Assembly: GCA_017792345.1 (NCBI GenBank)
Contig: CP051228.1
Coordinates: 4,060,148-4,124,147 of the forward strand
DNA: 64,000 bases
Direction: 5' to 3'
From: Mesoflavibacter sp.
GTDB taxonomy: Bacteria; Pseudomonadota; Alphaproteobacteria; UBA8366; Aestuariispiraceae
Position 1 is the first letter of the stretch, and each line of letters opens with the position of its first letter. Below, in pieces: positions 1-64,000 of the stretch. The notes under the pieces are model-generated. The model saw nothing but the letters and a program-made list of their open reading frames with translations. It did no database searches and was not told where the DNA came from. The position numbers were made by a program, and so were the translations under genes.

Positions 1-306
1 AATGTCCCGCTGGACAGTTCCATCGCGGCGCTGTGCGGTACCTCGATATAGTCGCCGTCGCCGTCGAACTGTGCAGCCTTCGTGCCGTTTGCCGACGTGG
101 CGGTGCCGGTACCGCCCTTCGCGGTGCCCGTTACGCCGTTGACTGAATCGGTCACCGTCTCGTTGCTGCTCCAGGTCGTGTCTTCCAGTTTGAAATGGTA
201 GACCGCACTGATGCCGTCCCCGCCGCCCGCGCTCGGGTTGTCGCCGGTGATAATGTCGTCGCCGGCCCCGCCTTGCAGCGTGTCGCTGCCGGTGCCGCCG
301 TCGATG
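1..306 (-). other. RTX-like Gly/Asp repeat followed by LamG-like domain start (adhesin)
   Basis: Positions 237-306 encode GGTGSDTLQGGAGDDIITGD, which fits two RTX calcium-binding nonapeptides. The next segment, down to the edge, contains AVYHFKLEDTTW, DSVNG, AAQFDGDGDYIEVPHS and AMEL. This is the usual opening of a LamG/concanavalin-A-like jelly-roll domain. Both support calcium-dependent folding after type I secretion. The domain is cut by the window edge. Confidence 0.75.
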
Positions 307-3300
307 GTACGTCCCGCAACTTCCGGCACGTCCACCGTCGCCGTTTCGGTGGTGCTGGCGGTGGACCCGTTGGCTTCCGTCGCCGTCGCCGTGACGGACA
401 GGTCGAAATCGTCGGCGCCGGCCGGCACACGCAGCACGAGGTTGGACAATTGGCCGGAGGTGAGTGTCGCCGATCCGTCTGTGACGGTGATTGCCACGCC
501 GCCTGACGTAAGGGAGGCGCCTTCGGGCAAGTTGCCGATCGCAATGGACAGGGTTTCCGATCCATCACCGTCGCTCAGAAGCGCGCTGATCGTCAGCGGA
601 TAGGACGTATCGGGATCCAATTGGCCGTTGACCGTGACTTCGCTGCCGGTGCCGACGGACAGGGTGACCGTCGGAGCATCGGCGACGGCGGCAACGGATA
701 CGGTGATCGTGTCCGTGCTGGTCATTTCAAACTGACCGTCGGTCGCCTTGGCGGTGATCGTCAGGTCGAAATCGGCATGGCTGTTCGGCGGCGGAGTGAC
801 CGTGGCGGACGCCAATTGATCCGCGGTCAGGGTGACGACACCGGCGGTCGCGACCTGCGCGACGCCACCAACCGAGATGACGGCGCCGGACGGAATGTCG
901 GAAATCTCAACGGTGATGACATCTCCGGCATCTGTTGCCGTCGCCGAAAGGTTCAACGCGATGGCGCTGTCTTCATTGCCGGAAATATCACTGACTTCCA
1001 GGGTCGGCGTGCCGGCGGTCTCGGGCACCGTAACCGACAGGGTCTGCGTGATGCTGGCCGTGTCGGTCCCGTCGGTCGACGTTGCGGTCACGGTCAGATT
1101 GAAACTGTCCGTGCCGTTCGGCAGATCGATGCTGAGGCCTTCCAACTGCGCGGGGGTGAGGGTAACCGATCCATCCTCGTTGACCGTGCCCGCCGACAGG
1201 GTCGCACCCTCCGGCAGATTGTCGATCGTGATGGAGAGCGTTTCCGAGCCGTCCAGATCGATCAGCGCGGCCTCGATATCCAAATTGGCGGTAAAGCTTG
1301 TCGCTTCGCCGGCGGATACGGTTTCCTCGGCGATGGCGTTGCCTTCGGAATCCTTCACCGTCGCCGTGATCGCGTGAACACCGCCGTTGGGGAATGTCAC
1401 CGTCAGGGAGTCGGCATCGTTGGCGCGGACCGTCCAGGTCCCGTCCGGATTTTGCGTGCCCGCGCTCAGGACCGCCCCCTCGGGCAGGTCGGATACGGTC
1501 AAGGTCGTGACGGTTTCTATCGTCTCCGGCACGCTGTAATAGCCGTTCTCGTTCAGTGTCAGACCGTCCGGGACACTGCTGAACAGAATGTCACCGCCAA
1601 GGGCCGTACCGTCCATATTGACGAACAGGTCCTGGTCCCCGCCATTCTCCCAATAGACGACCTCGATCGGGTACAAGCCGTCTTCCGCCGCCGTGAATGT
1701 TCCGCTACTGGCGGCGGAGCCCCGATTGCCGTCGAACTGGGTTACGGTCTGACCGCCGATTTTCAGGCGGAACCCGTCATCGGTTGTGACCTGGAAGTTA
1801 TGCGATCCGGCTTCGATGAAGACATAGCCCGTCAGTTTGACCACAAAGGTCTCCGCCGACGCACCGGTCGTGCCGCTGGCGCTGGCCGCGTCACTGCCCA
1901 GGAACTGGCCAAGCGTCGATCCGCCGTCATAGTCGACCGTCGTGGAGGTGAAGGTCACATCCGCACCGCCCGCCGCGATCAGGGCGTCCGCACCGGTCAG
2001 ATTGGAAAGCGAGCTGTTGGTGTCGTAGATCTCGCCCTGCAAACCGCCGCCGGCCGGCAGCTCGTAAGGTTCGGTCGTGTTGACAAGGGCGTCCTGCAGG
2101 CCGCTGGACAGGGACAGCGGGACGGTGACGGTATTGACGTTCGCGGTCGCGGCGCTCAACTCCAGGGTCGGAGTGTCGGCATCGGGATCGACTGTCACGG
2201 TCAGCGTACCGGATTGCGTTGCCGAAACGTCGCCATCCGTGGCTGTGACAGTGACTGTCAGGTCGAAATCGCTGTCGTCATTGGTGGCCGGTTTGATCGT
2301 CAGGCCTTCCAGCTGATCCGCCGTCAGCGTGGCGCTGCCGCCGGAAACGTCGATCACCGTGTCCCCGGATTGCAGAACTGCGCCGGTCGGAATGCCGTCG
2401 ATTCGAATGGTCACGACCTCACTTGCATCCGGGCTGCTTGCCTGGATGTTCAGCGCGATGACCGAATCCTCGGCGCCGGACGTGTTCGTGGCGGTCAGGG
2501 TCGGCGTGTCCGCCACCGCGTCGACGGTGACCGGGATGGTGCCGACGGTGGTCGCCGTGTCTTCGCCGTCCGTTGAGGTCGCCGTCACGGTCAGGGTGAA
2601 ATCGTCGCTGCTGTTGGGCGGCGGTTGGATGGCCAAGGCGTCCAATTGATCGGCCGTCAGCACCGCAACCCCGCCGGTCACCGCGATGGCGACGCCGTTG
2701 GCGGTCAGAACCGCCCCATTGGGGATGTTCGAGATTTCAACGGACAGGGTTTCGCTCTCGTCGCTCAGCGCGGCGGTGATGTCGAGTGCGATCGTGCTGT
2801 CTTCGTCGCCCGATGCGGCGGAGGTCTCGAGGGTCGGGGAATCCGCCTCGCCGCTGACCGTCACGGGGATCGTGCCGACCGTCGTTGCCGTGTCTTCGCC
2901 GTCCGTTGAGGTCGCCGTCACGGTCAGGGTGAAATCGTCGCTGCTGTTCGGCGGCGGGGTGATGGTCAGGTCGTCCAGCTGACCGGCCGTCAGAACCGCC
3001 GTGCCATTGGTCACAAGCACGGCCTGGCCATTCGCGGTCAGGACCGCACCCGCCGGGATCCCGCCGATTTCAACGGACAAAGTTTCCGACCCGTCCTGGT
3101 CGAGCAAGGCCGAGGTGATATCGAGCGCGATTTCGCTGTCCTCGACGCCGGCCGCAGCCTCGACCGTGAGGGAGGGCGTGTCCGCCACGGCATCGACCGT
3201 GACCGCCAGCGTCTCGGTGACCGTCGCCGTGTCGCCGCTGTCGGAATCCGTCGTGGTGACGGCGACCGTCAGCGTGAAATCCGCATCGCTGTTTGCAGGC

Positions 3301-6300
3301 GGGGTAATGGTCAGACCGTCGAGCTGATCGACACTCAGCGTGACAGATCCGTCTTCATTCACCGTCCCGGCGGAGAGTTCCGCGCCCGCGGGGATGCCCG
3401 AGATGGTCACGGAGGCCGTATCGCCCGCGTTGACGCCCGACACATCGATGTCGATGGCAATGGCGCTGTCTTCATCGCCGGACGCGGCGGCGGTCTCCAG
3501 GGTGGCATCGTCGGCAACGCCCGTGACCGTCACCGGCAGTTCCGCCGTCTGCGTCGCGGTATCGGTGCCGTCGGTAGAGGTCGCGGTGACCGTCAGCGTG
3601 AAGTCGTCGGCACTGTTCGCAGGCGGCGTGATAGTCAGGCCGTCGAGCTGATCCGGCGTCAGGGTGACGGAGCCGTCTTCATTGACGGTGCCGGCGCTGA
3701 GGGTCGCGCCCTCCGGAATGCCGGTAATCGTGATCGAGAGGGTCTCGGATCCATCCTGGTCGGTGAGCGCCGAGGTGATGTCGAGCGCAATCGCACTGTC
3801 TTCGCTGCCCGAGGCCGCATCAACGGTGAGGGAGGGCGTATCCGCCACGGCATCGACCGTGACCGCGAGCGTCTCGGTGACCGTCGCCGTATCGCCGCTA
3901 TCGGCATCCGTCGTCGTCACCGCCACCGTCAGCGTGAAATCCGCATCGCTGTTCGCAGGCGGCGTGATCGTCAGACCCTCGAGCTGATCGACACTCAGCG
4001 TGACGGATCCGTCCTCATTCACCGTTCCGGCAGAGAGTTCCGCACCGGCGGGAATGCCCGAGATGGTCACGGAAGCGCTGTCGCCGTCCGCCACATTGGA
4101 GACATCAATGCTGAGCGCGATGGCGCTGTCCTCGTCGCCCGACGCAGCCGCAGTCTCGAGGGTCGCATCGTCGGCGACGCCCGTAACCGTCACCGGCAGT
4201 TCGGCCGTCTGCGTCGCGGTATCCGTACCGTCGGTCGAGGTCGCCGTGACCGTCAGCGTGAAGTCATCCGCACTGTTCGCGGCCGGCGTGATGGTCAGCC
4301 CATCGAGCTGATCCGGCGTCAGGGTGACGCTGCCGTCCTCGTTCACCGTACCCGCGCTGAGGGTCGCGCCCTCCGGAATGCCGGTGATCGTGATCGAGAG
4401 GGTCTCCGACCCATCCTGGTCGGTCAATGCCGGGGTGATGTCGAGCGCAATCGCACTGTCTTCGCTGCCCGAGGCCGCATCGACCGTGAGGGAGGGCGTG
4501 TCCGCGACGGCATCGACCGTGACCGCCAGCGTCTCCGTCACCGTCGCCGTATCGCCGCTGTCCGCATCCGTCGTCGTCACCGCCACCGTCAGCGTGAAGT
4601 CCGCATCGCTGTTTGAAGCAGGCGTGATCGTCAGGCCTTCGAGCTGATCCACCGACAGCGTGACGGATCCGTCCTCGTTCACCGTACCGGCGGAAAGCTC
4701 GGCACCGGCGGGGATGCCGGAGATGGTGACCGAAGCGCTGTCGCCGTCAGCCACATTGGTGACGTCAATGCTGAGTGCAATGGCGCTGTCCTCATCGCCA
4801 GACGCAGCAGAAGTGGCTAGGTCAGCATCGTCGGCGACACCGGTCACGGTGACCGGTAGTTCCGCCGTCTGTGTCGCGGTATCCGTGCCGTCGGTCGAGG
4901 TTGCCGTCACCGTCAGGGTGAAGTCGTCCGCGCTGTTCGCAGCCGGCGTGATGGTCAGACCATCGAGCTGATCCGGCGTCAGGGTGACGGACCCGTCTTC
5001 ATTGACGGTACCGGCGCTGAGGGTCGCGCCCTCCGGAATGCCGGTGATGGTGATCGAGAGGGTCTCCGACCCGTCCTGGTCGGTCAGTGCCGGGGTGATG
5101 TCGAGCGCAATCGCGCTGTCTTCGCTGCCCGAGGCTGCATCGACCGTGAGGGAGGGCGTGTCCGCCACGGCATCGACCGTGACCGCCAGCGTCTCGGTGA
5201 CCGTCGCCGTGTCGCCGCTATCGGCATCCGTCGTCGTCACCGCCACCGTCAGCGTGAAGTCCGCATCGCTGTTCGCAGCCGGCGTGATCGTCAGACCGTC
5301 GAGCTGATCAACACTCAGCGTGACAGATCCGTCTTCGTTCACCGTCCCGGCAGAAAGCTCGGCGCCGGCGGGGATGCCCGAGATGGTCACGGAAGCCGTA
5401 TCGCCCGCGTTGACGCCCGACACATCGATGTCGAGCGCAATGGCGCTGTCTTCATCACCGGATGCAGCCGCAGTCTCGAGGGTCGCATCGTCGGCGACGC
5501 CCGTAACCGTCACCGGCAGTTCGGCCGTCTGCGTCGCGGTATCCGTACCGTCGGTCGAGGTCGCCGTCACCGTCAGCGTGAAGTCGTCCGCGCTGTTCGC
5601 GGCCGGCGTGATGGCCAGACCGTCGATCTGATCCGGCGTCAGGGTGACGGATCCGTCTTCGTTGACGGTGCCAGCAGAAAGGCTCGCGCCCTCCGGAATG
5701 CCGGTGATCGTGATCGAAAGCGTTTCCGAGCCGTCCTGGTCGGTCAGCGCCGAGGTGATGTCGAGCGCAATCGCGCTGTCTTCGCTGCCCGAGGCCGCAT
5801 CGACCGTGAGCGACGGCGTGTCCGCTACCGCATCGACCGTGACAGCAAGCGTCTCCGTCACCGTCGCCGTATCACCGCTGTCGGCATCCGTCGTGGTGAC
5901 CGCCACCGTCAGCGTGAAATCCGCATCGCTGTTCGCAGGCGGCGTGATCGTCAAACCTTCAAGCTGATCGACACTCAGCGTGACGCTGCCATCTTCGTTC
6001 ACCGTACCGGCAGAAAGTTCCGCACCGATGGGGATGCCCGAGATCGTGACCGAGGCGCTGTCGCCGTCCGCCACATTGGTGACGTCAATGCTGAGCGCAA
6101 TGGCACTGTCTTCATCGCCGGACGCAGCGGCGGTCTCGAGGGTCGCGTCATCCGCCACACCGGTCACGGTGACCGGCAGTTCCGCCGTCTGGGTCGCGGT
6201 ATCGGTCCCATCGGTCGACGTGGCCGTGACCGTCAGCGTGAAGTCGTCCGCGCTGTTGGCAGCCGGCGTGATGGTCAGACCGTCGAGCTGATCCGGCCTC

Positions 6301-9300
6301 AGGGTGACGGATCCATCCTCATTCACCGTCCCGGCGGAGAGGGCCGCGCCTTCCGGAATGCCGGTGATGGTGATCGAGAGGGTCTCCGACCCGTCCTGGT
6401 CGGTCAGTGCCGAGGTGATGTCGAGCGCAATCGCACTGTCTTCGCTGCCCGAGGCCGCGTCGACCGTGAGGGAAGGCGTATCGGCCACGGCATCGACCGT
6501 GACCGCCAGCGTCTCGGTGACCGTCGCCGTATCGCCGCTATCGGCATCCGTCGTCGTCACCGCCACCGTCAGCGTGAAATCCGCATCGCTGTTCGCAGGC
6601 GGCGTGATCGTCAGACCTTCAAGCTGGTCCACCGACAGCGTGACGCTGCCGTCTTCGTTCACCGTACCGGCGGAGAGTTCCGCCCCGGCGGGGATGCCCG
6701 AGATCGTGACCGATGCGCTGTCGCCGTCCGCCACATTGGTGACGTCAATGCTGAGCGCAATGGCGCTGTCTTCATCGCCGGATGCGGCTGCAGTCTCGAG
6801 GGTCGCATCGTCGGCGACGCCCGTGACCGTCACCGGCAGTTCCGCGGTCTGGGTAGCCGTGTCGGTCCCGTCCGTCGAGGTCGCCGTGACCGTCAGCGTG
6901 AAGTCGTCCGCGCTGTTCGCAGCAGGCGTGATCGTCAAACCGTCGAGTTGGTCCGGCGTCAGGGTGACGGACCCGTCGTCATTAACGGTACCAGCGCTGA
7001 GGGTCGCGCCTTCCGGAATGCCGGTGATCGTGATCGAGAGGGTCTCCGACCCATCCTGGTCGGTCAGTGCCGAGGTGATGTCGAGCGCGATCGCACTGTC
7101 TTCGCTGCCCGAGGCCGCATCAACGGTGAGGGAGGGCGTGTCCGCGACGGCATCGACCGTGACTGCCAGCGTCTCCGTGACCGTCGCCGTATCGCCGCTA
7201 TCGGCATCCGTCGTGGTGACCGCCACCGTCAGCGTGAAATCCGCATCGCTGTTCGCTGGCGGGGTGATCGTCAGACCGTCGAGCTGATCGACACTCAGCG
7301 TGACGGATCCATCTTCGTTCACCGTGCCTGCAGAGAGTTCCGCACCGGCGGGAATGCCCGAGATTGTGATCGAGGCGGTGTCGCCGTCCGCCACATTGGT
7401 GACGTCAATGCTGAGTGCGATGGCACTGTCTTCGTCGCCGGCCGCAGAAGAAGTGGCCAGGTCGGCTTCATCCGCCACACCCGTGACCGTCACCGGCAGT
7501 TCCGCCGTTTGCGTCGCGGTATCCGTACCGTCGGTGGACGTGGCCGTGACCGTCAGCGTGAAGTCGTCCGCGCTGTTCGCAGCCGGCGTGATGGTCAGAC
7601 CGTCGAGCTGATCCGGCGTCAGGGTGACCGAGCCATCCTCATTGACGGTACCGGCAGAGAGGGTCGCGCCTTCCGGAATGCCGGTGATCGTGATCGAGAG
7701 GGTCTCGGAGCCATCCTGGTCGGTGAGCGCCGAGGTGATGTCGAGGGCAATCGCACTGTCCTCGCTGCCCGAGGCCGCGTCGACCGTGAGGGAGGGCGTG
7801 TCCGCCACGGCATCGACTGTGACCGCCAGCGTCTCGGTGACCGTCGCCGTATCGCCGCTATCGGCGTCCGTCGTCGTCACCGCCACCGTCAGCGTGAAAT
7901 CCGCATCGCTGTTCGCAGGCGGCGTGATCGTCAGACCCTCGAGCTGATCGACACTCAGCGTGACGGATCCGTCCTCATTCACCGTTCCGGCAGAGAGTTC
8001 CGCACCGGCGGGAATACCGGAGATGGTGACCGACGCGCTGTCGCCCGCGTTGATGCCCGATACATCGATATCGAGCGTAATGGCGCTGTCCTCATCACCG
8101 GACGCAGCAGAGGTGGCCAGGTCGGCTTCATCCGCCACACCGGTCACGGTGACCGGCAGTTCGGCGGTTTGTGTCGCCGTGTCGGTGCCGTCGGTCGAGG
8201 TTGCCGTCACCGTCAGGGTGAAGTCGTCGGCGCTATTGGCAGCCGGCGTGATGGTCAGACCGTCGAGCTGATCCGGCGTCAGCGTGACGCTGCCGTCCTC
8301 GTTCACGGTCCCGGCGCTGAGGGTCGCGCCCTCCGGGATCCCGGTAATGGTGATCGAGAGCGTCTCAGACCCGTCCTGGTCGGTGAGCGCCGAGGTGATG
8401 TCGAGCGCAATCGCGCTGTCTTCGCTGCCCGAGGCCGCGTCGACCGTGAGGGAGGGCGTATCCGCGACGGCACCGACCGTGACCGCCAGCGTCTCGGTGA
8501 CCGTCGCCGTATCACCGCTGTCGGCATCGGTCGTCGTCACCGCCACCGTCAGCGTGAAATCCGCATCGCTGTTCGCAGGCGGCGTGATCGTCAAACCTTC
8601 AAGCTGATCGACACTCAGCGTGACGCTGCCATCTTCGTTCACCGTCCCAGCGGAGAGTTCCGCACCGGCGGGGATGCCCGAGATCGTGACCGAGGCGCTG
8701 TCGCCGTCCGCCACATTGGTGACGTCAATGCTGAGCGCAATGGCACTGTCTTCATCGCCGGACGCAGCGGCGGTCTCCACGGTCGCATCGTCGGCGACAC
8801 CGGTCACGGTGACCGGCAGTTCCGCGGTCTGCGTCGCGGTATCGGTCCCGTCGGTCGAGGTCGCCGTCACCGTCAGCGTGAAGTCGTCCGCGCTGTTCGC
8901 GGCCGGCGTGATGGCCAGACCGTCGAGTTGGTCCGGCGTCAGCGTGACGGACCCGTCTTCGTTCACGGTACCGGCACTGAGCGTCGCGCCTTCCGGAATG
9001 CCGGTGATGGTGATCGAGAGGGTCTCCGAGCCGTCCTGGTCGGTCAGCGCCGAGGTAATGTCGAGCGCAATCGCGCTGTCCTCGGCGCCCGAGGCCGCAT
9101 CGACCGTGAGGGAAGGCGTGTCCGCCACGGCATCGACCGTGACCGCCAGCGTCTCGGTGACCGTCGCCGTGTCGCCGCTGTCGGCATCCGTCGTGGTGAC
9201 GGCGACCGTCAGCGTGAAATCCGCATCGCTGTTTGCAGGCGGGGTGATCGTCAGACCTTCGAGCTGATCGACACTCAGCGTGACGCTGCCATCCTCGTTT

Positions 9301-12300
9301 ACCGTGCCTGCAGAGAGTTCCGCTCCGGCGGGGATGCCCGAGATCGTGACCGACGCGCTGTCGCCCGCGTTGACGCCCGACACATCGATGTCGAGCGCAA
9401 TGGCGCTGTCCTCGTCGCCGGACGCGGCGGCGGTCTCGAGGGTCGCATCGTCGGCGACGCCCGTGACCGTCACCGGCAGTTCCGCGGTCTGGGTAGCCGT
9501 GTCGGTCCCGTCCGTCGAGGTCGCCGTGACCGTCAGGGTGAAGTCGTCCGCGCTGTTGGCGGCCGGGGTGATGGTCAGCCCGTCGAGCTGATCCGGCGTC
9601 AGCGTGACGGACCCGTCCTCGTTGACGGTACCGGCCGAGAGGGTCGCGCCTTCCGGAATGCCGGTGATCGTGATCGAGAGGGTCTCGGAGCCATCCTGGT
9701 CGGTCAGCGCCGAGGTGATGTCGAGCGCAATCGCGCTGTCTTCGCTGCCCGAGGCCGCATCGACCGTGAGCGACGGCGTGTCCGCTACCGCATCGACCGT
9801 GACAGCAAGCGTCTCCGTCACCGTCGCCGTATCACCGCTGTCGGCATCCGTCGTGGTGACCGCCACCGTCAGCGTGAAATCCGCATCGCTGTTCGCAGGC
9901 GGCGTGATCGTCAAACCTTCAAGCTGATCGACACTCAGCGTGACGCTGCCATCTTCGTTCACCGTCCCAGCGGAGAGTTCCGCACCGGCGGGGATGCCCG
10001 AGATCGTGACCGAGGCGCTGTCGCCGTCCGCCACATTGGTGACGTCAATGCTGAGCGCAATGGCACTGTCTTCATCGCCGGACGCAGCGGCGGTCTCGAG
10101 GGTCGCATCGTCGGCGACGCCCATAACCGTCACCGGCAGTTCGGCCGTCTGCGTCGCGGTATCCGTACCGTCGGTCGAGGTCGCCGTCACCGTCAGCGTG
10201 AAGTCGTCCGCGCTGTTGGTGGCCGGGGTAATGGTCAACCCGTCGAGCTGATCCGGCGTCAGGGTGACGCTGCCGTCCTCGTTCACCGTACCCGCGCTGA
10301 GGGTCGCGCCCTCCGGAATACCGGTAATCGTGATCGAGAGGGTCTCCGAGCCGTCCTGGTCGGTCAGCGCCGAGGTAATGTCGAGCGCAATCGCGCTGTC
10401 CTCGGCGCCCGAGGCCGCATCGACCGTGAGGGAGGGCGTGTCCGCTACGGCATCGACCGTGACCGCAAGCGTCTCCGTCACCGTCGCCGTGTCGCCGCTG
10501 TCGGCATCCGTCGTGGTGACCGCCACCGTCAGCGTGAAATCCGCATCGCTGTTCGCAGGCGGCGTGATCGTCAAACCTTCAAGCTGATCGACACTCAGCG
10601 TGACGCTGCCATCTTCGTTCACCGTCCCAGCGGAGAGTTCCGCACCGGCGGGGATGCCCGAGATCGTGACCGAGGCGCTGTCGCCGTCCGCCACATTGGT
10701 GACGTCAATGCTGAGCGCAATGGCACTGTCTTCATCGCCGGACGCAGCGGCGGTCTCCACGGTCGCATCGTCGGCGACACCGGTCACGGTGACCGGCAGT
10801 TCCGCGGTCTGCGTCGCGGTATCGGTCCCGTCGGTCGAGGTCGCCGTCACCGTCAGCGTGAAGTCGTCCGCGCTGTTCGCGGCCGGCGTGATGGCCAGAC
10901 CGTCGAGTTGGTCCGGCGTCAGCGTGACGGACCCGTCTTCGTTCACGGTACCGGCACTGAGCGTCGCGCCCTCCGGAATACCGGTAATCGTGATCGAAAG
11001 CGTTTCCGAGCCGTCCTGGTCGGTCAGCGCCGAGGTGATGTCGAGCGCAATCGCGCTGTCCTCGGCGCCCGAGGCCGCGTCGACCGTGAGGGAGGGCGTG
11101 TCCGCTACCGCATCGACCGTGACAGCAAGCGTCTCGGTGACCGTCGCCGTATCACCGCTGTCGGCATCCGTCGTGGTGACCGCCACCGTCAGCGTGAAAT
11201 CCGCATCGCTGTTCGCAGGCGGCGTGATCGTCAAACCTTCAAGCTGATCGACACTCAGCGTGACGCTGCCATCTTCGTTCACCGTACCGGCAGAAAGTTC
11301 CGCACCGATGGGGATGCCCGAGATCGTGACCGAGGCGCTGTCGCCGTCCGCCACATTGGTGACGTCAATGCTGAGCGCAATGGCACTGTCTTCATCGCCG
11401 GACGCGGCGGCGGTCTCGAGGGTCGCGTCATCCGCCACACCGGTCACGGTGACCGGCAGTTCCGCCGTCTGGGTCGCGGTATCGGTCCCATCGGTCGACG
11501 TGGCCGTGACCGTCAGCGTGAAGTCGTCCGCGCTGTTGGCAGCCGGCGTGATGGTCAGACCGTCGAGCTGATCCGGCCTCAGGGTGACGGATCCATCCTC
11601 ATTCACCGTCCCGGCGGAGAGGGCCGCGCCTTCCGGAATGCCGGTGATGGTGATCGAGAGGGTCTCCGACCCGTCCTGGTCGGTCAGTGCCGAGGTGATG
11701 TCGAGCGCAATCGCACTGTCTTCGCTGCCCGAGGCCGCGTCGACCGTGAGGGAAGGCGTATCGGCCACGGCATCGACCGTGACCGCCAGCGTCTCGGTGA
11801 CCGTCGCCGTATCGCCGCTATCGGCATCCGTCGTCGTCACCGCCACCGTCAGCGTGAAATCCGCATCGCTGTTCGCAGGCGGCGTGATCGTCAGACCTTC
11901 AAGCTGGTCCACCGACAGCGTGACGCTGCCGTCTTCGTTCACCGTACCGGCGGAGAGTTCCGCGCCGGCGGGAATGCCCGAGATCGTGATCGAGGCGCTG
12001 TCGCCGTCCGCCACATTGGTGACGTCGATGCTGAGCGCAATGGCGCTGTCTTCGTCACCGGAGGCAGAAGCAGTCTGCACGGTCGCGTCATCCGCCACAC
12101 CGGTCACGGTGACCGGCAGTTCGGCCGTCTGCGTCGCGGTATCCGTGCCATCGGTCGAGGTCGCGGTGACCGTCAGCGTGAAGTCGTCCGCGCTGTTTGC
12201 GGCAGGCGTGATGGTCAGGCCGTCGAGCTGAGCCGGCGACAGGGTGACGGACCCGTCTTCGTTCACGGTACCGGCGCTGAGGGTTGCCCCCTCCGGGATC

Positions 12301-15300
12301 CCGGTGATCGTGATCGAGAGGGTCTCGGATCCATCCTGGTCGGTGAGCGCCGAGGTGATGTCGAGCGCAATCGCACTGTCTTCGCTGCCCGAGGCCGCAT
12401 CAACGGTGAGGGAGGGCGTGTCCGCCACGGCATCGACCGTGACTGCAAGCGTCTCGGTGACCGTCGCCGTATCGCCGCTGTCCGCATCCGTCGTGGTGAC
12501 CGCCACCGTCAGCGTGAAGTCCGCATCGCTGTTCGCAGGCGGCGTGATCGTCAGACCCTCGAGCTGATCGACACTCAGCGTGACGGATCCGTCCTCATTC
12601 ACCGTTCCGGCAGAGAGTTCCGCACCGGCGGGAATACCGGAGATGGTGACCGACGCGCTGTCGCCCGCGTTGACGCCCGACACATCGATGCTGAGCGCAA
12701 TCACCGTGTCTTCGTCACCCGACGCAGCAGATGTGGCTAGGTCGGCATCGTCGGCAACACCGGTCACGGTAACCGGCAGTTCCGCCGTCTGCGTCGCGGT
12801 ATCCGTGCCGTCCGTCGATGTGGCCGTCACCGTCAGCGTGAAGTCGTCCGCGCTGTTCGCTGCCGGGGTAATGGTCAGACCGTCGAGCTGATCCGGCGTC
12901 AGAGTGACAGACCCATCCTCGTTCACCGTCCCGGCAGAGAGGGTCGCGCCTTCCGGAATGCCGGTGATCGTGATCGAGAGGGTCTCCGACCCATCCTGGT
13001 CGGTCAGTGCCGAGGTGATGTCGAGCGCGATCGCACTGTCTTCGCTGCCCGAGGCCGCATCGACCGTGAGAGACGGCGTGTCCGCTACGGCATCGACCGT
13101 GACCGCAAGCGTCTCCGTCACCGTCGCCGTGTCGCCGCTATCGGCATCCGTCGTGGTGACGGCCACCGTCAGCGTGAAATCCGCATCGCTGTTCGCAGGC
13201 GGCGTGATCGTCAGACCCTCGAGCTGATCGACACTCAGCGTGACGGATCCGTCCTCATTCACCGTTCCGGCAGATAGTTCCGCACCGGCGGGGATGCCAG
13301 AGATGGTCACGGAAGCACTGTCGCCCGCGTTGATGCCCGATACATCGATATCGAGCGTAATGGCGCTGTCCTCATCACCGGACGCAGCAGAGGTGGCCAG
13401 GTCGGCTTCATCCGCCACACCGGTCACGGTGACCGGCAGTTCGGCGGTTTGTGTCGCCGTGTCGGTGCCGTCGGTCGAGGTTGCCGTCACCGTCAGGGTG
13501 AAGTCGTCGGCGCTATTGGCAGCCGGCGTGATGGTCAGACCGTCGAGCTGATCCGGCGTCAGCGTGACGCTGCCGTCCTCGTTCACGGTCCCGGCGCTGA
13601 GGGTCGCGCCTCCCGGAATGCCGGTGATCGTGATCGAGAGGGTCTCCGACCCATCCTGGTCGGTCAGCGCCGAGGTGATGTCGAGCGCAATCGCACTGTC
13701 TTCGCTGCCCGAGGCCGCATCGACCGTGAGAGACGGCGTGTCCGCCACGGCATCGACCGTGACAGCAAGCGTCTCGGTGACCGTCGCCGTATCGCCGCTA
13801 TCGGCATCCGTCGTCGTCACCGCCACCGTCAGCGTGAAGTCCGCATCGCTGTTCGAAGCAGGTGTGATCGTCAGCCCTTCGAGCTGATCCACCGACAGCG
13901 TGACGCTGCCGTCCTCATTGACGGTGCCTGCAGAGAGTTCCGCGCCAGCGGGGATGCCCGAGATGGTCACGGAGGCCGTATCGCCCTCGTTGACGCCCGA
14001 CACATCGATGCTGAGCGCAATCGCCGTGTCTTCGTCACCCGACGCAGCAGATGTGGCCAGATCAGCATCGTCGGCAACACCGGTGACGGTGACCGGCAGC
14101 TCCGCGGTCTGCGTCGCCGTGTCGGTGCCATCGGTCGAGGTCGCCGTCACCGTCAGCGTGAAGTCGTCGGCGCTGTTGGTGGCCGGGGTAATGGTCAGGC
14201 CGTCCAGTTGGTCCGGCGTCAGGGTGACGCTGCCGTCTTCATTGACGGTACCGGCCGAGAGGGTCGCGCCTTCCGGGACCCCGGTGATCGTGATCGAGAG
14301 GGTCTCGGAGCCATCCTGGTCGGTGAGCGCCGAGGTGATGTCGAGCGCAATCGCACTGTCCTCGCTGCCCGAGGCCGCATCGACCGTGAGGGACGGCGTA
14401 TCCGCCACGGCATCGACCGTGACAGCAAGCGTCTCGGTGACCGTCGCCGTGTCGCCGCTATCGGCATCCGTCGTCGTCACCGCCACCGTCAGCGTAAAAT
14501 CTGCATCGCTGTTCGCAGGCGGGGTGATGGTCAGACCATCGAGCTGATCGACACTCAGCGTGACGCTGCCGTCTTCATTCACCGTGCCGGCGGAGAGTTC
14601 CGCGCCAGCGGGAATGCCCGAGATGGTCACGGAGGCCGTATCACCCGCGTTGACGCCCGACACATCGATGTCGAGCACAATCGCGCTGTCTTCATCGCCG
14701 GACGCTGCAGATGTGGCTAGGTCGGCATCGTCGGCGACGCCGGTCACGGTGACCGGCAGTTCGGCCGTCTGCGTCGCCGTGTCGGTGCCATCGGTCGAGG
14801 TCGCCGTCACCGTCAGCGTGAAGTCGTCGGCGCTGTTGGTGGCCGGGGTAATGGTCAGGCCGTCCAGTTGGTCCGGCGTCAGGGTGACGCTGCCGTCTTC
14901 ATTGACGGTACCGGCCGAGAGGGTCGCGCCTTCCGGGACCCCGGTGATCGTGATCGAGAGGGTCTCGGAGCCATCCTGGTCGGTGAGCGCCGAGGTGATG
15001 TCGAGCGCAATCGCACTGTCCTCGCTGCCCGAGGCCGCATCGACCGTGAGGGACGGCGTATCCGCCACGGCATCGACCGTGACAGCAAGCGTCTCGGTGA
15101 CCGTCGCCGTGTCGCCGCTATCGGCATCCGTCGTCGTCACCGCCACCGTCAGCGTAAAATCTGCATCGCTGTTCGCAGGCGGGGTGATCGTCAGACCTTC
15201 AAGCTGCTCCACCGACAGCGTGACGCTGCCGTCCTCATTCACCGTACCGGCGGAGAGTTCCGCACCGATGGGGATGCCCGAGATGGTCACGGAGGCGGTA

Positions 15301-18300
15301 TCGCCGTCCGCCACATTGGTGACGTCGATGCTGAGCGCAATGGCGCTGTCTTCGTCACCGGAGGCAGAAGCAGTCTGCACGGTCGCGTCATCCGCCACAC
15401 CGGTCACGGTGACCGGCAGTTCCGCCGTCTGCGTCGCGGTGTCGGTGCCATCGGTCGAAGTCGCAGTGACCGTCAGCGTGAAGTCGTCCGCGCTGTTCGC
15501 GGCCGGCGTGATGGTCAACCCGTCGAGCTGATCCGGCGTCAGGGTGACGCTACCGTCTTCATTGACGGTGCCGGCGGAGAGGGTCGCGCCCTCGGGAATG
15601 CCGGTGATGGTGATCGAGAGCGTCTCGGACCCATCCTGATCGGTCAGCGCCGAGGTGATGTCGAGCGCAATCGCACTGTCTTCGCTGCCCGAGGCCGCAT
15701 CAACGGTGAGGGAGGGCGTGTCCGCCACGGCATCGACCGTGACTGCAAGCGTCTCGGTGACCGTCGCCGTATCGCCGCTGTCCGCATCCGTCGTGGTGAC
15801 CGCCACCGTCAGCGTGAAGTCCGCATCGCTGTTTGAAGCAGGCGTGATCGTCAGACCTTCAAGCTGATCGACACTCAGCGTGACGCTGCCGTCCTCATTC
15901 ACCGTACCGGCGGAGAGTTCCGCACCGATGGGGATGCCCGAGATGGTCACGGAGGCGGTATCGCCGTCCGCCACATTGGTGACGTCGATGCTGAGCGCAA
16001 TGGCGCTGTCTTCGTCACCGGAGGCAGAAGCAGTCTGCACGGTCGCGTCATCCGCCACACCGGTCACGGTGACCGGCAGCTCCGCGGTCTGGGTCGCGGT
16101 ATCCGTGCCGTCGGTGGAGGTTGCCGTCACCGTCAGCGTGAAATCGTCGGCGCTATTGGCGGCCGGCGTGATCGTCAGACCGTCCAGCTGATCCGGCGTC
16201 AGCGTGATGGATCCGTCTTCGTTGACCGTCCCGGCACTGAGGGTCGCGCCTCCCGGAATGCCGGTGATCGTGATCGAGAGGGTCTCCGACCCATCCTGGT
16301 CGGTCAGCGCCGAGGTGATGTCGAGCGCAATCGCACTGTCTTCGCTGCCCGAGGCCGCATCGACCGTGAGAGACGGCGTGTCCGCCACGGCATCGACCGT
16401 GACAGCAAGCGTCTCGGTGACCGTCGCCGTATCGCCGCTATCGGCATCCGTCGTCGTCACCGCCACCGTCAGCGTGAAGTCCGCATCGCTGTTCGAAGCA
16501 GGTGTGATCGTCAGCCCTTCGAGCTGATCCACCGACAGCGTGACGCTGCCGTCCTCATTGACGGTGCCTGCAGAGAGTTCCGCGCCAGCGGGGATGCCCG
16601 AGATGGTCACGGAGGCCGTATCGCCCTCGTTGACGCCCGACACATCGATGCTGAGCGCAATCGCCGTGTCTTCGTCACCCGACGCAGCAGATGTGGCCAG
16701 ATCAGCATCGTCGGCAACACCGGTGACGGTGACCGGCAGCTCCGCGGTCTGCGTCGCCGTGTCGGTGCCATCGGTCGAGGTCGCCGTCACCGTCAGCGTG
16801 AAGTCGTCGGCGCTGTTGGTGGCCGGGGTAATGGTCAGGCCGTCCAGTTGGTCCGGCGTCAGGGTGACGCTGCCGTCTTCATTGACGGTACCGGCCGAGA
16901 GGGTCGCGCCTTCCGGGACCCCGGTGATCGTGATCGAGAGGGTCTCGGAGCCATCCTGGTCGGTGAGCGCCGAGGTGATGTCGAGCGCAATCGCACTGTC
17001 CTCGCTGCCCGAGGCCGCATCGACCGTGAGGGACGGCGTATCCGCCACGGCATCGACCGTGACAGCAAGCGTCTCGGTGACCGTCGCCGTGTCGCCGCTA
17101 TCGGCATCCGTCGTCGTCACCGCCACCGTCAGCGTAAAATCTGCATCGCTGTTCGCAGGCGGCGTGATCGTCAGACCTTCAAGCTGCTCCACCGACAGCG
17201 TGACGCTGCCGTCCTCGTTCACCGTCCCGGCGGAAAGCTCGGCACCGGCGGGGATGCCGGAGATGGTGACCGACGCGCTGTCGCCGTCCGCCACATTGGA
17301 GACGTCAATGCTGAGCGCGATGGCGCTGTCTTCGTCGCCCGATGCGGCGGCGGTCTCTACCGTCGCATCGTCGGCGACGCCCGTGACCGTCACCGGCAGT
17401 TCTGCGGTCTGGGTCGCGGTGTCGGTGCCATCGGTCGAAGTCGCAGTGACCGTCAGCGTGAAGTCGTCCGCGCTGTTCGCGGCCGGCGTGATGGTCAACC
17501 CGTCGAGCTGATCCGGCGTCAGGGTGACGCTACCGTCTTCATTGACGGTGCCGGCGGAGAGGGTCGCGCCCTCGGGAATGCCGGTGATGGTGATCGAGAG
17601 CGTCTCGGACCCATCCTGATCGGTCAGCGCCGAGGTGATGTCGAGCGCAATCGCACTGTCTTCGCTGCCCGAGGCCGCATCAACGGTGAGGGAGGGCGTG
17701 TCCGCCACGGCATCGACCGTGACTGCAAGCGTCTCGGTGACCGTCGCCGTATCGCCGCTGTCCGCATCCGTCGTGGTGACCGCCACCGTCAGCGTGAAGT
17801 CCGCATCGCTGTTTGAAGCAGGCGTGATCGTCAGACCTTCAAGCTGATCGACACTCAGCGTGACGCTGCCGTCCTCATTCACCGTACCGGCGGAGAGTTC
17901 CGCACCGATGGGGATGCCCGAGATGGTCACGGAGGCGGTATCGCCGTCCGCCACATTGGTGACGTCGATGCTGAGCGCAATGGCGCTGTCTTCGTCACCG
18001 GAGGCAGAAGCAGTCTGCACGGTCGCGTCATCCGCCACACCGGTCACGGTGACCGGCAGTTCCGCCGTCTGCGTCGCGATATCCGTGCCATCGGTCGAGG
18101 TCGCTGTCACCGTCAGCGTGAAGTCGTCCGCGCTGTTCGCCGCAGGCGTGATGGTCAGACCGTCGAGCTGATCCGGCGTCAGGGTGACGCTGCCGTCTTC
18201 ATTGACCGTTCCGGCCGAAAGGGTCGCGCCTTCCGGAATGCCGGTGATGGTGATCGAGAGGGTCTCCGAGCCGTCCTGGTCGGTGAGCGCCGAGGTAATG

Positions 18301-21300
18301 TCGAGCGCAATCGCGCTGTCCTCGGCGCCCGAGGCCGCATCAACGGTGAGGGAGGGCGTGTCCGCCACGGCATCGACCGTGACTGCAAGCGTCTCGGTGA
18401 CCGTCGCCGTATCGCCGCTGTCCGCATCCGTCGTGGTGACCGCCACCGTCAGCGTGAAATCCGCATCGCTGTTCGCAGGCGGCGTGATCGTCAGACCCTC
18501 GAGCTGATCGACACTCAGCGTGACGGATCCGTCCTCATTCACCGTTCCGGCAGAGAGTTCCGCACCGGCGGGGATGCCGGAGATCGTGACCGAGGCGGTG
18601 TCGCCCGCGTTGACGCCCGATACATCGATGTCGAGCGCAATCGCACTGTCTTCGTCACCCGACGCAGCAGACGTGGCCAGGGTCGCATCGTCGGCAACGC
18701 CGGTGACCGTCACCGGCAGCTCCGCGGTCTGGGTCGCGGTATCCGTGCCGTCGGTGGAGGTTGCCGTCACCGTCAGCGTGAAATCGTCGGCGCTATTGGC
18801 GGCCGGCGTGATCGTCAGACCGTCCAGCTGATCCGGCGTCAGCGTGATGGATCCGTCTTCGTTGACCGTCCCGGCACTGAGGGTCGCGCCTCCCGGAATG
18901 CCGGTGATCGTGATCGAGAGGGTCTCCGACCCATCCTGGTCGGTCAGCGCCGAGGTGATGTCGAGCGCAATCGCACTGTCTTCGCTGCCCGAGGCCGCAT
19001 CGACCGTGAGAGACGGCGTGTCCGCCACGGCATCGACCGTGACAGCAAGCGTCTCGGTGACCGTCGCCGTATCGCCGCTATCGGCATCCGTCGTGGTTAC
19101 GGCCACCGTCAGCGTGAAGTCCGCATCGCTGTTCGAAGCAGGTGTGATCGTCAGCCCTTCGAGCTGATCCACCGACAGCGTGACGCTGCCGTCCTCATTG
19201 ACGGTGCCTGCAGAGAGTTCCGCGCCAGCGGGGATGCCCGAGATGGTCACGGAGGCCGTATCGCCCTCGTTGACGCCCGACACATCGATGCTGAGCGCAA
19301 TCGCCGTGTCTTCGTCACCCGACGCAGCAGATGTGGCCAGATCAGCATCGTCGGCAACACCGGTGACGGTGACCGGCAGCTCCGCGGTCTGCGTCGCCGT
19401 GTCGGTGCCGTCGGTGGACGTGGCCGTGACCGTCAGCGTGAAGTCGTCTGCGCTGTTCGCGGCCGGCGTAATGGTCAGGCCGTCGAGCTGGTCCGGCGTC
19501 AGCGTGACAGACCCGTCTTCATTGACCGTCCCGGCGCTGAGGGTTGCCCCCTCCGGAATGCCGGTGATCGTGATCGAGAGGGTCTCCGACCCATCCTGGT
19601 CGGTCAGTGCCGAGGTGATGTCGAGCGCGATCGCACTGTCTTCGCTGCCCGAGGCCGCATCAACGGTGAGGGAGGGCGTGTCCGCGACGGCATCGACCGT
19701 GACTGCCAGCGTCTCCGTGACCGTCGCCGTATCGCCGCTATCGGCATCCGTCGTGGTGACCGCCACCGTCAGCGTGAAATCCGCATCGCTGTTTGCAGGC
19801 GGCGTGATCGTCAGGCCTTCAAGCTGGTCCACCGTCAGCGTGATGCTGCCGTCTTCGTTCACTGTGCCAGCAGAGAGTTCCGCGCCGGCGGGGATGCCAG
19901 AGATGGTCACGGAAGCGCTGTCGCCGTCCGCCACATTGGTGACGTCAATGCTGAGCGCAATGGCGCTGTCTTCATCGCCCGACGCAGCGGCAGTCTCCAC
20001 GGTCGCGTCATCCGCCACACCGGTCACGGTGACCGGCAGTTCGGCTGTCTGGGTAGCCGTATCGGTCCCATCTGTTGCGGTTGCCGTGACCGTCAGCGTG
20101 AAGTCGTCCGCGCTGTTCGCGGCCGGCGTAATGGTCAGGCCGTCGAGCTGGTCCGGCGTCAGCGTGACGCTGCCGTCTTCGTTCACCGTTCCGGCGGAGA
20201 GTTCCGCACCGGCGGGGATGCCGGTGATCGTGATCGAGAGGGTCTCCGACCCATCCTGGTCGGTCAGCGCCGAGGTGATGTCGAGCGCGATCGGGCTGTC
20301 CTCGCTGCCCGAGGCTGCATCGACCGTGAGAGACGGCGTGTCCGCCACGGCATCGACCGTGACCGCAAGCGTCTCCGTCACCGTCGCCGTATCGCCGCTA
20401 TCGGCATCCGTCGTGGTGACCGCCACCGTCAGCGTGAAATCCGCATCGCTGTTTGCAGGCGGCGTGATCGTCAAACCTTCGAGCTGATCCACCGACAGCG
20501 TGACGCTGCCGTCTTCGTTCACCGTTCCGGCGGAGAGTTCCGCACCGGCGGGGATGCCCGAGATGGTCACCGAGGCGCTGTCGCCGTCCGCCACATTGGT
20601 GACGTCAATGCTGAGCGCAATGGCGCTGTCTTCATCGCCGGACGCAGCGGCCGTCTCGAGGGTCGCATCGTCGGCGACGCCCGTGACCGTCACCGGCAGC
20701 TCCGCGGTCTGCGTCGCCGTGTCGGTGCCGTCCGTCGAGGTCGCGGTGACCGTCAGCGTGAAGTCGTCCGCGCTGTTCGCGGCCGGCGTGATGGTCAGAC
20801 CGTCCAGCTGATCCGGCGTCAGCGTGACGCTGCCGTCTTCATTGACCGTCCCGGCACTGAGGGTTGCCCCTTCCGGAATACCGGTGATCGTGATCGAGAG
20901 CGTCTCGGAGCCATCCTGGTCGGTCAGCGCCGCGGTGATATCGAGCGCGATCGCACTGTCTTCGGCGCCCGAGGCCGCATCAACGGTAAGGGAGGGCGTG
21001 TCCGCCACCGCATCGACCGCAACCGCCAGCGTCTCGGTGACCGTCGCCGTGTCTCCGCTGTCCGCATCCGTCGTGGTCACCGCCACCGTCAGTGTGAAAT
21101 CCGCATCGCTGTTCGTAGGCGGGGTGATCGTCAGCCCTTCGAGCTGATCAACACTCAGCGTGACGCTGCCGTCCTCATTCACCGTGCCTGCAGAGAGTTC
21201 CGCGCCCGCGGGGATACCCGAGATGGTCACGGAAGCGCTGTCGCCGTCCGCCACATTGGTGACGTCAATGCTGAGCGCAATGGCGCTGTCTTCGTCACCC

Positions 21301-24300
21301 GACGCAGCCGCCGTCTCCACGGTCGCGTCATCCGCCACACCGGTCACGGTGACCGGCAGCTCGGCCGTCTGCGTCGCGGTATCGGTCCCATCGGTCGAGG
21401 TCGCCGTGACCGTCAGCGTGAAGTCGTCCGCACTGTTTGCCGCAGGCGTGATGGTCAGGCCGTCCAGCTGGTCCGGCGTCAGGGTGACGGAGCCGTCCTC
21501 ATTCACGGTGCCAGCAGAGAGAGTTGCGCCTTCCGGGATCCCGGTGATGGTGATCGAGAGGGTCTCGGACCCGTCCTGGTCGGTGAGCGCCGAGGTGATG
21601 TCGAGCGCTATCGCGCTGTCTTCGGAGCCCGAGGCCGCATCAACGGTGAGGGACGGCGTGTCCGCCACCGCATCGACCGTGACAGCAAGCGTCTCCATCA
21701 CCGTCGCCGTATCACCGCTATCGGCATCGGTCGTCGTCACCGCTACCGTCAGCGTGAAGTCCGCATCGCTGTTCGAAGCAGGCGTGATCGTCAACCCTTC
21801 GAGCTGATCCACCGTGAGCGTGACGCTGCCGTCCTCGTTCACCGTACCGGCCGAGAGTTCCGCGCCAGCGGGAATGCCCGAGATGTTCACGGAAGCCGTA
21901 TCACCCGCGTTGACGCCCGACACATCGATGTCGAGGGCAATGGCGCTGTCCTCGTCGCCGGACGCAGCGGCGGTCTCGAGGGTGGCATCGTCGGCGACGC
22001 CCGTGACCGTCACCGGCAGTTCCGCGGTCTGGGTCGCCGTGTCGGTGCCATCGGTAGACGTGGCTGTCACCGTCAGCGTGAAGTCGTCGGCGCTGTTGGC
22101 AGCCGGCGTGATGGTCAGACCGTCGAGCTGATCCGGCGTCAGGGTGACGCTGCCGTCTTCGTTCACCGTACCAGCCGAAAGGGTCGCGCCCTCCGGAATG
22201 CCGGTGATCGTGATCGAGAGGGTCTCCGACCCGTCCTGATCGGTCAGCGCCGAGGTGATGTCGAGCGCAATCGCACTGTCTTCGCTGCCCGAGGCCGCAT
22301 CGACCGTGAGGGAAGGCGTGTCCGCCACGGCATCGACCGTGACCGCGAGCGTCTCGGTGACCGTCGCCGTATCACCGCTATCGGCATCTGTCGTCGTCAC
22401 CGCCACCGTCAGCGTAAAGTCCGCATCGCTGTTCGCAGGCGGGGTGATCGTCAGACCATCGAGCTGATCGACACTCAGCGTGACAGATCCGTCTTCGTTG
22501 ACGGTACCAGCAGAGAGTTCCGCGCCCGCCGGAATGCCCGAGATCGTGACCGACGCGCTGTCACCGTCCGCCACATTGGTGACGTCAATGTCGAGCGCAA
22601 TGGCGCTGTCTTCATCACCGGATGCAGCCGCAGTCTCGAGGGTCGCATCGTCGGCGACGCCCGTAACCGTCACCGGCAGTTCGGCCGTCTGCGTCGCGGT
22701 ATCCGTACCGTCGGTCGAGGTCGCCGTCACCGTCAGCGTGAAGTCGTCCGCGCTGTTCGCGGCCGGCGTGATGGCCAGACCGTCGATCTGATCCGGCGTC
22801 AGGGTGACGCTGCCGTCCTCGTTCACCGTACCCGCGCTGAGGGTCGCGCCCTCCGGAATACCGGTAATCGTGATCGAGAGGGTCTCCGACCCGTCGTGGT
22901 CGGTCAGTGCCGGGGTGATGTCGAGCGCAATCGCACTGTCCTCGCTGCCCGAGGCCGCATCGACCGTGAGGGAGGGCGTGTCCGCGACGGCATCGACCGT
23001 GACTGCCAGCGTCTCGGTGACCGTCGCCGTATCACCGCTATCGGCATCTGTCGTCGTCACCGCCACCGTCAGCGTAAAGTCCGCATCGCTGTTCGCAGGC
23101 GGGGTGATCGTCAGACCATCGAGCTGATCGACACTCAGCGTGACAGATCCGTCTTCGTTGACGGTACCAGCAGAGAGTTCCGCGCCCGCCGGAATGCCCG
23201 AGATCGTGACCGACGCGCTGTCACCGTCCGCCACATTGGTGACGTCAATGTCGAGCGCAATGGCGCTGTCTTCATCACCGGATGCAGCCGCAGTCTCGAG
23301 GGTCGCATCGTCGGCGACGCCCGTAACCGTCACCGGCAGTTCGGCCGTCTGCGTCGCGGTATCCGTACCGTCGGTCGAGGTCGCCGTCACCGTCAGCGTG
23401 AAGTCGTCCGCGCTGTTGGTGGCCGGGGTAATGGTCAACCCGTCGAGCTGATCCGGCGTCAGGGTGACGCTGCCGTCCTCGTTCACCGTACCCGCGCTGA
23501 GGGTCGCGCCCTCCGGAATACCGGTAATCGTGATCGAGAGGGTCTCCGACCCGTCGTGGTCGGTCAGTGCCGGGGTGATGTCGAGCGCAATCGCACTGTC
23601 CTCGCTGCCCGAGGCCGCGTCGACCGTGAGGGAGGGCGTGTCCGCGACGGCATCGACCGTGACTGCCAGCGTCTCGGTGACCGTCGCCGTATCGCCGCTA
23701 TCGGCATCCGTCGTGGTGACCGCCACCGTCAGCGTGAAATCCGCATCGCTGTTCGCAGGCGGCGTGATCGTCAGGCCTTCAAGCTGATCGACACTCAGGG
23801 TGACACTGCCGTCCTCGTTCACCGTGCCTGCAGAGAGTTCCGCGCCAGCGGGAATACCAGTGATGGTCACGGAGGCGCTGTCGCCGTCCGCCACATTGGT
23901 GACGTCAATGCTGAGCGCAATGGCACTGTCTTCATTGCCGGACGCAGCAGAAGTGACCAGGTCAGCATCGTCGGCGACACCGGTCACGGTGACCGGCAGT
24001 TCGGCCGTCTGCGTCGCGGTATCCGTGCCATCGGTCGAGGTCGCGGTGACCGTCAGCGTGAAGTCGTCCGCGCTGTTTGCGGCAGGCGTGATGGTCAGGC
24101 CGTCGAGCTGAGCCGGCGACAGGGTGACGGACCCGTCTTCGTTCACGGTACCGGCGCTGAGGGTTGCCCCCTCCGGGATCCCGGTGATCGTGATCGAGAG
24201 GGTCTCGGATCCATCCTGGTCGGTGAGCGCCGAGGTGATGTCGAGCGCAATCGCACTGTCTTCGCTGCCCGAGGCCGCATCAACGGTGAGGGAGGGCGTG

Positions 24301-26597
24301 TCCGCCACGGCATCGACCGTGACTGCAAGCGTCTCGGTGACCGTCGCCGTATCGCCGCTGTCCGCATCCGTCGTGGTGACCGCCACCGTCAGCGTGAAAT
24401 CCGCATCGCTGTTCGCAGGCGGCGTGATCGTCAGGCCTTCAAGCTGATCGACACTCAGGGTGACACTGCCGTCCTCGTTCACCGTGCCTGCAGAGAGTTC
24501 CGCGCCAGCGGGAATACCAGTGATGGTCACGGAGGCGCTGTCGCCGTCCGCCACATTGGTGACGTCAATGCTGAGCGCAATGGCACTGTCTTCATTGCCG
24601 GACGCAGCAGAAGTGACCAGGTCAGCATCGTCGGCGACACCGGTCACGGTGACCGGCAGTTCGGCCGTCTGCGTCGCGGTATCCGTGCCATCGGTCGAGG
24701 TCGCGGTGACCGTCAGCGTGAAGTCGTCCGCGCTGTTTGCGGCAGGCGTGATGGTCAGGCCGTCGAGCTGAGCCGGCGACAGGGTGACGGACCCGTCTTC
24801 GTTCACGGTACCGGCGCTGAGGGTTGCCCCCTCCGGGATCCCGGTGATCGTGATCGAGAGGGTCTCGGATCCATCCTGGTCGGTGAGCGCCGAGGTGATG
24901 TCGAGCGCAATCGCACTGTCTTCGCTGCCCGAGGCCGCATCAACGGTGAGGGAGGGCGTGTCCGCCACGGCATCGACCGTGACTGCAAGCGTCTCGGTGA
25001 CCGTCGCCGTATCGCCGCTGTCCGCATCCGTCGTGGTGACCGCCACCGTCAGCGTGAAGTCCGCATCGCTGTTCGCAGGCGGCGTGATCGTCAGACCTTC
25101 AAGCTGATCGACACTCAGCGTGACGCTGCCGTCCTCATTCACCGTACCGGCGGAGAGTTCAGCACCGGCGGGGATGCCCGAGATCGTGACCGAAGCGCTG
25201 TCGCCGTCCGCCACATTGGTGACGTCAATGCTGAGCGCAATGGCGCTGTCTTCATCACCCGACGCGGCGGCGGTCTCGAGGGTGGCATCGTCGGCGACGC
25301 CCGTGACCGTGACCGGCAGTTCGGCCGTCTGCGTCGCGGTATCCGTACCGTCGGTCGAGGTCGCCGTGACCGTCAGCGTGAAGTCGTCCGCGCTGTTCGC
25401 TGCCGGGGTAATGGTCAGACCGTCCAGCTGATCCGGCGTCAGGGTGACGCTGCCGTCCTCATTGACCGTACCGGCACTGAGCGTCGCGCCCTCCGGGATC
25501 CCGGTGATCGTGATCGAGAGGGTCTCGTTTGTGTCGGTCAGGCTAGCCTGGATATCCAGGGCAATGGCGCTGTCTTCCAGGCCGGCGGCAGGGTCAGTTA
25601 GTGTCAAAATCGGGGCATCGGCTTCCGGGCCGATGTCGATTGCGACGGTTTCGGAGACCACCGCGCGGGCGCCGCCGTTGGATTCGACCGCGATCGCGCG
25701 GACGACGAGATCGACGGTACCGTTGAAATTCGTGGGCGGGATCAGGACGAGGCCGGGCAGATCCGTCTCGGTCAGAACCCAGGCATCCGAAACGTCGTCA
25801 TAGACGCCGGCACTCAATTGCGAGCCTTCTGGCAGGCCCGAAATGGTGATGGCCAAGGTTTCGGACCCATCCAGGTCGGTCAGGGACGCGTCAATGGTCA
25901 GGGGGATCGCGGCGTCTTCGGTCGCCGAAAGGGCGTCCGCTACCGACAGGTCCGGCGCACTGGCCGTTTGATCGGCGTCCGCGCCACCGACATTTCCGAG
26001 ATCGCCGTCGTCTCCCGTCGTGTTGCCTGTGGTTCCAGGGCCACCGGATTCATCGGTGTTCCCGCTCTGAGATTGGCCGCGGCTGCCCCCGGAAGCGCCG
26101 CCCCGAAGCGTGCCGAGCGGCGAGGCGCCATCCGATTGATCGCCGGAATTCAAGGCCTCGTTTTCAAAGCGGCCAGGTTCGGACCGGTTCGTGGTGGAGG
26201 AGGGAACCGCGGCCTCGCCCGCCGCCGTTTCGATCTCGGCCAAGGCCTCCGCCAGGCCGGAGCCAAGCCCGTATTCCTCCAGAAATTCCGGTGCGTCCTG
26301 GAAGGAACCGTCCGGCAGGGCGACTTCCTTCAACTGGCCCTCGGTAACGGCGGGCACGAAATCCTTCAGAAGGATGAAAGCACCGTCCTCGGTAATAATC
26401 GCCAAGTCGTCGCCGAACACCGCAATCAATTGAGCCGTTTCTGGATCGAACACGATCTTCAGCGTGCCGTTGAGGACGACGCCTTCGCCATTCACGTCGA
26501 CGATCTCTGCCGCGTCGAGCAGATGGGCGGGCAGGGGCCTGTCGCCCGCGCCGTTCAGCACGAGTTCCTGAAGTTCGACGAGATCCATTTCGGCCAT
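1..26597 (-). CDS. Giant repetitive adhesin, probably type I secreted (partial, C-terminus off left edge)
   Basis: This frame has no stop from the ATG at 26597 to the left edge (8,865 complete codons). A GGAG lies 9 nt before the ATG. Residues 1-120 form a beta-rich module without a Sec signal peptide. TAAG follows at 124-127, then a Gly/Ser/Asp linker to about 210. Next come about 34 copies of a 220-residue unit made of two Ig/cadherin-like domains with EDSAIALDI, DGSETLSITI and GIPEGA motifs. After these come divergent domains, a PA14-like domain, more domains, RTX-like GGTGSDTLQGGAGDD and the start of a LamG-like domain. The repeats I translated contain no Cys, Lys, Arg or His and are strongly acidic. 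Large RTX/LapA/BapA-type proteins with this plan are exported by type I secretion and mediate surface attachment or biofilm formation. The secretion signal and transporter are not visible. The architecture is confident; the role as an adhesin is inferred. Confidence 0.9.
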   Translation of the reverse strand, partial: MAEMDLVELQELVLNGAGDRPLPAHLLDAAEIVDVNGEGVVLNGTLKIVFDPETAQLIAVFGDDLAIITEDGAFILLKDFVPAVTEGQLKEVALPDGSFQDAPEFLEEYGLGSGLAEALAEIETAAGEAAVPSSTTNRSEPGRFENEALNSGDQSDGASPLGTLRGGASGGSRGQSQSGNTDESGGPGTTGNTTGDDGDLGNVGGADADQTASAPDLSVADALSATEDAAIPLTIDASLTDLDGSETLAITISGLPEGSQLSAGVYDDVSDAWVLTETDLPGLVLIPPTNFNGTVDLVVRAIAVESNGGARAVVSETVAIDIGPEADAPILTLTDPAAGLEDSAIALDIQASLTDTNETLSITITGIPEGATLSAGTVNEDGSVTLTPDQLDGLTITPAANSADDFTLTVTATSTDGTDTATQTAELPVTVTGVADDATLETAAASGDEDSAIALSIDVTNVADGDSASVTISGIPAGAELSAGTVNEDGSVTLSVDQLEGLTITPPANSDADFTLTVAVTTTDADSGDTATVTETLAVTVDAVADTPSLTVDAASGSEDSAIALDITSALTDQDGSETLSITITGIPEGATLSAGTVNEDGSVTLSPAQLDGLTITPAANSADDFTLTVTATSTDGTDTATQTAELPVTVTGVADDADLVTSAASGNEDSAIALSIDVTNVADGDSASVTITGIPAGAELSAGTVNEDGSVTLSVDQLEGLTITPPANSDADFTLTVAVTTTDADSGDTATVTETLAVTVDAVADTPSLTVDAASGSEDSAIALDITSALTDQDGSETLSITITGIPEGATLSAGTVNEDGSVTLSPAQLDGLTITPAANSADDFTLTVTATSTDGTDTATQTAELPVTVTGVADDADLVTSAASGNEDSAIALSIDVTNVADGDSASVTITGIPAGAELSAGTVNEDGSVTLSVDQLEGLTITPPANSDADFTLTVAVTTTDADSGDTATVTETLAVTVDAVADTPSLTVDAASGSEDSAIALDITPALTDHDGSETLSITITGIPEGATLSAGTVNEDGSVTLTPDQLDGLTITPATNSADDFTLTVTATSTDGTDTATQTAELPVTVTGVADDATLETAAASGDEDSAIALDIDVTNVADGDSASVTISGIPAGAELSAGTVNEDGSVTLSVDQLDGLTITPPANSDADFTLTVAVTTTDADSGDTATVTETLAVTVDAVADTPSLTVDAASGSEDSAIALDITPALTDHDGSETLSITITGIPEGATLSAGTVNEDGSVTLTPDQIDGLAITPAANSADDFTLTVTATSTDGTDTATQTAELPVTVTGVADDATLETAAASGDEDSAIALDIDVTNVADGDSASVTISGIPAGAELSAGTVNEDGSVTLSVDQLDGLTITPPANSDADFTLTVAVTTTDADSGDTATVTETLAVTVDAVADTPSLTVDAASGSEDSAIALDITSALTDQDGSETLSITITGIPEGATLSAGTVNEDGSVTLTPDQLDGLTITPAANSADDFTLTVTATSTDGTDTATQTAELPVTVTGVADDATLETAAASGDEDSAIALDIDVSGVNAGDTASVNISGIPAGAELSAGTVNEDGSVTLTVDQLEGLTITPASNSDADFTLTVAVTTTDADSGDTATVMETLAVTVDAVADTPSLTVDAASGSEDSAIALDITSALTDQDGSETLSITITGIPEGATLSAGTVNEDGSVTLTPDQLDGLTITPAANSADDFTLTVTATSTDGTDTATQTAELPVTVTGVADDATVETAAASGDEDSAIALSIDVTNVADGDSASVTISGIPAGAELSAGTVNEDGSVTLSVDQLEGLTITPPTNSDADFTLTVAVTTTDADSGDTATVTETLAVAVDAVADTPSLTVDAASGAEDSAIALDITAALTDQDGSETLSITITGIPEGATLSAGTVNEDGSVTLTPDQLDGLTITPAANSADDFTLTVTATSTDGTDTATQTAELPVTVTGVADDATLETAAASGDEDSAIALSIDVTNVADGDSASVTISGIPAGAELSAGTVNEDGSVTLSVDQLEGLTITPPANSDADFTLTVAVTTTDADSGDTATVTETLAVTVDAVADTPSLTVDAASGSEDSPIALDITSALTDQDGSETLSITITGIPAGAELSAGTVNEDGSVTLTPDQLDGLTITPAANSADDFTLTVTATATDGTDTATQTAELPVTVTGVADDATVETAAASGDEDSAIALSIDVTNVADGDSASVTISGIPAGAELSAGTVNEDGSITLTVDQLEGLTITPPANSDADFTLTVAVTTTDADSGDTATVTETLAVTVDAVADTPSLTVDAASGSEDSAIALDITSALTDQDGSETLSITITGIPEGATLSAGTVNEDGSVTLTPDQLDGLTITPAANSADDFTLTVTATSTDGTDTATQTAELPVTVTGVADDADLATSAASGDEDTAIALSIDVSGVNEGDTASVTISGIPAGAELSAGTVNEDGSVTLSVDQLEGLTITPASNSDADFTLTVAVTTTDADSGDTATVTETLAVTVDAVADTPSLTVDAASGSEDSAIALDITSALTDQDGSETLSITITGIPGGATLSAGTVNEDGSITLTPDQLDGLTITPAANSADDFTLTVTATSTDGTDTATQTAELPVTVTGVADDATLATSAASGDEDSAIALDIDVSGVNAGDTASVTISGIPAGAELSAGTVNEDGSVTLSVDQLEGLTITPPANSDADFTLTVAVTTTDADSGDTATVTETLAVTVDAVADTPSLTVDAASGAEDSAIALDITSALTDQDGSETLSITITGIPEGATLSAGTVNEDGSVTLTPDQLDGLTITPAANSADDFTLTVTATSTDGTDIATQTAELPVTVTGVADDATVQTASASGDEDSAIALSIDVTNVADGDTASVTISGIPIGAELSAGTVNEDGSVTLSVDQLEGLTITPASNSDADFTLTVAVTTTDADSGDTATVTETLAVTVDAVADTPSLTVDAASGSEDSAIALDITSALTDQDGSETLSITITGIPEGATLSAGTVNEDGSVTLTPDQLDGLTITPAANSADDFTLTVTATSTDGTDTATQTAELPVTVTGVADDATVETAAASGDEDSAIALSIDVSNVADGDSASVTISGIPAGAELSAGTVNEDGSVTLSVEQLEGLTITPPANSDADFTLTVAVTTTDADSGDTATVTETLAVTVDAVADTPSLTVDAASGSEDSAIALDITSALTDQDGSETLSITITGVPEGATLSAGTVNEDGSVTLTPDQLDGLTITPATNSADDFTLTVTATSTDGTDTATQTAELPVTVTGVADDADLATSAASGDEDTAIALSIDVSGVNEGDTASVTISGIPAGAELSAGTVNEDGSVTLSVDQLEGLTITPASNSDADFTLTVAVTTTDADSGDTATVTETLAVTVDAVADTPSLTVDAASGSEDSAIALDITSALTDQDGSETLSITITGIPGGATLSAGTVNEDGSITLTPDQLDGLTITPAANSADDFTLTVTATSTDGTDTATQTAELPVTVTGVADDATVQTASASGDEDSAIALSIDVTNVADGDTASVTISGIPIGAELSAGTVNEDGSVTLSVDQLEGLTITPASNSDADFTLTVAVTTTDADSGDTATVTETLAVTVDAVADTPSLTVDAASGSEDSAIALDITSALTDQDGSETLSITITGIPEGATLSAGTVNEDGSVTLTPDQLDGLTITPAANSADDFTLTVTATSTDGTDTATQTAELPVTVTGVADDATVQTASASGDEDSAIALSIDVTNVADGDTASVTISGIPIGAELSAGTVNEDGSVTLSVEQLEGLTITPPANSDADFTLTVAVTTTDADSGDTATVTETLAVTVDAVADTPSLTVDAASGSEDSAIALDITSALTDQDGSETLSITITGVPEGATLSAGTVNEDGSVTLTPDQLDGLTITPATNSADDFTLTVTATSTDGTDTATQTAELPVTVTGVADDADLATSAASGDEDSAIVLDIDVSGVNAGDTASVTISGIPAGAELSAGTVNEDGSVTLSVDQLDGLTITPPANSDADFTLTVAVTTTDADSGDTATVTETLAVTVDAVADTPSLTVDAASGSEDSAIALDITSALTDQDGSETLSITITGVPEGATLSAGTVNEDGSVTLTPDQLDGLTITPATNSADDFTLTVTATSTDGTDTATQTAELPVTVTGVADDADLATSAASGDEDTAIALSIDVSGVNEGDTASVTISGIPAGAELSAGTVNEDGSVTLSVDQLEGLTITPASNSDADFTLTVAVTTTDADSGDTATVTETLAVTVDAVADTPSLTVDAASGSEDSAIALDITSALTDQDGSETLSITITGIPGGATLSAGTVNEDGSVTLTPDQLDGLTITPAANSADDFTLTVTATSTDGTDTATQTAELPVTVTGVADEADLATSAASGDEDSAITLDIDVSGINAGDSASVTISGIPAGAELSAGTVNEDGSVTLSVDQLEGLTITPPANSDADFTLTVAVTTTDADSGDTATVTETLAVTVDAVADTPSLTVDAASGSEDSAIALDITSALTDQDGSETLSITITGIPEGATLSAGTVNEDGSVTLTPDQLDGLTITPAANSADDFTLTVTATSTDGTDTATQTAELPVTVTGVADDADLATSAASGDEDTVIALSIDVSGVNAGDSASVTISGIPAGAELSAGTVNEDGSVTLSVDQLEGLTITPPANSDADFTLTVAVTTTDADSGDTATVTETLAVTVDAVADTPSLTVDAASGSEDSAIALDITSALTDQDGSETLSITITGIPEGATLSAGTVNEDGSVTLSPAQLDGLTITPAANSADDFTLTVTATSTDGTDTATQTAELPVTVTGVADDATVQTASASGDEDSAIALSIDVTNVADGDSASITISGIPAGAELSAGTVNEDGSVTLSVDQLEGLTITPPANSDADFTLTVAVTTTDADSGDTATVTETLAVTVDAVADTPSLTVDAASGSEDSAIALDITSALTDQDGSETLSITITGIPEGAALSAGTVNEDGSVTLRPDQLDGLTITPAANSADDFTLTVTATSTDGTDTATQTAELPVTVTGVADDATLETAAASGDEDSAIALSIDVTNVADGDSASVTISGIPIGAELSAGTVNEDGSVTLSVDQLEGLTITPPANSDADFTLTVAVTTTDADSGDTATVTETLAVTVDAVADTPSLTVDAASGAEDSAIALDITSALTDQDGSETLSITITGIPEGATLSAGTVNEDGSVTLTPDQLDGLAITPAANSADDFTLTVTATSTDGTDTATQTAELPVTVTGVADDATVETAAASGDEDSAIALSIDVTNVADGDSASVTISGIPAGAELSAGTVNEDGSVTLSVDQLEGLTITPPANSDADFTLTVAVTTTDADSGDTATVTETLAVTVDAVADTPSLTVDAASGAEDSAIALDITSALTDQDGSETLSITITGIPEGATLSAGTVNEDGSVTLTPDQLDGLTITPATNSADDFTLTVTATSTDGTDTATQTAELPVTVMGVADDATLETAAASGDEDSAIALSIDVTNVADGDSASVTISGIPAGAELSAGTVNEDGSVTLSVDQLEGLTITPPANSDADFTLTVAVTTTDADSGDTATVTETLAVTVDAVADTPSLTVDAASGSEDSAIALDITSALTDQDGSETLSITITGIPEGATLSAGTVNEDGSVTLTPDQLDGLTITPAANSADDFTLTVTATSTDGTDTATQTAELPVTVTGVADDATLETAAASGDEDSAIALDIDVSGVNAGDSASVTISGIPAGAELSAGTVNEDGSVTLSVDQLEGLTITPPANSDADFTLTVAVTTTDADSGDTATVTETLAVTVDAVADTPSLTVDAASGAEDSAIALDITSALTDQDGSETLSITITGIPEGATLSAGTVNEDGSVTLTPDQLDGLAITPAANSADDFTLTVTATSTDGTDTATQTAELPVTVTGVADDATVETAAASGDEDSAIALSIDVTNVADGDSASVTISGIPAGAELSAGTVNEDGSVTLSVDQLEGLTITPPANSDADFTLTVAVTTTDADSGDTATVTETLAVTVGAVADTPSLTVDAASGSEDSAIALDITSALTDQDGSETLSITITGIPEGATLSAGTVNEDGSVTLTPDQLDGLTITPAANSADDFTLTVTATSTDGTDTATQTAELPVTVTGVADEADLATSAASGDEDSAITLDIDVSGINAGDSASVTISGIPAGAELSAGTVNEDGSVTLSVDQLEGLTITPPANSDADFTLTVAVTTTDADSGDTATVTETLAVTVDAVADTPSLTVDAASGSEDSAIALDITSALTDQDGSETLSITITGIPEGATLSAGTVNEDGSVTLTPDQLDGLTITPAANSADDFTLTVTATSTDGTDTATQTAELPVTVTGVADEADLATSSAAGDEDSAIALSIDVTNVADGDTASITISGIPAGAELSAGTVNEDGSVTLSVDQLDGLTITPPANSDADFTLTVAVTTTDADSGDTATVTETLAVTVDAVADTPSLTVDAASGSEDSAIALDITSALTDQDGSETLSITITGIPEGATLSAGTVNDDGSVTLTPDQLDGLTITPAANSADDFTLTVTATSTDGTDTATQTAELPVTVTGVADDATLETAAASGDEDSAIALSIDVTNVADGDSASVTISGIPAGAELSAGTVNEDGSVTLSVDQLEGLTITPPANSDADFTLTVAVTTTDADSGDTATVTETLAVTVDAVADTPSLTVDAASGSEDSAIALDITSALTDQDGSETLSITITGIPEGAALSAGTVNEDGSVTLRPDQLDGLTITPAANSADDFTLTVTATSTDGTDTATQTAELPVTVTGVADDATLETAAASGDEDSAIALSIDVTNVADGDSASVTISGIPIGAELSAGTVNEDGSVTLSVDQLEGLTITPPANSDADFTLTVAVTTTDADSGDTATVTETLAVTVDAVADTPSLTVDAASGSEDSAIALDITSALTDQDGSETLSITITGIPEGASLSAGTVNEDGSVTLTPDQIDGLAITPAANSADDFTLTVTATSTDGTDTATQTAELPVTVTGVADDATLETAAASGDEDSAIALDIDVSGVNAGDTASVTISGIPAGAELSAGTVNEDGSVTLSVDQLDGLTITPAANSDADFTLTVAVTTTDADSGDTATVTETLAVTVDAVADTPSLTVDAASGSEDSAIALDITPALTDQDGSETLSITITGIPEGATLSAGTVNEDGSVTLTPDQLDGLTITPAANSADDFTLTVTATSTDGTDTATQTAELPVTVTGVADDADLATSAASGDEDSAIALSIDVTNVADGDSASVTISGIPAGAELSAGTVNEDGSVTLSVDQLEGLTITPASNSDADFTLTVAVTTTDADSGDTATVTETLAVTVDAVADTPSLTVDAASGSEDSAIALDITPALTDQDGSETLSITITGIPEGATLSAGTVNEDGSVTLTPDQLDGLTITPAANSADDFTLTVTATSTDGTDTATQTAELPVTVTGVADDATLETAAASGDEDSAIALSIDVSNVADGDSASVTISGIPAGAELSAGTVNEDGSVTLSVDQLEGLTITPPANSDADFTLTVAVTTTDADSGDTATVTETLAVTVDAVADTPSLTVDAASGSEDSAIALDITSALTDQDGSETLSITITGIPEGATLSAGTVNEDGSVTLTPDQLDGLTITPPANSADDFTLTVTATSTDGTDTATQTAELPVTVTGVADDATLETAAASGDEDSAIAIDIDVSGVNAGDTASVTISGIPAGAELSAGTVNEDGSVTLSVDQLDGLTITPPANSDADFTLTVAVTTTDSDSGDTATVTETLAVTVDAVADTPSLTVEAAAGVEDSEIALDITSALLDQDGSETLSVEIGGIPAGAVLTANGQAVLVTNGTAVLTAGQLDDLTITPPPNSSDDFTLTVTATSTDGEDTATTVGTIPVTVSGEADSPTLETSAASGDEDSTIALDITAALSDESETLSVEISNIPNGAVLTANGVAIAVTGGVAVLTADQLDALAIQPPPNSSDDFTLTVTATSTDGEDTATTVGTIPVTVDAVADTPTLTATNTSGAEDSVIALNIQASSPDASEVVTIRIDGIPTGAVLQSGDTVIDVSGGSATLTADQLEGLTIKPATNDDSDFDLTVTVTATDGDVSATQSGTLTVTVDPDADTPTLELSAATANVNTVTVPLSLSSGLQDALVNTTEPYELPAGGGLQGEIYDTNSSLSNLTGADALIAAGGADVTFTSTTVDYDGGSTLGQFLGSDAASASGTTGASAETFVVKLTGYVFIEAGSHNFQVTTDDGFRLKIGGQTVTQFDGNRGSAASSGTFTAAEDGLYPIEVVYWENGGDQDLFVNMDGTALGGDILFSSVPDGLTLNENGYYSVPETIETVTTLTVSDLPEGAVLSAGTQNPDGTWTVRANDADSLTVTFPNGGVHAITATVKDSEGNAIAEETVSAGEATSFTANLDIEAALIDLDGSETLSITIDNLPEGATLSAGTVNEDGSVTLTPAQLEGLSIDLPNGTDSFNLTVTATSTDGTDTASITQTLSVTVPETAGTPTLEVSDISGNEDSAIALNLSATATDAGDVITVEISDIPSGAVISVGGVAQVATAGVVTLTADQLASATVTPPPNSHADFDLTITAKATDGQFEMTSTDTITVSVAAVADAPTVTLSVGTGSEVTVNGQLDPDTSYPLTISALLSDGDGSETLSIAIGNLPEGASLTSGGVAITVTDGSATLTSGQLSNLVLRVPAGADDFDLSVTATATEANGSTASTTETATVDVPEVAGRTIDGGTGSDTLQGGAGDDIITGDNPSAGGGDGISAVYHFKLEDTTWSSNETVTDSVNGVTGTAKGGTGTATSANGTKAAQFDGDGDYIEVPHSAAMELSSGT
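1596..2042 (-). other. PA14-like domain inside the giant adhesin
   Basis: The encoded segment starts LQGEIYDTN. It contains the typical PA14 core, with YVFIEAGSHNFQVTTDDG followed by RLKIGG, then a gap to AEDGLYPIEVVYWENGG and DLFV. PA14 domains are beta-barrel modules found in adhesins and glycosidases and often bind carbohydrate. It interrupts the Ig-like domain series toward the C-terminal part of the visible protein, so it may be part of the ligand-binding region. Confidence 0.8.
3331..25500 (-). repeat. In-register tandem array of about 34 x 660-bp coding repeats
   Basis: Corresponding bases recur every 660 bp from about 3361 to 25141 (33 exact periods) with no insertion or deletion. 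Each unit encodes 220 residues as two alternating domains of about 108 and 112 residues. The first domain type has two subtypes: 22 copies carry a VADGD-type loop and 12 carry an NAGD/NEGD-type loop, interspersed along the array. Copies differ by scattered substitutions, and some blocks are nearly identical at spacings of 1, 2, 3, 4, 8 and 18 units, which points to unequal crossover or gene conversion. Confidence 0.95.
23761..25080 (-). repeat. Near-identical adjacent pair of 660-bp units
   Basis: Units 23761-24420 and 24421-25080 match at every position I compared except one (aaat versus aagt near 24398/25058). This is far closer than typical neighbouring units and suggests a very recent duplication or conversion. 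It could also reflect assembly difficulty in a long repeat. Confidence 0.85.
26217..26228 (-). other. Candidate LapG-type dialanine cleavage motif (TAAG) in the adhesin N-terminus
   Basis: Codons 124-127 read Thr-Ala-Ala-Gly and lie between the compact N-terminal module and the low-complexity linker. In LapA-type adhesins the periplasmic protease LapG cuts a T/A/P-A-A-G/V motif about 100-130 residues from the N-terminus and releases the protein from the cell. Position and sequence fit, but four residues can match by chance and no lapD or lapG gene is in the window. Confidence 0.5.
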
Positions 26598-26725
26598 TTC
26601 ACCAATCTCCAAACCGCGCCAATCCTGTCCGGCGCAGAACCATCATTTACAACCGTACGCGCGAACCGATCCGCGAAACAGTCATTACCGCACCTTGAAG
26701 GTGCCACGCGCACGTTTAAACCTCA

Positions 26726-26739
26726 GTGACGATCGTCAC
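26726..26739. promoter_or_regulatory. CRP/FNR-like palindrome upstream of the adhesin gene
   Basis: A perfect 14-bp palindrome, GTGACGATCGTCAC, has the GTGA-N6-TCAC layout of CRP-type sites. It is 129 bp before the adhesin ATG and just past the end of the unknown upstream gene. A Crp/Fnr-family regulator is encoded at 59443-60141. Regulation of the adhesin by it is inference. Confidence 0.45.
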
Positions 26740-26812
26740 AGTTTTAAATAAATCCGCCGAAAAACCGTCGTAAACATGCCCAAACTCAAAACGGTGATCC
26801 GGCCCGGGGTGC

Positions 26813-27382
26813 TTATCCCCCAAATTCCGTCTCGTTCTCGATAAACAGACGATTAAGGGAAAGCGCCGGTTCATGAGGCGCAAAACTGTCCACACCCGGT
26901 GCCGAATCCACTCCCGGCGACGGAGCCGCGTCCAAAAGCCCGATTTCGACTTCGGTCAGATCGCGCATGTCGAGCACCCCTTCCGCACCGGGAAAGGAGG
27001 CGTCGCCCGCCGAGGAGGTGTCGATCGAGTAGATGACCTGTTCAAGCAGATCCGGGCCGGCAAAAGTTTCGATAAAATCGATCGGCGTGTAGGTACTGCC
27101 GTCCGATAAGGCGATCGACTTAAGCGTGTCGGTTTCAAACGCCGACCAAAAATCGGCGATCCGGTAGGTCATTGCCGACGTGCCGATGGTCAAATCGTCG
27201 TCGATCATCAGGACCGGTCCCGTCTCACCCTGTGAGATCGGGAGAGTGAGAGTGCCTCGTGAAAAGAACTCCGGATCTTGGAGCGAAACAACGGTTTCAG
27301 GTGGGAAGCCTTGACGCGCCGCGATTGGCGCGCCCGGTACCTGGATAAAGGAGAACTCGGCGTCTTTAAGGACTTCTGCCAT
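26813..27382 (-). CDS. Unknown acidic protein upstream of the giant adhesin
   Basis: This 189-residue protein starts at an ATG preceded by GGAGG six nt upstream. A longer GTG start at 27433 has no comparable ribosome site. I see no signal peptide, membrane segment or cysteine. The middle part (roughly 45-110) alternates hydrophobic and acidic residues like a beta-rich domain. The C-terminal third is rich in Asp, Glu, Ser and Pro, with a short VDSAPGVDS duplication. It reads in the same direction as the adhesin with 215 bp between them, so a shared function is possible. I do not recognise the family. Confidence 0.7.
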   Translation of the reverse strand: MAEVLKDAEFSFIQVPGAPIAARQGFPPETVVSLQDPEFFSRGTLTLPISQGETGPVLMIDDDLTIGTSAMTYRIADFWSAFETDTLKSIALSDGSTYTPIDFIETFAGPDLLEQVIYSIDTSSAGDASFPGAEGVLDMRDLTEVEIGLLDAAPSPGVDSAPGVDSFAPHEPALSLNRLFIENETEFGG

Positions 27383-27624
27383 AACGCGCCTCCATATCGG
27401 GTTCGCGCGGAGGGCTTTCTTGCCCGGCGACACGAACCAGTCGTGAAGTACGGCGAGGCGTCAGGTCTTGGGCGCCGCTACGACATAGCGTTCATTCTCA
27501 ATCGGCGAGCGCCACAATTTCCACATGCCGCCGCATAGCCGCACTTGGTTAATAGTGGCGTACTGCCAAAGGATTCCTTGATCAACAAAATTTACATAAA
27601 GTTTTATTAAAAATTTACGTGTAT

Positions 27625-30652
<3,028 letters not shown>

Positions 30653-30712
30653 GCGGGCGCCATTCTCGCACGTTTACGGCCGAGCGGCCGAGTTTCTATC
30701 TCGCACCTCCGC

Positions 30713-30765
30713 GGCTATCCCTTCCCGCCGGAAAGGATAGCCAACTCAAACGGTTTCCGAAACCG
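30713..30765. promoter_or_regulatory. Two inverted repeats upstream of the MHYT kinase
   Basis: GGCTATCC at 30713-30720 pairs with GGATAGCC at 30735-30742, with further TTCC/GGAA pairing inside. A second dyad, CGGTTTCCGAAACCG, occupies 30751-30765. Both lie 60-115 bp before the kinase start. They could be operators, or leader hairpins if transcription starts upstream; I cannot tell which. Confidence 0.4.
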
Positions 30766-30798
30766 GCATCTGTCTTGGAAAAACAGTAAAGTTGCCGT

Positions 30799-30830
30799 GG
30801 AAAAGAAATGGGGCGGACAAGGTCCGCCCC
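30799..30830 (-). terminator. Rho-independent terminator after the osmC-like gene
   Basis: On the minus strand a 9-bp stem, GGGGCGGAC/GTCCGCCCC, with a 3-nt loop is followed by ATTTCTTTT. It lies 31 bp after the stop of the osmC-like gene and would end the metY-osmC transcript. Confidence 0.75.
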
Positions 30831-30860
30831 AGATACAAGCGACGATAGCATACGCGACGT

Positions 30861-31445
30861 TTAGCCCGCCAAACCTGCGAACAAGGGAGATTCTCCCGAA
30901 ATCTCATCACCATCCGGTTGCCGGTGGGTCCGAGCCGCGACGGGCGTGGCGTTGCGAATGATGTCGAGGACCGGGCAATGGGCATCGACGGTCCGCTTCA
31001 ACCGGTCCAATTCGGCCGCGGGGGCGTCACTGTCCAACTCGACCTGAATATCCAGACCGCGAAAGCCGGGGCGGGCGCCGGGATCGACCGCAAACATGCC
31101 GCGCAGATCGATATCGCCTTGAACCGTCGCCGAGACGCCGCGCAGCGGAATCCCGAGCTTGTCGGCATAGAGGCGATAGGTGATCTCCTGACAGGACGCA
31201 ATTGCCGCCAGGACCAGTTCGATCGGGTTCGGGCCGAGATCCTGGCCGCCCAGCGCCTTCGGCTCGTCAACCGTCAGCAGATAGTCGCGCGCTTCAACCT
31301 CGCTGTGCAGACCCGAGATCTGGCGGGACTGCACTTCGAAACGCGCGATGGCCTTGTTGGGATTGTCCTGGATATCGGCGGCGATCCGGTCGAACGTGCC
31401 TGCGAAACCGCCTTTTGTGGAGGTATCCTTGACTGCAATAGACAT
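30861..31445 (-). CDS. OsmC-family protein
   Basis: OsmC/Ohr-family proteins reduce organic or sulfur peroxides with a pair of cysteines. Here the two conserved cysteines are C85 in AAIASCQEITYR and C157 in VDAHCPVLD. The 194-residue protein has the usual GPNPIELVLAAIASC core, with an extra N-terminal stretch of about 45 residues. AAGG precedes the ATG. The gene begins 31 bp after metY on the same strand and a terminator follows it, so the two are very likely co-transcribed under the SAM-II leader. The substrate is unknown; a link to sulfur metabolism is inferred from context only. Confidence 0.88.
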   Translation of the reverse strand: MSIAVKDTSTKGGFAGTFDRIAADIQDNPNKAIARFEVQSRQISGLHSEVEARDYLLTVDEPKALGGQDLGPNPIELVLAAIASCQEITYRLYADKLGIPLRGVSATVQGDIDLRGMFAVDPGARPGFRGLDIQVELDSDAPAAELDRLKRTVDAHCPVLDIIRNATPVAARTHRQPDGDEISGESPLFAGLAG

Positions 31446-31476
31446 TGGATAAGCCCTTTCCTGAAGTCGGTTCGAT

Positions 31477-32793
31477 TTATGCGGCGGCCGGAACGGCTTT
31501 TGCCGCTACAGCAAGCGCTTGGGACAGGTCGGCCAGAATATCGTCGATATGTTCGATCCCCACGGACAGGCGGACATAGCTGTCCGTGACGCCGGTGCGA
31601 TGTTGTTCTTCGACGCTCAACTGCGAATGCGTGGTCGTGGCCGGGTGGATGGCCAGGGACCGCGCATCCCCGATATTGGCGACGTGATAGAACAGGCGCA
31701 GCGCGTCGATGAACGCGGCGCCGGCCGCCTTGCCGCCTTTGATGTGGAAACCGACCAATCCGCCATGGCCGTTTTTCAGGGCCGCCGCCGCCCGGTCGCG
31801 TGCCGTGCCTTCTTGCAGGCCTGGATAGATCACCCCGTCTACCTGAGCATGTTTGGACAGGAATTCCGCGACGGCGGCTGCATTGCGCGAATGTTCGCGA
31901 ATGCGCAGCGGAAGCGTTTCCAAGCCCTGGATGATCTGGAAGGCGTTGAAGGGGGACAGCGCCGCGCCAAGATCGCGCAGCAGGGTTACGCGCGCCTTGA
32001 TGATATAGGCGATCGGCCCCAGCGGTTTGACGGCCTCGGTCCATACGGCACCGTGATAGGACGGATCAGGCTGGTTCAGATAGGGCTGGCGGTCCTTGAA
32101 ATCCTCCCAGGGGAAGTTGCCGCCGTCGACGATCAAACCACCGATCGAGGTCCCGTGGCCGCCGATGTATTTCGTCGTGGAGTACACGACGACGGCCGCA
32201 CCCAGATCCAACGGGCGGCAGAGAACCGGCGCGGCGGTGTTGTCGACGATCAGGGGAATGCCCAGTTCGCGGCCGATCGCGGCGACTTCCGCAATCGGGA
32301 AGACTTCCAGTTTCGGGTTCGGCAGCGTTTCCGCGTAATAGGCGCGGGTGCGCTCGTCGGTCGCCTTGCGGAAGGCTTTCGGATCCGCCGGATCGACGAA
32401 ACGGACCTCGATACCCTGGTCCTTGAACGTGTTCGCGAACAGGTTCCAGGTGCCGCCGTACAGGTTCGTGGAACTCACAATGTTATCGCCGGCATGGGCG
32501 ATGTTCTGGACCGCGAAGGCGCTTGCCGCCTGGCCCGACGCGACGCCCAGGGCCGCGACGCCGCCTTCCAGGGCCGCGACACGCTTTTCCAGGACGTCGA
32601 CGGTCGGATTCATGATCCGGGTATAGATGTTGCCCAATTCCTGCAGCGAGAACAGCTTCTGGGCATGTTCCGCACTGTCGAACTGATAGGACGTCGTCTG
32701 ATAGATCGGCACGGCGACCGCATTGGTCGCCGGGTCCGCGCGATAGCCCGCATGGAGGGCCAGGGTCTCGGGATTGTTCGTTTCGTTCGCCAT
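31477..32793 (-). CDS. metY: O-acetylhomoserine sulfhydrylase (aminocarboxypropyltransferase)
   Basis: This PLP enzyme makes homocysteine from O-acetylhomoserine and sulfide, the direct-sulfhydrylation route to methionine. The 438 residues match the MetY branch of the Cys/Met metabolism PLP family. The PLP lysine is K208 in YSTTKYIGGHG, the pyridine-binding Asp is in LIVDNTAAP, and the phosphate-binding segment is ASGQAASAFA. GGAGA precedes the ATG by 8 nt. The gene is preceded by two SAM-II-like aptamers, so high SAM should lower its expression. Methionine gamma-lyase or cystathionine gamma-synthase are less likely because of length and the riboswitch context. Confidence 0.93.
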   Translation of the reverse strand: MANETNNPETLALHAGYRADPATNAVAVPIYQTTSYQFDSAEHAQKLFSLQELGNIYTRIMNPTVDVLEKRVAALEGGVAALGVASGQAASAFAVQNIAHAGDNIVSSTNLYGGTWNLFANTFKDQGIEVRFVDPADPKAFRKATDERTRAYYAETLPNPKLEVFPIAEVAAIGRELGIPLIVDNTAAPVLCRPLDLGAAVVVYSTTKYIGGHGTSIGGLIVDGGNFPWEDFKDRQPYLNQPDPSYHGAVWTEAVKPLGPIAYIIKARVTLLRDLGAALSPFNAFQIIQGLETLPLRIREHSRNAAAVAEFLSKHAQVDGVIYPGLQEGTARDRAAAALKNGHGGLVGFHIKGGKAAGAAFIDALRLFYHVANIGDARSLAIHPATTTHSQLSVEEQHRTGVTDSYVRLSVGIEHIDDILADLSQALAVAAKAVPAAA

Positions 32794-32825
32794 CGTCGCT
32801 TTCTCCGTTGTTTGTCCGGGGCGCG

Positions 32826-32852
32826 CCCGGAACCCTGTTGGCGGGTTCCGGG
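32826..32852 (-). other. Strong leader hairpin between the second aptamer and metY
   Basis: A perfect 10-bp stem, CCCGGAACCC/GGGTTCCGGG, with a 7-nt loop lies between the proximal SAM-II element and the metY ribosome site. No T-run follows, so it is not a classical intrinsic terminator. It may be part of the expression platform or a Rho-related or stabilising structure. Confidence 0.6.
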
Positions 32853-32923
32853 GGCTCCGGAGGGTCTCCAGCGAGGATCCGCGCCTCGACCGAACGTCCC
32901 GAATGAAAGGGCGCCGGCTGGCG

Positions 32924-32975
32924 TCGCTTTAGCAGTTGATGACGCGGTGCAAGCTGATCCTCAAATCACCGCGGG
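32924..32975 (-). ncRNA. SAM-II riboswitch, proximal copy
   Basis: Read on the minus strand, CGCGGTG pairs with CACCGCG over 7 bp (32973-32967 with 32949-32943). The loop carries the SAM-II core GATTTGAG and GCTTGCA, and downstream comes AACTGCTAAAGC. These are the conserved elements of the SAM-II (metA-type) pseudoknot found mainly in Alphaproteobacteria before methionine genes. It ends about 130 nt before the metY ATG. Confidence 0.85.
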
Positions 32976-33098
32976 CGCGCCTTGGGCCGAATGGAAGCCG
33001 TCGGCGTGCCAGGGCGCCGACCTGAATTGGGAGAAGCTTGCGGAGGATACAAATCCGGCCCCTGAGGGCGGGCGACGGGCGATGTTCCGGAAAGTCCG

Positions 33099-33133
33099 AA
33101 AAACAAAAACCGCCGCAGCGTTTGCCGGGCGGT
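33099..33133 (-). terminator. Intrinsic terminator (attenuator) behind the distal SAM-II aptamer
   Basis: The minus strand reads ACCGCC, an inner GGC/GCT pairing, GGCGGT and then TTTTTGTTTTT. It begins 10 nt after the distal aptamer. An alternative hairpin can form between GCGGGTC at the aptamer's 3' end (33148-33142) and GACCGC (33134-33129). That hairpin would block the terminator's 5' arm. SAM binding would then favour termination. The terminator is clear; the switching scheme is inferred. Confidence 0.75.
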
Positions 33134-33143
33134 CTGATGCCGA

Positions 33144-33199
33144 CCCGCTTTAGCTGCATTTGTAAAGCGCCCGCAAGCTGAGCTTCAAATCGGCGCTGA
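33144..33199 (-). ncRNA. SAM-II riboswitch, distal copy
   Basis: On the minus strand AGCGCC (33197-33192) pairs with GGCGCT (33171-33166). Between and after them are GATTTGAAG, CAGCTTGC, TTACAAATGCAGCTAAAG and GCGGG, which match the SAM-II consensus closely. AGC and TGC of the loop can pair with GCT and GCA downstream, giving the expected pseudoknot. It lies about 170 nt upstream of the proximal copy and immediately downstream of a promoter-like sequence. Confidence 0.85.
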
Positions 33200-33204
33200 C
33201 GGAT

Positions 33205-33233
33205 TGGTACTTCGTGACACAGGCGATGGTCAA
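33205..33233 (-). promoter_or_regulatory. Sigma70-like promoter for the SAM-II/metY leader
   Basis: The minus strand has TTGACC (33233-33228), an 18-nt spacer and TACCAA (33210-33205). Transcription would begin near 33198, exactly at the first base pairs of the distal SAM-II aptamer. The position supports the call; the -10 is imperfect. Confidence 0.55.
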
Positions 33234-33375
33234 GAGGAAATTTTCGAACACTGTCCGTCACGACCCGCGTGCCGAATTGGAACAGTTGCTTATCCGTCGC
33301 GAGCGCGGCTTGGGGGTGGCACTGGCGGAGGTCCGACCCTAGGGTTCTTCAGACCTGAATTTGGAGGACACCGTC

Positions 33376-35730
33376 ATGGATCAAACCGCCGCCGACATGC
33401 CCGCTTCTGAGGAGACCATCGAAATCCTCGAGGCGATGGAAGCCAAGATCCGGTGGCTGGCATCATGGACGATCCATAACGCCAATCACCTGCGCGAGAG
33501 CCGCGACGGCTTGAAGGTAGGCGGGCATCAGGCGTCCTGCGCCTCGGTATCGGCAATCATGACGGCGCTCTATCTGCATGTCCTTCAGCCGGAGGACCGC
33601 GTCGCGGTAAAGCCCCATGCCAGCCCGGTTTTTCATGCAATTCAATATCTTCTGGGCAATCAATCGCTGGAGAAGTTAAAGGCGTTCCGGGCTTTCGGCG
33701 GCGCGCAGTCCTATCCGTCCCGGACCAAGGATAACGATACCGTGGACTTTTCGACCGGATCGGTCGGGCTGGGCGCAGCGGTTACCAATTTCGCCGCCCT
33801 GACGCAGGATTATCTGCGGATGAAAGACATGATCCCGACGGATCGGCCGCCCGGTCGCATGATCGCTCTGGTCGGCGACGCGGAGCTGGACGAGGGCAAT
33901 GTCTATGAGGCGCTGATGGATACGTGGAAGCACGATATCCGGAATGTGTGGTGGGTCATCGATTATAACCGTCAAAGCCTCGACGGGGTCGTCAACGAAC
34001 AATTGTTCCGCATCATCGGCCGGTTCTTCCGCGCGGTCGGTTGGAACGTGATCACGTTGAAATACGGATCCAAGCAGATGGCGGCCTTCCAGAAGCCGGG
34101 CGGCACCGCCCTGCGCCGTTGGATCAGCGATTGCCCCAACGACGTCTATTCCGCGCTGGCGTTCCAGGGCGGCCCGGCCTGGCGCAAGCAGATCATGGCC
34201 GACCAGCCACATGATCAGGACCTGCATGCCTTGATCGGCAGCTATGACGATGCCGGCCTGCATGAATTGATGTGCAATTTGGGCGGCCACGACATCCCGG
34301 CGCTGCTGCACATGTTCTCGACGGTGCCCGACGACCGCCCGACCTGCTTCATTGCCTATACGATCAAGGGGTGGGGCCTTCCCTTGATGGGACACAAGGA
34401 CAACCACGCCGGGTTGATGACACCGCAACAGATGGCCGGTTATCAGAAATCGGTTGGTGTCCCGGAAGGGGCGGAATGGGAGCCGCTGGCCGGGATGACG
34501 GTGCCGGAAGACCGGGTGCGGGCCTTTCTGTCGCGCGTTCCTGTGAAGCGGACCCGGCTGCAGGAAGTGGCGAAGGTCCCGGTGCCGGCGGCCCTGACCT
34601 ACAAGCGCACGGCCACATCGTCGACACAGGAAGTGTTCGGCAAGCTTCTGCTGGAAATTGCCAGGGCAGGGGGGCCGCTGGCGGATCGGATTGTCACCAC
34701 CTCGCCGGACGTGTCCGTTTCGACCAATCTCGGTCCCTGGATCAATCAGCGGGGTCTGTTCGCGCGTGAGGACCGGGCCGATGAGTTCAGGGAGCGCAAT
34801 GTGCCCTCGGCACAGAAATGGGTGCGCTCGCCCCGGGGCCAGCATATCGAACTGGGCATCGCGGAGAACGACCTGTTCCTTAACCTCGCGGCGCTCGGCC
34901 TGACGGAAAGCCTGTTCGGCGCGCGGCTTTTGCCGATCGGCACCCTGTATGACCCATTCATCGCGCGGGGCTTGGATGCCCTGAACTATGCCTGCTATCA
35001 GGACAGCCGTTTCATTCTGGTCGCGACGCCGTCGGGAGTGACCCTGGCGCCGGAAGGCGGGGCGCATCAATCGATCTCGACCCCCATGATCGGAATGGGA
35101 CAGCCGGGCCTGACATCCTATGAACCGGCCTATGGCGACGAACTGGCGGTCATTCTGCGCTACGCGTTCGACCATCTTCAGGACGAAACCGATGGCGGAT
35201 CGGTCTATCTGCGCCTGTCGACGCGGCCGATTTCCCAGCCGGAGCGCACGGTCGGCGATGACTTGAGCGACCAGATCATTCGTGGCGGTTACTGGGTCGT
35301 GCCGCCGGAGAAAGGCGCGAAACTGGCTGTCGTCTATATGGGCGCGGTTGCGCCCCAGGCCCTGGAGGCCTTCGAATCCCTGCGCCGGGACCATCCCGGT
35401 GCCGGGTTGATGGCGATTACGTCGGCCGACCGGTTGTACCGCGACTGGCAGCGAATCGAACGGGCCCGTCTGGAAGGGACGGATGGCGGCGCCATGGCGC
35501 ATGTCGAGGACCTGTTCGAACCCTTGGCGGACGACGCCCGGTTCACGACGGTGATCGACGGGCATCCGGTCGCCGTCGCCTGGCTTGGTGCGGTACGCGG
35601 CCATTCCGTTGCGCCGCTTGGGGTGGAAACATTCGGTCAGACAGGTGACCTGATCGACATCTATGCCCATTACGGAATCGATGCGGATCATATCCGGCGC
35701 GCGGCCGCTCGAAAGCCGAATGGCCGTTGA
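33376..35730 (+). CDS. Pyruvate dehydrogenase E1 (AceE)/transketolase-like TPP enzyme
   Basis: The 784-residue protein joins both halves of a thiamine-diphosphate enzyme in one chain, as in homodimeric AceE and transketolase. The TPP/Mg motif is GDAELDEGN (167-175) followed by DYNRQ (196-200). KVGGHQASCAS and SVGLGAA match the AceE N-terminal core, and HIELGIAENDLF carries the catalytic Glu of the second domain. It is about 100 residues shorter than typical AceE, and no E2 or E3 gene is nearby. It could act on pyruvate or another 2-oxo acid, or as a transketolase; the substrate is undecided. I chose the ATG with GGAGG 8 nt upstream over a TTG at 33361. Confidence 0.82.
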   Translation: MDQTAADMPASEETIEILEAMEAKIRWLASWTIHNANHLRESRDGLKVGGHQASCASVSAIMTALYLHVLQPEDRVAVKPHASPVFHAIQYLLGNQSLEKLKAFRAFGGAQSYPSRTKDNDTVDFSTGSVGLGAAVTNFAALTQDYLRMKDMIPTDRPPGRMIALVGDAELDEGNVYEALMDTWKHDIRNVWWVIDYNRQSLDGVVNEQLFRIIGRFFRAVGWNVITLKYGSKQMAAFQKPGGTALRRWISDCPNDVYSALAFQGGPAWRKQIMADQPHDQDLHALIGSYDDAGLHELMCNLGGHDIPALLHMFSTVPDDRPTCFIAYTIKGWGLPLMGHKDNHAGLMTPQQMAGYQKSVGVPEGAEWEPLAGMTVPEDRVRAFLSRVPVKRTRLQEVAKVPVPAALTYKRTATSSTQEVFGKLLLEIARAGGPLADRIVTTSPDVSVSTNLGPWINQRGLFAREDRADEFRERNVPSAQKWVRSPRGQHIELGIAENDLFLNLAALGLTESLFGARLLPIGTLYDPFIARGLDALNYACYQDSRFILVATPSGVTLAPEGGAHQSISTPMIGMGQPGLTSYEPAYGDELAVILRYAFDHLQDETDGGSVYLRLSTRPISQPERTVGDDLSDQIIRGGYWVVPPEKGAKLAVVYMGAVAPQALEAFESLRRDHPGAGLMAITSADRLYRDWQRIERARLEGTDGGAMAHVEDLFEPLADDARFTTVIDGHPVAVAWLGAVRGHSVAPLGVETFGQTGDLIDIYAHYGIDADHIRRAAARKPNGR

Positions 35731-35773
35731 GCGACCGCGATAGCGGTTCCGGGAACGGCAGAAGCCAATAGAA

Positions 35774-35802
35774 AAGGGGGCGCCGGTCGGCTGCCCCCTT
35801 TG
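35774..35802 (+). terminator. Terminator-like hairpin after the E1-like gene
   Basis: AAAGGGGGC (35774-35782) pairs with GCCCCCTTT (35794-35802) around an 11-nt loop, 43 bp after the stop codon. The T-tract is only three bases. Confidence 0.6.
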
Positions 35803-36134
35803 ATGATCCCCTTGCGCGATCAGTTTGGATGCGTCCGAGCTGCCGGTACCGCATCCAAGCCCTCCCTAAACTTGGGCCCCGTCGACTGTTTTTCGCGGTT
35901 CTTCCCCCGCATGCCGTCCGGATCGGACCTGTCCGCCCCGCTTCTCGTCGTCATTCCCGATTTAGGTCCCTCGGTATTGGGTCCCTGGACGGGTTGTAAT
36001 GACTGCGTTCGCGGTGCGCGGTCTCCGTGTGTATTTGTGAGTGTAGGGAAATACCGTTCGCAGGTCACGGCAAAAATGAAAAATATGACACTCGGACGCT
36101 TGGAAACTGCAAACCTTCCGATTAAACACGATGA
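35803..36134 (+). other. Intergenic leader of the BMP-type ABC operon
   Basis: I see no convincing gene in this stretch. It holds a 9-bp inverted repeat, TTGGATGCG/CGCATCCAA (35825-35833 and 35850-35858). A second dyad, GTATTT-N12-AAATAC, is at 36031-36054. An A-rich stretch lies just before the ABC gene. The operon promoter should be here, but I cannot place it confidently and no known purine riboswitch is visible. Confidence 0.4.
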
Positions 36135-37715
36135 ATGCAGTCCGACGCTTCTTCGACTCCTCCCGCACCCCCTTCCGCGATCCGCGGCGCGCAGGCGACG
36201 CCGCGCCTGCGATTGCGCGACGTCACGAAGCATTTTCCGGGCTGCCTTGCCAATGACCGCGTGTCCCTGGATTTGCAGCCGGGCGAGATCCACGCATTGC
36301 TGGGCGAGAACGGGGCGGGCAAATCGACCCTGGTCAAGATTCTCTATGGCGTCCAATCGGCGGATTCCGGGACCATTGAATGGGAAGGCCGCCCGGTCGA
36401 CATCCCTAATCCCGGTACGGCGCGGGCGCTCGGCATCGGAATGGTCTTCCAGCATTTCTCGCTGTTCGAGACGCTGAGTGTGGCGGACAACGTCGCATTG
36501 GCGCTCGGTTCGGGGACAGGACGCGACGCGTCGCTGATCCAGGAAATCTCGCGTCTCAGCGAAGAATACGGCCTGGCCCTCGATCCAGGGCGAATCGTCC
36601 ATGAATTGTCGGTCGGCGAGCGTCAGCGTGTCGAGATCGTCCGCTGTCTGATGCAGAATCCCAGTCTGATCGTCATGGACGAACCGACATCGGTGCTGAC
36701 GCCGCATGAGGTGACGCGCCTGTTTTCCGTCCTGCGGCGGCTGCGCGATGAAGGCCGCACCATTCTCTATATTTCCCATAAGCTCCAGGAAATCCGGGAT
36801 TTGTGCGACCGCGCCACCATTCTGCGCGGCGGCAAGGTTGTGGCCAGTTGCGATCCGCGGGTTGAGACGCCCAAATCCCTGGCGGCCCTGATGATCGGCC
36901 GGTCCTTCGACGGACCCAAATCGGACAAGCCGGTGTCGACCGGGGCAGGCGTCCCGCTGTTGGAGGTTCACGGCCTGAGCCAGGAGGCGGCATCGCCCTT
37001 CGGCACCAGCCTGAAGAATGTGTCCCTGCATGTGCGGGCCGGGGAGGTCCTAGGAATCGCAGGGGTCGCGGGCAATGGTCAGAACACCTTATTGGCCGCG
37101 CTGAGCGGCGAATCGGTCTCGCCGCGCGACGACTGGATCAAGTTCGAGGGCAAGTCGATAGGCCGGGTCGGCGCGCGCGGACGGCGCGATATGGGCATCA
37201 CCTTCGTGCCGGAGGAGCGGCTTGGTCATGGCTCCGTCCCGGACCTGTCGCTCGACGAGAACGCGCTGCTGAGCGGCTGGCGGCGATGGGGCCTGGTGCG
37301 CCGCGGCCTGATCTCGCGCGGCAAGGCCCGCGAAAAGGCGGAAACGGTGATCGAGGCCTTTAACGTCGTCAGCGCCGGCAGTTCCGCCGCTGCGCGCAGC
37401 CTGTCCGGCGGCAACCTGCAGAAGTTCATCATCGGCCGCGAGATATTGCAGGAGCCGAAACTGTTGATCGCCGCCCAGCCGACCTGGGGCGTCGACGCCG
37501 GATCCGCAGCCGCGATTCAGACGGCCTTGATGGAACTGGCACGGTCCGGCGCCGGAGTCATCGTGGTCAGTCAGGATCTGGACGAATTGTTCATGATTTC
37601 AGACCGGGTCGCGGTCATTTTCGACGGCCATCTGTCCGAAAGCCGACCGACCCATGCGACCACCGCCGAAGAGGTCGGGCTGCTGATGGGCGGATTGTTT
37701 GAGGCCGCGTCATGA
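36135..37715 (+). CDS. ABC transporter ATPase, BMP/nucleoside type (two nucleotide-binding domains)
   Basis: The 526-residue protein has two ATPase domains in tandem, as in the YufO/NupO and RbsA/MglA group. The first has Walker A GENGAGKST (57-65), signature LSVGERQRVEI and Walker B LIVMDEPTS. The second has the degenerate Walker A GVAGNGQNT and signature LSGGNLQKFIIGRE, which is normal for this family. It powers import through the two permeases that follow. The stop overlaps the next start by 4 bp (ATGA). The ribosome site before the ATG is weak, and another ATG four bases upstream is in a different frame. Confidence 0.92.
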   Translation: MQSDASSTPPAPPSAIRGAQATPRLRLRDVTKHFPGCLANDRVSLDLQPGEIHALLGENGAGKSTLVKILYGVQSADSGTIEWEGRPVDIPNPGTARALGIGMVFQHFSLFETLSVADNVALALGSGTGRDASLIQEISRLSEEYGLALDPGRIVHELSVGERQRVEIVRCLMQNPSLIVMDEPTSVLTPHEVTRLFSVLRRLRDEGRTILYISHKLQEIRDLCDRATILRGGKVVASCDPRVETPKSLAALMIGRSFDGPKSDKPVSTGAGVPLLEVHGLSQEAASPFGTSLKNVSLHVRAGEVLGIAGVAGNGQNTLLAALSGESVSPRDDWIKFEGKSIGRVGARGRRDMGITFVPEERLGHGSVPDLSLDENALLSGWRRWGLVRRGLISRGKAREKAETVIEAFNVVSAGSSAAARSLSGGNLQKFIIGREILQEPKLLIAAQPTWGVDAGSAAAIQTALMELARSGAGVIVVSQDLDELFMISDRVAVIFDGHLSESRPTHATTAEEVGLLMGGLFEAAS

Positions 37716-38788
37716 TCACATTGGATCGCCGCCCTGAAACGTCTCATATCTGGCTTTATGCGACGCCGTTGCTGGCCGTCTTCCTGACGGTCCTGTGCGG
37801 GGCCATCCTTTTCGCATTTCTGGGTTTCGATCCGGCGGACGCGCTGCATGCCTATTTCATCCTGCCGCTGGCGGATCAGTACGGTCTGGGCGAATTGACG
37901 GTCAAGGCGACGCCCCTGGCCATGATTGCGGTCGGCCTTGCCTTGGGGTTCCGGGCCAATGTCTGGAATATCGGGGCGGAAGGGCAATTGACCCTCGGTG
38001 CGATTTTCGGCGGTGGACTGGCCTTGGCGTTCTATGGCCAGGAAGGGCCGCTGCTGCTGCCGGCGATGCTGATCGGCGGGATGGTCGGCGGCGCGCTTTG
38101 GGCCGCGATCCCGGCATTTCTGCGGACCCGGTTCAACGCGAATGAGATTCTGGTCAGTCTGATGCTGACCTATGTGGCCGGGCTGTTGCTCAGCTATCTG
38201 GTGACCGGGCCGTGGAAGGATCCGATGGGGTTCGGCTTCCCTCAAACTCGGCTTTTCGGGGAAGGGGCCATTCTTCCGATCCTGTTGGACGGAACCCGCA
38301 TGCATATCGGATTCCCGCTGGCCCTGGTCGCCGTCGCCGCCGCCTGGTTCATCGTTTCGCGCAGTCTTTTCGGATTTCAGATCAAGGTGGTGGGGCTGAC
38401 GCCGCCGGCCGCGGGGTATGCCGGGTTCAGCGGTCGCCGGATCATCTGGGCGACCCTGATGATCGGCGGGGCACTTGCCGGCCTGGCCGGTGCCATCGAG
38501 GTGTCCGGGCCTATCGGGCAACTGACGCCGTCGATCTCGCCGGGCTATGGGTTCACCGCGATCATCGTAGCCTTCCTGGGACGACTGCACCCCGTGGGCA
38601 TTCTGTTGGCGGCGCTGTTGATGGCGCTCAGTTACATCGGGGGCGAGACGGCGCAGATCGAATTGGGGCTGCCCGTCGCGGTGACCGGGGTCTTTCAAGG
38701 GATGCTGCTGTTCTTCCTTCTGGCGAGCGATGTCCTGGTGCATTTCCGGGTGCGGTTCCGGCTGCGCGGCGCGGGGAGGGCGGCTTAA
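37712..38788 (+). CDS. ABC transporter permease, BMP/nucleoside type (YufP-like)
   Basis: This 358-residue inner-membrane protein has about ten hydrophobic segments and the branched-chain/ribose-type permease motif NVWNIGAEGQLTLGAI near residue 85. GFSGRRIIWATLMIGGALAGLAGAIEV is in the second half, shown here only as a region of the BPD_transp_2 fold. It pairs with the next permease to form the membrane channel of the importer. Translation is probably coupled to the ATPase gene through the ATGA overlap. Confidence 0.9.
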   Translation: MITLDRRPETSHIWLYATPLLAVFLTVLCGAILFAFLGFDPADALHAYFILPLADQYGLGELTVKATPLAMIAVGLALGFRANVWNIGAEGQLTLGAIFGGGLALAFYGQEGPLLLPAMLIGGMVGGALWAAIPAFLRTRFNANEILVSLMLTYVAGLLLSYLVTGPWKDPMGFGFPQTRLFGEGAILPILLDGTRMHIGFPLALVAVAAAWFIVSRSLFGFQIKVVGLTPPAAGYAGFSGRRIIWATLMIGGALAGLAGAIEVSGPIGQLTPSISPGYGFTAIIVAFLGRLHPVGILLAALLMALSYIGGETAQIELGLPVAVTGVFQGMLLFFLLASDVLVHFRVRFRLRGAGRAA

Positions 38789-38791
38789 ACC

Positions 38792-39721
38792 ATGGATATG
38801 TTGATCCTTTCTTCGGTCGCCGTATCGATCATGGCGGCGTCTACGCCCTTGCTGTTCGCGGCGATGGGCGAACTGGTGGCCGAAAAGTCCGGCGTCCTGA
38901 ATCTGGGCGTCGAAGGCATGATGCTGGCCGGGGCTGTGCTGGCCTTCATCGTCGGACTGGAAACGGGCAGCGGTATCCTAGCCATTGCGGCCGGGGCGGC
39001 GATGGGCGCGCTGATGGCGGCGCTGTTTGCCGTCCTGACCTTGGGGCTGCTGGCCAACCAGGTGGCGACCGGTCTGGCATTGACCCTGTTCGGCATCGGG
39101 CTGAGCGCGTTGCTGGGACAAAGCTATGTCGGAACGCCAATTCCGCCTCTGCCGAAACTGTCCGTTGGGGGGCTGTCCGACATTCCGCTGCTGGGGCCGG
39201 TCGTATTCGGACAGGACGCCCTTGTCTATCTTTCTTTCGCGATGACTGCCGGGGTCGCGTATTTCCTCTACCGGACCCGGGCCGGGCTGGTGTTGCGCTC
39301 CGTCGGTGAAAATCCGCATGCCGCCCATTCCATCGGCTTCCCGGTGATCGCCATTCGCCTCGCCGCCGTTCTGTTCGGCGGGGCGATGGCCGGAATTGGC
39401 GGCGCCTATATGTCGCTGTCCTATACGCCGATGTGGGCGGAAGGCATGATCGCCGGCCGGGGCTGGATCGCCCTGGCGCTCGTCGTCTTCGCCACCTGGC
39501 GTCCGGCGCGCATTCTGCTGGGTGCCTATCTGTTCGGCGGCCTGACCATCGCGCAGTTGCACATGCAAGGGTCCGGACAGATCGAAATCCCGGCACAATT
39601 CCTGAACATGGTGCCGTATCTGGCGACCATCGTTGTCCTGGTCCTGATTTCCCGCGACGCGACACGCATCCGCCTGAATGCCCCGGCCAGCATCGGGAAA
39701 GTGTTTCATCCCGACGGGTGA
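38792..39721 (+). CDS. ABC transporter permease, BMP/nucleoside type (YufQ-like)
   Basis: The 309-residue membrane protein carries the motif SGVLNLGVEGMMLAGA near residue 35 and VGENPHAAHSIGF around residue 170, both typical of the second permease of nucleoside/BMP importers. It starts 3 bp after the previous stop, and a GGAGGG lies in the end of that gene. A second ATG two codons later is an equally good start. Confidence 0.9.
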   Translation: MDMLILSSVAVSIMAASTPLLFAAMGELVAEKSGVLNLGVEGMMLAGAVLAFIVGLETGSGILAIAAGAAMGALMAALFAVLTLGLLANQVATGLALTLFGIGLSALLGQSYVGTPIPPLPKLSVGGLSDIPLLGPVVFGQDALVYLSFAMTAGVAYFLYRTRAGLVLRSVGENPHAAHSIGFPVIAIRLAAVLFGGAMAGIGGAYMSLSYTPMWAEGMIAGRGWIALALVVFATWRPARILLGAYLFGGLTIAQLHMQGSGQIEIPAQFLNMVPYLATIVVLVLISRDATRIRLNAPASIGKVFHPDG

Positions 39722-39806
39722 CGGGTTACAGTTTTGCGTCGCAACATCCGTCGGGCCGTGCGAGGCCGCAATCCGTACAGTCTGAATCCAAAACAGGGGG
39801 TCCCCG

Positions 39807-40889
39807 ATGATCAAACTTACCCGTCGTTCCTTTTCGGCGATGACGCTGGCTGCCGGCGCCGCTGCCGCATTGCCGGCCCGCGCCGCCGATCCTTTCAAGG
39901 TCGGCTTCGTCTATGTCGGCCCGATTGGCGACCATGGCTGGTCCTATCAGCACGACCAGGGACGTCTGGCGATCGAGGCCGAATTCGGCGATAAGGTCGA
40001 AACCAGCTATGTTGAAAGCGTACCGGAAGGCGCGGATGCCGAACGGGTGATCACCCAATTGGCCCGCAGCGGTCATAAGCTGATCTTCACGACGTCCTTC
40101 GGCTATATGAACCCGACCGCCAAGGTCGCGAAGAACTTCCCGGACGTGATGTTCGAACATGCCACGGGCTTCACCCGCGCATCGAACCTGGCGACCTATG
40201 CCGCGCGCTTCTATGAAGGCCGCTATGTGGCGGGGATTCTCGCCGGTCATGTCAGCAAGACCAACAAGGTCGGCTATATCGCGTCCATTCCGATCCCGGA
40301 AGTCATCCGGGGCATCAACGCCTTCACCCTGTCGGCGCGCAAGATCAACCCGGCCATCGAAGTGACGCCGATCTGGGTCAATTCCTGGTACGATCCGGGC
40401 AAGGAAGCCGATTCCGCCAAGGCGCTGATCGATCAGGGTGCCGATATCATCCTGCAGCACACCGATTCCCCGGCGCCGGTCCAAACGGCCGAAGAACGTG
40501 GCGTTTGGTCGGTCGGGCAGGCGTCCGACATGGCGAAATTCGGGCCGAAATCCCACATGACGGCGATCATCGACGATTGGGCGCCGTACTATGTCGAACG
40601 GACCCGCCAGGCCATGGCCGGAAGCTGGACCTCAGGCGATATCTGGGGTGGCTTCGATACCGGCATGGTGAAAATGGGCGATTACAACAGCGCCCTGCCC
40701 GAAGCGGCCGTCGCGGAAGCGAAAGCGGCCCATGACGCGATTTCCGCCGGGACCCTGCACCCGTTCACGGGCCCGATCAAAAATCAGGCCGGCGAGACGG
40801 TCGTCGCCGACGGCGCGACGCTGGACGATGGCGAGTTGCTGGGCATGAATTGGTATGTCGAAGGCGTGAACGGCAAAGTGCCGAGCTGA
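39807..40889 (+). CDS. BMP-family substrate-binding protein
   Basis: The 360-residue periplasmic protein begins with a twin-arginine-like signal, TRRSFSAM, a hydrophobic stretch and a likely cleavage after ARA near residue 27. There is no lipobox cysteine, unlike the lipoprotein PnrA/BmpA members in Gram-positives and spirochaetes. The mature part has GDHGWSYQHDQG and IFTTSFGYMN, conserved in the BMP family, which binds purine nucleosides or related compounds. It completes the importer encoded by the three preceding genes. The ligand is not certain. Confidence 0.9.
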   Translation: MIKLTRRSFSAMTLAAGAAAALPARAADPFKVGFVYVGPIGDHGWSYQHDQGRLAIEAEFGDKVETSYVESVPEGADAERVITQLARSGHKLIFTTSFGYMNPTAKVAKNFPDVMFEHATGFTRASNLATYAARFYEGRYVAGILAGHVSKTNKVGYIASIPIPEVIRGINAFTLSARKINPAIEVTPIWVNSWYDPGKEADSAKALIDQGADIILQHTDSPAPVQTAEERGVWSVGQASDMAKFGPKSHMTAIIDDWAPYYVERTRQAMAGSWTSGDIWGGFDTGMVKMGDYNSALPEAAVAEAKAAHDAISAGTLHPFTGPIKNQAGETVVADGATLDDGELLGMNWYVEGVNGKVPS

Positions 40890-40918
40890 CGCCGCGTTCC
40901 GTTCATGACGGACAAGAT

Positions 40919-40952
40919 AATCCCCGCGACTTCGGTCGCGGGGATTTCTTTT
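40919..40952 (+). terminator. Rho-independent terminator of the ABC operon
   Basis: A 12-bp stem, AATCCCCGCGAC/GTCGCGGGGATT, closes on a TTCG tetraloop and is followed by TCTTTTT. It begins 30 bp after the substrate-binding protein gene and may also serve the convergent TPR gene. Confidence 0.92.
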
Positions 40953-40964
40953 TGAGGCAGGATT

Positions 40965-42257
40965 TCAGTCGACCAGCAGAACCCGGCCCTGGGAAGCGAA
41001 GGAGCGAATGGCCTTGCGGGTGCGCGGCCCGTCGATCCCGTCCAATGCCCCATCGTAGAAGCCGCGTTCGCTGAGATATTCCTGATAGATCAAGACCCGC
41101 TTGTCGCCGCCCAGTTCCATGGACCGGGCATAGAAACGCGCTGCATTGTCGATGTCGCCGAGCAGGACATAGGCCGCCGCCGCCGTGTCCACATTATCAG
41201 CGTTCTCGTCCAACTCCATGGATTGATTGACATAGTTCAGGGCGGCGGCGGGATCTCGAAACCCCTTGTCCTCCGCGGAGACAAGCAGCCAGGCCAGGGA
41301 ATTCAGATTGTCGGCGGTCGGCGCAATCTGCGCTGCCACATCCATGTCGTTCCGCGCCCGGTCGTATTCCTTCATGTCCATATACAGGACACCGCGCCCT
41401 TGCCATGCCCCGGCCAGGGTCGGATCGCCATCGATGGCGGCCGAATAATCGGCGAGGGCAAGATCGTCCCGATCGGCGTCGCGGTGCACCATCGCGCGCA
41501 ACATATAGGCATCGGGCAGGCCGTTCTCCTTTTCGATCGCGACGGTCAGGTCGGCCAGCGATTCGTCCCATTCGCCGGCTTTCATACGGGCCAGTCCGCG
41601 CCGCAGATAAAGCCTGCCGATCTCCGGGCGCAGTTCGATCGCCTTGTCGAACAGGCCGATCGCCTTGTCGAAATCGCCTGTCTCGGTATAGAGACCGCCC
41701 ATCAGGGCCAGAGTCTCGACGTTGCGCGGGGCCAGTTTGCGCGACTTTTCCAAATCCCGGAACGCCGCGTCCATATTGTCCAATTGGGCGTGGATCAGCG
41801 CGCGGCCGGTGAACAATGCCGGACTGTCCGGCGCGATCTGGATCGCGGTGTCGTAATCCAGCAGCGCATCGTGATAGCGGCCCATGCGTTCCAGCGCCTG
41901 GGCGCGTCCGTGCATCAACCCGATATTGTTGGGGGCGAGATCAAGGCCCCGCGTGAAATCGGCGACGGCACCGCTGAAATCGAAGACATCCATCAACGCG
42001 GCGGCCCTGAATGTGAGGGCAGTGATGCGGCCTTCCTTATTCAGAACCGGGTTCCACAGAAGGTCGGTGCAGTTCTTGACCCGCTGCGTCGCCGGAATGT
42101 CCGTCGCAATGCAGCCTTTAACCAGGGAGGGCAGGGCACCCGGATCGTTTTGCCCGCTATCGCCGTTCTGTGCCCCTGCCGCCGCCGGCGCAAGAAGCAG
42201 TCCCGCGAAGGCTGCCGCCGTCAACGCCCGTGCCAGTCGCTTTGATATGTCCTGCAT
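40965..42257 (-). CDS. Periplasmic TPR-repeat protein with C-terminal peptidoglycan-binding-like segment
   Basis: I chose the ATG at 42257 because it opens a clear signal peptide (MQDISKRLARALTAAAF, cleavage near AGAQ). The frame upstream is open but looks like shadow sequence. The 430-residue product has about eight tetratricopeptide-type repeats, for example ALLDYDTAIQIAPDSPALF and AIGLFDKAIELRPEIGRLY. It ends with RGFYDGALDGIDGPRTRKAIRSF in part, which resembles a PG_binding_1 motif. Such proteins are envelope-located scaffolds. The exact role is unknown. Confidence 0.82.
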   Translation of the reverse strand: MQDISKRLARALTAAAFAGLLLAPAAAGAQNGDSGQNDPGALPSLVKGCIATDIPATQRVKNCTDLLWNPVLNKEGRITALTFRAAALMDVFDFSGAVADFTRGLDLAPNNIGLMHGRAQALERMGRYHDALLDYDTAIQIAPDSPALFTGRALIHAQLDNMDAAFRDLEKSRKLAPRNVETLALMGGLYTETGDFDKAIGLFDKAIELRPEIGRLYLRRGLARMKAGEWDESLADLTVAIEKENGLPDAYMLRAMVHRDADRDDLALADYSAAIDGDPTLAGAWQGRGVLYMDMKEYDRARNDMDVAAQIAPTADNLNSLAWLLVSAEDKGFRDPAAALNYVNQSMELDENADNVDTAAAAYVLLGDIDNAARFYARSMELGGDKRVLIYQEYLSERGFYDGALDGIDGPRTRKAIRSFASQGRVLLVD

Positions 42258-42369
42258 GATCCGTCCCGTCTTTCCTTCGGGTCTGTGCCCCGACAAGTAC
42301 GGTAACGCAGCTTTGCGCCGCGTCAAACGTCGGCTAAGGTCTGCCGAAGTTTGGCCCGGAGATTGCTCG

Positions 42370-42930
42370 ATGGCTTTCATGCTCGCACAGAAACTCATCT
42401 CAATCGCCCTGGTCGCAGGCTTGTCCGGGACGGCTTTAGCGCAGGCCCCCGAAAACCCGTTCTCCAATTCCGGTGGGGGGACGACCCCGCCCGCACCTGC
42501 TGCCGACACTGATACGTCCGCCCAGACCACGGATGCGCCACGGCCGAGGCCGGACGCGAAACCCGATCTGTTGCTGCGCATGTCGAAAAAGGACTGTGAA
42601 ACCGTTCTTCGTCGCCGGAACGTTGTTGGGGCCGATTATGTTCCCGGGGTTGATGTTCGGGGCAACAGCGTGGCGGGGGCCGATCTGAAGGGCACTTTGA
42701 CCGCCGCCGATATTCTGCCTGAGGAAATCGCGTTCGAATTGTCGCTGAACCCGCTCAGCTTCGCAGGAAATGAGGCGCTCGAGGACAGTTTTTCCAACAG
42801 TTCCGCCAATTTCGGCATGGTGCGTTACAATTTGTCCTCTGGATCGCTGACACTGGACGGAAAGCGGCTGAATGACGAGACCGAGGAAGATTTGGTCGAG
42901 ATCTGCCGTCAGGCCCTGGGCCGGAACTGA
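42370..42930 (+). CDS. Small secreted or periplasmic protein of unknown function
   Basis: The start is the ATG with GGAG 9 nt upstream. It encodes 186 residues with a signal peptide ending near TALAQA. A Pro/Thr/Asp-rich spacer follows, then a compact domain from about residue 68. That domain has two cysteines (KKDCETVL and EICRQAL) that could form a disulfide. The open frame continues upstream, but the signal peptide fixes this start. It is divergent from the TPR protein gene, with about 110 bp between them. I do not recognise the family. Confidence 0.72.
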   Translation: MAFMLAQKLISIALVAGLSGTALAQAPENPFSNSGGGTTPPAPAADTDTSAQTTDAPRPRPDAKPDLLLRMSKKDCETVLRRRNVVGADYVPGVDVRGNSVAGADLKGTLTAADILPEEIAFELSLNPLSFAGNEALEDSFSNSSANFGMVRYNLSSGSLTLDGKRLNDETEEDLVEICRQALGRN

Positions 42931-43076
42931 CCGGCCGGCATTGCCGGTTTCGTGCCTCTGTATCAGGAAAACCGCCGCGGTGAAGCGTGTCTTGGCGGAT
43001 TGAGCTTCGGCTTTACGGGAGCGGTCACTCCCCCTAGATTGCGCCGCAGTTCAAACCGGTATTGAAGGGTCGCCCG

Positions 43077-44420
43077 ATGCGCCTATCCCCCGCGGTCCGC
43101 ATGAGTGAGTATTTCCTGCCCACCCTGCGGGAAACGCCGAGCGAAGCGGAAATCGTTTCGCACCGTCTGATGCTGCGCGCCGGCATGGTTCGCCAGGAAT
43201 CGGCCGGGATCTATTCCTGGCTGCCTCTGGGCTATCGGGTGCTGCGCAAGATCGAACAGATCGTTCGTGAAGAGATGGATGCGATCGGTTGCCATGAGGT
43301 GCTGATGCCGACGCTGCAATCCGCGGATCTCTGGCGCCGGTCCGGCCGCTATGACGATTACGGCAAGGAAATGCTGCGCCTGCAGGACCGGCACGAGCGG
43401 GAAATGCTCTATGGTCCGACGAATGAAGAGATGATCACGGATATCTTCCGGGAGCACGCCAAGAGCTACAAGGACGTGCCGCGGATGATGTACCACATCC
43501 AGTGGAAATTCCGCGATGAGGTCCGGCCCCGTTTCGGCGTCATGCGTGGGCGCGAATTCCTGATGAAGGACGGCTATTCCTTCGACCTGACGGCGGAAGA
43601 AGGCCGGATTTCCTACAACAAGCAATTCGTCGCCTATCTGCGCCTCTATGCCCGCATGGGGCTGCAGGCGATCCCGATGGCGGCCGATACCGGCCCGATC
43701 GGCGGCGATATGAGCCACGAATTCATCATCCTGGCGGAGACCGGCGAAAGTCAGGTCTGGTGCGATTCCGACCTGCTGAATCTCGATCTGCTGAACGCGA
43801 AGATCGACCATCGCGACGCCGATCAGATGAGTGACGTCATCGGCAAGGTCACGTCCTATTACGCGGCCACCGACGAACAGCACGATCAGGCGAAGTTCGA
43901 ATCGGAAGTGCCTGAAGACAGACGCCTTTCCGCGCGCGGGATCGAGGTCGGCCATATCTTCTTCTTCGGCGACAAATACTCGACGCCGCTGGGGGCGAAG
44001 GTCCAGACCAAGGACGGACAGACCGTCCCGGTGCAGAGCGGTTCCTATGGCGTCGGCGTGTCCCGTCTGGCAGGGGCGATCATCGAGGCGAGCCATGACG
44101 AGAACGGGATCGTCTGGCCGGAGCCGGTTGCGCCGTTCAAGGTTGCGTTGATCAATTTGCGCAGTGGCGATTCAGCCTGCGATGCGGCCTGCGACGATCT
44201 CTATGCGAAGCTTCAGGAAGCCGGCATCGAAGTCATCTACGACGACCGCGAGGAACGCGCCGGCGTGAAATTCGCCGATATGGAGCTGATCGGCATTCCC
44301 TGGCAGATCATTGTCGGGCCGAAGGGCCTGGCCAATGGCGTCGTCGAACTGAAGTCCCGCGCCAGCGGCGAGAAAGTAGAACTTTCCGCCGACTCCGCGC
44401 TGGCGAAGTTGGCGGAGTAA
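43077..44420 (+). CDS. proS: Prolyl-tRNA synthetase (short, alphaproteobacterial type)
   Basis: It charges tRNA-Pro with proline. The 447-residue length is that of the ProS type lacking the editing insertion. Class II signatures are visible: motif 1 in [15 protein letters not shown], motif 2 in [20 protein letters not shown], and motif 3 in [16 protein letters not shown]-terminal anticodon-binding domain follows (from about 350). I chose the ATG at 43077 with GAAGG upstream. lolC begins 7 bp after its stop, so proS-lolC-lolD form one operon, a common arrangement in this class. Confidence 0.96.
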
Positions 44421-44427
44421 CGCCGGT

Positions 44428-45672
44428 ATGTTGTCCGGCGTCGAACGCCTGGTGGCTTTCCGCTATCTGCGGGCCAAGCGGCAGGAAGGGTTTATTTCCG
44501 TCGTCGCCTGGTTCTCGCTGCTGGGAATCATGCTGGGTGTCGCGACGCTGATCATCGTCATGTCGGTGATGAACGGGTTTCGCGCCGAACTGCTGGGCCG
44601 GATTATCGGGCTGAACGGGCATGTCACGGTCGGTACGCTGGAAAGGCGGATCGACGACTACGATGCCCTGGCGCAGCGCTTGATGCAGAAGGACGGCGTT
44701 GTCTACGCAACGCCGCTGATCGAAGGTCAGGTCATGGCCAGCAGCGGCAATGGCGCGGGCGGCGCCCTGGTGCGCGGGCTGACGACCAAGGATTTCATTG
44801 CGCGACCGATCCTGCGGCAATCGATTGTTGTCGGCGATCTTGAGCGGTTCCGTGAAGGCGACGGCATCCTGATCGGCGTTCGTATGGCGGGCCGGTTGGG
44901 CCTGACCGTCGGCGACAAGCTGACCCTGATTTCTCCCAATGGCACGGTAACTGCCTTTGGCACGGTGCCGCGCATGAAGGCCTACACCGTCTCCGGCCTG
45001 TTCGAAGTCGGGATGTACGAGTTCGACAATACCTATATCTACATGCCGCTGACCGCCGCGCAGTCCTTCTTCAAGACCGGCAATTCAGTCGGATCCATCG
45101 AAGTCATGCTGGACAACCCGGACAGGGCCCGGTCGGCCGCGTTCGAGTTGCGTCAGGAATTGGGCGCGGGCTATCACGCGACCGATTGGCAGCGGGTTAA
45201 TGTAAGCTTTTTCAACGCGTTGGAAGTCGAACGTAATGTCATGGCGTTGATCCTGTCGCTGATCGTGATCGTTGCCGCCTTCAATGTGATCTCGTCCCAG
45301 ATCATGCTGGTTCAGGACAAGTCCCGGGGAATCGCCATTCTGCGGACAATGGGGGCGACCCGTGGCGCGGTCCTGCGCATTTTCTTCATGACCGGCAGTT
45401 CCGTCGGTGTGATCGGCACGGTATTGGGGGCGGCCCTTGGGATCGCCTTCGCGGTGAATATCGAAACCATCCGCCAATGGATCCAGTCGCTGTCCGGCGC
45501 GACCCTGTTCGATGCCGAAATCTATTTCCTGTCGAAACTCCCGGCGAAGGTGGAGCCGCTCGAAGTCGTGCTGACCATCGTTTTCGCGCTCGCCATCAGC
45601 CTTCTGGCGTCGATTTATCCGGCCTGGCGCGCGGCGCGGTTGGATCCGGTTGAGGTGCTTCGGTATGAATGA
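44428..45672 (+). CDS. lolC: Lipoprotein-releasing ABC transporter permease (LolC/LolE)
   Basis: The 414-residue inner-membrane protein has the MacB/FtsX layout: one N-terminal membrane segment ([19 protein letters not shown] region), a large periplasmic domain, and three C-terminal segments starting near [15 protein letters not shown]. With LolD it extracts lipoproteins from the inner membrane and passes them to LolA. A single permease gene suggests a LolF-like homodimer, as usual outside Gammaproteobacteria. A GGAG overlapping the proS stop serves as ribosome site. Its end overlaps the lolD start. Confidence 0.93.
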
Positions 45673-46360
45673 CGGGAGCGTGCCCGCCCTGGAATTGCGG
45701 GATGTCGTGCGGACCTACAAGACCGCAGCGGGACCGCTGACGGTTCTGGAAGGCGCGTCTCTGTCGGTTGGACGGGGCGAGCTGGTCGGTCTGGTGGCAC
45801 CCAGCGGCACCGGGAAGTCGACCCTGTTGCACGTGGCCGGATTGCTGGAATTGCCCGATGGCGGCGATGTGGCGATCGACGGGACGGCCTGTGGGGCGTT
45901 GAGCGATGCGCAACGGACCGCCATCCGCCGGAACACGGTCGGATTTGTCTATCAGTTTCATCACCTTCTTCCGGAGTTCTCGGCGCTCGAGAACGTCGCG
46001 CTGCCGCGCATGGTGGCGGGCGAGGGCAAAGGGGCGGCGAAGTCTGCAGCGGCGGAATTGCTGGATCGTGTCGGCCTGACCGCGCGGGCCACCCATCGCC
46101 CGGCGAAACTGTCCGGCGGTGAGCAGCAGCGCGTCGCGGTCGCGCGGGCACTGTCGAACAGTCCCGCCATTCTGCTGGCGGACGAACCGACGGGTAATCT
46201 GGACCCGGCGACGTCGGATACGGTGTTCAACTTGCTTGTGGAAATGGTTCGGGAGCGCGGTATGAGCGCCCTGATTGCGACCCACAATATCGATCTGGCA
46301 GAACGGATGGATCGCGTTGTCACCCTTCAGGGCGGCAGGATCGTCGATTTCACTCGCTAG
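45665..46360 (+). CDS. lolD: Lipoprotein-releasing ABC transporter ATPase
   Basis: The 231-residue ATPase has Walker [11 protein letters not shown]-loop QFHHLLPEF, signature [15 protein letters not shown] and Walker [13 protein letters not shown]. The last string and the H-loop ATHN are typical of LolD/FtsE/MacB ATPases. It energises LolC. The start at 45665 overlaps the lolC stop (ATGAATGA), with GAGG upstream. Its stop overlaps the stop of the convergent HupE-like gene in a CTAG. Confidence 0.95.
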
Positions 46361-46959
46361 ACGCCGCCACTTTTGAGGCTGAAGGCGAGCATCATCGCCG
46401 CCGCTGCCGCGATCCAACTGCCGAGAACACGAAATCCGATTCGGACGAGGGGACGAGAATCGACCCGCCGGCAGGCAAGCGCCAGGTTGACGATTATCAA
46501 GGCGGCTCCCATCCAGACGCCGAAGGCGAAAACGAGGCGCTCAACGATCGGCGCATCGCCGATCTGGGAATCGAGGCCCAGGGATAGACACGCCGCGCCG
46601 ATCAATAGTGCAACGCCCGGATAGGGTTTGTTCGCGGTTGCCGCAACCAAGGCGCCCAGGACGAGCGTGCCGCCCCATATCCCGATACGGGCGTCCCAGG
46701 CCGGAATGTCAAAGGCTGCCAGCATCAGGCCGATTGCCAGCGATATGACGGCGGCCAGGAACAGACGTGGCATTGCCGTTGCCGGTTGATGCGCGGCGAG
46801 AAGGCCGCAGGCCACGAGGCAAAGGGCGTGCGCAGGCTCCAGAACCGGATGCAGCAAGCCGTTCGGGAAGCCCCCGATCCCCTCCAAACTCGAATGGGCC
46901 AGGGCCGTTCCCGGCGGCAGGGCGATCAGTACCGCCGCCGCCGGGGCAATATGCTTCAT
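46357..46959 (-). CDS. HupE/UreJ-like membrane protein, divergent copy
   Basis: The 200-residue protein has a signal-like N-terminus ending ALAHS and about six membrane segments, like HupE/UreJ (putative nickel/cobalt permeases). The family motif HPxxGxDH is altered here to HPVLEPAH, so the metal-site Asp is missing. Its start overlaps the stop of the intact copy upstream (46956-46959), so the two are translated together. It may be a partner subunit or a paralog with a changed function. Confidence 0.78.
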
Positions 46960-47552
46960 GCCAGGCCGGTGAGGAATGCGGCGCCCAAAAGGGCGATGGC
47001 GCCGCCCAGTCCGCGTGCGGCGATCCGGCCGGCCGATCCGCGCATGACCTCTCCCAAACCGATGCCGACCAGATGCAGCATGCCGGTCGACAGGACGAAA
47101 CCTATGGAATAGGTGGCGGCACTGGCGGATTCGGGCAGTTCCGTACCATGGGCATGCCCGTGGAAAACGGCGAAGACACCGACAATGGCGGCGGCCAGAG
47201 GCAAGGGCGCTTTGACGGCAAAGGCGATCAAAAGACCCAATACGACCGCGGAGGCGGCGATGCCGGCCTCAACAGCCGGAACCGGAATGCCCAGGACCCC
47301 CATCGCGCCGCCGAACGCCATGATCAGCGGGAAGACAATCGGCAGAATGTAAAGAGCGGGCCGTCCCAGAAACACTCCCCACAGGCCGACGGCGACCATG
47401 GCGATGACGTGGTCCAGGCCAAAGATCGGATGTGTCAGGCCGCTGACGAAACCGCCGCCGTGACCGGCGCCTTCATGGGCAAAGGCGGCGGCGGCAGGGA
47501 CTAGCGCCATAACGGCGGCCGTCGTCATGATTTGGGACCAGCGAGCGATCAT
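46956..47552 (-). CDS. hupE: HupE/UreJ-family protein (putative nickel/cobalt permease)
   Basis: This 198-residue membrane protein begins with a signal-like segment ending AFAHEG, then a His/Gly-rich stretch and the family motif HPIFGLDHVIAMV. HGHAHG is near residue 130. HupE/UreJ proteins are thought to move nickel or cobalt across the membrane for hydrogenase, urease or B12 enzymes. No such enzyme is encoded in the window, so the use here is open. GGAG lies 6 nt before the ATG. It is the first gene of a two-gene unit. Confidence 0.85.
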   Translation of the reverse strand: MIARWSQIMTTAAVMALVPAAAAFAHEGAGHGGGFVSGLTHPIFGLDHVIAMVAVGLWGVFLGRPALYILPIVFPLIMAFGGAMGVLGIPVPAVEAGIAASAVVLGLLIAFAVKAPLPLAAAIVGVFAVFHGHAHGTELPESASAATYSIGFVLSTGMLHLVGIGLGEVMRGSAGRIAARGLGGAIALLGAAFLTGLA

Positions 47553-47652
47553 CGAATTCTCCGAACTGGATTGGATTTATGTGGGCTTACACTTGAATGC
47601 GTGAGGGCGCGCGGTATGGTATCCGGGCCGCCTAACCATGGAAAGAGCAAGG

Positions 47653-48435
47653 ATGACCGACGCGTCCATAGCGCGGAAACTGGATGCCTCCAGCAATGGA
47701 GAGGACATCATGCGCCAGTTAATGCGCCGCGCGGAGCCTTTGGACCCGCGTCGGCATGGCGATTTGCGCGTCGCGGCCGGCCGCGACTACAGTTTCGTGC
47801 GCGGCCTGCACACCGTGCCGTTGAGCGCCGTCGAATTCATGCCTTCCGCCAGACACTATCCGATTATCTTCGCCGGTGACGTGGAATTGCAGCCCGTGGC
47901 GCTGATGGGGTTGAGGCCGGATCAGAACCTTTTCGTCGACGAGGATGGGGACTGGAAGGAAGGCTGCTACATCCCGGCCATCCTGCGCCGTGCGCCCTTC
48001 GTCCTGATGCAGGAAAGCAAGGACGGCAAGGCGGGCGTTAATCTGTGCCTGGACGTCGAATCGCCTTTGGTTTCGAAGCAGACCGGCGCGGCCCTGTTCA
48101 AGGACGGCCGGCCGACGCCTTTGGTCGCCAAGATGGCAACCTTCGCGGCCTCCTTCTCCAAGGAGCAGGCGCGGACGCGCATCTTCATCAATGCGTGCCG
48201 ACAGCAGGATCTCCTGGTCGAAAGACAGATGGAGATCACTCTAGCCTCTGGACAGAAGATCGTGTTCTCGGGCTTCCGCGTCCTGGATGAGGAGCGGCTT
48301 CGGAAACTGTCCGACGCCGATGCGGTGGAGTGGTTCCGGCGCGGCTGGACCGCCCTGGCTTTTGCCCATTTCCTCTCCCTGGGTAATATGGGGCGTCTGC
48401 ACCACCGTGCGAACCGCGTCACCGGCGGCGATTAG
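47653..48435 (+). CDS. SapC-family protein
   Basis: The 260-residue protein matches the SapC family: FVRGLHTVPLSAVEFMPSARHYPIIFAG near the N-terminus (only key parts matter: VPL, EF, YPI), then FVDEDGDWKEGCYIPAILRRAPF and a C-terminal GRLHHRAN. The family was named from a Campylobacter S-layer locus, and its biochemical role is not known. I chose the ATG at 47653 with GGAAAGAG before it; the ATG at 47638 is possible. Its stop overlaps the stop of the convergent cNMP-binding gene. Confidence 0.85.
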   Translation: MTDASIARKLDASSNGEDIMRQLMRRAEPLDPRRHGDLRVAAGRDYSFVRGLHTVPLSAVEFMPSARHYPIIFAGDVELQPVALMGLRPDQNLFVDEDGDWKEGCYIPAILRRAPFVLMQESKDGKAGVNLCLDVESPLVSKQTGAALFKDGRPTPLVAKMATFAASFSKEQARTRIFINACRQQDLLVERQMEITLASGQKIVFSGFRVLDEERLRKLSDADAVEWFRRGWTALAFAHFLSLGNMGRLHHRANRVTGGD

Positions 48436-48863
48436 GACCGTTCCGCGTCTTCCGAAACGCCGGCCAAGGCGGCAAGGTCCTCCGCTTTCGGGGCGGTTTC
48501 AATCTCGGCCTTGCGGTCCATGACCGACAGCAGGTTTTGCGCCAGGATTCGGAACAGGGCGCGAATGAACGGATCGGCCCGTTCCAGCTTGGCATCCAAC
48601 TGCCCGCGCTCCACCGCGATCAGCAGGCAGTCGCTTTGGGCCCGCGCGCCCGCCGCCCGGGGGCGGTCCGTCAACAGGGCGACCTCACCGAAAACCTGCC
48701 CGGCGCCTATGGTGGCGATCGTGTCGAACATGCCGTCCGGGCCGCGTTTGATCAGTTCCACCTTGCCGGATTGAATCAGATAGGTGGCGTCGCCGATATC
48801 GCCTTCCATGAAGATGATCTCGCCGGCTTGGAAGGTGACCTTGGCCAGGGCGCCGTCAGCCAT
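48432..48863 (-). CDS. Stand-alone cyclic-nucleotide-binding domain protein (second of pair)
   Basis: The 143-residue product is essentially one cNMP-binding fold. It has GEIIFMEGDIGDATYLIQSG, then GQVFGEVALLTDRPRAAGARA, where FGE and the Arg of the phosphate-binding cassette are present. There is no helix-turn-helix or enzymatic domain. The start at 48863 has GGGAG upstream and overlaps the end of the preceding paralog by 8 bp, so translation is likely coupled. It may act by binding a partner protein; that is inferred. Confidence 0.85.
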   Translation of the reverse strand: MADGALAKVTFQAGEIIFMEGDIGDATYLIQSGKVELIKRGPDGMFDTIATIGAGQVFGEVALLTDRPRAAGARAQSDCLLIAVERGQLDAKLERADPFIRALFRILAQNLLSVMDRKAEIETAPKAEDLAALAGVSEDAERS

Positions 48864-49314
48864 CGGTGCGGTCTCCCGGTTGCTGCCGTGCGCCATCGCT
48901 GGTTTGGCCCGACGCTTCGCGCGCCAGTGCCGCCAGATCGTCCGGGGGGATCGGCGTATCGTCGGCGACCCGCCGCAATAGCCGGATCAACATCAGCATC
49001 AGCATCCGCAGAACGGGATCTGTTTTCGCCAGTTTGCCCTTGAGCGTTTCTTCGGTGATGACAATGCAGACGCAGGATTGGTCAGCAATGGCGGTTGCCA
49101 TGCGCTGCGACTGATCGATCAAGGCCATCTCGCCGAAAATGCCGCCCGGCTCCACAAATCCAAGGGTTCCGCGCCGCCCGCCTGAAACGTTCTTGGTGAT
49201 GCGAACCCGGCCGCTTTGCAGGATGAAGGCCTGCGATCCGCGATCTCCTTCGTTGAAGATCACGTCGCCCGGAAAAAACGTCCGGCGATTGAGTACGCGT
49301 CCGCCGTCGCTCAC
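48856..49314 (-). CDS. Stand-alone cyclic-nucleotide-binding domain protein (first of pair)
   Basis: The 152-residue protein has one cNMP-binding fold: GDVIFNEGDRGSQAFILQSG, then GGIFGEMALIDQSQRMATAIA. In the cassette the usual PRSA is replaced by QRMA, so the Arg remains but its neighbours differ. A short helical region (MLMLMLIRLLRRVAD) and a disordered tail follow. No output domain is present. The adjacent downstream gene is a paralog, which suggests a local duplication and possibly a heterodimer. Confidence 0.85.
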   Translation of the reverse strand: MSDGGRVLNRRTFFPGDVIFNEGDRGSQAFILQSGRVRITKNVSGGRRGTLGFVEPGGIFGEMALIDQSQRMATAIADQSCVCIVITEETLKGKLAKTDPVLRMLMLMLIRLLRRVADDTPIPPDDLAALAREASGQTSDGARQQPGDRTDG

Positions 49315-49517
49315 GTGCCTTCCCCGATCACAATTACGTGTACCGATGCCGATTTAGGGTAGGGTGCGCCGCGAAAGCCCGCAAGCGACCAATTGGCGAA
49401 TCGCCGGCCGCCGCCAAGGCTTGTGATTCCGAACGCGGTATTGTACCGCATTAAGACGCTGTTGCGCTTGGGAAAGGGAGGGCCCAATCGCCACCATGTA
49501 AGCGTCGGCGGGAGGCC

Positions 49518-50030
49518 ATGTCGAAGAGCTACGATTTTACGAATTTGCGGGTTCTCGTTGTCGACGACTGCAAATTCATGAGAAACATACTCGAGCGTAT
49601 GTTGGAGGCTTTGGGCTGCGGCTTTGTCCGGACGGCGTCTGACGGCATTGATGCCTGGGAGTATCTGGCGACAGACGAATTCGACATGATGATCACCGAT
49701 TGGGAAATGGAACCGGAAGACGGTCCGACCCTGATCCGGCGGCTCAGGATCGACAGCGAAAGCCCGGCCCGGTACATCCCGGTCATCATGCTGACCGGCT
49801 ATACCGAAAAATCGAAAGTGATGAACGCGCGGGATTTCGGCATTACGGAGTTTCTGGCGAAACCGCTGGCTGCGCGCTCACTGCATGCCCGGATCGTCAA
49901 CATTATCGAGAATCCGCGCCCCTTCGTCAGAACGGCCAGTTTCTTCGGCCCCTGCCGGCGGCGCTTGAATTTGCCCAGTTTCGAAGGCAGTGACCGCCGT
50001 GGGTCGGCGGAGGACGCGGTGGAGATTTAA
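49518..50030 (+). CDS. CheY-like receiver-domain protein
   Basis: The 170-residue protein is one receiver domain plus a basic tail of about 40 residues. Key residues are D16/D17 (VVDDCK), the phospho-acceptor D61 (MITDWEME), T93 (MLTGY) and K115 (FLAKPL). There is no DNA-binding or enzymatic output, so it probably passes phosphate or binds a partner. GGGAGG is only 2 nt from the ATG. The next gene, 62 bp on, is an Hpt-type protein, so the pair may form a phosphorelay. Confidence 0.9.
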   Translation: MSKSYDFTNLRVLVVDDCKFMRNILERMLEALGCGFVRTASDGIDAWEYLATDEFDMMITDWEMEPEDGPTLIRRLRIDSESPARYIPVIMLTGYTEKSKVMNARDFGITEFLAKPLAARSLHARIVNIIENPRPFVRTASFFGPCRRRLNLPSFEGSDRRGSAEDAVEI

Positions 50031-50092
50031 CCGGCCGACGGCGCGATATGGCGCGGGATCGGGTTGGCGGGTACTGAAAGGACCAGACGGTC

Positions 50093-50605
50093 ATGGCGAA
50101 AGACGAACTTCCGGAAGTGCCGGTCAATCCGGACAAGTCATGGCATCAGGTGGTCGAGCGGCCGAACACCTTGGCCAAGAAGGTGCCGAAAATCGGCGGC
50201 AAGAATCCTGAGAAGGCATTCGCAGAGGCTGAATCCATCGTCAAACGCATGGCGGCGGAATACGTCGACAAGCTGGCCGACGACATCGAACAGATGAAGA
50301 AACTCGCGGCAGCCTACCGATCCGATCCGAGCGACGCCAATTTGGACAAGTTGTTCCGTTTGGTACACAACATGCGGGGGCAGGGGGCGACATTCGGGTT
50401 CCCGTTGATCACCGAGATCGGCCGCACTTTCTGCCGCTATGTTCGGGAGCGCCCGGCCGATGTCGAAGTCAAACCGGCACTTGTCGACCAGCATCTGAAG
50501 GCGCTTCAGGTTGTCTACAGCCAGTCCATCAAGGGCAGCGGCGATGAGATTTCCCAGGCCGTGGTGCATGCTTTGTCCGAGGTCGTCGAAAAAGAGATCG
50601 GCTGA
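50093..50605 (+). CDS. Hpt-like histidine phosphotransfer protein
   Basis: The 170-residue, mostly helical protein has an Hpt signature around H92: LFRLVHNMRGQGATFGF. This is the usual H-x-x-K/R-G-x-x-x-x-x-G pattern of phosphotransfer domains. The first 45 residues are polar and probably flexible. It follows the receiver gene on the same strand with an AAAGGA ribosome site. Which kinase feeds it is unknown; three hybrid-less kinases are encoded in the window. Confidence 0.82.
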   Translation: MAKDELPEVPVNPDKSWHQVVERPNTLAKKVPKIGGKNPEKAFAEAESIVKRMAAEYVDKLADDIEQMKKLAAAYRSDPSDANLDKLFRLVHNMRGQGATFGFPLITEIGRTFCRYVRERPADVEVKPALVDQHLKALQVVYSQSIKGSGDEISQAVVHALSEVVEKEIG

Positions 50606-50731
50606 GCATCAACGTCCGGCTCCGCTTCCGTAACGCTTTCATCGCCCCGGTCGATGGCTTAGACTTGGCGCCTCGAAACGGCGGCGAACTGTCCTGCCGA
50701 AATCTCATGAAATCGTCCCAAGGGGGTATGT

Positions 50732-51271
50732 ATGTCGGGCAGTCTCAATAAGGTCATTCTGGTCGGAAATCTGGGCCAGGATCCCGACGTGCGTTCGCTG
50801 CAATCCGGCGACAAGGTCGCGAACCTGTCCGTCGCGACGAACGAACGCTGGCGCGATCGCGAAGGCAACAACCAGGAACGCACCGAATGGCACCGCGTCG
50901 TCATTTTCGGAAAGACAGCCGAGGTCGCGGAACGTTTCCTGAAACGCGGATCAAAAGTATTGATCGAAGGCCAGTTGCAGACCCGCAAATGGCAGGGTCA
51001 GGACGGTCAGGATCGCTATACGACCGAAGTCGTCGTGCGCCCGTTCAGCGGTAACATGACCATGCTGGACGGCCGCGAAGGAGGCGGCGGGTCCGGTGGC
51101 GGCTATGGCGGCGGTTCCGGCGGCGGTGGAGGCGGCTATGACGATGGCGGCTATGGCGGCGGCTACGACGACCGCGGCGGACGCTCGTCCGGCGGTGGAT
51201 CCGGCGGCGGGTCGGGTGGCGGCGGCGGTCGCGACTACAGCGCCGACCTGGACGACGAAATTCCGTTCTGA
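50732..51271 (+). CDS. ssb: Single-stranded DNA-binding protein
   Basis: The 179-residue protein has the OB fold (about 1-112: [37 protein letters not shown]). A very Gly-rich linker follows from 115 to 168, with repeated GGGY-type segments, then the acidic tip DDEIPF that recruits repair and replication proteins. It binds single-stranded DNA as a tetramer. A strong terminator follows the gene. Confidence 0.97.
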
Positions 51272-51293
51272 CGCAATCGCGGTAGAAATTATG

Positions 51294-51322
51294 AAACGGG
51301 GGGCTTTTGCCCCCCGTTTTGC
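51294..51322 (+). terminator. Rho-independent terminator of ssb
   Basis: An 11-bp stem, AAACGGGGGGC/GCCCCCCGTTT, with a TTTT loop is followed by TGCTTT. It lies 23 bp after the ssb stop. Confidence 0.9.
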
Positions 51323-51484
51323 TTTCCGGAATGCCCGATTGCCATGCGAGAAGCCGTTGGAAGGGGGATTTAGCGGCACCGCAATTGCCGCGCCGCGGCA
51401 AAAGATTCGCTCGCCCCGGATGGCGAATCGGCAGATGGGAAGCCCCCAGGCCACAATAACGAAACAAATGAACAGGAGATCCAA

Positions 51485-52789
51485 ATGGTCGATCGGTCTG
51501 CGGTACTTGATGTCGAGGATCGCCCCTCACCACCGGCATGGGCGGCCCTCAGTCTTCAGCACTTATTCGCGATGTTCGGGGCGACGGTTCTGGTCCCCCT
51601 GATCACCGGGTTGAGCCCGGCCGTCGCCCTGGTTACCAGCGGCGCGGGCACGCTTCTCTACATCGTCATCACCAAGGGCAAGATTCCGGCCTATTTGGGA
51701 TCCAGTTTTGCCTTCATCGCGCCGATCCTGGCCGCCAGCGCGACCGGGGATTCCAATCTGGCCCTGGTCGGCTGTTTCTTCGCCGGTCTGGTCTATGTCG
51801 TGATCTCCATCCTGATCCGCGTTCTGGGCGTGGGCTGGCTGCTGCGCATCCTGCCGCCGGTCGTCGTGGGGCCGGTCATCATGGTGATCGGGCTGGGGCT
51901 CGCAGGGGTTGCGGTCAACATGGCGACGACTGGGACAGGCGCGCCGAATGGCTCCTACAGCGGGACCTTTTTCGGAATTGCACTGTTCACCTTGGCGGTG
52001 ACGGTCGGATGCGCGGTCTATCTGAAGAATTTCTTCTCCATGGTGCCGGTTCTGGTCGGGGTCGTTGCGGGCTATATCGCCGGGGCCGTTTTCGGACTGG
52101 TCGACTTCACCGCAGTTGCGGAAGCGCCGTTCATTGCCGTTCCCGATTTTTCGGTGCCGTTCGTCACCTATTCGCCTGATTTCAACGGGGCGATCATTCT
52201 CGCCTTCATCGCCGCCGCGATCGTGCCGGTGGCGGAGCATATCGGCGATCAGATGGTGCTGAGCAAAGTAGTCGGTCGGAATTTCCTGCGTAAGCCGGGT
52301 CTGGATCGGTCGATTTTGGGCGATGGCGTGGCGACGATCCTGGCGTCCCTGTTGGGCGGCCCGCCGAACACGACTTATGGCGAGAATATCGGCGTCCTGG
52401 CCGTGACCCGCGTCTTTTCGATCTTTGTCATCGGCGGTGCGGCGGTTCTGGCCCTGTGCTTCGGCTTTATCGGCAAGATCGCCGCGTTGATTTCGACCAT
52501 CCCCGTGGCGGTGATGGGCGGCGTTGCGATCATGTTGTTCGGGATCATCGCGGCCAGCGGGTTGCGTATGATGGTCGAAAGCCGTGTCGATCTGGGGGCG
52601 AAGCGCAATCTGATCATTGCCTCCGTTATCCTGGTCATCGGTGTCGGCGGGGCGACGATCCAGGTATCCGACAATCTGCAGATTGCCGGCATGGCCTTGG
52701 CGGCGATCGCCGGGATCGTTCTGAACCTGGTGCTGCCGGGACGTCCGGAAGCCGAAGAGAACGAGCGCATGTTCGAAGCGCTCGACTAG
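51485..52789 (+). CDS. uraA: NCS2-family uracil/xanthine permease
   Basis: The 434-residue membrane protein has about 14 hydrophobic segments and the NCS2 layout. SFAFIAPIL is near residue 75. The substrate-binding glutamates are expected in PVAEHIGDQ and [19 protein letters not shown]. These match UraA, a proton-coupled uracil importer, better than xanthine or urate carriers, but specificity is not proven. The 210-bp leader includes a 7-bp hairpin, GATTCGC/GCGAATC (51404-51429). A structured terminator follows. Confidence 0.9.
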
Positions 52790-52813
52790 GATGCAAAACA
52801 GTTAGGTCAAATC

Positions 52814-52892
52814 CGTTCGGTCATGGTCCGGACGGTCGGAGGGGGCAACCCGAACCGACAGCGACAGGATCATGACCGAACGAGCCTTTTTT
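52814..52892 (+). terminator. Long-loop structured terminator or 3'UTR RNA after uraA
   Basis: CGTTCGGTCATG (52814-52825) pairs perfectly over 12 bp with CATGACCGAACG (52871-52882), followed by AGCC and six T. The 45-nt loop holds its own palindrome GTCCGGAC and a GTCGG...CCGAC hairpin with an inner GGG/CCC. It lies 24 bp after the uraA stop. The structure is larger than a plain terminator, so a processed 3'UTR RNA is possible. Confidence 0.6.
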
Positions 52893-52977
52893 GTTTCAGT
52901 CCGCCTTGAGCCGAAATACCGCCGGGACGCGCCGTGCGGGATTTCGGTTCAGGTCATTCCGGCGGCGGCGGACGTCG

Positions 52978-53694
52978 TTACCAGGGCACCCCGCCGCGGA
53001 TCCATTTTTCCAGAAAATCCTCGAACCAGGTCTTCATGGGCGCATGATAGACATCCGCGAGCTGACGCTGGGTGAAAACATCCTGCGCACCAGGGATAGT
53101 CGTCATGTCGATCTGCGTTTCCAGCCACGCCTCGTGCTGTTCCATGCTGATTTCCGGATGGAACTGAAACCCAAAGGCGTTTTCGGCATAGCGGAAGGCC
53201 TGGTTGGGAAAAATCCCGGACGTGGCCAGTTGCAGGGCGGAATCCGGGATTTCGAAGCCCAGATAATGCCATTGGGCGACCGTCATTCGACTGGGGAAAA
53301 CGGACGCCCCATCCGGTGATGGATCAATCGTGTAATAGCCGATTTCCGATAGCCCGTCGGGGTGGGGGGCGAGGCCTGACCCCAGCTGAACCGCGAGAAC
53401 CTGGGCGCCGGAACAAATCCCCAGAAACGGCCGACCGGTCGCAAGCCATTGGCCGACCCAGTCGATTTCCGCCGCCATGAAGGGAAAGCGCCGTGTCTCC
53501 GTTGCCGCATACTGCCCGCCATAGACGATGGCGGCGACGTGATGCGGTGCGATATCGGGCAAGCGCTGACCGGCGGCCGGACAGACCCATTCCAACCGGT
53601 ATCCCATCGCGGCCAGGCGTTGCGACGCCGTGTCGGGAAGAGGGGCGGGCTCATGCGTCACCAGGATGACGGTGCGGGAATTCGTTTCGGCCAT
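52978..53694 (-). CDS. Class I glutamine amidotransferase-like protein
   Basis: The 238-residue protein has the full class I catalytic set: nucleophile C94 in FLGICSGAQVLA, and H179 and E181 in FGFQFHPEIS. These hydrolyse glutamine or a gamma-glutamyl bond. It stands alone, without a synthase domain, like the YfeJ/GuaA-like or PuuD-like groups. The true acceptor is unknown. It is convergent with uraA, and gyrA starts 188 bp away on the other strand. Confidence 0.85.
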   Translation of the reverse strand: MAETNSRTVILVTHEPAPLPDTASQRLAAMGYRLEWVCPAAGQRLPDIAPHHVAAIVYGGQYAATETRRFPFMAAEIDWVGQWLATGRPFLGICSGAQVLAVQLGSGLAPHPDGLSEIGYYTIDPSPDGASVFPSRMTVAQWHYLGFEIPDSALQLATSGIFPNQAFRYAENAFGFQFHPEISMEQHEAWLETQIDMTTIPGAQDVFTQRQLADVYHAPMKTWFEDFLEKWIRGGVPW

Positions 53695-53882
53695 AAAGGG
53701 CAGTTTAACGGCGGTTCGGACCGGTGCAAAGCGGGCTGAAAGCGGCGCGATTTTCCCTTATTTGGTTGTTCCGACCCTAGTGCGCATGCTAGATATATGG
53801 ACTGTCGCGCCGCGCGCGATTCCCGACCGGCGGGGCCGCCACGGCCCCCATCGATCCTACAGCGAAAAGCGATCTCTTAGCC

Positions 53883-56675
53883 TTGTCCGACGATACAGCA
53901 CCCCCTTCCGATTTCGATATTTCTTCCGTCCTGATCGAGGACGAAATGCGCCAGAGCTATCTCGCTTACGCCATGAGCGTGATCGTGAGCCGCGCATTGC
54001 CGGATGTCCGGGACGGCCTGAAGCCGGTCCACCGCCGCATCCTCTATACGATGAAGGAAAACGGTTACGATTCGACGAAACCGTATCGTAAATCGGCCCG
54101 TATCGTCGGGGACGTCATGGGTAAGTATCATCCCCATGGCGACAGCGCGATTTATGACGCCATGGTGCGTATGGCGCAGAACTTCTCGCTGCGGGTGCCT
54201 CTGGTCGACGGACAGGGGAATTTCGGGTCGATGGACGGCGACGCGGCCGCAGCCATGCGATACACCGAGGCGCGCCTGTCCAAGGCGGCCGAGACGATGC
54301 TGGACGATATCGACAAGGATACAGTCGATTTCCAGCCGAACTATGACGAATCGGAAACCGAACCGAGCGTTCTGCCCGCGCGTTTTCCGGCATTGCTGGT
54401 CAATGGCGGTGGCGGCATCGCGGTCGGCATGGCAACGAACATTCCGCCGCACAATCTGGGCGAGGTCCTGGACGCCTGCATCGCCTATGTCGACAATCCC
54501 GACATAACGATGGAAGAACTGATGGAGATCGTGCCGGGCCCGGACTTCCCGACCGGCGGCGAGATCCTGGGGCGGTCGGGGATTCGCGCCGCCTATGCGA
54601 CCGGGCGTGGCTCCGTCATTATGCGCTCCAAGGTGAATATCGAAGAGGTCGGCAAGGACCGGCAGGCGCTGATCGTCACCGAGATTCCGTATCAGGTGAA
54701 TAAATCCCGTATGTTGGAGCGCATTGCTGAAGTGGTGCGCGAGAAGCAGGTCGAGGGTGTCGGCGATCTGCGCGACGAATCGGACCGGGACGGCGTCCGG
54801 GTTGTCATCGAATTGAAGCGCGGCGTAGAGGCCGAGGTCGTCAAGGCGCAGTTGTTCCGCCATACGCCGCTGCAAACCAGCTTCGGCGTCAACATGCTGG
54901 CGCTGCATGACGGTCAGCCGAAAACCCTGTCGCTGAAGGACATCATCGGCGCATTCGTCTACTTCCGAGAAGAGGTGATCAAGCGCCGCACGGCCTTTGA
55001 ATTGGCGAAAGCGCGTGACCGGGCGCATATCCTGGCCGGTCTGATGATCGCGATCATGAATATCGATCCGGTCATCGAGCTGATTCGCCGGGCGCCGGAC
55101 CCGCAGACGGCGCGGGACGCGCTGATGTCAAAAGCTTGGCCGGCGACGGACATTCTGCCCTATCTGAAGCTGATCGACGATCCGGAAAGCCGGGTCGAAG
55201 GCGAGAATGCGTGGCTGAGCGAACGGCAGGCCCGCGCCATCCTGGATCTGCGCCTGCAGCGCCTGACCGGCATGGAGCGCGAGAAGCTGGAAGCAGAAGC
55301 CCGCGATATTCAGGTTCAGATTACCGACTACCTGGAAATCCTGGGCTCGCGTCCGCGCCGCATGGAGGTCCTGGCCGACGAATTGAAGGACATTCGCGAT
55401 CGATTCGCCGATCCGCGCAGGACGGTGATCCTGGAGAACGAGTTCGAACACGATATCGAAGATCTGATTCAGCGCGAGGATATGGTCGTGACCGTCACCC
55501 ATGGCGGTTACATCAAACGTACGCCGTTGACGACCTATCGTGCGCAGCGCCGGGGCGGCAAGGGCCGAACGGGCATGTCGATGAAGGACGAGGATGCGGT
55601 GTCCAGCGTCTTTGTCACGTCGACCCATACGCCGGTCCTGTTCTTCTCGTCCCGCGGCATGGTCTACATGATGAAGGTGTATCGTCTGCCGGCGGGATCG
55701 CCGCAATCGCGCGGTAAGGCCATGGTCAACGTCCTGCCTCTTGAGAAGGACGAATGGATCACGACCGTCATGCCGTTGCCGGAGGAAGAAGATAGCTGGT
55801 CCGAACTGGATGCGGTTTTCGCGACCATGACCGGCAACATCCGGCGTAACAAGCTTTCCGACTTCACCAATGTGAAGGCGAACGGCAAAATCGCGATGAA
55901 GCTGGACGAGGGCGACCGGCTGGTCTCCGTCAGCGTCTGTTCCGACGACCAGGATATCCTGCTGTCGACGCAACAGGGCAAGTGCATCCGCTTCGAAGTC
56001 GGGGCGGTGCGCGTCTTCTCCGGGCGTACATCGACCGGCGTGCGCGGCATCAAACTGGCCAAGGACGATCAGGTCATCGGGATGTCGATCCTGCGGCACA
56101 GCGACCATACGCCGGAAGACCGCGACGACTATCTGCGCGCCCAGGCCGCTGCAAAGCGCCTGACATCCGGCGAATATTCGAACGGCGAGGACCGCGTGCG
56201 CGACGAAGAACGCGCGGCGATGCTGGAACAGGACAAATTCGCCGAAATGGCGGAGCGCGAAGAGTTCATCCTGACCGTTTCGGACCGTGGCATGGGTCAG
56301 TTGGCCTCGGCCTATGACTATCGGGTGACCGGCCGCGGCGGGCAGGGGATCAACAACATGGATTTGCGCGGGGCCAATGTCGCCGCCGCCTTCCTGTTCG
56401 ATCCGGCTTTGGACGAATTGATGATGGTCAGCGGTGCCGGCCAGATTATCCGCATTCACGGTGCAGGCATTTCCTGGCGCCGCCGGGGCGGGAAAGGCGT
56501 GATCGTCTTTGATGTCGGTGCTGACCAGAAAGTCGTGTCCGTCGCCCGGTTGCGCGAAGATTCGGAAGCGGATGATGACGATGCCGTCGAAGGAACCGGT
56601 GACGAGGGCACTCCGTCGGAAGAAGCGGATGCCGGTGAAGCGGTCTCTTCCGGTTCGGATGAATCCGGTCTATAA
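53883..56675 (+). CDS. gyrA: DNA gyrase subunit A
   Basis: GyrA breaks and rejoins DNA for supercoiling. The catalytic Tyr is Y127 in AMRYTEARL. The quinolone-resistance region reads [12 protein letters not shown] with S88 and D92 intact, so no classical resistance substitution is present. The GyrA box QRRGGKG is in the C-terminal domain, followed by an insertion of about 45 charged residues typical of Alphaproteobacteria and an acidic tail. The 930-residue frame has no usable ATG near the conserved N-terminus, and a TTG at 53883 is the likely start. Confidence 0.97.
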
Positions 56676-56735
56676 CCGCCGGGACGTCTGAAACGGGACC
56701 AGAATAAGTCGCGGCAGCCGGGAGGCCGAGTTTCA

Positions 56736-57242
56736 ATGGGGCAGACCGAACGGGTGGGGATTTATCCCGGCACCTTCGATCCGATTACCAACGGACATTT
56801 CGACATTATCCGGCGCGCGGCCACCCATATGGTGGACCGGCTGATTGTGTCGGTCGCCATCAATGCCGGGAAGGGACCGCTCTTCACCTTGGAGGAGCGC
56901 ACTCAATTGGTCCGCGCCGAGGTTGAAACGCTGCCCGACGTGGTTCGCAGCCGGGTCGAGGTCATGCCGTTCGAAGGCCTGTTGATGCATCACGCCGTTT
57001 CGGTCGGGGCGGAGTTGATCATTCGCGGTCTGCGCGCGGTGTCCGATTTCGAATATGAATTCCAGATGACCGGAATGAACGCGCGATTGAACCGGGACGT
57101 GGAAACGGTCTTTTTGATGGCGTCCGAGCGCCATCAGTTTATTTCAAGCAGATTTGTTAAAGAAATCAGACAGTTGAATGGCGATATCTCCGAATTTGTC
57201 AGCCCGCGCGTGATGGCGAAGCTGGACGAAAAAATCGGATAG
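56736..57242 (+). CDS. coaD: Phosphopantetheine adenylyltransferase
   Basis: CoaD transfers AMP to 4'-phosphopantetheine, the fourth step of coenzyme A synthesis. The 168-residue length is standard. The nucleotidyltransferase motif YPGTFDPITNGH is near the N-terminus, IIRGLRAVSDFEYE in the middle, and ISSRFVKEI near the end (the usual ISST position is SSR here). GGGAGG precedes the ATG. It follows gyrA by 60 bp and is probably co-transcribed. Confidence 0.96.
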   Translation: MGQTERVGIYPGTFDPITNGHFDIIRRAATHMVDRLIVSVAINAGKGPLFTLEERTQLVRAEVETLPDVVRSRVEVMPFEGLLMHHAVSVGAELIIRGLRAVSDFEYEFQMTGMNARLNRDVETVFLMASERHQFISSRFVKEIRQLNGDISEFVSPRVMAKLDEKIG

Positions 57243-57407
57243 GTTGCTATTATTCACCAAAGAGTCGATTTTTCCCCCAGGCCGCAACATTCTGTTAACG
57301 GCTTGTCCGATACGCTTCCTGAGGTGCGAGCGTAAACGCGGTGGGTTTCGGCCGGGAGAAGGCCGATTGTTCGGGACAACACCGCTGTGGATCCGAGGAG
57401 TGGGGAT

Positions 57408-59000
57408 TTGGAGTCCGCAACAGTTTCTGCGTCGATTGAGGCGGCGGAGTCTTCCGGTCGCCGCACTTCCGCGTCCAATTGGCGGCGCGGCGGCTCCCCA
57501 GTGGGGTCGGACGACGGGCTGAGCGGCTTCGGAAGAGGACTGGCATATCGGCTGGCGCGAGCCGGGGTTCTGGTCGCAATCACCGTCGGCGTCATCTTAT
57601 CTTCCTTCCAGGTCTATCTTGATTACGGCAGCCAGCGGGCGGCCCTGGACCGTCAGATTGAAGAATTGCTGGGGGTCGCGTCCAAACCCGCAGCCCGGGC
57701 TGTTTTCACCATCGATTACGCCCTTGCCGATCAGGTCGCACAAAGCCTGCTGATCTATGAATTCGTGATCGAAGCGAAGATCATCGGCGACCACGGCGAA
57801 TTGCTCGGGGCAGCCGAAAAATCGATGGAGGGACGATCCGAACACGCGCTGAAAGGCCTGATCGATGAACAGGTCGAGCTGCGCCGCTCACTGGCCCCGC
57901 CGATCGCCCAGAGCCAAGCCGTCGGCCAGGGCGAAATGATCGTCAAGATCAGCCGTGCGGAGGCACTGTCCGGCTTCATGGACCGCGCGATCGTGGTGTT
58001 CCTGGTCGGGATGGCACGTAATGTTTTTCTAATTCTGGTACTGCTTTTCGTGTTCCATTACATTGCCGCTAAACCATTGCGTGAATTAGTGGAATCGTTC
58101 CGAGCGATCGATTCGTCAGATCCGGGTTCGTCGCGGATCCACTCGCCCAACGGGCACGAGGATGACGAGCTGGGCGCCCTGGCGCGAGCCGGGGACCGGT
58201 TTGTGATCGAAGTATCCGAACAGATTGCCATTCGGCGTGCGACCGAACGCCAGTTGGAGGAGCAGATAGCGGAAACGCAGTCTGCCCTGAATGCATCGAA
58301 CGTTGCCAGCGAAGCCAAATCCACCTTTCTGGCCCATATGAGCCATGAGCTTCGCACACCCTTGAACGCGATTCTTGGATATTCCGAGTTGATCACCGAC
58401 AAGGACAACACGTTCCCCGCCGAAAAGAATGTGGAATTCGTCGCCCAGATCCATCGGGCGGGCAAGATTCTGCACGCCCATATCGATGATATTCTGACCT
58501 TCTCGGAATTGGACCGGGGTGGGCGCCCCTTGGACTTGAAGCCCGAGTCCCTGCGGGGCACGGTCATTGATGCGCTGAGCTTGCTGCGGCTCACGATGCG
58601 GTCACGACAGATCACGACCGATCTCAGCGAGACCGCGAGCGATACAACGGTTGTGTCCGACCGTCGTGCTTTGCACCAGGTTCTGGTGAATATTCTCGCC
58701 AATGCGGTCAAGTTCTCGCCCGACAGTTCTCGGATTTCCATCGAACTGTCCGAAGATCATGGTTTCGGCATCGTGAAGATTCGCGATGAGGGCCCTGGAA
58801 TTGCACCGCACGAGATGGAACGGGTTCTTGAGCCCTTCACCCGCTCCGCCAATCCGATGGTCGCCAGTCAACCTGGCACCGGCCTGGGCCTGCCAATTTC
58901 CTTGCGTCTCGTAGAGAAGATGGGCGGCGCGCTCTTGCTGGCACCACGAGAGCCGAAAGGGCTGGATGTGACGATCAAGATTCCATTGAAGACGGCCTGA
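57408..59000 (+). CDS. Membrane sensor histidine kinase
   Basis: The product (about 530 residues) has a variable N-terminal part, a membrane segment (AGVLVAITVGVILSSF), a periplasmic domain of about 130 residues, and a second membrane segment (NVFLILVLLFVFHYI). A HAMP-like linker and coiled coil follow, then HisKA with the phospho-His in FLAHMSHELRTPLNA and HATPase_c with DEGPGIAP and GTGLGLPISL. No receiver gene is adjacent. I prefer the TTG at 57408 because AGGAG lies 7 nt upstream; the frame also has a GTG at 57387. Confidence 0.88.
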   Translation: MESATVSASIEAAESSGRRTSASNWRRGGSPVGSDDGLSGFGRGLAYRLARAGVLVAITVGVILSSFQVYLDYGSQRAALDRQIEELLGVASKPAARAVFTIDYALADQVAQSLLIYEFVIEAKIIGDHGELLGAAEKSMEGRSEHALKGLIDEQVELRRSLAPPIAQSQAVGQGEMIVKISRAEALSGFMDRAIVVFLVGMARNVFLILVLLFVFHYIAAKPLRELVESFRAIDSSDPGSSRIHSPNGHEDDELGALARAGDRFVIEVSEQIAIRRATERQLEEQIAETQSALNASNVASEAKSTFLAHMSHELRTPLNAILGYSELITDKDNTFPAEKNVEFVAQIHRAGKILHAHIDDILTFSELDRGGRPLDLKPESLRGTVIDALSLLRLTMRSRQITTDLSETASDTTVVSDRRALHQVLVNILANAVKFSPDSSRISIELSEDHGFGIVKIRDEGPGIAPHEMERVLEPFTRSANPMVASQPGTGLGLPISLRLVEKMGGALLLAPREPKGLDVTIKIPLKTA

Positions 59001-59048
59001 ACCGTCCCGGTGCCGAGACGCCGTTGTGCATTGATCTAATGGGGAAAA

Positions 59049-59124
59049 TGGTGGGCACTACAGGATTCGAACCTGTGACCGTTCGATTAAAAGTCGAATG
59101 CTCTACCAACTGAGCTAAGTGCCC
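59049..59124 (-). tRNA. tRNA-Lys (UUU)
   Basis: On the minus strand the 7-bp acceptor stem GGGCACT/AGTGCCC, the D-arm TTAGCTCAGTTGGTAGAGC, an anticodon loop CTTTTAA (anticodon TTT) closed by TTCGA/TCGAA, and GGTTCGAATCC of the T-arm are all present. CCA is encoded at the 3' end (59051-59049). Confidence 0.97.
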
Positions 59125-59233
59125 GGGAAGGACGGCGCCGGAAGGGGCCGCCCATCGACCGGGCCGGAACATAGGGAAGGCCGCCCCCAGGGTCAATCAC
59201 AAGAACGCACCTTCCGGACGTTTTTCCCAAGGA

Positions 59234-59329
59234 TCAGAAAAAGGCCAGCAGCCAGCGGTCCGACGCGCTGAGCAACAGCGCCAACAGGGTCAGAGGAACC
59301 GTCAAAATCAGGGTCTTGATTTCCACCAT
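59234..59329 (-). CDS. 31-residue single-membrane-segment peptide
   Basis: The short frame starts at an ATG with AGAGGAG nine nt upstream. It encodes a charged start (MVEIK), a run of about 18 hydrophobic residues (TLILTVPLTLLALLLSAS) and a DRW turn, ending LLAFF. It lies about 110 bp downstream of the Crp/Fnr gene on the same strand. Such tiny proteins often modulate membrane complexes, but I do not recognise this one. The ribosome site and hydrophobic pattern support it; conservation is untested. Confidence 0.5.
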   Translation of the reverse strand: MVEIKTLILTVPLTLLALLLSASDRWLLAFF

Positions 59330-59442
59330 TGTCCGATACTCCTCTCTGTCCGGGAGGTATCCCTCCCAACGGCAAGAGGATGCAGTGACTTCCGTCACAT
59401 TACGCGGCTGAAACGGGGCATTTTCAGGGCGGGTGCGGAAAA

Positions 59443-60141
59443 TCAGTCCCCGCGGAACTGTTCGACCATGTCCCGAAGACGGTTCGTGTCGGTGAGCTGC
59501 AGGACATTGCCGGCACGTTTCACAAGCCCCTTGCGGGACAGGTCGCTCAACACCCTTGCGACGGTTTCCCGGGTGGTGGACACCCGGCTGGCCAGTTCGG
59601 AATGGATCGGGATCGGGTCGATCTTGGCCGTACCGTCGTCCTGGACCGTCGGCTTGGCGAGGCGTAGCAATTCGGCATAGACCCGGTTGTTGGCGCCCAG
59701 CGTGCTGAGGTCCATGATCCGTTCGACCGACATTCGTACCATCTGCGTCAGCCGCTTCATCAGGTTGAACGCGATCTCCGGATGTTCCTCCAACACGCTT
59801 CGGAACGTCATGGGATGCATCAGACCGACCGTGGTCGGCGCGACCGCCACGACATTGGCGGAGCGGGGTTCGCCGTCCACCGCGGCCAATTCGCCGAAGA
59901 CCGACCCTTCTTTCAGATCGTCGAAGGCGATCTCCCGACCGGAGATGGAGTAGTTCACAACGCGCGCGACGCCGCGGGTGACGAAATAGACGTCCTGGCT
60001 ATCGTCCTGGAAATCGATGATCTGTTCCTGTGGAGCAAAATCACGCCATTTGCAGCGGGCCTCGACCCGCGCGCGATCCTCTTCGGATAAATCCTTGAAA
60101 AGAAAAACTTTCGCCAGTGTCCTGGCGTTCTCCCCCGTCAT
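59443..60141 (-). CDS. Crp/Fnr-family transcriptional regulator
   Basis: The product (232 residues from the ATG at 60141) has an N-terminal cNMP-binding domain with GSVFGELAAVDGEPRSANVVA. The E and RSA of this cassette are as in cAMP-binding CRP. A C-terminal helix-turn-helix follows (HSELASRVSTTRETVARVLSDL). It has no FNR-type cysteine cluster near the N-terminus, so it is more CRP-like than an iron-sulfur oxygen sensor. It is divergent from a sensor kinase gene 160 bp away. An in-frame ATG at 60219 would add 26 residues. Confidence 0.9.
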   Translation of the reverse strand: MTGENARTLAKVFLFKDLSEEDRARVEARCKWRDFAPQEQIIDFQDDSQDVYFVTRGVARVVNYSISGREIAFDDLKEGSVFGELAAVDGEPRSANVVAVAPTTVGLMHPMTFRSVLEEHPEIAFNLMKRLTQMVRMSVERIMDLSTLGANNRVYAELLRLAKPTVQDDGTAKIDPIPIHSELASRVSTTRETVARVLSDLSRKGLVKRAGNVLQLTDTNRLRDMVEQFRGD

Positions 60142-60300
60142 CGTAACGGCCCTATCCCCTCCGAGAATGCGGCTCACGTTACCGCAACCCCTGGGCAATG
60201 GCGAGAGGGTTGTCGCCAATCCGATTGGAAGCGGTTAGTTTTGGAATGCCGCGCGAAAAGCAGGGCAAAAAAACGACAGGCGGCCAAGGGTGAACGGGGT

Positions 60301-62040
60301 ATGAGAGGTTTTGGCAGGCGGCATCTATGGCGTCCGGGCGGCTATCCGCTTGGCTCCGCCCTGATTGCCGCCTGTGTCGTGGCGGTCGGCGTGGCGATCA
60401 GCTTCTATGCGGCCAGCGATCTGGACCGCCGGGAGCGGGAGGATTGGACAGAACGCGCCCGCAATGACGCTTACCGGCTGACTGAATTTGCGACATTGGC
60501 CCTCAATCAGGGCGAAGTGTCCCTCAGTGTCATTTCCGAACGCGTACATGGGCAAACGGAAGCGCTGACCCGGGATGCGCTGTCGGCGGTCGTACGCCGG
60601 TCGCTGCGGCATTCCGATACGGTTCGATTTGATGCCGTGCTGTTCGCGGCAAGGGATCATCGGGCCGATGCCACTCCTTCCGAAACGTTCGTGGTGACGG
60701 CCGTCAGCGGGGCGGAAAGCCCGATTGCAGTGGGTCGCCAGCTTTCGGAAATCCCGGCCGTGTATCAAGCGGCGGCCAGCGCAATCCGGCTGGGTGAACG
60801 TGTCGTCCTTGGGGCGCCTTTCGAGAGCGCAGATGGCTGGCCGACCTTGACGCTCGCGGCGCGCACATATGTGAACGGTCAGGATGGTGTCCTGATCGCC
60901 GTCTTCGACCTTCTGACCTTCTTTGAATCCTTTCTGACCTCGGTTGCCCCGGATGGCCTGGTTCTCCGACTGGGCGTCAAATCGGCGGGCCAGGAAAACG
61001 AGGAGCCGCTGATCGGTCATGGGACCCCGTTGCCGAACTCGATCGAGACGTTCCAGGTACCGATCGCGTATGGCGAAACCGTCTGGCGCTACAGTTGGGA
61101 CATGCTGCCCGGATATGGCGGTGGTCGCGATGGGTCCCTGGGCACGATTGTCCGCATCGGCGGGACAGGGTTGTTCCTGGTCGTCGGGCTTTTGATCGCC
61201 GTGCTGCTTCAGGTCAATCGCCGGATCACACTGGCGGTGCGTAACCGAACCGAGGAACTGGCAAGGGCACGGGACCAGGCGGAAATCGCCAATCGCACCA
61301 AGTCCGAATTTCTGGCCAATATGAGCCACGAACTGCGCACACCCCTGAATTCGGTCATTGGTTTCGCGGAAATCCTGGAAGCGCAGGTCATGGGCCCGGA
61401 ATCCTGGGAGCAATACCGGGAATATGCGGCTGATATCCGCCAAAGCGGTCGGCATCTTCTGTCTTTGATCAACGACATCCTGGACTTGTCGAAAGCGGAG
61501 GCCGGTCACCTGGAATTGGACGAATCCTACATCTCGCCGGAAGCGGCGATCGATGGGGCGGTGCGTCTGGTCCATGAGCGCGCCCGCAACAACGGGTTGG
61601 AGGTCGATACCGAAATCGAGGACGGGATCGCCCTGGTGCGCTGCGACGAGCGGCGGGTGAAGCAGATCCTGCTGAATCTGTTGTCGAATGCGATCAAGTT
61701 CACGCCGCGCGGCGGACAGGTGACTGTCAAGGCGCATTCGACGCCGCAGGGCGGCATCCGTTTCCAGGTCTGCGATACCGGGATCGGCATGCGCCCCAGC
61801 GATATTCCGCTGGCGATGACCAAATTTCAGCAGTTGAACAATGCGCCCAAAGACGAACTCGCCGGCACCGGGCTGGGACTTCCACTGGCGGAAAACCTGG
61901 CGAAACTGCATAACGCGACGCTGAGCATTACGTCCGAACTGGGCCATGGGACGGTTGTGTCATTGGTGTTCGGCCCCGATCGGGTAGGGCAGCCGGATGA
62001 CGTGCTGCGCGGCACGGCCTCCCCACAACGGTCCGATTGA
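60301..62040 (+). CDS. Membrane sensor histidine kinase (PAS-free)
   Basis: The ATG at 60301 opens a protein of 579 residues; a start at 60241 would add 20 charged residues. A membrane segment (GSALIAACVVAVGVAISF), a large periplasmic domain of about 250 residues, and a second segment (GTGLFLVVGLLIAVLLQV) are followed by HisKA with FLANMSHELRTPLNSVIGFAEIL and HATPase_c with DTGIGM and GTGLGLPLAENL. The HisKA region resembles the PleC/DivJ-type kinases of Alphaproteobacteria. The signal and partner are unknown. Confidence 0.88.
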   Translation: MRGFGRRHLWRPGGYPLGSALIAACVVAVGVAISFYAASDLDRREREDWTERARNDAYRLTEFATLALNQGEVSLSVISERVHGQTEALTRDALSAVVRRSLRHSDTVRFDAVLFAARDHRADATPSETFVVTAVSGAESPIAVGRQLSEIPAVYQAAASAIRLGERVVLGAPFESADGWPTLTLAARTYVNGQDGVLIAVFDLLTFFESFLTSVAPDGLVLRLGVKSAGQENEEPLIGHGTPLPNSIETFQVPIAYGETVWRYSWDMLPGYGGGRDGSLGTIVRIGGTGLFLVVGLLIAVLLQVNRRITLAVRNRTEELARARDQAEIANRTKSEFLANMSHELRTPLNSVIGFAEILEAQVMGPESWEQYREYAADIRQSGRHLLSLINDILDLSKAEAGHLELDESYISPEAAIDGAVRLVHERARNNGLEVDTEIEDGIALVRCDERRVKQILLNLLSNAIKFTPRGGQVTVKAHSTPQGGIRFQVCDTGIGMRPSDIPLAMTKFQQLNNAPKDELAGTGLGLPLAENLAKLHNATLSITSELGHGTVVSLVFGPDRVGQPDDVLRGTASPQRSD

Positions 62041-62147
62041 TCCGGCGGCATTTGGCCTTATAGTGGCGCGACCGGAATATTGCGCTGCAACACCGATCAG
62101 GGACCGACGCCAATCCGGCCGGTATCTCCCGAAGGACGAAAGAGAGA

Positions 62148-62861
62148 ATGGGCAATCCTGAAGACGAACAGCCGTCGCCGACCCATCCCCGCAGTGGAGT
62201 GTTCGCCAAGCTGAGAGCCTATTTCCTGGCCGGGATTCTCGTCACCGCACCGATAGCGATCACCATAGCCCTGGCTGTGTGGATCGTGACTTATATCGAT
62301 GACACGATCATGCCGTTGATCCCGGCGCGGTATAACCCGGACACCTATTTCCAGCAGTATCTGGGGGTCGATTTCGGCGTGCCGGGGCTGGGCGTTCTGG
62401 TCCTGATTCTGGTCATCACGCTGATCGGGGCATTTACGGCGGGGCTGGTCGGACGGTGGGTCGTCCGGCTGGGAGAGAACATACTCGACCGGATGCCGAT
62501 CATCCGCAGCCTCTACAAGCTGACGAAACAGATTTTCCAGACCGTGTTGCAGAACCAGTCGAACGCCTTTCGCCAGGCTGTGCTGGTCGAGTATCCCCGC
62601 AAGGGTCTTTGGGCCGTGGCCTTCGTTACGGCCTCGACCGAAGGGGAACTGAAGGAAAAATTGAAGCGGGACACGGTCAACGTTTTCCTGCCGACCACAC
62701 CGAACCCGACATCGGGCTTCCTGCTTTTCGTACCGCGCGAGGATTTGATTGTCCTGGAGATGCCGGTTGAGGACGCGGTGAAACTGGTGATTTCCGCCGG
62801 GATCGTGCATCCGGGCGACCATCTGGTCGGTGAGGACGAGAACGGTCGGCGCGCGAGCTAG
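62148..62861 (+). CDS. DUF502-family membrane protein
   Basis: The 237-residue protein has two strong membrane segments (YFLAGILVTAPIAITIALAVWIV near 25-47 and LGVLVLILVITLIGAFTAGL near 80-100). A conserved soluble domain follows with RMPIIRSLYKLTKQIF, YPRKGLWAVAFVT and PTTPNPTSGFLLFVP. These define DUF502, whose function is unknown. Its stop overlaps the recG stop on the other strand (CTAG, 62858-62861). This neighbourhood with recG is common in Alphaproteobacteria. Confidence 0.9.
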   Translation: MGNPEDEQPSPTHPRSGVFAKLRAYFLAGILVTAPIAITIALAVWIVTYIDDTIMPLIPARYNPDTYFQQYLGVDFGVPGLGVLVLILVITLIGAFTAGLVGRWVVRLGENILDRMPIIRSLYKLTKQIFQTVLQNQSNAFRQAVLVEYPRKGLWAVAFVTASTEGELKEKLKRDTVNVFLPTTPNPTSGFLLFVPREDLIVLEMPVEDAVKLVISAGIVHPGDHLVGEDENGRRAS

Positions 62862-64000
62862 CCGGATTTCAAATTGGCGATCGCGGCGTCCCGCTCGAAC
62901 AGATACAGCAGATAGCGCAATTTCCGGCCCCGGTCGCCGGTCAGATCCGGATCCCGTTCCAGAACCAGACGTGCGTCGTCATGGGCGATGCGCATCAACT
63001 CGCCATGCAGGGCGATATCCGCCAATCGGAATTCCGGCAGACCGCTCTGCTTCGTGCCCAGAATTTCCCCGGCGCCCCTCAGTTCCAGGTCTTTTTCGGC
63101 GATAAGGAATCCGTCCTCGGTTTCCGCCATGGTGCGCAGGCGTTCCCGGGCGGTCTCACTCAACTGCTCGGCGCGGACCAGGATGCAGGTTGACGCCGCA
63201 TCGCCGCGCCCCACGCGGCCCCGCAACTGGTGCAACTGCGCCAGGCCGAACCGTTCCGCATGTTCGATCACCATCACGGTCGCGGCGGGTACGTTGACGC
63301 CAACTTCGATCACCGTCGTCGCCACCAGGATATCGGCCGGCCCATCGATGAAGCGGGCCATGGCGGCGTCCTTTTCCTTTCCCTTCATCCGCCCGTGGAC
63401 CAATGCGACCTTGGCCTCACCAAAAGAACGGCAAAGATCGGCATAACGGCCCTCCGCATCGGCCAGATCGCTGGTCTCGGATTCCTCAACCAGCGGGCAG
63501 ACCCAATAGACCTTGGCGCCTTCCTTGAGCTTTCTGCCGATCCCGTCGACGACCTCATGCAGGCGGCTGTCGGCAATCACGACGGTTTTGATCGGCTGGC
63601 GTCCCGGCGGCTTGTCGGTCAGGCGCGACGAATTCAGATCGCCATAGGCGGTCATCGTCAGGGTGCGCGGGATCGGTGTCGCCGTCATGACAAGAACGTC
63701 CGCGCGATGCCCCTTCGATCCCAGGGAGAGGCGTTGATGGACCCCGAAACGGTGCTGTTCGTCGATGATCGCCAGTTTCAGGTCGCGGAAGGCGACATCT
63801 TCCTGGAAAAGCGCATGGGTCCCGATCGCGATGGGCGCCCGACCTTCCGCAAGGGCGGCAAGGCTCTCGCGGCGTGCGACGCCTTTGTCGCGGCCGGTCA
63901 AGATCACGCATTTCAGCCCGATCTTCGCAACCAGGGGCGCGATGGTTTCGTAATGCTGGCGGGCCAGGATTTCCGTCGGTGCCATCAGCGCGGCCTGACC
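62858..64000 (-). CDS. recG: ATP-dependent DNA helicase RecG (partial, N-terminal part off right edge)
   Basis: The 380 visible residues are the C-terminal helicase part. They start GQAALMAPTEILARQHYE (motif Ia) and include IIDEQHRFGV (motif II, DEQH as in RecG), MTATPIPRTL (motif III), VEVGVNVP in the sixth-domain region and QLRGRVGRGDAAS (motif VI), then the TRG-like LELRGAGEILGTKQSG. RecG reverses stalled replication forks. The frame runs to the edge without a start. Confidence 0.96.
   Translation of the reverse strand, partial: GQAALMAPTEILARQHYETIAPLVAKIGLKCVILTGRDKGVARRESLAALAEGRAPIAIGTHALFQEDVAFRDLKLAIIDEQHRFGVHQRLSLGSKGHRADVLVMTATPIPRTLTMTAYGDLNSSRLTDKPPGRQPIKTVVIADSRLHEVVDGIGRKLKEGAKVYWVCPLVEESETSDLADAEGRYADLCRSFGEAKVALVHGRMKGKEKDAAMARFIDGPADILVATTVIEVGVNVPAATVMVIEHAERFGLAQLHQLRGRVGRGDAASTCILVRAEQLSETARERLRTMAETEDGFLIAEKDLELRGAGEILGTKQSGLPEFRLADIALHGELMRIAHDDARLVLERDPDLTGDRGRKLRYLLYLFERDAAIANLKSG

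Follow-up and report, generated by a model that had tools for sequence, protein, structure and literature searches.

The leader of metY in the window (the whole stretch of DNA that was analyzed, 64 kb) contains two SAM-II-type elements in series, and from the sequence we favor the reading that these are two different SAM sensors, with the upstream element (copy 1) probably acting as a transcription attenuator and the metY-proximal element (copy 2) as a translational second stage. The evidence comes from the architecture of the two elements, from the recurrence of both in related genomes, and from the genes that follow them.

Two SAM-II-type elements upstream of metY

The metY gene, encoding O-acetylhomoserine sulfhydrylase, occupies positions 31477–32793 on the (−) strand (TIGR01326, 615.5 bits; cut-off, 495.1), with a GGAG ribosome-binding site at 32806–32803 and the start codon at 32793–32791. 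Both SAM-II-type elements lie on the (−) strand between the metY start (32793) and a divergent gene that begins at 33361. This divergent ORF (33361–35730, [+] strand) resembles pyruvate dehydrogenase E1 or transketolase, with a TIGR00759 score of 176.3 bits that falls below the cut-off of 859.9, and metY is followed by an OsmC-like ORF (30861–31445, [−] strand; NF041052, 80.6 bits, below the cut-off of 95). At one locus of a related genome (L012 in G013), the ORF behind copy 2 resembles, by eye, an OsmC-like protein and not metY.

A sequence-only reading of this DNA had described two SAM-II riboswitches in series before metY, each with GATTTG, CTTGC, and GCTAAAG core elements and a paired stem of its own, and this description held up. 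Specifically, the core pattern GATTTG-N5..12-CTTGC-N12..22-GCTAAAG, which was drawn up after both copies had been seen, has exactly two matches in the 64-kb window, both on the (−) strand (33191–33148 and 32967–32927), whereas 100 shuffles yielded no match; TIGR01326 identifies the downstream gene as metY, and each copy has its own P1 (AGCGCC/GGCGCU and CGCGGU/ACCGCG). The spacing, given earlier as ~170 nt, had to be corrected: the GATTTG starts of the copies are 224 nt apart, and 146 nt separate the two Rfam matches. At the gathering threshold, RF00521 reported copy 1 alone in the window (33206–33129; 37.9 bits versus a cut-off of 36), and with a permissive threshold copy 2 was found at 32982–32908 with 24.8 bits, under the cut-off. 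By the terms of the earlier reading, a covariance search in which one copy alone scored would count against it, and the search indeed placed copy 1 above the cut-off and copy 2 below it; we do not take this result as a refutation, because copy 2 fits a variant that lies outside the description of the Rfam model. Across the 4.9-Mb genome, the two copies were the top two RF00521 matches (E-values of 1.1e-6 and 0.0038, with the third at 2.65) and the only two with an E-value of ≤1.

Judged by its sequence, copy 1 (33129–33206, [−] strand) is a textbook SAM-II attenuator, having P1, the conserved core, and the outer pseudoknot helix of that class. By eye, P1 consists of six pairs between AGCGCC (33197–33192) and GGCGCU (33171–33166), and the outer P2 helix joins GCUC (33183–33180) with GGGU (33146–33143) through four pairs, two of which are G-U. 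Approximately 8 nt past the outer P2 helix begins the hairpin of an intrinsic terminator (33099–33134, [−] strand), GACCGCCCGGCAAACGCTGCGGCGGTT and then TTTGTTTTT, which RNAfold predicts at −17.7 kcal/mol and which is followed by a T tract; all five genus sequences retain both the stem and the tract. A simple terminator scan listed no terminator behind copy 1, probably because the stem has a bulge. A possible −35 element, TTGACC (33228–33233, [−] strand), lies ~36 nt before P1, with CTTGAC kept in all five genus sequences and CTTGACC in the three family sequences; a simple sigma-70 promoter scan found no promoter near it. Promoters directly ahead of SAM-II are among the arrangements described by Corbino et al. 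(PMC1273637).

Copy 2 (32873–32974, [−] strand), recognized by its core motifs, appears to be a SAM-II variant in which the outer pseudoknot helix is split by an inserted hairpin. It has the conserved core of SAM-II (RF00521), with GCUAAAG at 32927–32933, as well as P1, in which CGCGGU (32973–32968) pairs with ACCGCG (32948–32943) at six of six positions in five of five genus sequences, none of them varying. Its RF00521 score is too low, and no good outer pseudoknot helix directly follows GCUAAAG; the complementary strand lies past a 45-nt hairpin (32880–32924; RNAfold, −20.1 kcal/mol, closed by CGCC/GGCG). We think that the low score arises because a good outer helix adjoining GCUAAAG is absent. 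Placed by complementarity, the two strands of the predicted helix are GAGGAUC in L1 (5′ strand, 32956–32962) and GAUCCUC (3′ strand, 32873–32879), a perfect complement whose seven pairs are all kept, without variation, in the five genus sequences; a complement of GAGGAUC was found in 28 of 5,000 dinucleotide shuffles of the 133-nt leader. Within the hairpin, the four CGCC/GGCG stem pairs hold in every genus sequence, and the upper helix holds in 74.5% of cells. L3 measures 9 nt, compared with 11 nt in copy 1. Since the outer P2 helix never varies within the genus, the case for it rests on relatives; covariation of copy 2 within the genus amounted to one two-sided pair change, which 394 of 500 shuffles reached.

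Two other folds of copy 2 were considered and set aside. An ordinary SAM-II with a weak pseudoknot beside GCUAAAG was rejected because the strand past the hairpin pairs better and covaries between genera (see below), and a short hairpin, CGCC-AGCC-GGCG, with a GAGG/CCUU outer helix was dropped, GAGGAUC/GAUCCUC being longer and kept in all five genus sequences. At L070, L055, and several other loci, the P1 5′ strand and its flank (GGACCCGCGG) look nearly complementary, by eye, to the 3′ arm of the hairpin and the P2 strand (CCGUGGGCCC), an alternative fold that could explain why P1 hardly varies.

The variant in other Alphaproteobacteria

The earlier reading had treated the elements as a duplicate pair, but they are not one element repeated. 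Model R1 was made from 12 copy-2 sequences with P1 pairs only and model R2 from 25 ordinary SAM-II copies; R2 recognizes copy 1 of the window (81.8 bits versus 36.4 with R1) and R1 recognizes copy 2 (87.9 bits versus 35.8 with R2), each copy being among the training sequences of the model that favors it. The models separate the two types outside the training sets too, as at L093 (R1, 65.0 bits; R2, 28.3 bits). Over 385 genomes of the class, R1 had a match with an E-value of ≤0.001 in 109 and reached 43 bits or more in 66; a hand count from the listing gave 84 rows at or above this line, from which one (G204, 45.3 bits), of the ordinary type by R2, was set aside. For each of the resulting 83 variant-type matches, either R1 gives the higher score of the two models or R2 gives no match at an E-value of ≤0.01. 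The 43-bit line is our own choice, and R1 scores are continuous through 40 to 48 bits; a clear gap between two score groups was not borne out, with three variant-like matches at 40 to 41.5 bits. No match of at least 43 bits was found outside the class among 398 genomes of the phylum (best, 40.9 bits). When RF00521 was run on 20 variant loci, the variant copy passed the cut-off in 1, was weaker in 8, and gave no match at an E-value of ≤0.5 in 11. The genus of the window and the relatives carrying the variant are Rhodospirillales (NCBI taxonomy); the passages on SAM_alpha in a 199-genome survey of proteobacterial methionine regulation, which included nine Rhodospirillales genomes, place it only in Rhizobiales and Rhodobacterales (PMC4239095).

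For the structural tests, R1 yielded 123 matches (119 distinct), of which 112 were kept after 7 proved to be off the motif pattern (including the variant copy of L114), and 90 of these rows were used once 19 of the ordinary type and 3 weak last rows had been set aside. By eye, the consensus of the variant reads CGCGG-GAUUUGA-nGGGC-AGCUUGC-CCGCG-UCAnCAA-GCUAAAGCG, followed by a hairpin (often CCACG...CGUGG) and GCCC. The stem after GCUAAAG had a mean score of 16.2 over 86 tails, compared with 7.05 (sd, 0.50) in shuffled tails, and 66 of the 86 scored at least 12 (~12 expected); in some loci, both sides of the stem are changed, giving CCGUAGGA/UUCUACGG in L113 and CUACGG/UCGUAG in L137.

The strand past the hairpin tracks L1, with the strand pairs GGGC/GCCC, CGGAG/CUCCG, GGGAG/UUCCC, GAGC/GCUC, GGAUUC/GAAUUC, and UGGAGC/GCUCCG, and this pairing covaries beyond re-dealt controls, between genera only. 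Over all 90 copies, the pairing score was 10.95, compared with 9.27 (sd, 0.18) for re-dealt partners, and none of 2,000 re-dealings was as high. The smaller strand sets are the fairer tests because the 90 copies include close relatives: 24 distinct L1 strands without GGGC scored 8.46 versus 7.17 (sd, 0.35; 0 of 2,000 as high), and with one copy per distinct L1 strand (n = 40), again none of 2,000 re-dealings was as high. At least four consecutive pairs form in 66 of the 90 copies and fewer in the other 24. The strand was placed by rule in 85 rows and by hand in 5, all from the window's genus, where the GAUCCUC complement was already known from a rule-based search (G011 and G013); with placement by rule alone (73 pairs), 0 of 500 re-dealings were as high.

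A different departure from SAM-II was seen at L057 (~1548–1626) and L058 (~1499–1578, [−] strand), where SAM-II-like elements have TACTTGA or CACTTGA in place of GATTTGA, terminator-like sequence downstream, and RF00521 scores of 27.4 and 24.6 bits; the ligand of these elements may differ.

Further analysis of relatives revealed that the tandem order recurs. Among 14 genomes of the family, including that of the window, RF00521 detected the pair in four of the five other genus members and in G004, G005, and G006, with two tandem pairs each in G004 and G005 and no match in the fifth genus member, G009. For 21 of the 83 variant matches, an ordinary SAM-II scoring 48 bits or more with R2 lies on the same strand no further than 300 nt upstream, and the other 62 have no R2 match of at least 48 bits in those 300 nt; among the fetched loci, no such match lies downstream of the variant. 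Thirty pairs were examined (20 from the class sample, 1 with a weaker variant match, and 9 from the family and order), the terminator test being run without L081, which is near-identical to L080, and without L071, which has a weak upstream match (36.5 bits). The gap between the copies ranged from 53 to 174 nt and held an intrinsic terminator in all 30 pairs (−14.3 to −24.1 kcal/mol).

Genes and putative leader peptides behind the variant

The genes behind the variant mostly belong to methionine and sulfur metabolism. Pfam was run on 61 of 80 downstream ORFs, the 19 left out being near-duplicates or apparent chance ORFs; since short leader ORFs emerged only later, the set of 61 probably includes some ORFs that do not represent the first true gene. 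The counts cover the 25 of 28 families that were listed, and one protein can match several families. We found 16 Cys/Met PLP enzymes (metY/metZ type), 10 tetrapyrrole methylases, 8 matches to the siroheme-synthase dimeriser, 5 OsmC, 4 NIL domains of MetN-type transporters, 2 PAPS reductases, and one each of homoserine O-succinyltransferase, the MetE N-terminal domain, MTHFR, sulfite/nitrite reductase, and NlpA. Outside sulfur and methionine metabolism, there were two peroxiredoxins, one delta-aminolevulinic acid dehydratase, and one DUF2849. Given the conserved core and this gene context, SAM is the likely ligand of the variant. Translations inspected by eye also place ordinary-plus-variant pairs before siroheme-synthase-like genes (L061 and L064, in G004 and G005) and before tetrapyrrole-methylase-like genes (L059 and L060, in G034 and G035).

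At other loci, the variant precedes a short ORF (start 40–85 nt past GCTAAAG, at most 50 aa), and 23 of 33 such ORFs, several of which are close relatives, have at least two Cys in their last 12 residues, compared with 37 of 451 other short ATG ORFs of the same loci. These leader ORFs end in, for example, CCCRT, CRCRA, or GTCC and occur at L133, L141, L132, L127, L128, L129, L135, L140, L142, L143, L089, L091, L092, L106, L116, L117, and others; none was seen in the window. Among 25 longer ORFs beyond the leader ORFs were seven ABC ATPases (three with a MetN NIL domain) and three LysR regulators, and at L132, L127, L128, L133, and L129, the leader ORF is followed by a small ORF that contains a VVRERGGFRFFAA-like stretch. 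A Cys leader ahead of cysS in Rhodobacterales is on record (PMC8632094). From their sequences, the loci with Cys-rich leader ORFs look like cases in which SAM and cysteine are read within one leader.

We put forward, tentatively, that copy 2 may belong to a widespread, undescribed alphaproteobacterial SAM-II subclass with a hairpin-split outer pseudoknot helix that serves either as a translational second stage behind an ordinary SAM-II with a terminator, as in the metY leader, or alone before short Cys-rich leader peptides (some of them before methionine-uptake genes), SAM and cysteine being read together. If this is true, many SAM-II-type switches in Alphaproteobacteria are unannotated, the variant often escaping RF00521.

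Proposed two-stage control of metY and relation to known systems

We infer that both copies would bind SAM and that copy 2 would act at the level of translation. With SAM bound, the 3′ pseudoknot strand of copy 1 (33146–33143) would be held in the aptamer, the terminator (33134–33099) would form, and transcription would stop; without SAM, this strand could interfere with the terminator, and RNA polymerase would read through. In the read-through RNA, copy 2, which has no strong terminator, would most likely act on the translation start of metY, and metY would thus come under two successive controls, a scheme already put forward in the literature for bi-mechanism SAM riboswitch pairs. Such a pair can reasonably be expected to respond more steeply or at two levels.

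Repression by copy 2 is an expectation from physiology and not from the folds. Because the metY ribosome site lies 66 nt past the copy 2 pseudoknot, its direct occlusion is not obvious. At 59 other variant loci, pairing between the post-hairpin strand and the ribosome site was no better than with re-dealt partners (318 of 1,000 as high), and 12 of 300 controls with shuffled letters were as high; thus, although pairing of the hairpin 3′ arm or the P2 strand with the ribosome site looks striking at individual loci, it does not exceed the re-dealt control class-wide. In the fold of the window, masking the P2 strand raised the accessibility of the metY start from 0.39 to 0.66 (random 7-nt masks, 0.43; 0 of 30 as high), which, in this folding model, points to SAM opening the metY start. 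Over 57 variant loci, mean start accessibility was 0.36 free and 0.44 when both the aptamer and the strand were masked, rising at 30 loci and falling at 6; since masking itself partly causes such a rise, random-mask controls were added for the five genus sequences. In Pelagibacter, the linker of a SAM-II/SAM-V pair is described as inactivating the SAM-II domain (PMC11508383), so a linked pair can include an aptamer that is inactive.

These folds bear on a reading in which copy 2 works in the opposite sense, which we consider unlikely. Here, SAM would capture GAUCCUC into the pseudoknot and free the metY start that this strand otherwise covers, with AUC and UCGCU (32878–32870) pairing with AGCGA-C-GAU (32800–32792); with copy 1 shutting off transcription, the two elements would then form an incoherent pair. 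When the window and G010 are folded without constraints, the eight pairs, start codon included, do form, whether or not the aptamer is present, and in G011 they form only if the aptamer is left out of the fold, but G012 forms only the UCGCU/AGCGA half, and only without the aptamer, and G013 forms the pairing in neither fold. Likewise, masking the strand raises start accessibility in all five genus sequences, with random masks as high in 0 of 30 cases for the window and 1 of 30 each for G010 and G013, but the rise stays within random masking in G011 (7 of 30) and G012 (6 of 30), and in G013, masking the aptamer alone yields most of it. The folds carry no tertiary contacts, masking removes competitors, and nothing was seen over the 59 other loci. 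Effects of SAM-II on stability and translation are reported to be opposed in S. meliloti metA (PMC9373788), but activation of metY translation by SAM makes little physiological sense.

It is quite improbable that copy 2 binds another ligand, such as SAH or another sulfur metabolite, which would make the leader a true two-input switch. In other riboswitch classes, there are structural variants whose ligand has changed, and copy 2 does combine its shorter L3 (9 versus 11 nt) with a changed outer helix, but it keeps the AUUUGA, CUUGC, and GCUAAAG segments, and most of the genes that follow the variant are ones a SAM sensor would be expected to control. The SAM-binding core is described as common even to SAM-II and SAM-V (PMC6061858). 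Control of termination by both copies, a purely pseudo-cooperative arrangement, seems very improbable as well. Some tandem SAM-II pairs are described with a terminator behind each aptamer (White et al. 2022, PMC9481103), and a strong G+C-rich hairpin predicted by folding, CCCGGAACCC/GGGUUCCGGG (32826–32852, [−] strand), lies between copy 2 and metY, where it, or a Rho-dependent site, could serve copy 2; however, this hairpin lacks a T tract and is missing from two of the five genus sequences (G010 and G011), and a terminator-like site of −10 kcal/mol or lower follows the second copy in only 1 of the 30 pairs, the window reaching just −7.5 kcal/mol. Least of all do we expect copy 2 to be a decaying, functionless duplicate of copy 1: although it scores under the Rfam cut-off and its upper insert differs among species, its core, P1, and outer P2 strands are unchanged in the five genus sequences, and the subtype recurs in 66 of 385 class genomes; for 62 of its 83 matches, the preceding 300 nt contain no ordinary SAM-II that reaches 48 bits with R2.

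Among the closest known systems is SAM-II itself (RF00521, SAM_alpha; Corbino et al. 2005, PMC1273637): as in the elements described there, P1 and the GAUUUG/CUUGC/GCUAAAG core are present in both copies, each of which could also form a pseudoknot, and the genes are alike in serving methionine synthesis. The terminator typical of SAM-II follows copy 1, whereas copy 2 differs by the hairpin between GCUAAAGCG and the outer P2 3′ strand, by its shorter L3, and by its sub-cut-off score. The outer helix is the one named P2b after PMC5352136, and PMC6061858 calls the same helix P2a. We found no description of a hairpin-split SAM-II in the main text of open papers, and a description elsewhere is quite possible. 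SAM-II long loops (RF01726) is, like copy 2, a structural variant of SAM-II, but its extra pairing lies in the P1-enclosed loop, whereas the hairpin of copy 2 is 3′ of GCUAAAG; copy 2 scores 16.8 bits with RF01726 (cut-off, 44). SAM-V was absent from the seven matches at an E-value of ≤10 in the permissive Rfam search; as described, it has an extra helix, P3, between P1 and the P2 3′ strand (PMC6061858), whereas the hairpin of copy 2 lies past GCUAAAG, within the outer P2 strand.

The tandem SAM-II arrangement itself is already known: the 44 tandem SAM-II pairs counted by White et al. (2022, PMC9481103) include some in which a terminator follows the first aptamer and the second controls the ribosome site, and that study also counts 149 SAM-II/SAM-V pairs. 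The suggestion of a logic gate does not fit, because the two sensors probably share one ligand; that study classes same-ligand pairs as pseudo-cooperative or bi-mechanism, separately from its Boolean pairs, and its terminator-then-ribosome-site pairs give precedent for two-stage switching by a single ligand, so that no logic gate is indicated. One feature of bi-mechanism pairs, an intrinsic terminator after the first aptamer, is found behind copy 1 (−17.7 kcal/mol, T tract). The metY leader likewise has two SAM-II-type aptamers before one gene and probably belongs to the terminator-then-ribosome-site type described among such pairs; the second aptamer is not presented as a structural variant in the portions of that study dealing with them. 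Pairs such as this one are a natural test bed, holding differently built SAM-type aptamers, one transcriptional and one probably translational, in a single leader. In this respect, they parallel the SAM-II/SAM-V tandem (PMC9481103; Feng et al. 2024, PMC11508383), in which a first SAM-II with a terminator is described as being followed by a second, related but distinct pseudoknot aptamer that acts on translation.
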